From Tubulanus polymorphus (Eukaryota; Nemertea; Palaeonemertea; Tubulaniformes; Tubulanidae): DNA of 64,000 bases. This document shows positions 1 through 64,000 of the stretch, in pieces. How positions within the stretch are numbered: position 1 is the first letter of the stretch; every line of letters starts with the position of its first letter. The position numbers and the translations under genes were made by a program. Location: the NCBI RefSeq assembly GCF_964204645.1, contig NC_134033.1, positions 2,105,631-2,169,630 of the forward strand, given 5' to 3'. The notes beneath the pieces are model-generated. The model had not been told where the DNA came from. It ran no database searches and saw nothing but the letters and a program-made list of their open reading frames with translations.

Positions 1-250
1 AAAAGTTTATCGAAAGGTGGCAGCGCCTGTCAAACGTTTCAACTATCGGTAACTAACATTAGCAATACACCGCACTGTGGGGTAAGCACACTAGATAGTG
101 GTACGCACTGTTTTATACACCGCACTGACGAGTAAATGCACTGAAGTAACATGCTCGTTATTCAATACAACAAGTTAGAATTTTCCAAAATGTTCAAATT
201 ATCTTAATATTATTTCAGGCTGTGAAACTCTCAGCACTGAAAGGGTTAAA
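1..250 (+). mobile_element. Right part of a TTAA-flanked piggyBac-like non-autonomous element
   Basis: The segment ends in GCACTGAAAGGG followed by TTAA at 247-250, the same terminus as the complete copy at 59086-59380. Inside are the family's short palindromes (CACCGCACTG near 69 and 120). The left end lies outside the window. No coding capacity is seen. The assignment to piggyBac rests on the TTAA flank and the CCCTTT terminus only. Confidence 0.6.
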
Positions 251-479
251 GGACTCAATCGACGTTTAACTGTCACCTTAAACCGGGGTTAATGGACAGT
301 CCACAAAACCTCTCGTAACATAATCAATAATCCGACTCACATTTCACTATTTCACACAAAGATAAATATTTGAATTCGTTTCCACGGAAACGAGCCACTC
401 CCTCGCCACAGCGCACGTAGTTAACTCGCGAGTTAATAAAGCTAATCATTGGCAGGTGCGACCGGACTGCGAACTGGAT

Positions 480-830
480 CCGAATGAGCGCAATTAAAAC
501 TTGGCTGCAGTCAAATTAATCGAAAACGCCTTAATTTGACTCCAAAACTGACAGAAGGTGAATTTATTTGAATCTCCAGCCAAATCATTCGAAAACAAAG
601 TAACGACTCCAGATGAACCGAAATCAAACGAATTTGACTCCAGAGTCAAATGAATTGAAAAAGAACTAATTTGACTCCAGAGTCATCAAATTATTTGAAA
701 AAGAGCTAATTTGACTCCAAAATCATATTAATTGAAAAAGAACTAATCGAAAAAGAACTAATTTGACTCCAGAGTCAAATCAATTGGAAAACAACTACCT
801 TGACTCTAGAGTCAAGAGTCAAGTTTGAAT
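480..830. repeat. Degenerate tandem repeat built on TTGACTCCAGAGTCAAAT
   Basis: Imperfect repeats of a small palindromic block (GACTCCAGAGTC) separated by AATTGAAAAAGAACT-like spacers. Related blocks recur near 51180-51345 and 63010-63395. The stretches 251-480 and 831-1300 show no gene or recognisable element; they probably lie in the flippase gene's next intron. Confidence 0.6.
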
Positions 831-1304
831 GAGTCCGGTCAACACGAGACCGCCGATTCTGGGCTCACGAATAAACGAAGACCGATCAAGAATTCGAGAA
901 ATTTCACGATGGCGTTGACTTCGAGTCAATATCGGAGTAGAGCTGTTTAGATAAGGTGTTAATCGTTTATTTTGAAATACACAACCGACTGTAAGCGATA
1001 TCTTTAGACGAAATTAAAAAGAAAAAAACTCTTAAACCGGTTTTCTCTTTTGTCGAAATATTCCCGCGCATATTTTCGGAAAACTTAATCGGGAAAAATA
1101 ACCGGCGACCGAGCGCGAATAAAAGTCAAATATTTGTTCCATATTCAAAGCTCATCAAATACATATGTTCTATATTTAATTGTCGTGCGGTTATATAGGT
1201 TTGATATTGATTTTAGACGAGGGACCTCGGACATTGGAAGCTCTTTGTGTCATTATTGTACGCTAGTTTCGTTCAAACAAAGCGTAATATTACAACACTG
1301 GGAT

Positions 1305-1905
1305 CTGTTACAACACTGAGATCTGTTACGGTTAACATTTAAAATTCAAATCATCGACAGTTTAATGAATTTTAATTTGAAGTTCTATGTCAATATTCTA
1401 AATCTCAGAGCTAATCCTTAACTCTTAACTCGTTGTGGCTTTAATGCAAATTGGTCTTTCTTAAATCTACACTGAAGATTGTTCTAAATAAAAACCGATA
1501 AATGGCTACTGTACTTGCCTTAAAGATTTAAGACCACTTGTGGACGTAAGACCAGTCTAAGCGCATTTTGCTTCTATAGCCGATCCAACAACTTAAGACC
1601 AGTCTAAGCTCATTTTAGTTCTATAACCATTCTAGCAGATTGAGACCAGTCTAAGCTCATTTTAGTTCTATAGCCAATCTAACAACTTGAGACCGGTCTT
1701 AGCTCATTTTGGTTCTATAACCAATCTAACAACTTAAGACCAGTCTAAGCTCATTTTGGTTCTATAACCAATCTAACAACTTAAGACCAGTCTAAGCTCA
1801 TTTTGGTTCTATAACCAATCTAACAACTTAAGACCAGTCTAAGCTCATTTTGGTTCTATAACCAATCTAACAGCTTAAGACCAGTCTAAGCTCATTCGAA
1901 AACGA
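1305..1905 (+). repeat. 47-bp minisatellite with leader, copy A
   Basis: About seven copies of a 47-bp unit containing AAGACCAGTCTAAGCTCATT and CTATAACCAATCTAACAACT, preceded by a leader containing AACACTGAGATCTGTTACGG. The whole block, leader included, recurs at 3889-4445 and, in reverse orientation and without the leader, at 52074-52439. Confidence 0.85.
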
Positions 1906-1937
1906 TTTTTTAAAATGGAAACTTAAATTTCAAATAC

Positions 1938-4807
1938 CTTGATGTCTTCTGATTTGATCTGTTCGATTTTTCCGTTGCGCAACACGTACGCCGGGCGTCG
2001 GTTGACGTCGTTGTCGGCTTTGTGACGCAACCAATCCTCGTAACCCTGTTTGATGGCGGTCACCGAGATCACGAATATCAACGGCAAAATACTGGTCGCC
2101 GGCGACACCGGCGTGTCGATAGTCAACTGAAAAAAAAAAACATTTGAATTTTGAAATAACTGAAAAAATATTCGAATTTTGAATTTCTAAGGTGTGTCAA
2201 TAGTTAACTGAAAAAAGCTCATTTGAAATTTGAATTTCTAAAGCATGTCGACAGTTAACTGAAAAAGCTCATTTGAATTTTGAATTTCTAAGGCATGTCG
2301 ACAGTTAACTGAAAAAGCTCATTTGAATTTTGAATTTCTAAGGCGTGTCGATAGTTAACTGAAAAAAGCTCATTTGAAATTTGAATTTCTAAGGCATGTC
2401 GACAGTTAACTGAAAAAAGCTCATTTGAAATTTGAATTTCTAAAGCATGTCGACAGTTAACTGAAAAAGCTCATTTAAATTTTGAATTTCTAAGGCGTGT
2501 CGACAGTTAACTGAAAAAGCTCATTTGAATTTTGAATTTCTAAGGCGTGTCGATAGTTAACTGAAAAAAGCTCATTTGAAATTTGAATTTCTAAGGCATG
2601 TCGACAGTTAACTGAAAAAAGCTCATTTGAATTTTGAATTTCTAAGGCGTGTCGATAGTCAACTGAAAAAAGCTCATTTGAAATTTGAATTTCTAAGGCG
2701 TGTCGATAGTTAACTGAAAAAAGCTCATTTGAAATTTGAATTTCTAAGGCGTGTCGATAGTTAACTGAAAAAAGCTCATTTGAAATTTGAATTTCTAAGG
2801 CGTGTCGATAGTTAACTGAAAAAAGCTCATTTGAAATTTGAATTTCTAAGGCGTGTCGATAGTTAACTGAAAAAAGCTCATTTGAAATTTGAATTTCTAA
2901 GGCATGTCTATAGTTAACTGAAAAAAACTCACTTGAAATTTGAATTTCTAAAGCATGTCAACAGTTAACTGAAAAAAGCTCATTTGAAATTTGAATTTCT
3001 AAGGCATGTCTATAGTTAACTGAAAAAAACTCACTTGAAATTTGAATTTCTAAAGCATGTCAACAGTTAACTGAAAAAGCTCATTTGAAATTTGAATTTC
3101 TAAGGCATGTCTATAGTTAACTGAGAAAAATAATAAATTTGAATTTTGAAATAACTGACTTGCACCCGGTGATAAGGCACTGAAAAAATACATTTGAATT
3201 TTGAATTTCTAAGGCGTGTCAATAGTTACTGAAAAAAAAACTACTTCAAATTTGAATTTCTAAGACATGCCCATAGTTAACTGAAAAACTCATTTGAATT
3301 TTGAATTGCTAAGGCGTGTCGATAGTCAACTGAAAAAAGCTGATTTGAATTTCTAAGGCATGTCGACATTCACCTCAAAGGCATATCAATTGTCAATTGA
3401 AAATCAAATCTTTTTGGAAAATTGTGGAAAAACCAAATTTTTACTTTGCCATAAAAAATGTTTTTTTTTTAGATTCTAAAATTATTACAATTTCTAAGGC
3501 TGTTGTCCAATCTTGCGGTTACGAATGATCAAAATGGGAAAACCAAGATCCGGATGACATAAAACAAGATAAACAAACTGAACAATCAACCCGCACCCTA
3601 TTAACATGTAATTCGACACACGTAAACCTCCCGCTGGGAAACGAAGAACGAACTTTTCGCTGTCCTCACCTGAATGATCCCGATGCATAGGAAATAGAAG
3701 TTGGCGATTCGTTGAAATTGCTCGAACAGATTTTTCGGCAAGAAATTCCATAACGTGTACTGAAAACGATAAACGACATGATCAGAGAAACTTTTAACGA
3801 CAATCAGCGACAAACCTGACAACCCCCCCATCCCAGAGACTCACGTAACCTCGTCCCATCCAACCCTAGGTACAGACACGGGTGCGGGTTACAACACTGA
3901 GATCTGTTACGGTTAACATTTAGAATTCAAATCATCCACAGTTTAATGAATTTGAAGTTCTATGTCAATATTCTAAATCTCAGAGCCAATCCGCAACTCT
4001 TCAATGCAAATTGGTCTTAAATCTACACAGAAAATTGTTCTAAATTAAAACCGATAAATGGCTACTTTACTTGCCTTAAAGATTTAAGACCACTTTTGGA
4101 TGTAAGACCAGTCTAAGCTCATTTTGGTTCTATAACCAATCTAACAACTTAAGACCAGTCAAAGCTCATTTTAGTTCTATAACCAATCTAACAACTTAAG
4201 ACCAGTCTAAGCTCATTTTAGTTCTATAACCAATCTAACAACTTAAGACCAGTCTAAGCTCATTTTAGTTCTATAACCAATCTAACAACTTAAGACCAGT
4301 CTAAGCTCATTTTAGTTCTATAACCAATCTAACAACTTAAGACCAGTCTAAGCTCATTTTAGTTCTATAACCAATCTAACAACTTAAGACCAGTCTAAGC
4401 TCATTTTGGTTCTATAGCCAATCTTACAACTTTAGATCAGGCAAAGTTCATTTTAATTCTAGGCCTATCCAGGGGGTAGCACCAGGGCAACGTGCTACCC
4501 TCTAAATTTTCAGTTGGCTGACCCCGAAAATCTTTCCCGTAACAGATTTGGTACCATCTGAGAAAGTCTAAAGGATCCTAATGTGATATCTCTTTGGATG
4601 AAACAAGCTGAAATGGCATCTGCAGCAGGGGGGGGCTTATTTTTCAAATTGTTCCTGGAGAAGGGTAACCTTTTGGTTGATACTAACCTTGGAAGAGATG
4701 ATTTTATTATTGACGTAATGCTCCGGTATATAGACCTCTACGTCGGGTACTGGATGGTTGTTGATATAAACGGTTCGATTCTCGGGACGCGGTGGCGGTC
4801 CGCAACC
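1938..4807 (-). CDS. Phospholipid-transporting P4-ATPase, ATP11-like (partial, N-terminal exons)
   Basis: Three in-phase exons (4807-4688, 3759-3670, 2126-1938) encode the start of a P4-ATPase flippase, which moves aminophospholipids to the cytosolic leaflet. The first has TVYINN and IISSK; the second reads [15 protein letters not shown] then FYFL, the entry to transmembrane helix 1; the third has DTPVSPATS and [19 protein letters not shown], covering helix 2 and the start of the actuator region. The spacing and motifs fit ATP11A/B/C best among P4-ATPases. All three exons are phase 0 at both ends. The first exon with the start codon was not found; exons for the actuator, DKTGT phosphorylation and nucleotide-binding regions lie to the left of the window. 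The intron 2127-3669 carries an array of acceptor copies. Family call firm; the exact paralogue is inference. Confidence 0.93.
2146..3385 (-). repeat. 51-bp intronic array copying the downstream 3' splice site
   Basis: About 22 copies of a 51-bp unit inside the flippase intron. Read on the gene strand each unit holds a T-run, CAG, then TTAACTATCGACACGCC, nearly the first 17 bases of the real exon (TTGACTATCGACACGCC, 2126-2110), then TTAGAAATTC. Each unit is therefore a copy of the true acceptor plus exon start. If used, a decoy would read LTIDTP and then stop (TAG). The copy near 3317 keeps the exon's GTCAACTG exactly. Confidence 0.92.
3889..4445 (+). repeat. 47-bp minisatellite with leader, copy B
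   Basis: Second copy of the block at 1305-1905 in the same orientation, with the same leader and about seven 47-bp units. It lies in the intron between the first and second flippase exons seen here, so the two copies bracket exons 3759-3670 and 2126-1938. Confidence 0.85.
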
Positions 4808-4880
4808 CTGTAACAATCAACAATAATCAACCAGTCATACATAGTTTAGAACAAAATAAATAAATCAGTTTGCTATAAGC

Positions 4881-4996
4881 CCAGGGCCCAGTTTCGCAAA
4901 AAGGTTTAACTCTTAAATCGATTTAATTTCTTCGTTAATTCAGTTTATCTTAAAATCGATTTAGGCCTTAATGGTTTTTGTGAAACTGGGCCCTGG
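4881..4996. mobile_element. Foldback element, GGGCCCAGTTTCRC family
   Basis: Terminal inverted repeats CCAGGGCCCAGTTTCGC and GTGAAACTGGGCCCTGG bound a roughly 115-bp hairpin-forming element. Other copies of the family are at 12842-12977 and 38765-38890. Confidence 0.75.
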
Positions 4997-5232
4997 TCGC
5001 ACTGAGATGGATGGACCCCTCCCGGTAAACGTAGGCGTGGCCGCCCCAAAACGACAAGGAGACGCACCATCACCACTGAACTGTCTTTAATGGTCTTATC
5101 TGAGACCAGGTTCAACGCGCAGCTAAGGACCCGTCCAAGTGGAAGAAGTTTGTCACGGTCTTATGTCCCAGAAGGGATATGGAGGATTAAGTAAGTAAGT
5201 ATAGAACCTGGTTAAGTAAGTTTAGAATTATT

Positions 5233-5670
5233 TTGGGGGAAAGTTATCGATGGTCCAGCACTGCAACGATATCATGTAGGCACTCGGTGCCATCGGGTTC
5301 AAGTCCCAGCAACAGATTATTGAACGCTGCTTTCATCGAATGTCATTTATCGATGATTTGTTTTGTCGATTTATTGCATGTTCGATCTAGATGTATAAAT
5401 GTTATACGGCGCAATAAGGTCAAGTATCTACGAGTTCTTTTTCAATGAATAATTAAATCAAACTCTGCTGAATCAAATCTTAACTCTTTTACCGGGTCTA
5501 CAAAAATCCAGTTCACTACAATAATGAGTTCATCATCATCCTGGAACTAAACTGCTCTGAGCTTACTTCAACGGGTAATCCACCTGGGAAGAGCGCATTT
5601 GAACTTTATTTCTATGGAAAACTGCGCTATATAAATGACTATTATTATTATTATTATTATTATTATCCTG
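5233..5670 (+). mobile_element. Possible SINE with tRNA-like box and (ATT)n tail
   Basis: GGGTTCAAGTCCC near 5298 resembles an RNA polymerase III B box. Downstream, GCGCTATATAAATGACTATT followed by an ATT run (about 5640-5665) resembles the tail of common invertebrate SINEs. The A box is not convincing, and head and tail may belong to different insertions. Confidence 0.4.
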
Positions 5671-5927
5671 GGAACCAGGCTCAATCAACAGGCTGATAAT
5701 TCAATTATCTCCAAGAGCTGGTCGAGTTATCTCCAATGTAAAAATTTTTTTTTTTTTCTTGATAAGTTATATCATCTAATTCTGGAGTCAAAGTCTAAGT
5801 AAGCTAGTTATTAGCCATTTTTCTACTCGTCTAAGAGCTAGTAGGTGGCGCTAAGTATTGTGGAGACTAGAGTTAATTAAAAAGGACTTTGTCTTAGTAT
5901 ATGTAGTACACAAGCAAGCGCAACTAA

Positions 5928-6091
5928 GGGATCATTCATTTATTACCGACGCATAAAATTTGAATTTTTCACCCCCCTCCCCCTCTGTTTGCGAAATTGG
6001 CCATTTTTCCATATACATTAAGCATTACAGTACGCAATTGCTCTGACCCCTCCCCCCTCCCCTAATGTGTACGTAATAAATGAATGACCCC
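5928..6091. mobile_element. Foldback element, GGGGATCATTCATTTATTAC family
   Basis: Inverted ends (GGGATCATTCATTTATTAC and GTAATAAATGAATGACCCC) flank C-rich internal DNA. A second copy in opposite orientation is at 49757-49921. Confidence 0.75.
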
Positions 6092-8500
6092 AAACCAAAG
6101 CCTAACTTGGGTCCCTCGGCCTTTGGCTGGAATTTAGAATTTAAAAATCAAACATTTTAGAAACTAATCTAGAAATTGAAACATTTTGATCCTTGGATGA
6201 AGAGTCAGGTGACCTAGGAATCAGTAACTAATTGACTAAGGAGTCATTTCAGGCTACGTGTGCGGGCACGTTTTTCAAATTTTAGTTGATCTGTCAAAAT
6301 TCAATGTCATCCTTCCTGATTCTGACAGGTATTATCATTTCAGTCGAATACTTACACAAATCTTGCCTATTTTTCTCACTATGTTATTCCCCATATCCGC
6401 CTGATCACAAGATAATCCAACTTAATCCACATAATCCCATATTTTCCTTAAAAAACGACCATTAGCCGAATATATTCCCCGTAAATGAACGCGTCGATTC
6501 TGATAAACTCCGCATAAACTCCACGAAAACTCAGAACCAGGAAGTAATATCTGTAGTTTAGCGGAATATCGCAAGGTGGCGGCACGTGACGGTAACGGTG
6601 CCGGCCGCCACGGGTTACACAACGGACCGCGGACCTGGACGATGACCCGGGTCTGAGCATCGACCCAGGGCGCAGCGGGCCGGTTTGCTGATTTCATTTT
6701 GCTCATTCATGGTAATTTTGCTGATATTAATATTTCGAAAATAATATAAAGACTGTACTTAATATTTCAAAAGGTGGAAATGGTTCTGAACTCGAATTGG
6801 AAATCTATCCATGGAAATGTTATTATTGCGTTGCTTTAAAGTTAGTGTTACTTTGTAAATTCTGTTTTGTTTTTCTGGGCATTTTGATGTCTACAAATAT
6901 AAGGGAAATGCACCGAGTATCATCTTTTTTTGACAAAATAAAAGGGCACGCTCAGTCCAAAAATTTGATGAAAGTATCACCAGAAAGAGTCTTGCTCAGG
7001 ATCTGGTTTTCTCGACTTTCGAACTAAACCTCCCATGCACTCGCCTATAGCCGCCCTGGAAATTAAAAACAAACCGCATGAAAAAAAAAAACCAGAACGA
7101 ATCAGACACTGAATTGAATACAATGCGATAATCGATTAAATCGATGACAAGCATTGCTTTTGTACAATTGTATGAAGTAACGAATAAAACTGAACTGAGT
7201 TGAGGGGTTGATTAGAGACAGTCCCAGCAGCAGCGCGTAAACGTGTTGACCAGCTGCACTATATCGACAAACAGCTCAACGTTGATGACAGACGACACAG
7301 TGTGTGCGTGTATGTATAGGTAAGTATATCATATATGCAGTAAGTACTGTTTTTGTATTATGAAAATTTGCATATATTTTTCTGCTGGTTCCAAGTTCCA
7401 CGGTTCTGAATTAAATTCGGGCTCTTTGCAGAGTTAAACATTGAAAATTAACTGATTTTAACTGTGATTTATGTTTTACTCGTAACTGTGGGCCCGGACC
7501 CACGGTAGTAAACTCGTGGAGAAAAGAATGAGAGAGGGGACAGGGAAAGCGAGATGATGGCAGAGAGGAGAGGGTGTGAGCAGAGTGAGACGTGAATAAG
7601 GAGAGAGAGAGAAGGGGAGAGGGAGAAAGAGGAGAGAGAAAGGCGAGGATATGGAGGAAGAGGGAAAGATGAAGAGAGGAGAGAGAGAGAGGGACTGGAG
7701 CAGGGAGAAAAGGAAGAGAAGTAAAGAGGGAAAGGGCAGAGACATGAGCATGGAAGAAAGATTAGCCCTGGATTTGTGAAGGGACTGTTCCTGAAGAACA
7801 TCGCGAAAGATTAGAAAAACTGAACGAATTCAAAAGATTAGAAAAATCCGAATTTCATCAAAAGTTAAATTCGAAAATTAAAAGACACGACGGTTTGGAC
7901 TCTCTCTAGAGACCAGCGTCAGGCGTGACTTGTTAATAGATAAATTACGTTTTCGATGTTTTGAATTAGTTTTAATTCTATACTCAGTGTGTTCGCGTAC
8001 GGCTGCGGCGTCTGCCCGATGGGAATACTAACAACACAATCATAAAATGTTACACGATTGTTTGCTCATAAAAACCTCGTTGCTTGATTCTATTTAGAAT
8101 TAAAAATTTATCCGTATCAATTTTGTGCAAACAACTAAAGCAATGACATATCCGATCATTTATGATGCAGATATTGTCATAGAACACTTGACTGCCTCAA
8201 TTGGTTTTTTTTAAAGTCCCACGATCCTTCAATGAAGAAGTTTCCGCTGCATCAGTTACTAGGCGCCATATTGTTACGGTCCCTCCATGTCTCCTTTTTT
8301 GAAAGATGAGTTTTGATTGAATATCAATTAGCTCTGCATGTCGCGGCCCCTTCTTGTTAAAACATAATTTATATGTAGCATCATTATGAAGAAAATGAGA
8401 TGTAGATTTTTTCTGGCGATTCTTACGTGATTCAATGAAAAGTGAATAAATCGTAAAAATCTTATCACTCTCAGAGAATTTTGTGTAGGAAAAATCGGGG
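6092..8500. other. Intergenic stretch without a supported gene
   Basis: The missing first exon of the flippase could lie here; open frames on the minus strand at 6422-6711 are GC-rich but match nothing I recognise and show no clear donor. A purine-only GA tract occupies about 7505-7765. Apart from these I see no element or conserved coding sequence. Confidence 0.5.
7505..7765. repeat. Purine-rich (GA)n low-complexity tract
   Basis: About 260 bases almost wholly A and G on the plus strand, with GAGAGAG blocks. Such polypurine tracts can form triplex DNA; no coding role is supported. Confidence 0.8.
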
Positions 8501-8534
8501 AATTTGTTACTTTGCGGAAAGTGGCGGCACCCTG

Positions 8535-8542
8535 TATATATA
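8535..8542 (+). promoter_or_regulatory. Candidate TATA box of the sulfotransferase-like gene
   Basis: TATATATA lies upstream of a GC-richer segment that ends in a strong donor (GTAAGT at 8822), consistent with a 5' untranslated exon of roughly 8565-8821 spliced to an acceptor at 9103. Confidence 0.45.
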
Positions 8543-9152
8543 CGTCGAGTTGCAGTGTCGTCTGCCGATGATTTCGAATTTCAAAATAACGGTTAAATCG
8601 CGTGACAATCTACAATCTGAGAAGTAATGTATATAACGCGTACATAATAACCATCCATAAACGATAATAAATTATTCCGTTTTGACGACGGATTTTTCAA
8701 CAGCGAAGCATCATCAGCGTCACAGATAGTTCGTGTCCAGGATCGAGTACAATCTAAACCTTGTTTTTGTAGAGACGCGCCGCTGAAAAATATGGAATAA
8801 TATCAGTGGCGAATTTCCGTGTAAGTATCTCCTTTATTACTCATATATTTCTTTTTTTTTAAATCTTGAAATAGGGATTGACCCGATTATTTATTTAATT
8901 CGAAGATTTCGTTAGATTTTCTGATTTGGTGTCACTTACGAACCCACCTGCCGGGAGCGAAACAGGGGGGGGGGGGTTGATTTCTTTTTTAAAGACTGTT
9001 TGCGTTGTTATTGCTTTACGTCGTCCGGACCTTGGTTAGCCGAGAATAAACTAACCGCCTAAGACTGCTGAACTGATTTTATTTATTGATGACGATATTT
9101 CAGCAAAATTTAGAACTACTCCATCGGCGCATTCGCATCAACGTCAAGAAAA

Positions 9153-11148
9153 ATGCGATTTGGTTTATTGAAACTGACCTTGGTGCTCGTCATGAACTTG
9201 CTGGTCCTCGGAATCATCTTATTACGGTAAAAAAAGAAAAAACGTCGGTTCCTTCAATTTGCAATCATCGATTATTCCAGACATTTTTCAGGGCCATATA
9301 TCTATAGGCCAATACCCGAGATTCTGAAAATTTTAAGCGTTTTATAGATGCATTTCTGGCCAACGCTAGTGAATATAACAAAGGCCACCGAACCATTGGT
9401 GTAATCTAAAAAAAGTTTCTTTGACTAAAAATAGTGGAACTCGGGATCTTGCGTGGGTGCGTTCGCAGCCCCTCCACGGGTAAAACGAGAAGAACACATT
9501 ACCCAGACCACATCGAGTTCAAGCAAAAGCAATTTATTCTTTGTATCACACGAATGAATAAAATTTTACTAACACACAAATTAAAAAAGCAAAACGCCCT
9601 AGTCACTAAAAACGAACCAAATCTCTAAAATTTCTACAAAAAAAAATTCTGGAATTTCATAGCTTTTTCACTCTTTCAGATGACACGAAACAAACAATTT
9701 TATAGCCATTTTCACAAAACTTTGAAAATAACAATTGAATTATAACAATTTCCATAACTTTTCCAGGTTTATCGGGAATTTATAACACGAAGAAACCCCA
9801 ACACGTTGACGTACAAGTTCCACAGAGATTTTTGGAAAACGTTCAATAATATAATTGTTCATATGGGTCCAGTTCCACAGTTCTGAGTTAAGATTTGGCT
9901 CTGAGTTAACACATCGAAAATGAACTAACTTTAACTAAGAGTTAACTCTAACTCACAAATGTCGAACTGGGCCATGGTGTAAAATCTTCTAGCAGAAGAC
10001 TGCGTTCAGAAGAATGATTTTCTGTCCTCTTATAAGATTTCTAATGTTAAAGATTTCTTAAAATTATTTTCAGGAGGCGATCCGAGGTGGCACGAGCGAG
10101 AAAACGCGTTTACTTCTTGAAGGTGTACGAAAGCGGTTCCACTACAGTCGGCGGTGTGCTGGCCCGATACGCCGACAAGCAAAACCTGAATTTCATTTTT
10201 CATAAAATGGATCCGTTGACATACGGCACGTTGATAAGCTGGCCCGGAAGTTGGCTGTTACCGGAAGCTGGTCGGAACGGAGGCGTCGATATTCTAACGT
10301 CGCACATCAAATACGACGAGACGAAATTGAAGACGATTTTGCACTCGGACCCGGAGGAAATCTTATCGGTCGCGATCATTGAGAATCCGTGGAGCCAGTT
10401 CCTGTCCGCTTTCGAAACGTTCAAAGTTGCCGCAGAAATGCCCGATATTGGCTCGTCGCCGAACCCGGTTCTCGAGTATCTCTCGAATTTCGAAAAACAT
10501 CGTTCTCGAATAACGGCCGTTGATCGCAGACGACAACATAGACGGGCTGACGGGAAAAGAAATTACGCCGGGCTTCGGAATTTGCTTATCACACAATTCG
10601 GCGGTTCGGCCGACTCGGCGGGATTTCCCCTTGAACGGTCTTATTTCAACCGATTCGTCGAATTGATAAATCGAGAATTTTCCCTAGTTATGATTCTAGA
10701 GTATTTCTACGAATCGTTAGTGTTATTCAGGCGAATCGCAAATTGGCGATTGGAGGACATTTTATTTCAATCGTTCGCAATCAAAAATAGACGACAAAAA
10801 CGCGGCGGCCGCGATCGTCTGTGGCCGGTTGCCGAGCAACAACTTGAAAAACGCGCCAAAACGATTCACGATCAATACAGCGCAGACGATTACGAGTTTT
10901 ATCGTTATTTCAATCGATCGTTTTGGGAGAAAGTTCGCCGAGAAAACGCCGCAGATTTCTACGCAGAGGTCGACTATTTCAGACACGTGAACGAACGGGT
11001 TTTGAAGTATTGCGACGAGCCGGAGAGCGACGGTCCGTTTCTGGTTTCGGCGTCGCCGTGGAACCTCGATTTCGAGTTCACCAAATACAAATGCGTCATG
11101 TTGAACATGGATATGTTCGATCACATGGAATCAAAACGAAAATATTAA
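9153..11148 (+). CDS. Galactose-3-O-sulfotransferase-like type II Golgi protein
   Basis: Coding exons 9153-9226 and 10074-11148 join in phase (CG|G) to give 382 residues; an upstream non-coding exon probably ends at 8821. Residues 5-24 form a signal-anchor helix, as in Golgi sulfotransferases. The body matches the Gal3ST family, which transfers sulfate from PAPS to the 3-OH of galactose: VYFLKVYESGSTTV (5' phosphosulfate loop), SVAIIENPWSQF (3' phosphate region), LEYFYESLVLFRR, WRLEDILFQ and FRHVNERV. Two positions are odd: the loop has VYE where family members have a T/H/K triplet, and the second motif has Glu128 where an Arg is usual, so catalysis may be altered or lost. The stem is very short. 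The stop overlaps an AATAAA signal (11147). Family assignment firm; activity and substrate unknown. Confidence 0.87.
9868..9976. mobile_element. Foldback element, GGNTCCAGTTCCACAGTT family
   Basis: Begins GGGTCCAGTTCCACAG and ends with an approximate inverted copy (TCGAACTGGGCCATGG), with GAGTTAAC blocks in both arms. It lies in the sulfotransferase-like gene's intron. Other copies are at 14063, 42306, 51551 and 52818. Confidence 0.7.
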
Positions 11149-11233
11149 TAAAACAGTTTTCATAAATCAAAAACCATTTTTGGGTCGTACACACATCTAA
11201 AAAACAAAGAGACACTAGATCTACTACGCTGAC

Positions 11234-11479
11234 CTAGGGGCGGATCAAGGGGATGTCAGGGTGTCCGGACCCCCCTCAAATTTGAAGTGCGCTCAAAAAT
11301 GTCACCCCAAAACTTTTTGGACCAAGTTTTTCCACCTATGATAGTTTTTTCAACGCATGAAATTACCGAAAGCACCCCCTAAAATGGTGTAGAAGTATCC
11401 AGAGTACGGGGGGGGGGGTACGTGATGTTTCGTAAAAAGTGTCCTTCTTCTCATTGGACAAATCCTAGATCCGCCCCTT
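11234..11479. mobile_element. Foldback element with CTAGGGGCGGATC ends
   Basis: CTAGGGGCGGATC at the left and CTAGATCCGCCCCTTA at the right form inverted ends about 245 bp apart. The interior has C- and G-runs and no open frame of note. Farther right (11560-11790) a block containing GAGCTATAAGC and GATGTAAC occurs twice. Confidence 0.6.
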
Positions 11480-12120
11480 AGACAAATACTTTGGGCTATA
11501 GGCAAGCTTTTTCGAACAAACTTTTTTACAACATAAATGATTACTGTATCGGTTAATTGATATTTTAAACATTTAACAAAATTTTGTAACGAGCTATAAG
11601 CGAAGACGATGTAACAAAAAATGTAACAAACTGAGCGATCTGCTTCATAAATAACATACGTAACATGAATATAATGCAATGGCTATTGATATCATAAACA
11701 TTTCAAACAAAACAAAAAAAAGAAAATAAAATTTCGTTACGAGCTATAAGCAACTTAATAAAGATGTAACAAAAAATATAACATTCGATTCAGTTTTCAG
11801 TCAGGGTGACTTTATGAAAGCAATAAATAGCTAATTGTAAAACCGGCAACTTTTTGAATTTAGTTAAGGGTATATATTATAATCCCGTCAAATCATGTGT
11901 TAAGCGTAATTGAAAAACGTCGCCGCTGATAAAGGCTCAACACAAGGAAAAACCGGTCGCCTATTCTTTTTCCTTATTCCTGGATGACGAGATTGAAGAC
12001 GTTTTTATTCGCCGTGGCAACCCCCGACTTCGTCGTTTATGCAATTCAGCAACGCAATAATTTGTTTAAAAGTCTAAAAGCGAATTAAGGTTTATGATCC
12101 CTAAAACGCATCACTGATAT

Positions 12121-14682
12121 TTAGTCGTCCAAAAACTGCCACGCGCCGAGAACACCTCCAACAATCATTATCAAATTCATCCCGTCAGCACTGATGGCAG
12201 CACTGTTACAATAGTCGAAATTGTTGCAGCAATGGAATGTGGCTGCAAAGCCATCGGGTGAGCTACTAAAATCTTCTTCTGCGTCAACGCAATAGTGACT
12301 ATTTTCCGTTGGAAAACATCCTCGAAAGTACGTTGATTCATCACGATTGGTAGAACACTATATCCGTGTTGACGCGATGAGGAGAGAATCCCACAATGAT
12401 AATAAAAAGTCCGAAAATGAAACTTCGAGATAGTAGTTTATTTCAACGTTTCGACTATATCCTAATAGTCATCTTCAGGAACTCCTCAATACGTTGATTC
12501 ATGATTTAATTTCTGTAATAAAATAGAGAATTTCGTAAAACACTTTGAACTCTGGCTATTGCCGCTTGAAACGGCCTGCAGGGCGGATCCAGCAGCTGTG
12601 GATACACGGTAATCCGACGCCTAAACTTCGGTACATGAACGCCATGCCGTAAAACGCAAAATCCTTATGGGAGTTTGGGGGCCCTGTCGCTTAAGATGAA
12701 TCGAGGGAGAAGCTCTGGGTCTTCAGTTGCTCAAAGGTTTGTTAAAGATAACTGGCGGATAAATACCGTAGTAACGATGAACTTTTAATTGTCACTATAT
12801 GTCAATTATCCACTGGTTAACTCTAACCAACTTTTGAGCAACTGGGTCTAGTTTCACGAAAAAGTTTAAGCCTAAAACAGTAAAGTTCGAATTGTTGTCC
12901 TCATTGAAAACATGAAATAACCAATGGCAATTACACCAAAAATTTGAGTTTAACTTTTTCGTGAAACCGGGCCCAGGCCCCAGAATTTCAATTTATTTCA
13001 TCCCTTTGAGCGTTTAGATTTGTAGGGTATCTAAGGAATTAAAAGAACCCTATAGCAACCCGTCCGGTCCCTCTTATTGGGCAAGGTCTCGATCCATCCC
13101 TGATACTGATACCTACCACGCATGTATAGTTACTGGGACACGTGACACTCATAACGGCATCCTTGTAGAATTGAAGGTCCTCAGGTGAAGGCTTCAAGCC
13201 GCCATTATTTTCAGATTTCGTGTACATTCCGCGCATGCAATCCTTCCCAGAAAACACCTTCCCGCTGGTGATTTCACTCTCAGCATCGGCTGCTATCACT
13301 CCATCTGAAAACCGAACACGCTTTGATAATGACTAGGGCATCCTTTACCAAAACTCTCGCAGGTGTTTGGATTGGCAGGGGTGTATGCCTACGAACCATA
13401 ATTTTTGATGATTTGAAAATAATTTCAAATGGTAGGCATGGAAATAAACTGTTGAAATTATTTTAATGGAGTATCTTTTCTCTGATTCAAAGTAGTTAAA
13501 ATTTGACTACTAAGCCATTCTTCAATAAAGTGTACAATGAATATAAAAAACGATGGTTCATTTAGACTGCAAAGTTTCACTGGTCGTTTTGAGACCAATT
13601 TGAGGTATGTGCTCCAAGGATTGAGAGAAATGTCCAAAAAAGATTTACGTCAGACAAAAAATAGACTTCTTACCCCTATAAAGTTTTTCATTATACAAGA
13701 TTTCACTTTTAGTTGAATACCTTTGATAATTCCAACAAATCTATTAACAATCGCCGGGCTGAATAAATTATATATTTACGCATTGGTTTCTTATGTGATA
13801 TCGATATAATATTCAATGACAAATACCTAACTAATCAAAGTCCGTTACAACGCCAAAAGTTTTAATGCCAACATTTTTTCAGGGAAGAAATTTGCTCAAT
13901 CTAACTGTAATTAAATGGAAACACCGTCTATTTTATCTCTAAACTCGTTACGACGCCATTTTTAATGGCATGGAACTAGTGTCAAAATTAGAATAGCATT
14001 TTCGTATATACGAGTTATGATAATTCATATGTTTGTACCCTACAACTTTTAAAATCCTGCTTGGTCCAGTTCCACAGTTCCGAGTTAAGATTTAACACTC
14101 TGAGTTAACTCATTGAAATGGAACAAACTTTAACTCAGACTTAACGCTAACTGTGGAACTGGGTCCGGATACGCGCCCTGGGTTCATGAACGCTTGATAA
14201 TTTTTACCAGTGAGAAAATTGCCCTCTGATCGCGTATATTCTCTCCGCGATATCAGACGTTAAAGCTAAATTATTGTTGACAAATACATAGGCCTACACC
14301 ATCCACACTTACGGTCTTCGGCGAATTTCCTCATTTGAGCCATTATTCCGGAATCGTCCTCTTTATTGTACTCACAAGAGACACAGGTCAAACTTGAAAC
14401 GGTCGCCCCTAAAAAAATTAAAATTCACAGGGTCATATATGTATGTAATTCAGCACAAAGAGAGTATTACCGGTACTGCATGAAAAAAAGGTTAATGAAA
14501 ACAGAGTGAATACGGTAGACTCCGTCCCCCTCACAACTCACAAACCCCAGTTAAGTCATACAGCCCGCTGGATGGCTGACTATCACTTTTTCTCCTAATT
14601 CAGAAATATACCTGTTTGAAAGTTTACCTTGAACCAATATGACAAGTAAAACTGCCGCAAACATTATCTGTAACTGATCCAT
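12121..14682 (-). CDS. Ly6/uPAR three-finger domain protein, secreted, probably GPI-anchored
   Basis: Exons 14682-14628, 14408-14313, 13304-13117 and 12357-12121 join in phase to 191 residues. Residues 1-18 (MDQLQIMFAAVLLVILVQ) form a signal peptide. The mature chain opens with LTCVSC and ends its domain with FHCCNNFDYCN, the CC-x(5)-CN signature of Ly6/uPAR folds; other cysteines sit in GKDCMRG, VTCPSNYTC, CSTNRD, FRGCFP and HYCVD. The C-terminus after the CN motif has NSAAIS and a hydrophobic MIVGGVLGAW tail, consistent with GPI attachment, though the tail is short and ends in FLDD. Members act as cell-surface ligands or channel modulators; the partner here is unknown. A minus-strand AATAAA sits at 12008-12003. 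It runs in tandem with TMEM254, 450 bp away. The large introns hold foldback copies. Confidence 0.85.
12385..12480. repeat. Fragment of a dispersed repeat with CAACGTTTCGACTATATCC
   Basis: Contains GTTTATTTCAACGTTTCGAC and ATCCTAATAGTCATCTTCAG, a pattern that resembles ends of retroelements in other invertebrates. Only a fragment is present and the family is not certain. Confidence 0.3.
12725..12846. mobile_element. Foldback element, CAGTTGCTCAAAGG family
   Basis: CAGTTGCTCAAAGG at the left and CCAACTTTTGAGCAACTGGG at the right form inverted ends. Complete relatives are at 49005-49131 and 58157-58289, a fragment near 23295. It abuts the next foldback directly. Confidence 0.65.
12842..12977. 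mobile_element. Foldback element, GGGCCCAGTTTCRC family
   Basis: Ends CTAGTTTCACGAAAAAGTTT and AACTTTTTCGTGAAACCGGG are inverted copies. The interior matches the copy at 38765-38890 well (AAAACATGAARTAACCAATG). Confidence 0.75.
14063..14168. mobile_element. Foldback element, GGNTCCAGTTCCACAGTT family
   Basis: TTGGTCCAGTTCCACAGTTC at the left and AACTGTGGAACTGGGTCC at the right. It lies in an intron of the Ly6 gene. Confidence 0.75.
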
Positions 14683-15134
14683 CTTGTTATCTTTCGTCGA
14701 TTTGTATGTATCCTAGCTGTCGTCTGTCACCTGTATAGAACTGATGTCGTCTGTCTTCGAAGAACTACTGTCCCGTCTGCTCACGCGGAGCGGGTACCCC
14801 TCACACCTCACACACCGTTTGCGCTTGACAACGAGTTCTTAATCTGCAGGAATCTTGCGCAATTTAAGCTTCAATCAATCCACTTATTTGTCAATTTCAG
14901 TGAAACAAAAACTTTGATTTCCTTTCATCAAAATTAATTCCTCCTTGACGCTCAACAAATGTTTCTTGGCAAGAGAGGAAATATGCAGACCATAAACAAA
15001 TCGTAAAAGAGATTTCAAACAGATTAATTATTCTAAAAATTCATCTATAAATACATCGATACATCATAATTAAATTTCGAGGTCAACGCATCTATACGAT
15101 AGATGGCGCATTGGTAAAACGAACATAAATTTTC

Positions 15135-16530
15135 TCATTTCTGTTTCTTGTTGCTAGACGTTACGGTTGAGGTAGCAGACGGTGGCGGTTCGTACGATTT
15201 TAAAATTCTCAACGACGGAAATCCGACGATAAAAGTTTGTATTATCCACAAAATTCGACAGCGACGACTTATATTTTTTCTCCTGGAAATGAAAATTAGA
15301 AACTGTTAAACAATTACATCTTCACCGCAAAAACCCAGTAGGGGGCGTTTCTTATGCTGGGTCACTGCACGACTGGTCAACAACAAACCACCAAAAATTC
15401 AAATCTCTGAATTTTCAAGAAAATAGAATTCCAGGATTTACCAGGATCAGTGAGAACTAAGAAAACAATTGGTTTTCGGAATGAAGTCAACTTTTTAATT
15501 CTAGCTGAGCTCATAAAAAATGAAAAATAAATTCTCGCATGCTCGAATTTATTTTTCATTTTTTACTCATTCGACCATTCATTCTTTGATATGAACCCCT
15601 ATTATCCCTATTACTAATAGCAATTGAGTTGATAAGCAATATTTCAACTCACTTGCATAATACATTTGCATACATGGCTTCACATACATGGGCAATCCAG
15701 GCACCAATACATCTGTAAATATAGAATAAATATTAATTGTCAGGGTCCGATTTAAGGAGCAAAGGCCACTCGCACGAGGGCAAGTACATCTGAAATTTCA
15801 CCAGCCCCTCAAATATCTTCTTGCCCTACACAGGCAGTCCGATTGGCTGAACAATTTTTGGTTCGGTTGGGAAATAAAGCTTTGAGACATGAAAATGCAC
15901 TAGCCAGAGGCGCCAGTGATTATGACAACCTGCCCTTGTCCCGGGCAATCGGACATGCGCTTAGATCGGAAATCGCTCTTGAAAATTTATTCATTTCGTA
16001 AATCAATATTAAAAAGATTGAATTGTATACATACATTAAGCATAAAAGGTATTTGTGGTTGAAATGTAAATAAACGATGAATTCACCGAGCGGCCCGAGG
16101 TGCTCGCAGGGAATCAGGTCCAGTCTAAACGGGGCTACCTGTAGTAACACGATAAATAAACATAGACAATAAAACAATGGAACTATAAAAAAAACAATTG
16201 AGCAATGTTGAGAATGTGGGTGCTAAAATGAGTCCAGTTAGATTCTATTTGACCCAACACGATAACCCTCTAGACCTTAAACCGTAACCTTTAGATTTTT
16301 TCGCAGTTGAAAAAGCCGCCATTTTGTTTTTTGATGTAACAGAAAAACTAGTCTCGTGGCTCGTGAACGACCATCTATCATCTAAGTTATGAAACACGTC
16401 AACGCTAACGGAATAAATTCATCGCGTTCATTTCTATACTCACGGTGCATATTGCCATTCCGTATATGATCAGGACGAACCATAGAAGTCCCGGACGTCG
16501 AAAAAAATCGAATCCACTGGGCGCCGCCAT
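15135..16530 (-). CDS. TMEM254: Transmembrane protein 254 homologue
   Basis: Four exons (16530-16444, 16138-16035, 15712-15653, 15282-15135) join exactly in phase to 132 residues, close to the human protein. Diagnostic stretches are CEHLGPLGEFIVYL (human-like LGPLG core), the short exon reading CIGAWIAHVCEAMYANVLC, and RILWIIQTFIVGFPSLRIL in the last exon. Three hydrophobic segments are visible: about residues 14-29, within the middle exons, and 90-107. The function of this small conserved membrane protein family is not established. The start ATG lies in AAGATGGCGGCGCC, a typical promoter-proximal context, and two CRE palindromes lie just upstream. The intron 15713-16034 contains a dispersed repeat (15745-15990). 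Identification rests on the exon series and conserved blocks and is firm. Confidence 0.92.
15745..15990. repeat. Dispersed repeat shared with 38915-39125
   Basis: Blocks GGGCAAGTACATCTGAAATT, AGCTTTGAGACATGAAA and CGGGCAATCGGACATGCGCT recur in the same order and orientation at 38915-39125. The two copies differ by small insertions. It is non-coding in both places, here in a TMEM254 intron. Confidence 0.7.
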
Positions 16531-16562
16531 CTTGGATTTCCCTCGGAAAACGCGGAAGTAGA

Positions 16563-16570
16563 TGACGTCA
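16563..16570. promoter_or_regulatory. CRE palindrome TGACGTCA, proximal
   Basis: Perfect cAMP-response element 33 bp upstream of the TMEM254 start codon, in AGTAGATGACGTCAT. CREB/ATF binding is inferred from the motif only. Confidence 0.6.
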
Positions 16571-16703
16571 TATTGCTGTATTCGGGCTCAGTCGCGTGCC
16601 AGGGATTGGAATCCTGGGACTTCATTTGGCCATGGATAACACCACACGTCGGACTCGTTCAGATAAGTCCGCCGACCGCCAATTCGATATTCCCGAAAGT
16701 AGA

Positions 16704-16711
16704 TGACGTCA
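16704..16711. promoter_or_regulatory. CRE palindrome TGACGTCA, distal
   Basis: Second perfect CRE, in AAGTAGATGACGTCATTTTG, sharing flanking bases with the proximal site, so the two may come from a local duplication. Confidence 0.55.
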
Positions 16712-16916
16712 TTTTGGCGGGATTTCCCCGGCATACATGCCGCGTAAAAAATGAAATGTTGTGAAAAATGTATCTTTTCATCGGTCTTTGTATCATTAAT
16801 GAAATGGGTGCACCTTTACTATCCCTTACACAGCAATTGAGAATATATAAATATGTAACGTATTCTCACTCTCTTACTCAAATGTGGAACTACTTTTTCT
16901 GACATTTTATGACATT

Positions 16917-17140
16917 GACAATGGGGACAGTGACATCGGGTGACATGGGGGACAGTGACATAGAGTGACATCGGGGACAGTGACATAGGGTGACATCGGG
17001 GACAGTGACATAGAGTGACATCGGGGACAGTGACATAGAGTGACATCGGGGACAGTGACATAGAGTGACATCGGGTGGGACAGTGACATAGAGTGACATC
17101 GGGGACAGTGACATAGAGTGACATCGGGGACAGTGACCTC
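16917..17140. repeat. Minisatellite of GGGGACAGTGACATAGAGTG units
   Basis: About nine units of 24-26 bp (GTGACATCGGGGACAGTGAC core). The plus strand is nearly stop-free in several reverse frames for this reason only. A related single copy in inverted orientation is at 20533-20567, beyond the DUF3987/zinc-ribbon pair. Confidence 0.85.
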
Positions 17141-17459
17141 TCTAGGATACATCTCCGGGGATATTTTTCCAGCTCCGCATCCCTCCCCCCAAAATGGTTG
17201 AGTTGCATCCAAGAAAACCATGCAGAAATGTCTAGAAAACAGCCAGCCATATGAGTTTTTAAAAGTGAAAATGTGATAATTATTAATCACTATTAGGACT
17301 CAATTATTTATTCCAATCGAATATATTTACATTGAAAAATTTTTCAAAAGTGACAATGTGATAACTATTAATCGCTATTCAAGTAAGTTTCTTATGGTAT
17401 GAATAAGGTATAATATTATTCACAATGGGGTATAGTATAAATGGGGCCGATAGATGTAA

Positions 17460-19377
17460 TTACAATAGTTCATGCTGGTAATGTTTTGGTAAATGCGTAA
17501 TAAATTCAGGTAAACAATCCTTTGAGAAATTTTCACTGTAATGCTGAATGTCGATTCCAGAATTGAAAATATCGTCATATTCAGGAAGTTGCACGGTGTC
17601 CGGATGCGGTTTCATGAAGAATACTGATCTTCCAAGAATGTAAATTCGGCCGAATCCTCGTTCGGTCAACTGCAGTAATTCGCCTGAAATAAAGTTTCAG
17701 TAGTTAGAAACTGATAGTAAAAGAGGATTATGAGGCTCATCGATTATGGCAGCGTCAATGACGGCCCAAAATAACAGCAAAATGAAGCTATAAAACGTTT
17801 GACTAGTACTAACAATAATAATTACCTTTAACTTGTTCTGCTAGACAGCTTTTCACAACTCTGTGAATGTTGCGTACAGATGTGACGGGTCCTTGTGACG
17901 AAAGCAAAGCCTTCGATATCTTTTGCGGAAATGATGACACGCGAGGCGCGTGTATTGAATCTACAGCATTGTGATGTTCCACTGCCTGTAAATCAAAATG
18001 GAAAAAATAATTTAGTGTAACCGGTAGTTATTATTGTCGTAAATGTTTAATAATTTGTGTGGGCAATGAACTTTTTATTAAGACCCATTGAGCAGTAAAT
18101 TGGTTCTCAGTGATTAGCGCCAATGCATTTTTCGTACGTGATGAAATTAATTTGATTTGGGGAATGCATACCTCGAGAAATATAGCTTTCTGGTGCTGCA
18201 TTGTTCTGAAAAGTGTTTTCGCAGCTTGCATTTGTTGCATTGGAATAATTTCTGAAATGGTGAATCTATTGTCGGATCTCCTTATGGTGTGCATCATCGC
18301 CTCAACGAATATATGCAGTAACGCAGCAAGCCGAAATATGTGCGTCGCATCCTTTGACGATGCCACGTATATATCGCCGTTCTGTTCTTGGTTTTCTTCT
18401 GAAATATGAAAATAAACGTAAAAATGAATGCATAGCCTTACGATTAAAGACCATTGGTAAAACCATGGTTTCAGCAACTTACCAATATTTTCGTGGTATC
18501 TGCGTTGAAGGTAATCGATGTATTCTTTCCTGATTTCATTAAACAAATTCTCACTTTCATCAGATAATGTGTATGTCACCTTATTGTTCAGGTGTACTTC
18601 ATACACAGACTGCAGAATGCTTTTGAACCCGTTTTTCAAGGGGGAGTTCATCACTTCGCGATGCGCTCTAACGTTTTCTTCAGGTTGATGCAATTCGGGT
18701 TTGCATACACAGAATGTAAATCTGTCTATAAAACCGTCCCCACGACACAATTGCACTAGTTCCATTAAAAGTGGTTCGGCCTGAACCATGACGTTCATCG
18801 ACATTGATGTTTTATTGAATCCTCTTTGTCCGTTGGATAAAGTTGAAGTATCTCCCCGACCTCCCCACATTTTGCAAAGCAACGCACGTTCAGTTTCGCC
18901 ATTTTTCTGTTTTATGTTAATAGCTTTGAGGAGTCTACCTCCTTCGTCCGACGTGATAAGTCCATAACCAGAATTTAAAGCCTGGTGTTTCTGTACCCCG
19001 GCTACAGAATAAGTCTCCAAAATGAAGTTATTTCCTGCATTTGCATCGGTATAGTAATCCGAAAACGGTTCGATAATCCGCTCGAAACAATTCGATTTGC
19101 CACATCCAGGATCACCAACTATCATCATGTAGCTATTCAAAGGACTGATGAACCCGGCATCTTTTGTACTGACACGAGTGTTTGGTCCAGCAATCGACGC
19201 AATACACGTTAACAACGTCGGAATTGCAATATCACAGTTGCAATTGTATGCTCTGTCGTATAATTTCAGCAGATCTAGCACATCCGGAGGTAATATTAAA
19301 TCCCATTGGAATTTGATCTTATATGCACTCTGATATAGTTTGAAGATACTACTTTTAGAAAAACGTTTACTAGCCAT
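17460..19377 (-). CDS. DUF3987-type P-loop (AAA+-like) protein of a probable mobile element
   Basis: Exons 19377-18483, 18398-18172, 17985-17826 and 17683-17460 join in phase to 501 residues. The start used is the ATG in a strong context (GCCATGGCT); an in-frame ATG lies 48 bp upstream. Motifs: Walker A GDPGCGKS, acidic LITSDEGG as a likely Walker B, SMNVMVQAEP as a sensor-like strand, and DGFIDRF with a candidate arginine finger. This order is that of DUF3987 proteins, seen in plasmid and phage replication proteins and scattered in animal genomes. The intron 18399-18482 is 84 bp and stop-free, so one continuous frame also reads through it, but GTAAGT and TTTCAG mark it as an intron. It lies head-to-head with the zinc-ribbon gene at 19951. 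Helicase or ATPase activity is inferred; its cellular role is unknown. Confidence 0.8.
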
Positions 19378-19950
19378 GGCGTGGAAAGTAAGGTAACTGT
19401 GAACTATTGAACAAATTATGACCATTTTATATGGTCAGTTAGTTATTCAATAATTCATTAACCAATGAAAATGGTTAGGCCTATTTAAGTGCGTCAATGA
19501 AACTTGACTATCAACGTATCGGTAAACAATTGCAGAAACAATGACAAATTAGGGTTTTAGTGCTAGTACTTAATTCGATTTGCTTGGGTCAAGATTCTAA
19601 ACAGGCAACTTTGACAGGAAATAGTCACACCGAAATTAAAGTGGTAATTAGTAATTGAGGTAGGATTTTAAAACTAGTGGTTTTGATAATTACAGGCCCT
19701 GTACTAACGGCTGCAGCCCACTAACAAATGTGTTAATGCATGGTATATTGAATACAAGCAATAAAGAAATCGAAATCAATGCATTGTTCAACGAAGCTGA
19801 ACAAGTACTAGTGGTAATCATATTTCCACATTTGTTTGCGGTTAACCTGTTTACCGTTCATTGTTCCATAATACTTTGTTATCAAAGTTTGGCCAATAGA
19901 AATGAGCCGAAATGAAAGGTTATGAACGGTCGAATTAAAAATTGGCTAAT
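19378..19950. promoter_or_regulatory. Divergent intergenic region between DUF3987 and zinc-ribbon genes
   Basis: About 570 bp separates the two start codons. It is AT-rich with no other supported gene, so it would hold both promoters if the pair is one unit. No specific operator was recognised. Confidence 0.4.
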
Positions 19951-20346
19951 ATGGAGTTTGGCACTAGGCTCATTTTTGGAACTACAAACATGATTTCGCC
20001 AGAAAGTAAAAAATTGAAAAATGATGATAGTTGGACTTGTAGTTATGAGAGAGACGATAAGAAAAAAGTCATCACCTATAAAGAATTAATTGGAACAATC
20101 ATGAATACAAGACGTGGAACTATTGACTGGTTAATGGATCGTAATCTGATTGCAGCTTCACGTCAGTGTCCGGTTTGTAATGATGAAATGAAATTGTCAT
20201 TGGACGTCAGCAAAAAATCTGCGAGTGAAGGATGGCGGTGGAGTTGCCGAAAACGTGTTGATAGTGTGTTGCACCAACGGTTTAAGTCGGTTCGAGGCGA
20301 CAGTTGGTTTTCTAAATCTAACTTAACGTTGTTAATAAAATGTTAA
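19951..20346 (+). CDS. Zinc-ribbon protein like the N-terminus of ISXO2/IS1595/Merlin transposases
   Basis: A 131-residue single-exon frame. After a polar N-terminus (MEFGTRLIFG) it has a helix-like stretch (WLMDRNLIAA), CPVCNDEM, WRWSCRKR and SVRGDSWFSKSNLTL. This order of CxxC, W-x-C and SxRxxxWF-x-S-x-L matches the DNA-binding zinc ribbon that precedes the DDE domain in ISXO2/Merlin-type transposases. The DDE domain is absent: the frame stops just after the ribbon, and the fourth cysteine is not present at its usual place (a His in VLHQR might replace it). An AATAAA lies at 20420-20425. It may be a stand-alone DNA-binding partner of the DUF3987 protein or a truncated transposase. I cannot tell which. 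Confidence 0.6.
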   Translation: MEFGTRLIFGTTNMISPESKKLKNDDSWTCSYERDDKKKVITYKELIGTIMNTRRGTIDWLMDRNLIAASRQCPVCNDEMKLSLDVSKKSASEGWRWSCRKRVDSVLHQRFKSVRGDSWFSKSNLTLLIKC

Positions 20347-20439
20347 TATCTGTTTCTGTTTAATCAAACGAATAATTGTAAATGCAAACATGGACTTTTT
20401 ATAGAACTGGTGATTTGTAAATAAAATTTGGGCTTTTAA

Positions 20440-21340
20440 TAGAAATATTGCAACACGTATTTCTTTTCATTTTTTGGAGTTCATAACAATGAATTAAATC
20501 TAATTCCATTAAACATCGCCATATCAGTGGTGTAGTGTCATTCATTGTCACTGTCACCAATGTCACCTCTTGATTCTATGTGTGTTTCACCCTCTTTGTC
20601 ACAGTCACTGATGCCCCCATAATTGTTCTGGCGTATTGATATACGGCGAATTACATGACTTCTCACTTATACATAAAAATAGTAGACTTGCACAGCTGTG
20701 TAAGGTATAGTAAAGCCAAGCCATGAAATGTGGTGACATTTAACCCGAAGTTTAAAAGGTTCAACATCGATTGACAATTCGATCTTAATTTAGAGGCGAG
20801 TTTTAAGATCAGAACCAACCAAAATAGGGGACTAGTAAGTAGTGGGTAAGTTTATTTAGTTCCCCAATCTTCAAATTACTATATTACTAACTATCTGTAT
20901 AATCTGATCATATATATCATCATTATCAATTGAATTACTATTATTATATACATATATATTGCTATAGTCCCCTATTCTTGAATCGCACCCAGGATTCAAA
21001 CCCGCTTGTCATTCCATCCCTGATCTGCTGATGATGTATCGTTTTAAAAAGCCATGATGAGTTGAGTTGAGAGTTGTTTCATAAACCTTCTTAATGCCAT
21101 GGCAAAGGACCACAGCCTTGTGTTTTCACCATAGCCGCATAAAGGCTACAATCAATGTAGTAAGCAGCACGACTCAAACCCACTCGAACCCAAACAAAAC
21201 ACAATATCAAAATGTTTTTTTTGCCGAAGTAGCCTTCATACTGTAGTTTATTTTCCGCCCTCTGCCTCTAATTAGGATATAACGCTAATTTCGTGTTGTT
21301 AATTGTAATGATTGATTGGATGTTAATAAATGTTCTTTTT
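20440..21340. other. Intergenic stretch before RB1
   Basis: Contains the inverted relative of the 16917 minisatellite (20533-20567), a TA-rich run near 20900-20965, and a GGATTCAAACCC box near 20993 that resembles a tRNA B box without a convincing partner. No gene is supported. Confidence 0.5.
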
Positions 21341-21369
21341 TTAGACATTGTGTAGTTGTTTGATAAACG

Positions 21370-24300
21370 ATGGAGCCGCACAAGAATGTCGTCGTCGCTG
21401 CCGGCAACGCGTCGCCGTCTGCCGCCGACCTGCGTCGTGTCGGGTCCGACGTCTCGGATCATACTCGTAAAATAGCGAACGGTTACTACGACGACGTCAA
21501 AGCATCGGACGAATTACGAATACGCGACGAACAGGTAGAAAAAACCTCCCCCTATGACATCATCAGACACATCGACATCATCACATTGTCGCCCTTAGAC
21601 TGTTCCTGAAAACATTTGAAAAGATCTAATCATTTGATGATAGGGGGATTTATGTACGTAGCCATCCTGAATTATAAAGGAGTCATGAAACAATGTTGAT
21701 GTCATAGGGGGATTTAGGAGGCAATGAAAGAGAAAGCTGGTTGGTAAATTTGATGATGTCATAAGGGGATTCATAAGATGGCCATCTTTTTCTACAGAGC
21801 CACTTGAATCGTTGGATAAAAGATTTGATGATGTCATAAGGGGATTCATAAGAAGATGGCCATCTTTTTCTATAGAGCCACTCGAATCCCTGGATAAAAA
21901 AGATTTGATGATGTCATAAGGGGATTCATAAGATGGCCATCTTTTTCTATAGAGCCACTTGAATCCCTGGATAAAAAATATTTGATGATGTCATAAGGTG
22001 ATTGAGGAAGTGGATTGATATATTTCTAGGACGAGCGTTGTTGTTACGTGAGTTGTTTGTATGTGGCGTTAGTGGACGCGCGATACCCGTACGGTTTATC
22101 AGATCCACAACTATTCAACGGATCGATAGAAACGATCGCTCCGCCGCCGTCTGCCGCTGTCGATCAACTACTGAAAACTGCCGAAGTCAGGTGAATAAAA
22201 TTATGTCTCAAAGTCGCTTTTAAAAGTTGATAAATTGCTATCGCATCCAGGTAGACGTCAACTCAAAGTTGAACCTGGTGTCTCCTAACCTTTTCGATGT
22301 CCCAAACCATGTTTTAGTCCGATTTGAGTGACCTGGTGTCTCCTAACCTGTAAGATGATATTCCCAAACCTAGTCTTAAGTCAGACCTAAGTTGAACCTG
22401 TCAATTTATCAAACCCGGTTGTAAGTCAGATTTAAGTAAAAATTAACGCCAGTTGCTGGAAAGTTAGTGGGACTATTAAGAAATAACCAAAAGCGGTCAA
22501 CGTATTGATAATTATCCATGATGACAGTTTCACCCATCAAAACCTTTTCAACTAACTTGGTTCGGAAATTTTTTTACTTCAATTAGATTTCTTTCTATTT
22601 TTATGCGTACAGTTTTAAGTCGTTTTTCGAGATGTTGCAGTCGTTGAGGCATCATTTCCCGTTGAGCGACGCCGTCAAACAGAAAGCTACGGAAATGCAA
22701 CGAAAATATTGCATCAGCGCGGCTTTGAACAGTAAACTAAACAGGTACGAGATCTTCTGTTGTCGGGTAACCTTCAATGTAGCTTGCAATAGATACACCG
22801 GGTGGCGCTAGTGTGCAGTAGGACATTAACAACTGCGGCAATAAAGACTGATTTAGCTACGCCGTCTGAGCAGTGAAGTGTGGTTCCGATTTAAATCGTC
22901 TGAATGAATTAGTTAGGAAAAAGTTTATTAGAATTTTGTCACCATTATAGAATGTGCCAAGAAATGTTTCTGAGCGAAGCCGATATTGAGAAAATTAATC
23001 GCGATATTTGGACTCTGTTCGTCTGCGCTAAAGGTATATAGACCAGAAGGGAATGACCGCTCTGAATTACGAAAACAATTTTTTCCAAACTCTTAAGTTC
23101 AATGGACGATGGTTTTTGTGTTTTCAGGAAATTTGCGGCAAGCGAATCAGGAGATCGTATCCGGATTTCATTTGTTGCTCTGCGTCATCGAGCAGATCGT
23201 ACGCAAAATACCGTCGTTTCAACTGCAAGCTCCGTATGGTAATTATATTCACAGGATTTTAAGGAATTGTGAAAATTGTAATTCAGAGGCTGCGGTTGCT
23301 GAAAAGTTGGTTACAGTTTTAACCAGTGGATAGTTGACATTAGTGACAATTGAGAATTCATTGTTACTCTGGGCCCGGTTTTATAGACTGGTATCATCTT
23401 TAACCCGGGGGTTAACTCAATTGAATATGAATTGAGTTAGCCCTTGGGTTAAAGTTGATACCTGTCTATAAAACCGGCCCCTGGTATTTATCTGCCGGTT
23501 ATCTTTAACTAAACCAATCGTTTAGTGACTGTTTTCTTGAGAATCAGAAAAAGTCATGTATCTATTAATTTAATAAAAAACAGTCCCCACTGAGGAGGAT
23601 ATCTTAGAGTTTAATTACAGAATTACAATTTTTGGTGTCTCGTTTGTTCCCTTGACAAGAAACGGCCTCCACTGAGGATATCTTGCAATGCAATCAGGGA
23701 ATTCTAGGGTAGAGCCCTATCATAGAACAATTTGTTAGGGCCACTGGATTGATAAATGGTTTACAAAATTTGACCGATTTTCCGAACAATTCCTCACTGA
23801 TACATGATTTAATGTATTAAACAGATAGTTTGGTGAGAGTTGTAAATACGGTCGCCGCCACAGATTCGTGCGATGTCATTTTACAACAATTGTGCACGAC
23901 ATACGACGCGGACATCGGCGACGTACGGTTGTTACGTACATCGTTTTGGACGTCTTTTAAAACCCGTCTGCTCAAACCGGGTGGCTCCATCAATGTAAGT
24001 TTACCCCTATCGGTCTCATGACTTAACCCTTTCAGTGCTGACTAATCAATACCCTATAGTGCTTGTAAGTGGTAACTTTGGTTTCTTATAGATCGATGAA
24101 ATCAAAAAGATTTACGTCACTGAGTGTTACGAAAAAGAAGGCGATTTCAATGAATTGGAAATATTCCGTCTGCCAACCGCGTCGGAAGAGAATCAACAAC
24201 CGTCTCGAAATCAGTACGTACCGAAACTTGATTTAAAACGGGATTGATTCTTACAATATTGTTAATACATCGAGGCAAACATTAGAAAAAAAAAAAACTT

Positions 24301-27300
24301 GGTGAGGTTGGAAAACCTGGAAAACGCAGGGGACCGGAAAAAATTGTGATGAGATTCTGCTGCAGAGTCATGCAGGGAATTTGTCAATGGGGAAAAGTGG
24401 CCACCCTCATTGGGTAACTGAATATCAATTCTACTACCAGCAGTTCAAAAGTCGTTTTAATTGTCACACTGAATCAAGATTGAGTGGGACAAACATAGGC
24501 TACCCCTTGAAAGTATTTCTTCTAAAAGGATTGAAAATGATTTGTTTCAGATGCGAAACAGAAACCGCGGATGAAGAAGAGGCCGACGCGCACGTGGTCC
24601 CGGAAACGCCGGTCAGGTCGGCGTTATCTTCCGTTTCACGGTTAAAGAAACTCGTAGGAGATTATTCGGCGGACTCTTGTTCGGACTGTCGAAAACTCCG
24701 GGTAATTAATGAATGACCTTCACCTCTTTACAGTCTCGGTAATGAAATACAGTCGATACTTGGTTATCAAATCATCATCGAATAAGTCTTCGTTATACTC
24801 AATACGTGTATTTGTAATGGGATACCGGTACTCACCAGATGGCGCAACAAAACGCTAGGTCATTCGTGGTGATAATCAGTTCATTTTCAATGAAATTTGA
24901 ACTTGATTTTTTCAAATTCAAAAATTATCGAACAAGTCATCAGATTGATATAAGATTTCCATTCTCGCTAGACGCATTTCGTATTGGAATTTCGCTGAAA
25001 ATTGATTTTTTACTTATCAGAAACGTTGACTCGGGGATTTAATTTAAATGTAGAAAAAAAATTGAAATGCGGTAACCCAGTGACCACTAGAGCGACACCT
25101 GGTGGAATCCTTGCCACGGTAGAATTGCCGGTAACCCAATTGGATGATAATTCGTCAATGTTAAGATGTTTTTAAGATGTTGTTTTTCACCAACTCAGAT
25201 GACTGATAATCAGTTCATTTTCAATGGAATTTGAACATGATTTCAGAAAGATATAAGATTTCCTTTCTCTCTCAGCATATGGTATAGAATTTCGCTGAAA
25301 ATTGATAAACTTATCAGAAAAATGGACTCGAATTTGATCGGTAACTCCGATGACTAAATCATCTTTCACTGTATAATGTTTTTCGAATTGTTTTCCTGAT
25401 TTTACAGAGTTGTTCGCAGGTCGAAGCAGACGCCATTTCTCGTAGAGTCGACGAATGGCAGACGACGTTCGTCGAGAATTACTCGGCGACATTGACGGGC
25501 GACAGGTCTCGGGCAGACGGACGCTTCAATACGGCGCGAGCGCTGACGTTCCGAGTTCTGGACGTTTTACTCGCGGATTCGAATTCTCCGAACGAACGCG
25601 ACGTAATTTTGAACAATCGGATGTTTTTGAAATCGTTGCTGGCGTGCGTCGTCGAGGTCGTCTTATCGACGTATTCGCAAAGTAAGTCCGTCTGCTGAGG
25701 ACAACGGCTGAAAAATGATATAACTTGTTTCTCCTAATCGGCTAGGTCATTTTAATTTGTAAACCGCGATAAAATTTGTAACAAGTTCATAGCTGTCGGG
25801 TCTGTTATTGTTAGCCCGATCATGATTTTCAAAAGATGAAGGTTTTAAGGTACAGGGTCGATAGGTGGCCAGATGGTGAGAAACAAAGAATCAATTTTGT
25901 TAAGCCCAATTTAAAAAGAATTTTTCCGTTAATTCCATCCATTTCAACCTTTAGTTTAAGATTAAGGAGTTGAAATTAATAAATTTTCATTCGATTTATA
26001 CTTTTCTAGGGAGTTCGACGCTCATGTCGCCCGGTAATAATTGTGATCTGTTAGCGTTTCCGTGGATACTGCGCGTATTCGAATTGAAAGCGTACGATTT
26101 CTATAAGATCATCGGACAGTTCATAAAAGCCGAGCCCGAACTCGACCCGGAGAGAGCGAAGGTTAGTTCCGAAAGTGGGAAGTGAGGATCCACCGGGCGT
26201 GGCCTATAAATACAAGTTTTTGGTCGATTAAAAATCGTATCATTTTGACTAAGGTTATTATATGAAAGATTTTATGACTCTCCTACCGAGAGCTATTAAC
26301 CAACAAACAAAGTTATGAAATCTTTAATAGTAGTTAAATCTTTATCAATGTGTGTACTACACTATGGCAGATGATCCAAAATTACAAATCTTAACAAAAT
26401 AATTTGATACAAATTATAGAGATATACTAATTATAGAGATGTGTTTGTTAGTAGCATTGCGTAATTACTGTGTCTGACACACACTGCTTGTTGTTGAGTG
26501 ATCTTTGATGACTGTTTGGACGGGTGTCATCGCAGTTTGTGATGAGTTCACAGTTTGTACGTACACCTGTCCTGGCATGTCCTCGACGACCACTCAACCG
26601 GGGCTATAAATAAAGGGGTGGGTTTAGATAAGGGTGTTGAGCTTATTTCGGGATGGAGTCAGTCAGAGTCAGAGCTCAAAGATTCGTATTGCCGCCGGTA
26701 AGAAAAGAGATTGTCGATTAAGAGTTATTAACTACTATATTCTGGCTGATATTGGATATGCAGTCAAACCTGCTTAATCCGGATCAGCTTAATCCGGATT
26801 TTGGTTCAATCCGGATGATATTTGCAGTGCATTTGTTCATTAATACACAAGAAAATTACTTATTCTTGATTTCCCAAAAACTGGATGACATTTGTTGGTC
26901 CCAAATGATCCGAATTGAGGGGATTCTACTCTATAAGGAATTATTGCATAGGCTACCTTCTGCTCGTTGCGATTCCTTAAAACGCCATCTGGTGGGGAGT
27001 GCGGATACCTCGTGGCATTAAGATCGTAAATCGACGATAATTGGATCTATGATGAATCGGTAAAAGGTTTGATGATGTGTTGCGTAACGACCTTCGAATC
27101 ATTGTTTCATCCGACACCGGTATATCCGTTTATCGTACAGACCTAACCGAAGCCATTGTTAGCGCGCTCTCTGTTTTTCCGCGGATATACAGAAAAGCCG
27201 GTCGGATCGCGGTATTCACGGCGGCGTCCGCTCGAGACTCGCGTCGAACGCCGTCTGGTACTAACCGACTACATTGTTGGAAATTTTTTTTTCGAAATCA

Positions 27301-30300
27301 TTTTCATTTCGTCGTCACCAGTCATAACGTTCTCATATCGAAACCGGTGTCCGATGGGGATGGTTCAGAGGTCGGTGGCCATCTTTGATGACAATAGCAT
27401 TCTGAGATCAAACTCTAAAAATATTTGAATTTTTGCGCGATTGACTCCTTGTTCTTTTGCGATTCATTTTCTACTGGGGCTGTTAGACAAGTTTTAAGTT
27501 GAACCGATTCTGTCCATTTATGGCCAATGATTCTGAATCAAAGAATCTTAATTTTCGAGAGAAATTTTCAAGGATTTTTAGAACATTTTTAAAGAAGAAA
27601 ATTGATATTTACAAATGTTTCGTTCCAGCACCTTCTGCAGTTGGAGGAAAGAATATTAGAATATTACGTCTGGCTGGATGTAAGTCGACTGTGAACTTTT
27701 AATGGAAATCCTAAAAAATATCCTTTGAAAAATCAGGGAAATTTCATGATTATTTTCGTTTTCATGTTATTTCCGCTCTGTCAGGATTCTCCTGTTTGGT
27801 CGGTGATCAAGAATACTTTGGACCCGACTGAAAATGCTGCGAATTCCGATTCTCGGAATCGACTCGAATCTACGGATGAGATGGAAATCCCCGAGAAGCA
27901 GACGGACGAGGAATCGTCGTCCGTACAGTGCTGCCACCATCCCGTCAATGCTAAACTATCAAGTGCCAAGCAACCGGAGCCGTCTGTCATCATTAAAGAA
28001 ATATCGCATTCGTTGAATTATTTTTACAACAAAGGTTAAAAATTATCCTGATACAAAAACTGTAAAAACAATCAAGCAAGACGCGAGTTTTATTAAAAAT
28101 GGTTTAAAATTGTCTTTTTGTAGTCGGTAAAGTTGCTTATAGTCGCCTTCAAACCCTTGCCGCAAAATTAGACATTTCATCAAACTTAGTAAGTCATATA
28201 TAAAGAGTTGTTAACTTCGCAAAGTTTCTCGAAATCGTAAGTTACCGGTTTTGACTTTTCGAAAATGTTTGTTTCAGTCGATGAAGATTTGGAGATGCGT
28301 CGAAAACGTGATCGTGCAACGTTCGGATTTACTGCGTAACAGACATTTAGATCAGGTACGCGACCGACCCGATTAAATAAAGACGTCTGCCTCCTTTAAT
28401 CCCCCTATGACATCATCAGTTTGCTCGCAACGATTTGTAGATTGTTTTGTGCGCCGTTTACGGAGTTTGTAAAATCTCAGACGAAGAGCGAAAATTCAAG
28501 ACGATCGTGAACGTTTATAAAGACGTGCCGCGAGCGTCTTCGAAGGTACGACCCCCTCAAAATACAATTTCAATCAAATTCTCTATAAAATTTATTTCGA
28601 ATCGTCGTTGATATTTTCGTCGACAGGTTTATCGAAATGTTTTGATCGACGACGCCGTCTATGATTCGATTATTACGTTTTATAATCGTGTGTTCGTCGC
28701 GAGTATGAGAGGGTATCTGAGCCGTCTGCTTCAGCAACGCGACACCAGTGAGGTTAGTCTGGGCGAGGTCAGTCCGGGAGGGATCAGTCAGGGTAAGATG
28801 GGATCTCAATGAGGATGAGATCAGTCCAGTTCGGGTCAAGTCAGTCAGGGTCAGGCTTAGTCAGGGCGAGTGCAGTTAGAAAACTAAGAAGACAGTTAAC
28901 TTGGCTTAAATGTACTCCTTTTTCAATCGACCCTTTTCATTTGTAGGAAAATTCTCCAGTAGTTTACAACAACATGGAATCCCAAACTTACTCGTAAGTT
29001 CAGCAATAATATTCCGAAAAGACTTAACTCCTCTTTCGAAAAAAGAATTTCTTTCTTAAAAGGAAATTTAAGCTTAAACCGGATAGTTTAGATTCATTTG
29101 AACAAATTATTTTCATCAATCGTTTTAAAGGTTGTCGGGTCAAAAGAATTTCTACATTTCCCCGTTACGGCAGAAGGCGGCGGCGGCAAGCGTTGGTGGT
29201 GGAGACGAGGGTGACTTCAAGACTCCGTTGACTCCGAGTAGAATGACTCCGAGGACTAGAAAACTTTACAGCTTCGGCGAACGTATCGGCGTAAGTCTAC
29301 TGCACACTAGCGACACCTGGTGCAGGGTTGTGCCACTGATCTGGAAAACCAGGACAACTCAGGGAATCAAAAAAACAAACACAGAGAATTTTACAAGTTT
29401 AGTTTTAGCAAAAAAAAACCTGGACAAAAGGGAATCAGGATATTGCTATCAAGCCCATGGAACTCTGAGAATCAAGGAAATCTAGACAAAATATGGGACT
29501 GCTCAGGGAATTAGAAAAACCTAGTCAAAATCAGGGAAAACTCGGGGATTTACCAAATTTTTCAAAAAAAGTACCCGGAAAACTCAAGGAATTTTTATAA
29601 TGTTATTGACCACGTGTTTCTTCATCTGTACGTGATTCAATGATAAATGAATGAATTGTAAATATTTTAAACCTAGAGAATTCTCTGATTCATTCAAGGG
29701 GAATTGTGTGTAATCACATGGAAAAATCAGGGAAAATGGCAGGGCATTTGGAAATGGATAGAAAGTGGCACCACCCCACTGTTGCTACAGTCATTGAAAA
29801 TCCACCTGTTCGGAATTTGATCTATTTTCTGGTTTGAATTTCCTTTCAGCCGTCGGCGGACGTTCTGCGCAGCATCAACGAAACGATGGGAACGATTCGT
29901 CGAATACAACTCCACGATCGGACGCCTCGTAAAAGTCACAAACGTCTTAAATTCGACGACGAACCGTGAGTTAATAACTGCGACTCCTAGATTCCTTAAA
30001 AACTCCTTTCAAAACAGAAAATACTTTTAAATCTGATGAAAACTCCTTTGATCTGGGCAAAATACCTTAAACTCCTTAAAAACTCCTTGAGGCAATTAGA
30101 AATGTTTGTCAACAGAATGTGACCTTGACCAGTGACAGTCGTCTGCGAATCAGGGAAAGGTCAGGGAATTTGATGATATTGTTAGATCACGAGTAAAATC
30201 AAACAGTTTCTGTCTATGTGTTACGTATTTGACTGTGTTAATTGATTGAATTTTTAGCAGATCAACTCAGGGAAAACAACGTGCATGTCAGGGAATAGTC

Positions 30301-30788
30301 AGGAAAAAAGCATGTCAGATAAAAGTGGCCATGGCCACCATGCTCGATTTATTGAAATGAAATGTTTCAATCTTACCCGTATCTTTCATCTTTCACTCTT
30401 CCAGGTCGAATTCAAGCGATTTACAAGCAGACGGATTTTGTGTGACATCGTGGCCTGTCAATTTAAATAAAGGTTTGTTTAATCCACGGTATTTGTGATA
30501 TGAAGTAGTGCAGACGCTCCTTCGAAATTTGAAATTTTATCCTTTAAAGTTGCTTGAAAATACAAATGACTGATCCGTAGGGACCCTACATTTGATATCG
30601 AAACCCAGTTGCACTTAAAACCTAGTCCTATGAAGTTAGAATTTATATATTTCCTATTCTATAGAATCTGAACAGCGAAACTGGGGTCCTGCGTAAAATC
30701 TTGCGTAAAATTCATGTCGATACAAAAATATCTTACCGCTTTCTTTTTCACTTCAGTGCCACCTGGTGGAGACCAAGAGAACAAATAA
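21370..30788 (+). CDS. RB1: Retinoblastoma protein (pocket protein, RB1 type)
   Basis: Twenty-one exons join in phase to 872 residues: 21370-21534, 22030-22190, 22613-22744, 22951-23033, 23128-23238, 23825-23994, 24092-24213, 24551-24701, 25408-25681, 26010-26161, 27629-27679, 27785-28034, 28124-28188, 28278-28355, 28441-28545, 28627-28752, 28947-28993, 29131-29290, 29850-29965, 30405-30472, 30757-30788. RB1 holds E2F-DP transcription factors off at G1/S. Residues about 90-220 form the RB_N domain (HLLLCVIEQIVRK). Pocket A (about 336-525) has SLLACVVEVVLSTYSQ and FPWILRVFELKAYDFYKII; a short spacer follows; pocket B (about 600-745) has LCAVYGVCKI and ITFYNRVF, keeping Tyr, Lys, Tyr and Asn of the LxCxE cleft. 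The C-terminal part has CDK-type sites (KTPLTPSRMTPR, RTPRK). The short spacer and YISPL support RB1 rather than p107/p130. The tail is shorter than in vertebrates. Confidence 0.96.
21630..21995. repeat. Tandem repeat in RB1 intron 1
   Basis: About four units of 75-85 bp sharing TTTGATGATGTCATAAGGGG, ATTCATAAGATGGCCATC and ATAGAGCCACTTGAATC. The last unit runs almost to the acceptor of exon 2 (22029). Confidence 0.8.
23373..23485. mobile_element. Foldback element, GGGCCGGTTTTATAGACTGG family
   Basis: GGGCCCGGTTTTATAGACTG at the left and GTCTATAAAACCGGCCCC at the right; the arms also hold GGGGTTAACTCAATTGAA and its partner. It sits in an RB1 intron, directly after a fragment of the CAGTTGCTCAAAGG family (about 23295-23370). 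Copies at 51661-51774 and 55238-55334. Confidence 0.8.
23520..23700. repeat. Dispersed repeat with ACTGAGGATATCTT blocks
   Basis: Two blocks with AAACRGYCYYCACTGAGGA followed by ATATCTT. The same block occurs in a tandem triplet at 56960-57200 in an NME7 intron. Confidence 0.55.
24024..24068. mobile_element. Left-end fragment of the TTAA/CCCTTTCAGTGC element
   Basis: TTAACCCTTTCAGTGCTGAC followed by TAATCAATACCCTATAGTGC matches the outer part of the element at 59086-59380. It lies in an RB1 intron and the rest is missing. Confidence 0.6.
26431..26745 (+). other. Promoter-like insertion in an RB1 intron, possible solo LTR
   Basis: TGTTTGTTAG at the left, CTATAAATAAAGG (26604) as a TATA-like box, then GAGTCAGTCAGAGTCAGAGC and a segment ending near TATTGGATATGCA. 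The arrangement resembles a retroviral-type LTR, but no second LTR, primer site or clear target duplication is seen. Confidence 0.25.
26761..26931. mobile_element. Pogo/Tigger-like non-autonomous element
   Basis: Left end CAGTCAAACCTGCTTAATCC and right end AATTGAGGGGATTCTACT are approximate inverted repeats of the pogo/Tigger type, about 170 bp apart. No transposase remains. Confidence 0.55.
27040..27430 (+). other. GC-rich, unexplained island in RB1 intron 10
   Basis: Markedly richer in CpG than the flanking intron and open in two plus frames (27077-27388 and 27156-27428). The flanking RB1 exons join without it and no vertebrate RB1 segment corresponds. No family was recognised. It could be a decayed insertion, an unannotated exon or a regulatory element. 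Confidence 0.3.
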
Positions 30789-31126
30789 GCTCGAGTTCTC
30801 GAAGATGGATCTGAACTTCACCGCTGATTTGTTATTGAATATATTTCTGAAAGAAAAGAATGTTTGTTATACTTTAAAAAAGTTTGTGTTAAGAATGAAA
30901 TGTAAATGAATAATGCACACATTATTGTATAGATGATACATTGTACCAAATAGTTTTGGTAGATCTTTATTTTAGTGCCTGAAATAAGTGGAAAATTGAT
31001 TTTTTTGTAAAAGAGAAATTATCAAACACACCTGTTAAGATTGATTGAATCCAATTGATGGACTTCTTAATTGTCTCACGTTCTTAGCGTACATATTTTT
31101 GTATAAGCTTTTCATATAATTTGGTG

Positions 31127-31132
31127 GCAATA
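31127..31132 (+). terminator. Candidate polyadenylation signal of RB1
   Basis: CAATAAAC about 340 bp after the RB1 stop is the first AATAAA on the plus strand; cleavage downstream of it would leave room before the next gene's start at 31431. Confidence 0.4.
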
Positions 31133-31430
31133 AACTTTTTATGAACTTGTTTTTTATGAATAAGCTAATGCGTCGCTCGTTTTTTGGATTTTTTTCTGTA
31201 CGAGCGGGTTGTTTATTCAGGAAGGCGTTCACTGATGAGGTGGTTGGTTACGAAGTATCCTAGGAAAAAAATGTTTGAATCAACTCTGAAATAAACTTGG
31301 GATTCGAACCTGCTTGAATGAAAGAACAATGGCGGCTGATTCAAGTGTGAAGTAACGAAATTTTTCACGCTTCGTGAATTTTGGAGACGCTGTTTTGTAT
31401 TCCACGAACAAAAGAGAGAACGAGGGGATA

Positions 31431-34400
31431 ATGGAAGTCGTATTGTTCGCCGGAATAGTTTGTTTAAGCTTTTTGCAGACGGGTAAGCTTGATATTTCTG
31501 CGGATTTGAAGATAAATCTAATAATCAAATAGACGACGGCACCACGCGTCGCTTCCAATTCCATCCATGGCTACTTCGTACCGATTCTTTAAATTACAGT
31601 CTATAACAGACTGACGAGCCCCTTTTTTCCGGATTGCCTATTAAAGTCATTATGAAACAATATTAGAGAGAAGCCCAAACTCCACTTACTTATACCCAGT
31701 CTGACAGCCACTGCTGTGCAGTTGGTGTCCTGCAATCTGCATTTCAATCAGCTTAATTTCTTCTTAAAGTTAAACCAAAACAAACATGGATATTGTCTTT
31801 AAGTTGTAGCAGTGGCCTACCCCCTTCTTGGCTCTTAAACTCCAACGTATTTCATTCAATTTGCCCCCAACCTGAATATATCTGCATATTAGTTTAATTT
31901 TTTTTTCAAATTTCAGCTGCTCTCGACGTCTGCCGCCAATACCCGTGTCACGGTGGGGCGAAATGCGTCGTTGAAAGTTCTGGGTTTTCCCGAATTTGTC
32001 AATGTTCCGAAAATTCCGTCTATAATTACGGTCAAGGAAAATGTGAACCAAAAAAAGTAAAACCTCCGACAGTTTGCGAGCAATACCCGTGTCACGGTGG
32101 GGCGAAATGCGTCGTTGAAAGTTCTGGGTTTTCCCGAATTTGTCAATGTTCCGAAAATTCCGTCTACAATTACGGTCAAGGAAAATGTGAACCAAAAAAA
32201 GTAAAACCTCCGACAGTTTGCGAGCAATACCCGTGTCACGGCGGGGCGAAATGCGTCGTTGAAAGTTCTGGGTTTTCCCGGATTTGTCAATGTCCCGAAA
32301 ATTCCGTCTACAATTACGGTCAAGGAAAATGTGAACCAAAAAAAGTAAAACCCCCGACAGTTTGCGAGCAATACCCGTGTCACGGCGGGGCGAAATGCGT
32401 CGTTGAAAGTTCTGGGTTTTCCCGAATTTGTCAATGTCCCGAAAATTCCGTCTATAATTACGGTCAAGGAAAATGTGAACCGAAAAAAGTGAAACCTCCG
32501 ACAGTTTGCGAGCAATACCCGTGTCACGGCGGGGCGAAATGTGTCGTTGAAAGTTCTGGGTTTTCCCGAATTTGTCAATGTTCCGAAAATTCCGTCTACA
32601 ATTACGGTCAAGGAAAATGTGAACCAAAAAAAGTAAAACCTCCGACAGTTTGCGAGCAATACCCGTGTCACGGCGGGGCGAAATGCGTCGTTGAAAGTTC
32701 TGGGTTTTCCCGGATTTGCGTGTGTCCGCTCGCCAATCAAAAATACGAATACAGCCGCGGAGTTTGTAAAGCGCCACCTGTAAAGAAATTAACCGTCTGC
32801 CAGCGATACCCGTGCCACGGCGGCGCGAATTGCGTCGTCGAGTCGTCCGGATTTTCCCGAATTTGCGTCTGCCCGCGAAAAGGCGCCGTTTATAGCTATA
32901 CCCGAGGCGTCTGCGTCCCGCCGAAAATCACGTCCACGACGCCCGTGACGACAACCAACAATGAGCCGGTCTCTTCCGCATTACCCACGATGACCGAAAC
33001 GGAGTTTGTTTCCACTCGCGGAAAAGTAGTCGATTCCGAACATCAGATTTGCCAGAAACACCGATGTAAGGGCGGGGCGAAGTGCGTCGCGGAAAGTTCC
33101 GGGATTTCCCGAATTTGCGTCTGTCCCGAAAAAGATTTCGTTTACGATTACCGAAAAGGATTTTGCATAGGTCCGAAAGTTTCTACTGCGACAATCGTAT
33201 CCAAGCCAATATCGGTGAATGCAGAAGGATTGCCACGTCGGACGACAACAGTTGCTACAGCACGGAATGAACCGGTTGCGAAAGTTCCGTCTGACAGAGT
33301 TGTAAAGGTGCCTCATATCCGGACAACTTCTCGACCTCTCGCTACAACAGAGATGGCTGAAGAAAGTGTGGTGACTTACAGCGAGGAAGAAGTGGAAATA
33401 ATTCCTGAAACCATCACACCGAAATTTAAAGTTTTTAGAGATTTTGAGGATGCTGAGTCTGTTACTATAAAGACAGTGGAAGATGCTTCTAGACATGAAC
33501 CTGACATTCCGGAAGTCGAGGGCGTGGAAATTGAAAATAAGATGGAAAATCCAGAATCCGAAGAAGTTGTGATTGATAATGAATCTGATGTGGGAACTAC
33601 TGCTAAAACTGGTGAAGAAATTGCAGAAATTCCTGAATTTGTTACAACTGAAATTCCGGAGATTCCTGAAGATTTCGACGTCGATAACGAGATTTTTATC
33701 GATGAAACAATGGCACCGGTTACCGAGCAAGAACTGGAACTTTTTACCGAAGCCACGCAAATAATATCCGAGTCGGAAGGACCGGGAATTGATGATGAAG
33801 TTTTAGAATCTCAGCACAAAGGAGAGCGGAGTGAGCTGGAAGGATCTGAATCTGTAGAGAACACAATTTCTGAAGTTCCGACTATGAAAACTGTACTACC
33901 AGAGGTTGTTACTCGAGGTGGTGATATACCTGAACTATTGACAGAGGCCACAAAAGGGATATCTGATTTGAGAGAGGCAGAAAATGAAGAAATAGAGAAT
34001 ATTGAAAATGTTGTAACGATTAAAAGTGAAGCTGAAGTTGTAACTGAAATACCTGAACTATTGACAGAGGGGAGAGAGGCAGAAACAGAAGAAGAAATTA
34101 CTGAATCCCAAATCGAAGTCCAGACTGTAAAAGTCGTACCTGAGGTTGTGAAGAGTGAAGAAATCCCCCCGTTCAAAGGGATTGAAAATTCGAAACAGGG
34201 TATAGAACCTTCGGTGACCAATATTGAGGATGTTACCCCTCAAAATAGTGAAGAAATCTCCGAGTTTGAGATTGATAATACGGCTGGATTGTCTCAATTT
34301 TCAGCAGTAGGTCAAACTGCAGTTACTCAACATGGAGAAATTGTCAAAGACACAGACGTAAATGTCGAAACATTACCACCTGAGTTAGTAACACTGCATG

Positions 34401-37400
34401 AAGAGTTTGGTGAGGTTGTTACCCCTCAAAATAGTGAAGAAATCTCCGAGTTTGAGATTGATAATACGGCTGGAGTGTCTCAATTTTCGGCAGTAGGTCA
34501 AACTGCAGTTACTCAACATGGAGAAATTATCAAAGACACAGACGTAAATGTCAAAACATTACCACCTGAGTTAGTAACACTGCATGAAGAGTTTGGTGAG
34601 GACGTGGAGGAAATTTCTGAACCGAAAGAAAAAGTTGAAAAAATGAAAACTTTCACTGAACCCGGTGAAATTATTGAGAATTTACCCGAGGAATTCGAAG
34701 CAGAAAGTACAACCGCGATTGGAGGTCAATACGAGTCTGAGGTTGTGTCTGAACACGCTGAAGTGGAGCCCGGTTTAGGGATCGATAATATCGAAGAAGA
34801 GGGCGCTGCTTTAGGTCAACTCGAAGTAAATTTGAAACCTATTCGAGATGAATCAGCAACGAAAGTTTCGCAATACGAAGGAATCAATGAACTTATCGAT
34901 GAACATGAGCCCAGAGCTGTTACAAAGACACCAACAGAAGATGAAATCGGGGTGAAAATTGAATCTGAATTCAGTAGGAAATTTATAGCATCAACTCCTC
35001 AGACGTTCGGACGAAGAAAATCGACAAGAGTTCCATATCCATCGATGAAAGTGTCTACAATTGTTCCTAAGGTGCAGCAGACGGCCTCTGAGCAGACGGC
35101 TACTGAGCAGACGGCTACTGAGCAGACAGCTCCTGAGCTGACGGCTTCCAAGCAGACGGCTTCTGAGCGGACGTTTACTGGGCAGACGGCTGCTGAAGAG
35201 GTTGATGATGATTCGTCTGGTGCCTTACCCCGGAATCAGATTATGACGAATGAAGGCAATGTTTTTGAAGAAGAACCGCTTGAAATCGAACTCGGACAAT
35301 TAACAACTGTTGAAGAATCTGAATCAGATTTAGGAACGACTGTTGCATCATCGCGTGTGAAATCCTCGACAGTAGCGTGTAAGGTCGAGAACTCAGAAGA
35401 ATCTTGCGTCGCTGAGTCGAAATCCCCGATTCCGACGGCGATCGGCTACTGGTCTCTAAACCGAGCGGCAGACGGCACGAGAGATCTGTCCGGAAACGAG
35501 CACGATATGATCGCTGCGGACGGCGCCGCGCTTGTCGAAGGTTGCGGACCCCAGCGTAACTGGACATACTACGAACTCGCCGGCTCGGGACAATACCTGA
35601 AAATCGTCAACGACGACTCCGCTTTGACGATGAACCGGAGAAACTTTACGTTCGTCGCGTATTTCAAATTCGAGAAGCCGTTACGCGACGCGCCGTTGTT
35701 CGAATGGTACGAAGCAACGTACGGGGTTCACGTTTGGATCGTGAACGGTCGATTTTACGTGAATCTGTTGAGCGTCGAGCGCACGACAATGACGACGGCG
35801 ACTCGGTTCTACCACGGCGCCCCGGTCATCCCCGACGTGTGGACTTTCGTCGCGCTCACCTACGATCGTTCCATCGGTCGAATGAAGTTCGTCATCGACG
35901 GCGCCGTCGAAACGCACGACGTCGGCGTTTACGAAATCGATACCGCCGGCGACATCTATATCGGGATGACTCCCGGTCGTCTGCCGTCCCTGCACGGTGG
36001 CGTCACCTGTGTGCAGCTGTACGATGTCGCCCTCAATTCGCAGAAACTTCGACGTATCAGATGGAAATGTCAGCGAGGTAAGTTTTCGATATTAACAAGA
36101 TAATTCACTTAATTCGGATCACTAATTTTGCGTACTTGAAATATCAGGTGTATGTGATAAATGGACGACTTCTTGATTCAATTAGTTAAGAAAATGGCAA
36201 CATTCTCGGCCAGACTGAATTCAAATTTGAAATTCTACTTTCAATCTCTGTTGGGCAAAACTTTCTTACTCTAGTTCGAAAATTTTGAAGAAAAGTCAAA
36301 TCAGATTCGTAAACCCTTTTGAGTCCAGTTTTGACACTAAACTGTAGAACTGGGATTAATTTGAAGATCGATGATTTTTGTTGCAGATCAAATGTTGTCT
36401 CGTGCCGTCCCGAAAACAACGACTATCTCCGAAAGACGTCAGTCTGCCACAACCAGACATCCGTCTGCCACAACCAGACATCCATCAGCCACGAACACAC
36501 ATCCGTCTGCCACAACTGAACATCCCTCTGCCAAGACTAGGCATCCATCTGCCAAAACTAAACATCCGTCTGCCACAACCAGACATCCGTCTGCCACAAC
36601 TAAACATCCGTCTGCTAAGACAAGGCATCCGTCGGCCACAACCAGACCTCTGTCTGCCACAACTAAACATACATCTGCTACAACCACACATCCGTCTGCC
36701 CCATCAACTTTAACTTCTCGTGTTATCGATTTTATCTACTCAACAATCTGGCCGTTGGTCGATGAAACTTCAAAGAAATCAAGTGAAAACGATGCTAGTC
36801 GTCGACAAGGTCAGATTCCCTCCGATTTTTCTGAAACCGTTGAACCTGAAGAGGGCTCGGGTGAAGACACGGCAACAATTAGAATAGCATCGCAGAGTCG
36901 AACAGAAGAAGGGTCTGGATCGAAAGGATTCTTTGAAAAATCTGATCTGGTGACCGAGAGTATTGAAATACCCGGGACTGAGAGCTATTCTGAATTATGG
37001 ATGGGAAAAAACACAGAAATCAAGGCGGATGAGACAACTGAACTGCTGACTGAGGTGCCGAGCGAGGTTTCGACTGAGGTGCCAAGTGAGGTTCCGACTG
37101 AACTGCCAACAGAAGTACCAACTGAACTGCCAACAGAAGTACCAACTGAACTGTCAACAGAAGTACCAACTGAACTGTCAACAGAAGTACCAACTGAACT
37201 GTCAACAGAAGTACCAACTGAACTGCCAACAGAAGTACCAACTGAACTGTCAACAGAAGTACCAACTGAACTGCCAACAGAAGTACCAACTGAACTGTCG
37301 ACAGAGATGCCAGCTGAGCTACCAACTGAAGTACCAACTGAGGTTCCTAATGAGGTCTCAACTGAGGTACCAACTGAGGTACCAACTGAGCTGCCAGAAC

Positions 37401-40196
37401 TCAGTAAAACAGATTCTTCGATCGGGTTAAGGCAGACAGATTCTTCAAGTGAAGAGACCGTTCAATCTACCCTTGCTGCTGCTGCTGCACTAACTGACTT
37501 GGATAAACAAACAGGTTTGTTCAGCATTTCATGAATATTTTTGATGATTTCTATGCCTAAAGAGAACCAAATTTTTCACAAATAAGATTAACTCCTAAAT
37601 TCATTAGATAAACTGAAATGACAAAGAAATTGAGTCAAGTTAAGAACTGAAAATCTTTTTTGAAACTTGACTCTCATTTACTCCTTCTTGAGAGAACTTT
37701 CAGGTCCTTTAGATTAGCAAATTATGGGGCTCTTAACTAAGAAAAGTATTTCTTTAAATATGTGAAAACCTTTTCTCCGAATTGCCATCAGCCTTAGAAA
37801 GAAATCTTTCTCTTTTTTCAGGCGCTGATTTACAAATCGATCCTGTCAGTAAATTGATACTAGTTTTGGACGCTTCAGACGGCGTCGGGGCTCGCAATTT
37901 CAAAACCGTAAAAACCGTCGCCGAAGACCTCGCGAAAATATTCTTGCGTCGTTTCGTGCAATCGCAGATCGGCGTCGTGACGACCGGTCGGCAGACGCAA
38001 CTCGCCGTCCGTCTGTCGTCGGGAGCAGACGTAATCGCGGCGCTCGAGCGAAACGTTTCGTTCGTCGGCGGAGAAATCGATTTTCTGCGCGCGGCGAAAA
38101 TTCTCTACGAGCAACTGTTCAATCCGGTCGACGAGATGAAAAACACGCTCGAAGAACTCGCCGGTCACCACGGCGACAACGGGAAACTGCGACGAGTGTT
38201 GGATTTGTTGCAGACGCGCGAGCAGACGCGGCACCAGGGGGCGCTTTCGCACGTCAATCGACTGGCGGTGATTTTCACGTCGACAGTCGAACGGTCGAAT
38301 CAGGTACGAACGAAAAATCATCGATTTGTTCAGAAATCGGAGAAAACTGATTAAATTTCTATATAAACCAGCAGCCTGGACCCAGAGTCTGTACCCCACC
38401 CACCCCCAGTCAGTACCCCAGCCTGGACCCAGAGTCTGTACCCCCCCACCCCCCAGTCTGTACCTATCCTGCAAAAACTGATCATACAGAACCTCACCTG
38501 AGACAAGTTTTCTATTTTGCGTTTGTAGCAGGTGAATCTGATGTCGGCCATGTTACGAGACGTCGGCGTGCACTTCATTATCATCGCTATCGGAGACATC
38601 CATCGCGGCGGCGGCGGCAACCGCAACAATGTGAAATTTCTACACGATATCGCTGGAAAAAGCGACAATTTAATCATCGCGAGAAATTACGTGAATTTAG
38701 CGACGATGACTTCTCTAATTTATTCGCGGATAACAGACGGTCAGTCGCGATTCACGACAATCGCGGCCCAGTTTCACGAAAAAGTTTAAGCCTAAAACGG
38801 TTTAGTTTGAATTGTTCTCATTGAAAACATGAAGTAACCAATGACAATTACACCTAAAATTTGAGATAAACTTTTTTGTGAAACTGGGCTGACAACCAGA
38901 GTTCGATGTAATGGATTAAAAACACTCGCCCGTCGGGCAAGTATATCTGAAATTTCGCTCGCCCCCTCAAATATCAACTTGCCCTATATAATGCGCAAAA
39001 AGCTTTGAGACGTAAAATTGCACTAGCTCGGCGGACAAGTGATAACGATAACCTATTTGCCCTGATGAGAATATACTTATACCGGGCAATCGGACAAATG
39101 CTTAGATCAGACCCTGAGAAATACTTAAAAGTCAAATTGATCAGGGGTGGATCCAGAGGTGGATCCATTGGCCATTTTCGAAGGACTTGTAACATCCCAA
39201 AAGGGTTATTTGGTGTCCAAAAAGGCAATATAAAGCACACTCCCGTGCGTAATTTGTAATCAAATCGTTTCTATAACTGCTGGGTCTGTTATTGTTAGTT
39301 TGATCATGATTGTTTTAAAAAAGTAACGTACTTATAAGCCCAGCAGAAATTAAAAACAAGGTATCAATTTAAAAAAAATGTTTTTGCCTTACAGTTCTGC
39401 AGTGTCCGAGTGGTTACTACAAGGACGGCACATCTTGTCAAGGTCTGTACGAACTATGCGTATGATAACATTAAATCAAATAAGAGATGAGTTTTAGAAA
39501 TTGTTTGTTTTGTTTTTTACAGCTGAAGAAGTGAGTGCGTATTTCTGTCAGTATCGAGATGGAACCCGATACGCTGCCGGTTCCACGTGGACAGCTCAGT
39601 GTTTATCGTGGAAGTGTGACCCGAACGGAGGCACCATTCAACAAATACGTAAGTTTCGCATTGAGATCTTTCTGAACCCAGTTCCACAGTTCTGGACCCA
39701 GTTTCACAGTTCTGAACCCAGTTCCACAGTTACTGGACCCTGTTCTACAGTAAATATTTTTCCAAATCGACAGGACCCAGTTCCACAGTTCTGGACCCAG
39801 TTCCACAGTTTTGAACCCAGTTCCACAGAAACTGGACCCAGTTCCACAGTTTTGGACTCAATTCTATGGTTACTAGACCCAGTTCCACACTAAGGCGACC
39901 CAGTTCCACAGTGCAGGAGCATTAAGTTAGTTCTTTTTCAAGTTAGGTGATTCTAAGAGACAAATATGCCTTCAGAACTGTGAAACTGGGTACACATGTA
40001 CTGTGTGTATCATTGATGAATAAATTATGTAAATTTTTCAGGATGCGAGACGGCAGACGGACAATGTTTACAGCTCGGAGAGAAATCGTTCAGTTGCGTC
40101 ATCAATGGAAATCTCTATAGAAACTGTACTTGTGAACACGATAAACAATCTAACTCGGTGCGATACAGGGCTCACGTGTTAAATACTGCCCCCTAG
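31431..40196 (+). CDS. Large secreted protein: EGF-like repeats, acidic stalk, LamG, mucin repeats, vWA, Cys-rich tail
   Basis: Eight exons (31431-31482, 31917-36077, 36387-37514, 37822-38303, 38532-38739, 39395-39442, 39523-39648, 40042-40196) join in phase to 2119 residues. Residues 1-17 form a signal peptide (MEVVLFAGIVCLSFLQT). Eight EGF-like modules follow (about 23-436; C-x4-C-x5-C-x10-C-x-C-x12-C), the first five almost identical. A Glu/Thr/Ser-rich stalk runs to about 1190 with a 62-residue duplication and QTATE repeats. A LamG/concanavalin-like domain spans about 1194-1404 (GYWSLNRAADGTRDLSGNEH to LHGGVTCVQLYDVALN). Exon 3 has seven-residue HPSATTR repeats and TEVPTELP repeats, likely O-glycosylated. 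A vWA-like domain spans about 1781-2010 (LILVLDASDGVG; metal site incomplete). The tail is Cys-rich and partly VWC-like. No transmembrane segment is seen. It probably acts in matrix, cuticle or shell, by inference. I recognise no named orthologue. AATAAA at 40382. Confidence 0.9.
31924..32790 (+). repeat. Coding 141-bp tandem repeat (EGF-like modules)
   Basis: Five near-identical units of 141 bp followed by a sixth that diverges in its second half, all in one exon. Differences are mostly third-position changes (GGTGGGGCG or GGCGGGGCG; TGTTCC or TGTCCC). The reverse strand is also open because the unit is a multiple of three with no stop in that frame. Confidence 0.9.
36445..36710 (+). repeat. 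Coding 21-bp repeat (HPSATTR/K)
   Basis: About 13 copies of a 21-bp unit with CATCCGTCTGCCACAAC encode Ser/Thr/Pro-rich heptads, a mucin-type sequence in exon 3 of the large secreted protein. Confidence 0.9.
37080..37400 (+). repeat. Coding 24-bp repeat (TEVPTELP/S)
   Basis: About 12 copies of a 24-bp unit (ACAGAAGTACCAACTGAACT) encode a Thr/Glu/Pro-rich octad repeat immediately before the vWA exons. Confidence 0.9.
38370..38465. repeat. Short intronic repeat CAGTCTGTACCCC / CCTGGACCCAGAG
   Basis: About two and a half copies of a 43-bp C-rich unit in the intron that splits the vWA domain. Confidence 0.6.
38765..38890. mobile_element. Foldback element, GGGCCCAGTTTCRC family
   Basis: GCCCAGTTTCACGAAAAAGT at the left and ACTTTTTTGTGAAACTGGGC at the right. 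The left end starts 25 bp after the vWA exon donor. Confidence 0.8.
38915..39125. repeat. Dispersed repeat shared with 15745-15990
   Basis: Contains GGGCAAGTATATCTGAAATT, AGCTTTGAGACGTAAAAT and CGGGCAATCGGACAAATGCT in the same order as the TMEM254 intron copy. Confidence 0.7.
39660..39915. repeat. Intronic repeat of CCCAGTTCCACAGTT
   Basis: About ten imperfect units of 17-25 bp, each carrying the CCAGTTCCACAGTT sequence that forms the end of the dispersed foldback family. It begins 12 bp after a donor site of the large secreted gene. Confidence 0.8.
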
Positions 40197-40818
40197 TGTC
40201 CGAATTCAGTACTACAAGCTCTCTCAGGGTCCGAATTCGACAACACTGACCCCTGCCTATCGACGCTCAATTTTCTGTGCAATGTAATTCAACCGTCCGA
40301 AGATTTAGAAATTTTTGTAAAAAGATATTTTGTAAATATTGTTATTAATTTATTGAGTCTTTTTTTGATTTTGTTGTTATGAATAAATTAAGATATTTTA
40401 GTTCTGATTGATAAAGAATTTGTTGTGTTGAAATTGTCTTGTTTTTTTCAAGAGGACAAGAACAGATGGCAAGAGGATGGTCTTTTTTTAAGAGGAGAGA
40501 CTGCTCATGATTTGTCAAACCATCACAATGCCTACATGGACAGACCAACACTGTACACATGATTTAATACTTGTCTTTTTAACTAAAATAAAAAATATAG
40601 GTACATTTAATTAAATTGGATTAATTTCTATTGAAAGGTGGGTTTAAAGTGAGCTTTAGAGACTGGTCCTAAGTTGTTTGATCGGGAAAAAGAACTCAAA
40701 TGAGCCGACGCTGGTTTTCAATCCTGAGGTACAAGGCATTTGACTATAGAAGAAACAATTAACAGAAGAAACAAAAAGAGATTTCAAATAATTACAAAAA
40801 AACATTTTTATTAAGATG

Positions 40819-43129
40819 CTATTTTTTCCCTTCCACCATTATTATGTGATAACCGAATTTCGTTTTAACGGGCGGGTCCGTGTAAACCGGCGCGTTTAAA
40901 TTACTCGTCTGCAAGGCGAAGGCTGCGTCCTGAAACGGTCCTACCATACTACCTCGAGTCATCCAGCCTAAATCACCCTGAAAATAAACATATCAATATT
41001 GTGAGTCTGTGTTGTGGCCGGTCGGGTATAAGCTGACTATAGACTATCTGATTACAAGAGCTTAAATTGGCCTTGAATTGTAAGTTTGGCCATTGTGGTG
41101 ACCATTTAGCTGTGATGACCATTTAGTTGTGAGGTGACCAGTCAGCTGTGTGGTGACTGGTGACCAGTTAGCTGTGTGGTGACCAGTCAGGTGTATGGTG
41201 ACTGGTGACCAGTTAGCTGTGTGGTGACCAGTCAGGTGTATGGTGACTGGTGACCAGTCAGGTGTATGGTGACTGGTGACCAGTCAGGTGTATGGTGACT
41301 GGTGACCAGTCAGCTGTGTGGTGACCAGTCAGGTGTATGGTGACTGGTGACCAGTTAGCTGTGTGGTGACCAGTCAGGTGTATGGTGACTGGTGACCAGT
41401 CAGGTGTATGGTGACTGGTGACCAGTCAGGTGTATGGTGACTGGTGACCAGTCAGCTGTGTGGTGACCAGTCAGGTGTATGGTGACTGGTGACCAGTTAG
41501 CTGTGTGGTGACCAGTCAGGTGTATGGTGACTGGTGACCAGTCAGCTGTGTGGTGACCAGTCAGGTATGAGCTGACTATACACTTTCTGATTAAAAGAGC
41601 TTAAATTGGCCTTGAATCGTAAGTTTGGCCATTGTGGTGATCATGTAGCTGTGGTGACCATTTAGTTGTGAGGTGGCCAGTCAGCTGTGTGGTGACCAGT
41701 CAGGTGTATGGTGACTGGTGACCAGTTAGCTGTGTGGTGACCAGTCAGGTGTATGGTGACTGGTGACCAGTTAGCTGTGTGGTGACCAGTCAGGTGTATG
41801 GTGACTGGTGACCAGTTAGCTGTGTGGTGACCAGTCAGGTGTATGGTGACTGGTGACCAGTCAGCTGTGTGGTGACCAGTCAGGTATGAGCTGACTATAC
41901 ACTTTCTGATTACAAGAGCTTAAATTGGCCTTAAATTATGAGTTTGGCCATCGTGGTGATCATTTAGCTGTGATGACCATTTAGTTGTGAGGTGACCAGT
42001 CAGCTGTGTTGTGACCAGTCAGGTGTATGGTGACTGGTGACCAGTCAGCTGTGTTGTGACCAGTCAGGTGTATGGTGACTGGTGACCAGTAAGCTGTGTG
42101 GTGACCAGTCAGGTGTGAAATGACTCTATTTACTAATTATCTGATGACAAGAGCTTAAACTGGGCTTCATTTGTCTACAGAACCAATATGAGCTTAGAAT
42201 GTTACATAAAATCCCTCACTAATGTAAGAGAGGTCCAATAATAGGTTTCTTTTATTTCTACGTTACACAATTATCCTCTCTGAGTCATATACACGAAAAT
42301 TGGTACCAGTTCCATAGTAAGGAGTTAGGATTTGAGTTATTCATTCATTGAGGATGAACTAATCCAAACTCAAAAAAACTAACTCGAACTCATAACTGTG
42401 TGGAACTGGATCCTGAAGATGATATACAAATTTAATGAAACATTCGCGGAACTTATTTTTCCATTCCTAGATTGGGATTTTACATCAAAAACAAAAATAT
42501 CCCAAAAAAATTTGCTCATTTTCAATATTTCATCTCTTAAGTCAAATCTAATTGGCAGAACTGTGAAACCAGGTCCTGTAACCTACAGAATTCATAATGC
42601 CAATTACATACCCCTTGTCTGGCTTTATCCTCGCTGTACTGAGCAGCGACCTCGTTAAACTTCATCCCGGATTTGATTTTCTCCATCGCCTCCATCACTT
42701 TCGAGTGTTTCTCGCATAAAATGTGCCGCACCTAAAAAAACCAAATCAGAGGGGCATCAAAACTCAAGTGTACGAATCTCGTAAAATATTGAAAAATGAT
42801 ATAGCATGCAAAAGATCATGAAAATATCATATCTAGCCCCGGCCTGGGTTATGAAGGCAGATGAATCGTTGATAACAATTCGAAATCAATTTCTCAATGC
42901 ATTAAACGGATTTTTCAGTTTTTAAAGCTTCCAGAACGGTTTCGTTCGGTAATTAGTGCGATAAACCAGGAAATGAAATAAACCGGCTCCTTACCTTAAC
43001 GGCCGTTCCTCCTTTCGTTTGTTTGCCTCCTTTGCCCTTTTCCTCCTCATCTCCGGCGCCTCCTTTCGCGCCTCCTTTGCCGCCGGCTGCTTTACCTCCT
43101 TTCGCTCCGGATTTTCCTTTCGGAGGCAT
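40819..43129 (-). CDS. PIN4: Parvulin-type peptidyl-prolyl isomerase PIN4
   Basis: Exons 43129-42995, 42731-42612 and 40977-40819 join in phase to 137 residues. PIN4 (Par14) is a cis/trans prolyl isomerase found in nucleus and mitochondria, linked to ribosome biogenesis and chromatin. Residues 1-45 are the Gly/Lys-rich basic tail ([20 protein letters not shown]); the rest is a complete parvulin domain: [49 protein letters not shown] and [16 protein letters not shown], all near identical to vertebrate PIN4. Exon junctions fall at domain edges. An AATAAA on the minus strand lies at 40812-40807. The long second intron (40978-42611) carries a 45-bp minisatellite. The start codon is 130 bp from that of BAP18 on the other strand. 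Confidence 0.97.
41085..42118. repeat. 45-bp minisatellite with higher-order structure in PIN4 intron 2
   Basis: Units contain GTGTGGTGACCAGTCAGGTG and TATGGTGACTGGTGACCAGT. Three blocks (about 41030-41560, 41567-41880, 41883-42118) each open with the same unique leader (GAGCTTAAATTGGCCTT), so the array itself was duplicated. A diverged relative in the other orientation is at 58810-58935. Confidence 0.9.
42306..42414. mobile_element. Foldback element, GGNTCCAGTTCCACAGTT family
   Basis: CCAGTTCCATAGTAAGGAGTT at the left and ACTGTGTGGAACTGGATCCT at the right, in a PIN4 intron. Confidence 0.65.
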
Positions 43130-43259
43130 TTTTCAGAAATCTCGGTGTCTTCGTAACCGGATTTTCGAGAATGTAGGCGGCGCTTCGGTCGAAAATTTTA
43201 GAAATCGACGACAACGAAATCGCGATTATTTCTCGTTTTCAACGCGCTTTAGCTCAACG
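43130..43259. promoter_or_regulatory. Bidirectional promoter of PIN4 and BAP18
   Basis: The two start codons face away from each other across 130 bp rich in TCG and CGA steps. No other gene or TATA box is present, so a shared CpG-type promoter is the simplest reading. Confidence 0.7.
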
Positions 43260-46200
43260 ATGAGTTCAGCGAGCAAGGTAATCATTTCTGTTGATAATAA
43301 ACGTCGTATTTTCTTAGAATTGATAAATATTTTCTTAGAAAATCGATTGGATAAAAAAAATGAGATTAAAATGAGAAATCGCGCTACGTACCGAAACATA
43401 ACGATGAAAATTCAATACTTCAATTTGTCTGAGCTTTGATTCGAAACGTACCAATTTATCAGTGATTGATTTCATATCCTAAATCATTGTTTGTAAACAT
43501 TCATAAGGATTTGGTCTTGCAGCGTCACCTTAGGGACGCCTAAACTGTCTGACTGACAGGTCCTGGGCCCCTGGCGGAATTGCAGAAAAAATTTAGGAGC
43601 TTTAACCTCAAAAAGATAATTTCGAACATTTGTAATTTTCATTATTTTTTATCCTCAAAAATTTAATTTCAAACTTTTTTAATTTTCACCATTTTCTATT
43701 CATTCTAGGTTGGTGAGATTTTCACGGCCGCAGGGCTTGCGTTCAGTAAACTGGGTGAATTGACAATGCAGCTCCACCCGAGCGCAGATGCTCCGCCAAA
43801 GTGAGTATCCCAAGAAAGACGAAATAACTTTTTGAGTTTTCCGGAGTATTTTTTTTGTGTTAAGTGTCATCGGATTAAAAAGTGAAAAATTGAAATTTTC
43901 CGCTTTTAATTTTCTAGTCCGATATTAACCAATTCAAGCATCGAAATAAGTGAAGAAACCAGTTCGAATTATTTCCTATTTTTTGGTCAACATTTGTCTC
44001 AATTTTATGAGATAGGTCTAGATACTAGTTTCTTATAGAACCGAAATGAGCTCATGAAAGATCAAACACTTTACCTACTGGGGCCTTACGATTCCTTATT
44101 GATCGATTCCTTCGAAACTCCTCACAGAAAATGCTTTTCAAGGTGCTTTAAACTCCTTTGATTTGAACGAAATACAGGAAACTGCTTTAAAAATCCTTTA
44201 GATCTCCATCAATTTTGAGAAATTATCAATTAGAAATGTTTGTAGTTGTACTGTAAATTATACCTCAACCGATACGGTTCGTTGGGACCAGGATTTGTTT
44301 TTTCCCCAATCGGGCGGTTTCTGAATTGGAAAGAATTTAGGTAATGTATAGGATAGAAATTTGCTTACGAAACCACTGAATTAATGGTTTACTGAGATAA
44401 ACAAGTCTACTGTAATTGAGATATGAAAATAATGCAGACACTGTTTTGAAATTTGAAAATCTTGAAAACTCCTTATATCCAGGAATGACTGATCTGTAGG
44501 CACCCTGTTAAAATTCTTTATATCCAGGAATGACTGATATGTAGGCACCCTGTTAAAACTCCTTATATCCAGGAATGACTGATATCTGTAGGAACCCTGT
44601 TAAAACTCCTTATATCCAGGAATGACTGATATCTGTAGGCACCCTGTTAAAACTCCTTATATCCAGGAATGACTGATATCTGTAGGGACCCTGTTAAAAC
44701 TCCTTATATCCAGGAATGACTGATATCTGTAGGGACCCTGTTAAAACTCCTTATATCCAGGAATGACTGATATCTGTAGGGACCCTGTTAAAACTCCTTA
44801 TATCCAGGAATGACTGATATCTGTAGGGACCCTGTTAAAACTCCTTATATCCAGGAATGACTCAGCTGTAGGCACCCTGTTAAAACTCCTTATATCCAGG
44901 AATGACTGATCTGTAGGCACCCTGTTAAAACTCCTTATATCCAGGAATGACTGATATCTGTAGGAACCCTGTTAAAACTCCTTATATCCAGGAATGACTG
45001 ATATCTGTAGGGACCCTGTTAAAACTCCTTATATCCAGGAATGACTGATATCTGTAGGAACCCTGTTAAAACTCCTTATATCCAGGAATGACTGATATCT
45101 GTAGGAACCCTGTTAAAACTCCTTATATCCAGGAATGACTGATATCTGTAGGGACCATGTTAAATCTCCTTTTATCCAGGAATGACTGATATCTGTAGGC
45201 ACCCTGTTAAAACTCCTTATATCCAGGAATGACTGATCTGTAGGAACCCTGTTAAAACTCCTTATATCCAGGAATGACTGATATCTGTAGGCACCCTGTT
45301 AAAACTTCTTATATCCAGGAATGACTGATATCTGTAGGCACCCTGTTAAAACTCCTTATATCCAGGAATGACTGATATCTGTAGGAACCCTGTTAAAACT
45401 CCTTATATCCAGGAATGACTGATATCTGTAGGGACCCTGTTAAAACTCCTTATATCCAGGAATGACTCAGCTGTAGGCACCCTGTTAAAACTCCTTATAT
45501 CCAGGAATGACTGATCTGTAGGAACCCTGTTAAAACTCCTTATATCCAGGAATGACTGATCTGTAGGAACCCTGTTAAAACTCCTTATATCCAGGAATGA
45601 CTGATATCTGTAGGCACCCTGTTAAAACTCCTTATATCCAGGAATGACTGATATCTGTAGGAACCCTGTTAAAACTCCTTATATCCAGGAATGACTGATA
45701 TCTGTAGGGACCCTGTTAAAACTCCTTATATCCAGGAATGACTGATCTGTAGGAACCCTGTTAAAACTCCTTATATCCAGGAATGACTCAGCTGTAGGCA
45801 CCCTGTTAAAACTCCTTATATCCAGGAATGACTGATCTGTAGGAACCCTGTTAAAACTCCTTATATCCAGGAATGACTGATCTGTATGGACCCTGTTAAA
45901 ACTCCTTATATCCAGGAATGACTCAGCTGTAGGCACCCTGTTAAAACTCCTTATATCCAGGAATGACTGATCTGTAGGAACCCTGTTAAAACTCCTTATA
46001 TCCAGGAATGACTGATCTGTAGGAACCCTGTTAAAACTCCTTATATCCAGGAATGACTGATCTGTATGGACCCTGTTAAAACTCCTTATATCCAGGAATG
46101 ACTCAGCTGTAGGCACCCTGTTAAAACTCCTTATATCCAGGAATGACTGATCTGTAGGAACCCTGTTAAAACTCCTTATATCCAGGAATGACTGATCTGT

Positions 46201-49200
46201 AGGAACCCTGTTAAAACTCCTTATATCCAGGAATGACTGATCTGTATGGACCCTGTTAAAACTCCTTATATCCAGGAATGACTCAGCTGTAGGCACCCTG
46301 TTAAAACTCCTTATATCCAGGAATGACTGATCTGTAGGGACCCTGTTAAAACTCCTTATATCCAGGAATGACTGATATCTGTAGGGACCCTGTTAAAACT
46401 CCTTATATCCAGGAATGACTGATCTGTATGGACCCTGTTAAAACTCCTTATATCCAGGAATGACTCAGCTGTAGGCACCCTGTTAAAACTCCTTATATCC
46501 AGGAATGACTGATCTGTAGGGACCCTGTTAAAACTCCTTATATCCAGGAATGACTGATATCTGTAGGGACCCTGTTAAAACTCCTTATATCCAGGAATGA
46601 CTGATATCTGTATGGACCCTGTTAAAACTCCTTATATCCAGGAATGACTGATATCTGTAGGGACCCTGTTAAAACTCCTTATATCCAGGAATGACTGATC
46701 TGTATGGACCCTGTTAAAACTCCTTATATCCAGGAATGACTGATCTGTATGGACCCTGTTAAAACTCCTTATATCCAGGAATGACTGATCTGTAGGCACC
46801 CTGTTAAAACTCCTTATATCCAGGAATGACTGATATCTGTAGGAACCCTGTTAAAACTCCTTATATCCAGGAATGACTGATATCTGTAGGGACCCTGTTA
46901 AAACTCCTTATATCCAGGAATGACTGATATCTGTAGGGACCCTGTTAAAACTCCTTATATCCAGGAATGACTGATATCTGTAGGCACCCTGTTAAAACTC
47001 CTTATATCCAGGAATGACTGATATCTGTAGGCACCCTGTTAAAACTCCTTATATCCAGGAGTGACTGATATCTGTAGGCACCCTGTTAAAAAACTCCTTA
47101 TATCCAGGAATAACTGATCTGTATGGACCCTGTTAAAACTCCTTATATCCAGGAATGACTGATATCTGTAGGAACCCTGTTAAAACTCCTTATATCCAGG
47201 AATGACTGATCTGTAGGAACCCTGTTAAATCTCCTTATATCCAGGAATGACTGATCTGTATGGACCCTGTTAAAACTCCTTATATCCAGGAATGACTGAT
47301 CTGTATGGACCCTCTGGATATATATTTTCAATTCAGTTTTACTAAGTGTAAGTCGTAGGATAAGTCATCAACGTTCCACTTTTTCTGGGCAACCTTACAG
47401 ACCCCGGGGGTGTGAGAGGCAGGAGGGTCAAACTACAAATGAGGTTTTTCTTTGACCTCGGGGGGGTGAGAGAGGCGGGAGGGTCGAACTACAAGAGAGG
47501 TTTTCTTCGACCCCGAGGGTGTGAGAGGAGGGTCGAAGGACAACGAGAGAGGTCTATCTTCTTAAAACGAGACGATTGTTTTGTTTAATTCAGCAGCGCA
47601 AGCAAGTGGTCGCAGGAAGAGATCGAGATGTTACGCACGGCGATCACGAGGTTCGGCGACGATTTACAGAAACTCAGCGATCGTATCAAAAATAAAACCG
47701 TGTAAGTTGCCGTCGGCCGCCTTCACCCCGGGGCGGTTGGGGGGGGGTGGTGAGAATATATTGTGGAGAAAAAAAGAAAATTTCTGATTTGTAAAATTGA
47801 TCCGGGAATTAATAATCATGAGCTCATTTTGGTTCGCAATTAAGACCAGCTGAAAGATTTCAATTGCTCTGTCAGTCAATGCTTCGATTTTGTTTTTAAG
47901 ACGAACCACCCGGAACAAGTTATGCGTGAAAAATACAAAAACCATTTTTGTTAAGGCTAAAAATATTGATACCTTGTTTCTCATTTCTGCTGAGTTTAAA
48001 AGTTCACCCGACAGGCCACCTATCTACCCTGTACGTTACAATTTCATAATCGTGATCACTTTTACCATAACAGACCCAGCAGTTATAGAAATGAACTGAT
48101 TATAAATTTTATTATATTTTTACAAAATGACCCGGCCGATTGGGAGAAACAAGGTATCAGTTTTGTTTAACCTAAACATAAACTGTTTTAGGCTTAAACT
48201 GGATTTGAATTTAGAACATGTTGAATTAAAAAAATAATTTTCTCAGTATTTTAGACCGACTGGACCCAGAGCTGACCCTGTTTGATTATTTTCCAGATTT
48301 CAAATTCGTAACCAACTTCGAAAAACGGCGTTCGCCAAAGCCGAACTACCGCCGCCGATTCCGGAGACGGTTCCGCCGTTGGAGCAGACGTCGCCGACGA
48401 CGACCGCGACTACGGCGACCGCCGGAGGCCGGGAGAAAGCGTCAAAGAAAATAACGGTCATCAAAACGGAGAGCAGCGGCGCGTCGCAGGGCGGACCGCC
48501 AGCGAAAAAACAGAAAACGTCGAAAACGACGACGGTGCAAGGCGACGCGAATCTGATGACGTTGAACGCGTTGAATTCGGTCGAGGGCGAGGTCGACATC
48601 GAGACGATCGGCGAAACGGCGACCGTTAAAAAACTAGAGTTCGATTCCGGTATGTAGACAACAACGAGATTGTCATCTCTGTTTTCAGAGTTCTTGTCGA
48701 TCGGGAATTTGAAAGTCAGGGGGGACATCAACAGGGTCCCTACGACTCCTTGATTCCTTAAATACTCCTCATAAACGAAAAATGTTTTTAAAGGTGCTTG
48801 GAACTCCTTTAATTTGTACATAATGCCCGAAACTCCTTAAAAACTCCTTCAATCCGCTTTTGAGAAATATGCAATTAGACGCCTAAATCGGCAGTCAGAA
48901 CTAGGATTTTTGTTTTTACCAATTTGGCGGTTACCAAATTATAAACAGAGTTTAGTTAGTGTGAAGTATAAAGGTTACTTACAAAACCACTAGATTACTG
49001 GAGCCAGTTACTCAAAGGTTGGTTGGAGTTGACCAGTGGATAGTTGACGCAGTGACAATTAAAAGTTCATTGTTAGTATGGTATCTATCCACCGGTTAAC
49101 TTAAACCAGCTTTTGAGCAACTGACCCCTGGTTTACTGAGATAAACAGTGGAGTCTATAGTAATTGGGATATGAAAGTGATGCAGATGCTTCCTTGAAAT

Positions 49201-49374
49201 TTGATTAGCAAGCCACAGGTGACTGACAACTATTTGAGAGTAGTAGTCTTTTCTAATGTAAACTATCATCTATTTCAATTCAGCACCTTCTCAATATTTG
49301 CGAGGCGTGATATTTCATATTTTATTTCAATTTCAGAAGAAGAAGTCGTGGAGGAAGAAGCTCCGATTATGTGA
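43260..49374 (+). CDS. BAP18: BAP18 chromatin complex subunit (SANT domain)
   Basis: Exons 43260-43277, 43709-43800, 47594-47701, 48297-48649 and 49337-49374 join in phase to 202 residues. BAP18 (human C17orf49) binds H3K4me3-marked chromatin and belongs to MLL/NURF complexes. The conserved N-terminus reads VGEIFTAAGLAFSKLGELTM; the SANT-like segment spans exons 3-4 (WSQEEIEMLRTAITRFGDDL, then IKNKTVFQIRNQLRK); a Pro/Thr/Lys-rich linker includes AKKQKTSK, a likely nuclear signal; the end has a VDIETIGETATVKKLEFDS motif as in human, followed by an acidic tail. Exon 3 has a tandem CAGCAG acceptor that could vary one residue. Intron 2 (43801-47593) is mostly a 2.9-kb minisatellite. AATAAA at 49663. 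Head-to-head with PIN4. Confidence 0.95.
44455..47315. repeat. 45/47-bp minisatellite in BAP18 intron 2
   Basis: About 60 units with CCCTGTTAAAACTCCTTATA and TCCAGGAATGACTGATATCT. Units differ at two places: GATATCTG, GATCTG or CAGCTG, and TAGGCACC, TAGGAACC, TAGGGACC or TATGGACC. Between about 45780 and 46320 four variants repeat in fixed order, a roughly 180-bp higher-order unit. Single diverged versions of the unit occur in dispersed copies near 30560, 44080-44450 and 48720. Confidence 0.95.
48700..49200. repeat. Dispersed element carrying the minisatellite's source sequence
   Basis: AGGGTCCCTACGACTCCTTG, then AAACTCCTTAAAAACTCCTT and a downstream stretch with ACCAATTTGGCGGTTACC match the region 44080-44480 that leads into the BAP18 array, and partly 29985-30130. 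A foldback (49005-49131) is inserted in this copy. Confidence 0.6.
49005..49131. mobile_element. Foldback element, CAGTTGCTCAAAGG family
   Basis: GCCAGTTACTCAAAGGTTGG at the left and CCAGCTTTTGAGCAACTGAC at the right; the arms contain ACCAGTGGATAGTTGAC and its partner. Confidence 0.75.
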
Positions 49375-49756
49375 GAGAGAGCGAGAGAAAACTATTCTGG
49401 CGAAATCCGAGTTTTTCAAAAACTTAAAACATTCGTGGAAATTTCATGATCGCGGTGAAGGAAAGGGGCGTGGCCTAATAACGTTGTATAACTATTATTT
49501 ATTGTTTATGCTAATGAGCCAGAATGCATTTTATTATTAACGATGATACTTCTATTTTGCAGTATAAATTGTAGTCGAAATCTCGATGAAAGATTAGATA
49601 GATTTAAGAGTAATCTATGTTCGTTGGTTCGTTTGTTTGTACGCCCTTGTGTAAATATTTCTAAAATAAAGCTTCGTCTGTCGAGAAATCTATTAGTTTG
49701 TTTGCTTTAAGACTCGAGAAGCCTGGAATAGATTGCGCGAGATTATTACCTGCTAT

Positions 49757-49921
49757 GGGGTCATTCATTTATTACGTACGCATTAGGGGAGGGGGAGGCG
49801 TTAGTGCAATTGCGTACTGTCATGCTTAATGTATATGAAATAATGGCTGATTTTGCGTACAGAGGGGGAGGGGGGTTGAAAAATTCAAATTTTATGCGTA
49901 CGTAATAAATGAATGATCCCC
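49757..49921. mobile_element. Foldback element, GGGGATCATTCATTTATTAC family
   Basis: GGGGTCATTCATTTATTACG and CGTAATAAATGAATGATCCC are inverted ends; opposite orientation to the copy at 5928-6091. Confidence 0.8.
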
Positions 49922-49939
49922 ATGGATAATGGATAATAT

Positions 49940-50525
49940 ACAGTAAAAGCCTTTTATTATGCCACCGTGGGGACCAATAGATTTGGTGATATGAAGAATG
50001 GTGTTTCTGATGAATTTGAGTCATCGACGTAGAATCCATTTTAGAGTCTATGGATTGAGCTAATTTGTTGTCTGAAAAATGTTGGCGTTGAGTGAGCAGA
50101 CGCATTAAAAAGACTTTGACAATCCAGGACTGGTATTTAAAAGGATCGCAACGTTATAACAGACTTAGACTATTGCATTCTTTCGACCTATCCCTGTTCG
50201 GACAGGCCCTGAATTCATGCGGTTACTTTGAGAGAATTTATCAGTCGGAGTCGACTGGAAAATGATTCTTGAGAAAATAGCGAGAAGGCTTCAGTTGTCC
50301 CAAAATGAATTGGATGGAAGGTTACAGTCTGTCAATGAGGATACTATGTTATTCCAGTGGAACCTTGGTATAACAACCTCTGATCTTAAGATTTATCAGT
50401 TATTACAAACATAGGATTTCATCCAAATAGGACAATTTGGATGATCTTATACTGGATATAACTGTTGGTTATAATGGAACAGATTTTCTGGTGCCCTGAT
50501 GTTCATTGCGATAAGGTTCTGCTGT
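49940..50525. mobile_element. Pogo/Tigger-like remnants
   Basis: At 50355 CAGTGGAACCTTGGTATAAC pairs with a right end whose reverse complement starts CAGCAGAACCTTATCGCAAT (about 50524), a pogo-type inverted repeat. A second TIR-like piece (ACAGTAAAAGCCTTTTATTA, GCCACCGTGGGGACC) lies at 49941-49976. No transposase frame remains. Confidence 0.55.
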
Positions 50526-50972
50526 AGTTGGTTTTGTTAGCAATGCAGACTGCAGTGTAGGTGTCCCAACTTGACCTTTCCATACTCAAAACCCTAATAA
50601 CACTAGTAATAACAGTGACCATAGCAGCTGCTGTTACACCCTTTTAACTATTTTGTCAAATTAGACCACAGGGTCCACTTAATTATCAGCACACTTTCTT
50701 ACCTTACAATTCCTGTCTTTGGTAACTGTTAACCAAGCTGTAGTTAGTCTCCTTCCTTCCTCAAGGTCCTTCTTCATGTGGAAATATAATCCTACACAGG
50801 TGTGTCACCTCTAATGTCTAAATCCAAACTGACAATTGAGAGAACATGTTTAACCTGTGTGTAGCAAGTATGAAATGAATGAAAAAACAAAATGGCCGAC
50901 GACATATTTCTGAAAATCTATCATCCCAATTTTATTCTCTCCCTCAAATTACATTCATAACTACAATATTTG

Positions 50973-51003
<31 letters not shown>

Positions 51004-51550
51004 GTAATAATATCTATATTTCAATAACTATTCAAGTTATTAGCAGCTTCAAAATTTATTTCTAGTATAAAAAGATGAGTCAGAAGAAGACAGTTTGTAT
51101 CATACGTGTATGCATCGTGTTCTTAACAAAAAATAAAATAAAATATATGGAAAATTCAGATCGCGTGGAATAACAGAAAATCGTTTTAATCGAACGACTC
51201 CCAGCTCCGCAGTCGACTCCGGAGTCATGTACCGGTATAAATAATCATTCAGGACTCCATAGTCGACTCAAGGAGTTAAAACATTAGCTGATTTTAACTC
51301 AAAAGTCAGATGATTGCTGACTATGGAATCGGGTTCTGGTATCTGAAAATAAACTCAATTCACCTTAACACATATAAACCAAAACAGTAGAACCATGTCC
51401 TAGATATAGCAAGTTAGAAATTGGCTCTAAAAGATGTAAAAGTCAATATTCCTTTGAATTAAAGTTTCCTTTTGAAGTTCAATTCACCTCAAGTTAAATA
51501 TATGACAATAAACTTATTTCGAACAATTTAAAATACAACAAAAGTTTAAC
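50526..51550. other. Intergenic stretch with an ATA microsatellite
   Basis: Holds an ATA/ATAAT microsatellite at about 50973-51010 and blocks of GACTCCGGAGTC-like palindromes at 51180-51345 related to those at 480-830. No gene is supported. Confidence 0.5.
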
Positions 51551-51662
51551 TGGATCCAGTTACACAGTTGTGAGTTAAGTCTTAGTTAACTGATTGAAAA
51601 TGAGCTGATTTTAACTCCCGAGTTAACTCTTATTCACAACTTACATGTCACTGGATCCTGGG
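51551..51662. mobile_element. Foldback element, GGNTCCAGTTCCACAGTT family
   Basis: TGGATCCAGTTACACAGTTG at the left and ACTGGATCCTGG at the right, with GAGTTAACTCTTATTCAC in the right arm. It abuts the next foldback. Confidence 0.7.
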
Positions 51663-51774
51663 GCTGGTTTTATAGACTGGTTACCTTTAACCCTGGGGTT
51701 AACTCAATTGATAATGAATTGAGTTAGCCCGCGGGTTAAAGGTAACCAGTCTATAAAACCGGGCCTTGGGTCCA
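51661..51774. mobile_element. Foldback element, GGGCCGGTTTTATAGACTGG family
   Basis: GGGGCTGGTTTTATAGACTG and CAGTCTATAAAACCGGGCC form near-perfect arms. It lies end to end with the preceding foldback of another family, as also seen at 12725/12842. Confidence 0.8.
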
Positions 51775-52073
51775 AGCTCTTTATTAAATTCTCTCATACA
51801 ATTATAACTTAATCCCTGGAGAAAATATCATGAGTAAATAAATTACGTGCTGCAAATCTCTAGGGTATGCCTAGTTTTCTGATGTAGCTGCTTCGTACGC
51901 GGGCGCGAGTGTGACCCCAGAGCGCGTCGAGTTCTACCTGAGAGTAGTTTAAAAATACAAATGATAAAATGTTGATTGCGAAGCTAGCTTACGTACTATA
52001 TAAACCGATTTCTTGGATCACAGAGGATAGGGTTGAAGCTCTAACAAGAGGAATAAACACCGCTGGGTCCAGC

Positions 52074-52439
52074 TACACAGTCGTGCCTACAAATCTAAAA
52101 AAGGTCTTAAGTCTTAAGACTGGTATTATGTTGTTAGATTGGTTATAGAACCAAAGCTTAGACTGGTCTTTAGTGGTTAGATTGGTTAATGGAACCAAAA
52201 TGAGCTTAGACCGGTCTTAAGTTGTTAGATAGGTTATAGAACCAAAATGAGCTTAGACTGGTCTTAAGTTGTTAGATTGGTTAACAGAACCAAAATGAGC
52301 CTAGACTGGTCTTAAGTTGTTAGATTGGTTAATGGAACCAAAATGAAGTTAGACTGATCTTAAGCTTTCAGATTGGCTATAGACCAGAAATGAACTTAGA
52401 CTGGTCTTAAATATAATCCATGACTGCGCAACTGTCCCC
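52074..52439. mobile_element. TIR element with internal 47-bp array, copy C
   Basis: GGGTCCAGCTACACAGTCGTG at the left and CATGACTGCGCAACTGTCCCC at the right are inverted ends. Between them are about six 47-bp units in the reverse orientation to copies A and B. Short, array-free relatives lie at 57272-57364 and 62270-62380. Confidence 0.75.
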
Positions 52440-52817
52440 TGAAAATGATCAGTAGATAGGCTCGACGTGTTGCCCCTTTTTAAAAGTTTTGAGTAGCTAC
52501 AAGCGGCAAAATGCTGCCTTTGTCGAATTCTGCATATCTGAATTTCAATCGAAACTGCTAAAATTTACACGGTCCAAATATGACGGTAGTGGCTTCATGA
52601 CCAACCGCGTCAATAAAGAGAGGAAAGAGCAAACATTTGAAAAGCTATATAATTTCACAAAAATCTTCATAGAAAAGGGAAGAACACTATATAAATTGAA
52701 AGGTCAAATTTAACAACCAGACCTCACTTCATCTACGAAAGTATTCATGGCAGACGAATGTTTTTGTAGATGACTTCTGCTTCAAACAGCTTAGTAGCAG
52801 ACGCCCGTCTGAAATAC

Positions 52818-53032
52818 TGGATCCAGTTCCACAGTTTGTAAGTTTAGACTTGACTCGGAGTTAACTAATCGAAAATGAACAAATTTTTCTTCAAGAGTTA
52901 ACTCCAGACCAGATCAAAATAGTAGTTTAATTAAAAATGAACGAGAAATCTGAACAAGTATTCTGATTCCTCTCAAAAAGAAGTTACAGCCAGATCGGTA
53001 ACTCAAACTAACAACTGAGGAACTGGATCCTG
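52818..53032. mobile_element. Foldback element, GGNTCCAGTTCCACAGTT family, with internal insertion
   Basis: GGATCCAGTTCCACAG at the left and CTGAGGAACTGGATCC at the right lie about 215 bp apart instead of about 110; the extra DNA is in the middle and has no recognised match. Confidence 0.6.
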
Positions 53033-53366
53033 TTTGAAGCAGGCGTCACTGTAGACGTGAGACTACTATTTGGCATTGGGCGCTAGTTTACCTAAAGGCA
53101 AGAGCAGACGACCATAACTAACGTATACGCATCCTATACACACAGCTATTGGTAGTAAATTATATTTCTAAAAGAGGAATGATTTTTGAAGAGGTACTCT
53201 TTGATATACTTTATATATTCAAAAATTGAAAAAAAAAACAACGCTGCAAATGTTCGTTATTGGACAGAAACGATTTGATAGTTTTTTTTTAAAAATCTTC
53301 GGTCGACACGAACGACCCGAAACCTTCTGCGTCTAAATCTACGCGCGACAACCTCGCGAATCTCGT

Positions 53367-56300
53367 TTAGCCTCTTGAAAGAATCTTGAAGAAATATTCG
53401 ACCTGCGAAAATAAACAAACGAGATTTCGAATTAACTGATTGATCGAGCGTTTAAGTCGATTTCTGGCCTCTCGAAACGAAACGGGGCCCACGGTTTAAA
53501 CCATTTCGGTGCCACAACTAATTTTACCCCGGGGGACTTGATTATCTGAGAAACATGGTCCCCACAGTTGTATGAATTCAAAATTCCCAAGTTTTTCCCA
53601 AGTATTTCATGAGTGATTTTTCAATTTTCCCAAATGGCAATGAACAGATATCCTCATGCTACAATCAAAATTTTAGTGGTGACTGGTTGATAAAGGTGAT
53701 TCTCGAGGGAAGTTGCCGAAAGTAAGTTACCCTTGGCAAATGCAATACATGAAATGTAATGAATTTCCCAAATATTTCCCTGATTTGAGGAAAATTTTTC
53801 AAATTCCCAAATATTCCCAAACCGGGAATTATTATTTAAAAATTCCCAAGTTTCTCCCAATTTCCCAGTTCTGTGGGAACCATGGAGACAATTGATCCCA
53901 GGGCAAACAGTGTCTACTTTATCACTTTACTAAAATCAGACAGCCGCGGTTCAGGATTTCGAATCGTACGCCACCTACCTCTAATAGCGCGTCCTCGGGT
54001 AAATCTGTACAATGAATCGCGTTCTGGATTTTGTCTTTACCGAACAAAGCTCGTAACGTTCGCGGTCTCAAGTGTCGCGCGATCTCCTGAAATATCGAAA
54101 CTGAACGAATAAAATACTTCATTTTCATATCGAAAATTAAGAGGCACAAGTCATAAGCTTGGTCTCTACCGGCCGCTTCTATCAGATTTACAGATTACAA
54201 ACTCTCTACCGGCCGCTTCTATCGGGTTTACAGATTACAAACTCTCTACCGGCCGCTTCTATCGGGTTTACAGATTACAAACTCTCTACCGGCCGCTTCT
54301 ATCGGGTTTACAGATTACAAACTCTCTACCGGCCGCTTCTATCAGGTTTACAGATTACAAACTCTCTACCGGCCACTTCTATCGGGTTTACGGATTACAA
54401 ACTCTCTACCGGCCGCTTCTAACAGGTTTACAGATTACAAACTCTCTACCGGCCACTTCTATCGGGTTTACGGATTACAAACTCTCTACCGGCCGCTTCT
54501 AACAGGTTTACAGATTACAAACTCTCTACCGGCCGCTTCTATCTGGTTTACAGATTATTCTATTCTGGAATAGGTAGAGCGTATTCTGGTCGAAACGTAT
54601 GCACCAGAAGAGAAGATAATAGAGAATAAGTGCTGAATAACAGGCACACTGCTAGAGTACATTTACACCACGGTGCGATGTATCGTTAGTTACTTATATT
54701 TCCCTATGTTTGACAGGTGCTGCCATCTTTCAATAGGGATAAAAACTAATTACTAGTAACATCAATAGCGAAGCCTATCTTTGAATTATGCACCGCAGTG
54801 CGGTGTAGACGCACTGAAACGGTTGACACCATTTTTGAAATTAACAAGTTCGCAAAGTTCAATTCAGCAGCGTCTGCCGCCAAAACGATCGCCCCGCACT
54901 CACCGGATCGGACGGTCCGACGAACTCGCGGAATTTCACCGGCGCGTCCTGCGCTCGTATCTCCATGGCGATGCACGGACCGGTCGTCAATTGTTGCACC
55001 ATGTCGGCGTATTCGGCGACGACGTCCTTGTAAACCTCGAGGAATTCCTCGGCGTTCGCTCGATCGAGGCTGAACATCTCGAGCGCCGAGATCTCGAATC
55101 CGGAATCGATTATCGAACTGATTATTTTACCCGCTACACCTAAAACATCAATCGGTTTAAAAAACAAATGTTTGTAGATTCAGATACAATTTAGGGCCTA
55201 CATCAAGTTTCTTAGAAAAAGGATGGCCGCAAAATGGCCAGGTATAATCTTTAACCCGGGGATTAACTCAATTCATTTTCTATTTGGTTAAACCCCTGGA
55301 TAAAAATAATATCACTTTATAAAACTGGTCCCTAAGTTCCATAGTCATGTGCTAGAATGAGACTAGCATTCTAAGCCTATTATTCAAACTTCCGAGTCAA
55401 ACTCTGGATTAAAATTACTTCATTTTCGATGAATAAACTCTGACATTTTAAGATAATTGAGTCAAAATAGTTAAAATTGGTTCATTTTGAGTTAACTGCT
55501 GCTGCAGAACTAAGTCAAGCATTTCAGGCAGACGTCATCTACAGTTCCTGATGTTATTGATAATCAAAAAACGCCCTCTTGTGTCTTCCAAACTAATTGA
55601 GAATTCTAGCCATCTACTGGTGTCAAGTGCGCCCTCTAGTGTCTATCAAACTGATTAAGAATTCTAACAGTCTGCTAAAGTGTAAAGAGCGCCCTCTAGT
55701 GTCTATCAAACCATCTGCTACAGTATCAAGAGCGCCCACTAGTGTGTTGAATAATTCTTACCGTTTGCTACTGCGTGTGGTTTAATAACGCAGCACGTAC
55801 AATTCGTGAATTGAGCCGTATTTTTACGATTGCTCGGCTGCGAGAAGAAGAACTCGAATTCTCGAATGGCGTCGTCGTTCGTCAGCGATCCGTGGGCCGC
55901 GTTGTGACCTTTATCTACAATTACAAACATAATATATATAACATGGTGAAGCAATGAACACATGTGAAGTGTGGACGATCAGTTTTTGAAAGTATGCTGA
56001 TAAAATGTCTAATGTCTGGTGTTTGTAGTTCATTTTCAATTAAAAATGTCTCAGGTGAAGCACTGAACACATGTGAAGTGTGGACGATCAGTTTTTGAAA
56101 GCGAGCTGATGAAATGTCTAATGTCAGTTGTTTGTAGTTCATTTGCAAAATGGTCCACCAGGCTGCAACTGATTCCTGCGTCAATCTGATGCATTCTCTC
56201 TGAAGACTTACCGGTTCCGAATTCAGCTCGGATGCTCGTCGGTTTCTCCTTGCGAGCCACCGTCGAGTCGGTCGGTCCCAACATATCGCGCCATTTATTG

Positions 56301-57770
56301 ATGGAATCGTGACCCATCAGTCCTAACGCTACGATCGGCGCGCTTGTCATGTAGTGTAACAATTCACTGGAACAATGCAGAAAAAAATAACATTTTTGAA
56401 TAAATCTTTTTTTCATGAAACCCTTTTCGACAGTTTCCTACCCTACGTCACAAAAAAGAACTTAAATAATTGTTTTTGTAAAATTGCATCGCAGTGCGGT
56501 GTATAATGCTCTTACCCTTAGTGCAGTGTATCATTAGTTACTTATATTTCATTGCGTTTGACAGATGCTGCCATCTTTCAAGAGATTAACTAATCAGCAA
56601 TTACATGATACACTGCACCGTGGGGTAAAGCAGTAATGGAGCAGTATACACCACACTGTGGTAAAATTTTCCCAAGTTCTCTAATTGTCGCCAGCATTGC
56701 GTACAGCGATATATGCGATGTAAGTAACTTACTTGAAGAATGGTTTGCTGTTGTGTTCGGCGTAGAACTCTGCGGCCTCCGATCGCGATAGGTGGCACAT
56801 TTTTAATTTCGTCAATAGCAACCCGCTGTCCGCGATCCGATCGAGTATTTGACCCATCTTCGCCGTCGCGTCCGGTTTGATGAGACCCAACGTTCTGAAA
56901 AATTAAACCATGCAGGATTCTTACAGATCACGGAAAATTAGTGAAACCAGGGAATGCTTCGAATTATTAGTGTCTTGTTGTTCGAGTGACGAGTGACACA
57001 AAGAACATCTCGATAAGAAACAGCCCTCACTGAGGATATCTTATAATTTAATCAGGGAATTTGAATTTTTGGTGTCTTGTTGTTCTTGCTGGTGACGAGT
57101 GACACAAGGAACCTCTTGATAAGAAACAGCCCTCACTGAGGATATCTTGTAATTAAATCAGGGAATTTGAATTTTTGGTGTTTTGTTGTTCTTGCTGGTT
57201 ACCAGTGACACAAGAGGAGACCTGAATTCTTTCAACTGTAGCCACTCTCTGTAGCCACCAGGACCTGGGGCCAGTTGCACAGTCGTGACTTAAGTCCAAA
57301 AGTGGTCTTAAATCTTAAGACTGAACTTAAGTCTAAGCCATGACTATGCAACCGGCCTCTGGTTCCTTAGTGAGAGCTTAAGACGACTCAAGACCAATCA
57401 AAGACTATGTTAGTTTTAAAGCAAATCTTACAATTCAAGACCAGTTTGGAGTTTGGACTCGCCTATGGAATTGGCCCGGGAATCCACGAACTCAAGATTG
57501 ACGAAACCACTGCTCAGTTGGAACCACTCAGCCAACTGCTGACGGTAGTATCCAGGGTATCATTGAGGTTTTTTCCTGTTCTACCATCATTGATAAAGTG
57601 AAAACTTACGAATTCGTTTCGAGTTTATTCTGCGTATATTTGTCTCCATAGTCGACTATTTTCAGTTGTCGCGAGTGAACGTTGATAACGCTGTTTATAT
57701 ATAAACTCGCCGGAGACAACGTCTCCGACTTCGAACGCTTCAGGAACAAACGACGATTCTTCAAATCGAA
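53367..57770 (-). CDS. NME7: Nucleoside diphosphate kinase 7 (5' end missing)
   Basis: Seven exons (57770-57610, 56894-56733, 56366-56212, 55914-55762, 55139-54904, 54086-53979, 53402-53367) join in phase and encode 336 residues. NME7 is an axonemal and centrosomal protein of the gamma-tubulin ring complex with two NDPK domains. The first exon covers most of the DM10 domain (NRRLFLKRSKSETLSPASLY, VDYGDKYT). NDPK-A has LGLIKPDA and NAAHGS; NDPK-B has TNCTCCVIKPHAVANG, SGFEISALEMFSLDRA, GPCIAMEI and QNAIHCTDLPEDALLE, then VEYFFKILSRG. Both catalytic histidines are present in their N-A-x-H setting. About 40 N-terminal residues (start of DM10) were not found. The orphan exon at 62618-62755 is phase-compatible but does not look like DM10. 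Introns carry several minisatellites. Confidence 0.95.
53554..53885. mobile_element. Foldback element with CATGGTCCCCACAG ends
   Basis: ACATGGTCCCCACAG at the left and CTGTGGGAACCATGG at the right bound about 330 bp rich in AATTCCCAAATATTCCC motifs. It lies in the last NME7 intron. Confidence 0.65.
54163..54556. repeat. 40-bp minisatellite in an NME7 intron
   Basis: Ten regular 40-bp units (CTCTACCGGCCGCTTCTATC, GGGTTTACAGATTACAAA) with a few substitutions such as CGGCCACTTCT and CTAACAGG. The 40-bp period is not a multiple of three, yet one frame stays open for 87 codons by chance. Confidence 0.95.
54640..54830. mobile_element. Degenerate TTAA/CCCTTTCAGTGC element
   Basis: Contains CACCACGGTGCGATGTATCG, TTTGACAGGTGCTGCCATC and CACCGCAGTGCGGTGTAGAC in the order of the complete copy at 59086-59380; the outer ends are eroded (CACTGAAACGGTTGACACC). 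Confidence 0.6.
55238..55334. mobile_element. Foldback element, GGTTTTATAGACTGG family, degenerate
   Basis: TTTAACCCGGGGATTAACTC and a right arm ending CTTTATAAAACTGGTCCC match the copies at 23373 and 51661. Confidence 0.6.
55560..55745. repeat. Tandem repeat of GCGCCCTCTAGTGTCTATCA
   Basis: About four imperfect units of 45-60 bp with GCGCCCTCTAGTGTC and AAGAATTCTA in an NME7 intron. Confidence 0.75.
55945..56150. repeat. 105-bp tandem duplication in an NME7 intron
   Basis: Two copies of a unit containing AACACATGTGAAGTGTGGAC, GATCAGTTTTTGAAAG and GTTTGTAGTTCATTT. Confidence 0.8.
56485..56665. mobile_element. Degenerate TTAA/CCCTTTCAGTGC element
   Basis: Contains ATCGCAGTGCGGTGTATAAT, TTTGACAGATGCTGCCATCT and ATACACTGCACCGTGGGGTA, family landmarks in order; the ends are not intact. 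Confidence 0.6.
56960..57200. repeat. Tandem triplet of a 105-bp unit
   Basis: Units contain TTGGTGTCTTGTTGTTC, GACGAGTGACACAA, GATAAGAAACAGCCCTCACT and GAGGATATCTT. Related DNA is in an RB1 intron at 23520-23700. Confidence 0.75.
57272..57364. mobile_element. Short foldback, CCAGTTGCACAGTCGTGACT family
   Basis: GGCCAGTTGCACAGTCGTGA at the left and CCATGACTATGCAACCGGCC at the right. These are the ends of the array-bearing element at 52074-52439. Confidence 0.75.
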
Positions 57771-57870
57771 CTGAAAACAATGAGACAGAAAAATCTTTAA
57801 TGAATTTTGCGCTGAAAAATTATCGTAAATTTGGATTAAACGTCACGTGACCTAGCTCCACAGTTACGAG

Positions 57871-58138
57871 TTAAAACCCTTTCAGTGCCGATTAGTTAAT
57901 ACCCGAAAATGCTCGCGATTATTCAAAAATTAAAAAAAAAACCAACCCCAATGTGTTGAATAACGGCATAGAACTTAAAGTGCATCTACATCGCAACTCG
58001 TATTTCACTATGTTTGACAGGTGCTGCCATCTTTTGATGGAGATAAAAACTAATTACAAATTGCACCATGTCGCAGTGTACTAAGTCCATCACTAATCTA
58101 TACACCGCACTGAGGTGTAGAAGCAATGAAAGGGTTAA
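57871..58138. mobile_element. TTAA-flanked piggyBac-like element nested in a foldback
   Basis: TTAA, AACCCTTTCAGTGCC at the left and ATGAAAGGG, TTAA at the right. The flanks (CCTAGCTCCACAGTTACGAG and CTGAACTGTGGAATTGGGTC) are the two halves of a GGNTCCAGTTCCACAG foldback, so this copy inserted into that foldback at a TTAA site. Confidence 0.75.
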
Positions 58139-58156
58139 CTGAACTGTGGAATTGGG

Positions 58157-58289
58157 TCCCGGGGCCAGTTGCTGAAAAGTCGGTTAAAGATAACTGTCAG
58201 ATAAATACAATGAACTTTCAATTGTCACTATGTCAACTATCCACTGGTCAGACTCTAACCAACTTTTCAGCAACTACAGCCCCTGGATT
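58157..58289. mobile_element. Foldback element, CAGTTGCTCAAAGG family
   Basis: GGGGCCAGTTGCTGAAAAGT at the left and AACTTTTCAGCAACTACAGC at the right. Confidence 0.75.
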
Positions 58290-58809
58290 TCAAATCTCCA
58301 AATAAGGATATGTAATACTAACATTATATGCTTCTCTTACCCCCCCCCCCCCAATGCATTTTTTATGAATGGCTTTGCAAAGAATAATTTGGAAGAAATA
58401 TCGAAGTAACAGTTGCAAACAGGTTTCAGAATTGTGAAAAGTGTGTACACTTTTCACAGTTCTGAAACCTGTACTGTTTCAATTGAGAATTCTACTATGG
58501 AATCATTTACGGTTACCCTTTCATTTTGGATTGTTTGCTATTTAAAGAACTTCTGTGTCTCAACAAAAAACTTGTATTCTATTCAAAAGCTTTGAAAGGA
58601 TTTTCTTTCCTATATTAGATCTAGGCCTCTGAATCTCTCAGAACTGGAAATAGTTTATTCATTATCCAGACTGAATATATCATTTTTCATGCCAGACATA
58701 GAGGAGTGGCCCGAATAAAAAATCAACAAAATTATTCAATTCAATTAGAAATTAATGATCTTTCCGCAAAACTAATCTTAAAAACCAGTCTTCATTTTGG
58801 TTCTTCAGC

Positions 58810-58935
58810 CATTAGAATAGAATCACCACACAGCTGAGCTGACTGATCACCACGCTGACCAGATAGCCAACTGTTCATACCTGACTGATCACTGCACAGC
58901 TCACCTGACTGGTCACTACACTGACCGAACAAACT
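58810..58935. repeat. Diverged relative of the PIN4-intron minisatellite
   Basis: ATCACCACACAGCTGAGCTG, CTGACTGATCACC and CACCTGACTGGTCACTACAC are inverted relatives of the TGGTGACCAGTCAG units at 41085-42118, not organised as a clean array. Nearby 58340-58353 is a poly-C run. Confidence 0.55.
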
Positions 58936-58937
58936 TA

Positions 58938-59022
58938 CTAACTCAGTGGTCTAGTGGTAGAACGCAGTGGTAGTGGTTTGCAACCTAGAGACCCAGGTTC
59001 AAATCCCGGCCGGGCTAGGTGT
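58938..59022 (+). mobile_element. tRNA-like SINE head or tRNA pseudogene
   Basis: TGGTCTAGTGG fits an RNA polymerase III A box and GGTTCAAATCC a B box at roughly tRNA spacing. The 3' part (CGGCCGGGCTAGGTG) does not close an acceptor stem, so a tRNA-derived SINE or pseudogene is more likely than a working tRNA. Confidence 0.5.
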
Positions 59023-59085
59023 GCTGGGTTGAGGGTAGTTACAGCGCTGTTGGCATTTTGAAAAATTGAAAATCTTGATTGATTT

Positions 59086-59380
59086 TAACCCTTTCAGTGC
59101 GTCTACACCGCAGTGCGGTGTATAAATCAGTGATGGATTTTGCTGGTACACCGCACTGCGGTGTATTGATGTAATCAGTAATTTGTAATTATCTCTATTG
59201 AAAAATGGCAGCAAGTGTCAAACATAGTGAAATACTAGTAACTAACGATACACTGCACTGCGGTGTAGACGCACTATAGTGGTATTCCCATTGTTCAACA
59301 CACTAGGGTGGAATTTTTTAGAATTTTTAAATTTTCTCCAGCACTATAGGGTATTAATTAGTCAGCACTGAAAGGGTTAA
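59086..59380. mobile_element. Complete TTAA-flanked piggyBac-like non-autonomous element
   Basis: TTAACCCTTTCAGTGC at the left and GCACTGAAAGGGTTAA at the right are perfect inverted ends with TTAA flanks. The 295-bp interior holds three copies of the palindrome ACACCGCAGTGCGGTGTA or close variants. It is the best copy of a family also at 1-250, 54640, 56485 and 57871, with an end fragment at 24024. Confidence 0.8.
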
Positions 59381-60700
59381 CAAGCTTTGATCAGGAAGTA
59401 AATAAATATGTGTCACAGGGCAGTAATCAATAGAGGAATGCTTTTTTTCTTGTTAAATAGATACAGTAAAAATAATAGATACAGTTCGTGTAATAGATGT
59501 AGTTTTATATCTAGCTCAAAAATGATTATAAACGCAATCAATAGTTCATCAATGATAGATTACTAAGAAGATTGCGTGAGTATGTAACAGCTGTAAGAGG
59601 GAGGAGGGGGAGAGTGAGGGGGTGAACCCCCTATAACCAATACTGGTATTATGAGATTTCATGGTGAAACATATGTTCAATCTAATCGACAGCTTGTGTC
59701 GATTCAGTCTGGATTAATGAAAAACTCTCCCCGGAGCGCTGCAGCTTCACGAAATAATTCTAATAACTCTGATTTCTCAGTAATGGCTGATGTAGAATAA
59801 AAATTATATAAGTTTGACTTATTTTGTATTTGTGAATATAGCCAATTTCATTTTGGAGGGCATCAGACCTTTCAACTTTTCAATTTTTTTGACATAATTG
59901 CTGTTTTGTTTCTATTTCATATTTCGATGAGGACAACAATTCAAACTTCACCGCTTTATGTTAAAACGTTTTCGTGAAACTGAAGCTTTTTAACTTCCAT
60001 CGGGCCTAAAGCCCATCGCTGACTGGCAAACACGCTGCGCGACAGGCTTTCAACAGAATCGAAAATCTTTCAAACTTCATCATGCTCTTTTCAAGTCAAA
60101 AGGGAAAATTCATTCATTTCGAGGAAAAAAAAAGATTTTGCGAAATTTAAAACCATGCACAAAAAACAATTCAACACAATTCTTCAACCAAAGCTACAGT
60201 CGAGACTTAAGACCAGAAGACAGTGCCCCATCAGCTGGGGCCGGTGCCCAATCTGCTAGGACCGGTGACCAATCTGAGACTTAGATATCAGTCCGATTCC
60301 ACGTCTGCCAAAACGGATTCAACCAAGTTTGGTTGCAGCGACGGTCTCGTTCAAAACAGTGGTCTTAAATCACGAATGTAGCCCCCGCCTAGATATATAC
60401 GAACAAAAAGCATACGACGCGAGTGCGTTAAACTAAATTATGAACATAATCAGCATTATGTACATAATTTAGTCTCCGAAATATTTATAAGCTTAAAATA
60501 TGATTAAATCCATTGGAGTGAAGAGTTAGTCTCAACTCATGTATACACACATGTTTGTTAGTAGCAGCTGCAGTACCCGCAACCAATTTCAGCGTAGAAT
60601 CACCACCAGAAAATCTTAATTTTTCGAATGGACCTATTTTACGACAAATATTTGTTACACGTAAAGTTGAACAGGCCAAGTAAACCCGACAAACTGCCGT
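59381..60700. other. Stretch without a supported gene
   Basis: A 64-codon minus frame (60679-60485) has no recognised motif or splice partner. A perfect-looking AAATTATGAACATAATCAGC / inverted partner occurs near 60435-60475. Nothing else is seen. Confidence 0.45.
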
Positions 60701-60704
60701 GTAC

Positions 60705-61100
60705 AGGATTCAGTTCCACAGTTGTGACTCTGAACTCAGGATCCGGTTCAACAGTTGTGAGTTAGAGTTAACTCTGAACCCAGGATCCAGTTCCACAGTT
60801 ATGAGTTAGAGTTAACTCTGAACTCAGGATCCAGTTCCACAGTTGTGTGTTAGAGTTAACTCCCAACTTTATAATTGCATGGATCAGAGTTAAATCCGAA
60901 CTCAGGGTCAGATTTCAAAGTTCTTGAGTTAGATAAAAATTAGCTCATTTTCAATGCGAGATAACTCCCGAGTCAAATCCCAACTATAGAACTGGGTTAT
61001 GAATCCAGTTCCGCAGTTAAAGGTTATTGAAGATGATTTTTTAACTCAGCTTGAATTTCCAACTAAGCGGAGAACTGCAGAACTGGATCCAGCTAAGCTC
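60705..61100. repeat. Cluster of GGATCCAGTTCCACAGTTGT units
   Basis: Four direct copies of the foldback end (GGATCCAGTTCCACAGTT, GAGTTAGAGTTAACTC) followed by more diverged ones ending at AACTGGATCC (61091). It appears to be tandem growth of one arm of the foldback family. Confidence 0.7.
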
Positions 61101-61324
61101 GTTCAACCTTCGATGTTGAAAATTCTAATTTCTGCTACACCTGAAATTGGCTGCGTATATAGTTAGTTAGATATCAAACGAAACTGAAAGCAAACCGGCA
61201 TTCACTTTTTGCAGGCTTGGAGGGAAAAAAAAGTTACGCAAGGCACCATCTCTCTGGAGTAGAGCTAGTAATAGAGGGTTACCAGGGCGAGCGGGGTGCC
61301 CCGTGTATGAGAAAATCAAATACA

Positions 61325-61875
61325 ACACCGAAAAGAATGGGGCCCCATAATCACCACAATAACTAGCAGGGGTAAAGTGTGGGGCCCCATAATCACCACA
61401 ATAACTAGCAGGGATAAAGAATGGGGCCCCACAATCACCACAATAACTAGCAGGGATAAAGTGTGGGGGCCCCACAATCACCACAATAACTAGCAGGGAT
61501 AAAGTGTGGGCCCGACAATCACCACAATAACTAGCAGGGATAAAGTGTGGGCCCGACAATCACCACAATAACTAGCAGGGATAAAGTGTGGGCCCGACAA
61601 TCACCACAATAACTAGCAGGGATAAAGTGTGGGCCCGACAATCACCACAATAACTAGCAGGGATAAAGTTTGGGGACCCCACAATCACCACAATAACTAG
61701 CAGGGATAAAGTCTGGGGCCCCACAATCACCACAATAACTAGCAGGGATAAAGTGTGGGCCCCATAATCACCACTAACTAGCAGGGATAAAGTGTGGGGC
61801 CCCACAATCACCACAATAACTAGCAGGGATAAAGTCTGGGGCCCCCGCAATCACCACAATAACTAGCAGGAACAC
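61325..61875. repeat. 42-bp minisatellite
   Basis: About 13 units with GGGCCCCACAATCACCACAA and TAACTAGCAGGGATAAAGTG. Variation is concentrated in GGGCCCC/GGGCCCG/GGGGACCCC. Reverse-frame peptides over this block are repeat shadows. Confidence 0.9.
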
Positions 61876-62269
61876 CATGTTCAGGAACACCATGACACGT
61901 AGCAATGCAAAGACGAGGGCACCCCACGATGATAAACGTATTAAAATATAGGCTAAATAAGTAGATATATATATAAATAAAGTGTTGTTACGAATAAACT
62001 GAAGCATGTTCGAAACAGCGACAGTTTGTCGTCTGCCGTCCATTTATAAATACACCAGTCACATCCATTTCATCATTAGAGGAGACCCATTCATTCAATA
62101 ATCAATATGGGCGTTGTCTGGACGAACCAGTAGCAGACGCCGGGATGGAAACGCGACCAACCCCCAGGGGGCGGGGCAACGGACCCGCCAATCATTTTAC
62201 TAGCACTAAAATCTCCCTACATGCAGAAATAAAAGTTACTTTTTTTAAAACCAATGATTACTGTAAGAG

Positions 62270-62380
62270 GCCTGTTGCATAGACAGTCTAAACACCTTTA
62301 CAGCAGGTTACTTCAATGACCAGTCCAAAGATTGAAGATCAATTTCGGACTTCATTAAGGCATGACTGTGCAACGTGAAC
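62270..62380. mobile_element. Short foldback, CCAGTTGCACAGTCGTGACT family
   Basis: GGCCTGTTGCATAGACAGTC at the left and GGCATGACTGTGCAACG at the right. Confidence 0.6.
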
Positions 62381-62617
62381 TAGTGTTTAGAGGGTTTAAG
62401 TTAAAACTGATCTTTAGAAGTGAAACAGCAATTCTAAAGATGGCCGTTACTGCCATCAATTTTTTCGTTAAAAGCTGATCTAATTCAAAATCGCAAAACT
62501 CTAAATTTCTAGTCTAAATCAAAAATGGATGCGACTAAAAGGTTAAGAATTAAATGTATAATGACGTCACACGCAAGCGCGCGCCGGGCGGGGGTACACA
62601 CTAACAGACGGTCTTAC

Positions 62618-62755
62618 CGATGTCGGACTCGCGGCGCTGAACTGTCGCCGTGACGACGACGACAATACCAACGAAGCCGACGTCGTCGCCGTAACGACGA
62701 CGCGCTGTTGAGAACACGCTCGATACAACAATCGGTGCACTACTTGCGTAACCAT
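62618..62755 (-). CDS. Orphan first exon with mitochondrial-presequence composition (partial)
   Basis: ATG in a strong context (AACCATGG) opens 46 codons that end at TCG before GTAAGA, a good donor, in phase 0. The peptide starts MVTQVVHRLLYRACSQQR and ends RRQFSAASPTS: Arg/Ser/Ala-rich with no acidic residues, and RRQFSAA resembles a mitochondrial processing site. No following exon of a mitochondrial protein was found to the left on the minus strand. Its phase would also allow splicing to the NME7 exon at 57770, but it lacks the expected DM10 start. A CRE (TGACGTCA) lies in the putative first intron at 62562-62569. The plus strand is also open here, so the strand is not certain. Confidence 0.4.
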
Positions 62756-63009
62756 GGTTTCTATTCAAACCGAACGAATTAATGATCCCGTTTTTTTTTT
62801 GGTTTTGTTTTTGGCGTTTTATCGACTACGACTGACACTGTCGTCGCGGTGATCGCGGTCCATGCCTGCAAAAATTCCGAAAGTCGGAAAAACGGAAAAA
62901 TAAAGAAGACGTATTTTAGATGACTGCGTTCGAAAAGACGGGTCCTAGAAACCGGTGAAATAAACCGCAAAAACAACAAGACCAAGTTCTACAGTCGTGT
63001 GTTAGAGTC

Positions 63010-63395
63010 GACTCTGTGCTGGAGTCGTGATTCCACAATAATTACCGACTCTATTCCATTCCACAATCATTGATGACTCTGGAGTCAATTCTACAGACTA
63101 TATAGTCAATTCCACAATTGTTGACTCTGGAGTCATTTCTACAGACTCTGGAGTCATTTCCAAATTTGTTGTCTCTGGAGTCATTTCTACAGACTCTGGA
63201 GTCATTTCCAAATTTGTTGTCTCTGGAGTCATTTCTACAGACTCTGGAGTCATTTTCAAAATCGTTGACTCTGGAGTCATTTCTACAGACTATATAGTCA
63301 ATTCCACAATTGTTGATTCTGGAGTCATTTCTACAGACTCTGGAGTCAAATCCAAAATTGTTGACTCTGGAGTCAAATGCACACCTATAGTCCTA
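63010..63395. repeat. Tandem GACTCTGGAGTCATTTCTAC repeats
   Basis: About 12 imperfect units of GACTCTGGAGTCATTTCTAC with spacers such as CCAAATTTGTTGTCT. They are kin to the palindromic blocks at 480-830 and 51180-51345. Confidence 0.8.
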
Positions 63396-64000
63396 CTACG
63401 GCTCTAGGGTCAGTCGCGCAGTTGCGCGAAGTCCACATACGAACGACCAAAGACCGTCGCATACACGACCGCGAGCAAGATCTCGACTCCGGGAGTCAAC
63501 CGAGTAAGTCGCGCGTCCTCAAAATATAATTCCTCGCAATATTGCCGAAATTCGAACGCTCTCTCCGTTTAAAAGTCAAACGACGGTAACCAACGACTGC
63601 AGAACGCGCCCCTGTGTAGATACATACAAACCCAACTGTAAAACACTAATAAAGACTCACTGTAGTAAAACACCACACTTTAAAATCATATGACTGAAAT
63701 GTTTCTATTTTCGGGTTTAATACCGGTTTCTAGTGAAGGTTAAAGGGTGGTTGTTTTTTGTGTGGTTTTTGTGACGATTTGTGAAACAAACGACGGAGAT
63801 CAGCTTTTAAAAACAGTGTATATTTCAATACGCGAAAAACGTGTATTTCAAAAACCAGACTCGAGACTCATAGTTCGAGAAGAATTATTTCGCGACAGTT
63901 TGTTGACAGATCTAAAGAGAACTGGTCTTTTTGAAAATATAAAACTGATCGAATAGAAATCTAAAGCGCGTTTATTCGTATAGGTACTAGGCGACACCTG
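63396..64000. other. Right edge without a recognised gene
   Basis: A plus frame at 63747-63956 (69 codons) begins MVVFCVVFVTICETNDGDQL, a possible short signal-like start, but its only ATG-to-stop reading has no family match or splice support. The surroundings are AT-rich. I cannot support a gene here. Confidence 0.35.

Follow-up and report, generated by a model that had tools for sequence, protein, structure and literature searches.

Directly before the true splice acceptor of a flippase exon lies a tandem array of look-alike acceptors, which raises the question of how such an array comes to be there and whether it acts as a switch or is a tolerated by-product of repeat expansion. The host is a partial P4-ATPase (lipid flippase, ATP11-type) gene on the minus strand, at the left end of the window (the whole 64,000-nucleotide stretch of DNA analysed); unless another locus is named, coordinates are window positions, and all features of the gene and its array are on the minus strand. 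An upstream exon (3670-3759), with a phase 0 donor, CAG/GTGAGG (a slash marks a boundary), is followed by a 1543-nt phase 0 intron (2127-3669), mostly occupied by the 51-bp array, and then by the true downstream exon (1938-2126), which ends ...SEDIK. The two exons, when joined, align without gaps to ATP11C structures (E ~1e-39). Their boundary falls inside the conserved ATP11C stretch LVQ/VTVDTPTSP, with ATP11C chains aligning across it, and the residues of the copied exon start are conserved at the same place in human ATP11C, from where the alignment continues through the exon. Further flippase exons lie on the same strand and are colinear, spanning ~26 kb, which is consistent with an intact gene.

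The array was detected by TRF with a period of 51, 23.5 copies and 88% matches at 2157-3349; as delimited here it occupies 2157-3366, with ~24 units. On the gene strand a regular unit reads TTAACTATCGACACGCC TTAGAAATTCAAATTTCAAATGAGC TTTTTT CAG, in which the first 17 bases copy TTGACTATCGACACGCC, the start of the exon (2126-2110). All 22 in-register units contain a run of five to nine Ts (TTTTTCT in one), CAG, the exon copy and TTAG, the composition given in the preliminary description; these decoy acceptors with their exon copies begin at 3329, 3280, 3228, 3120, 3070, 3019, 2968, 2917, 2866, 2815, 2764, 2713, 2662, 2611, 2560, 2510, 2460, 2409, 2358, 2308, 2258 and 2207. That description had also put ~22 copies at 2110-3385, which is correct for the in-register units, but the array reaches ~3424 and has ~24 units, in an intron that starts at 3669. 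Likewise, the exon copy was said to carry one change; a G to A mismatch at position 3 is indeed found in most units, but ungapped identity to the first 17 exon bases varies (17/17 in two units, 16/17 in six and 12-15/17 in the others) and is low in unit 3228 owing to a slip that lost one base. The expectation that any decoy would read LTIDTP and then stop was borne out, with a stop within seven codons in the gene frame in 22/22 in-register units, after LTIDTP or a variant of it (unit 3228 reads an immediate TAA).

Two extra T-run CAG sites in the array, at 3179 and 2159, are without an exon copy. At the far edge are two degenerate units (3330-3424), one recognisable (3379-3330) and one ~69% alike with its CAG changed to CAA (3424-3380). 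At the near edge the last unit before the exon (2127-2159) is missing its exon copy and has a T11 tract followed by the true acceptor CAG, such that the array, ending at 2127, is flush with the exon, starting at 2126, and in its register. The interior is homogenised, with four adjacent identical units (2866-2713), while the edges are divergent, as in the decayed units at 3424-3330; a local higher-order pattern, in which two unit types alternate, occurs at 3120-2917.

Other repeats are present in the window. A ~600-bp segment with a 47-bp tandem array flanks the boundary array on both sides (1290-1900 and 3886-4461, 85% alike); its single-copy part was found at these two positions only, and its 47-bp unit also forms an array in inverted orientation at 52117-52410. 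A large 47-bp array, with ~62 copies and 94% matches, lies at 44465-47313. A long open frame (31898-36103) contains coding repeats at 31937-32718 and 34225-34602, namely ~5 copies (97%) of a 144-bp EGF-like unit and two copies of a 186-bp unit, suggesting recent exon-internal expansion.

No array of this sort was said to have been described before, but arrays of the kind are already in print as mirages, minisatellite-like tandem duplications that span an intron/exon boundary, in the amphioxus genes Adh3, BflGb6, BflGb9, TnC and PGBD5 (PMC3087553, PMC3902484), the last two added by PMC3902484. Mirages were first described in lancelets, the founding paper being NAR 2002 (gkf386, PMC117041), and they have been proposed as raw material for new introns (PMC3087553). 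In the library searched, both papers found to cite the 2002 paper concern lancelets, and the wider literature may hold others.

Within the same genome we sampled 129 P4-ATPase and myosin exons (173 kb of sequence), of which three adjoin boundary-spanning arrays with exon bases in the repeat. Besides the flippase array, these comprise an acceptor mirage in a second flippase gene, a paralogue (L012 8186-8365, G000:C3), and a donor-side mirage in a myosin gene (L023 1364-1524, G000:C12). In L012, a 67-bp unit containing the intron end and the first 22 exon bases is present in 2.7 identical copies; its three acceptors do not differ at any of the last 20 bases of the intron or the first 22 of the exon. 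The two upstream ones are decoys, which have scores equal to that of the true acceptor and read DQRVPADSL and then stop. In L023, a 70-bp unit in ~2.4 copies repeats the exon end and donor, ...CTCGAAAAATCCCG/GTAAGA. Tandem arrays make up ~9% of the sampled DNA, and six further arrays lie within 15 bases outside sampled exon matches. Boundary-spanning arrays were rarer than under random placement (3 observed versus 9.6 expected), and attraction of arrays to exon edges was not established (9/60 at or near edges versus 4.9 expected with exons avoided, P = 0.06). The simplest reading is a minisatellite-dense genome in which a few arrays come to span splice boundaries and are tolerated. Arrays that start ~4-6 bases past a donor and contain no exon bases were also seen (L011 847-984, L013 3075-3346 and L031 416-607, the last from an exon match only).

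At the flippase locus, the proposal that a duplication capturing the acceptor and exon start expanded into a minisatellite is supported by the register and by ATP11C: conservation of the copied residues there shows the exon to be old, and hence the array to derive from the exon, not the reverse. The seed would have been a short tandem duplication across the intron 3' end and the first 17 exon nucleotides, with the junction ACGCC/TTAG, and the resulting minisatellite would have grown to ~24 units via slippage or unequal exchange, its middle being homogenised while the outer units decayed. Both the alternating unit types and the four identical neighbours fit slippage or unequal exchange. The TTAG junction might tentatively be traced to 3503-3489 (ACA-GCCTTAGAAATT), a candidate source that 14 of 500 shuffles equalled.

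The opposite direction, in which the array existed first and lent sequence to the exon, such that the exon start is itself a repeat copy, draws on the fact that the register alone is symmetrical. It is countered by the conservation of the encoded residues at the same place in human ATP11C and by the confinement of the array to its locus (a search of the whole 268-Mb genome with the real array, which has limits, placed the 51-bp array at the flippase locus only; an artificial trimer of the exon copy gave no match and was replaced by the real array as query), and we give such an exonised repeat next to no credence. Chance resemblance or an assembly artefact is scarcely more credible. Minisatellites are dense enough in this genome to invite the idea, but a 16/17 match has an arithmetical probability of ~3e-9 in one given register and still only ~3e-7 when every one of 51 offsets on either strand is allowed, collapse or mis-joining does not yield variant units and higher-order local patterns of this sort, and two similar boundary-spanning arrays exist elsewhere in the genome.

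Acceptor strength was compared using two simple models, built from 37 genome acceptors that were identified from protein continuity together with a donor match and without regard to the acceptor's own strength. Under both models the true acceptor falls at the 95th percentile of these 37 and is the strongest among 26 sites, whereas the decoy median falls at the 22nd, percentiles that are rough given the small set (n = 37); on this difference the true acceptor should usually win. Yet the decoy median also exceeds 95-96% of random AGs, and the decoys are not below the weakest fifth of genome acceptors, with 3228, 3120, 3019 and 2917 mid-range or better, so some decoy use would be expected. A poison exon in the strict sense is a cassette exon with an in-frame stop, which needs a donor downstream of the decoy acceptor. 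Good donors occur in two units only, within a donor-like stretch at 2933-3120 recognised from sequence only: two CAA/GTGAGT sites, both 6/7, with first intron bases at 3034 and 2932. Paired with decoys 3120 and 3019, these sites might delimit stop-containing exons of 86 and 87 nt.

Across the 22 units, the 13 columns of T-run, CAG and TTAG contain zero substitutions. Selection would be another possible explanation of this invariance, although these units are young and have been homogenised; for the three CAG columns alone it is unremarkable (p = 0.37). Most substitutions lie within the exon copy, mainly at the two CpG sites that it contains and in a few shared variant columns. The 22 units gave no sign that decoy AGs have been selectively retained or removed, in a test without power, and the array showed no unusual RNA structure (z = 0.10).

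We therefore favour, at a probability of roughly 85%, the reading that the array is a neutral mirage, tolerated as a side effect of repeat expansion and not serving as a switch, possibly with a small nonsense-decay tax. The spliceosome would mainly pick the outermost acceptor: no other site has so good a polypyrimidine tract, and at no other does a normal exon with its donor follow immediately. Stray splicing to a decoy would meet a stop within seven codons and probably end in nonsense-mediated decay, so the array would be tolerated and close to neutral. A functional throttle, by which decoys or the 86-87-nt stop exons (3120/3019 with donors 3034/2932) would route a share of flippase pre-mRNA into decay, a share that grows in proportion to the array, has in its favour the in-frame stops in 22/22 units, the four better decoys and the two 6/7 donors. 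However, the strongest site is the true acceptor, most decoys are weak and a donor is absent from most units; in amphioxus, RT-PCR suggested that mirages do not disturb splicing (PMC3087553), and the presence of such arrays in genes unrelated to one another points to repeat formation as a general process. We consider a throttle unlikely, and a shade less likely still the conjunction in which boundary-duplicating minisatellites recur in a non-chordate genome (3/129 sampled exons) and the length of the array also determines how much flippase mRNA is measurably lost to decoy splicing followed by nonsense decay.

The lineage of the host can be approached through its muscle myosin gene, which has four tandem cluster-3 alternative exons with splice sites, of the NLEDQIIDANPVLEAYGNAKT..RNNNSSRF type (L022 726-2544, G000:C4). 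Alternative myosin exons are found in all bilaterians except chordates, with echinoderms and hemichordates having cluster-8 only, and cluster-3 alternative exons are reported in protostome groups such as molluscs (PMC3912159); on this basis the host is probably a protostome, not a chordate. A search for mollusc haemocyanin, run without a positive control, gave no match, and no contig with mitochondrial COX1 was found. A mirage at the flippase locus would thus extend a phenomenon known, in the literature found, from lancelets to an apparently non-chordate genome, a cephalochordate host being the reported range and not something that the mechanism demands, and suggests that mirages appear wherever introns are minisatellite-dense. 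Boundary arrays are also natural tests of 3' splice-site choice: the true flippase acceptor is preceded by ~22 weaker look-alikes, while L012 provides a clean case, with three identical acceptors among which position or exon context alone can decide.

Among known systems, the human interferon-induced gene G1P3/IFI6 (6-16) has a minisatellite whose repeat units likewise carry splice sites (NAR 1995, as cited in PMC2572611), although these are donors according to the cited title, as opposed to acceptors in the flippase array, and the ABCA7 VNTR is likewise intronic and reported to affect splicing (PMC5954066). The amphioxus mirages differ in host, the flippase array sitting in a P4-ATPase gene of an apparently non-chordate genome. 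Units are 51 bp here compared with 150-160 bp in the amphioxus globins and 10-72 bp in Adh3, and number ~24 compared with 3-6 in BflGb6. What is shared is a minisatellite-like tandem duplication across an intron/exon boundary; a repeat composed, as in BflGb6, of the intron 3' end and the 5' portion of the exon; many units with decoy splice signals; and a homogenised interior with divergent ends. In every structural feature examined (tandem repetition, intron end and exon start within the unit, adjacency to the authentic boundary, and a homogenised interior with divergent edges), the flippase array matches a mirage.
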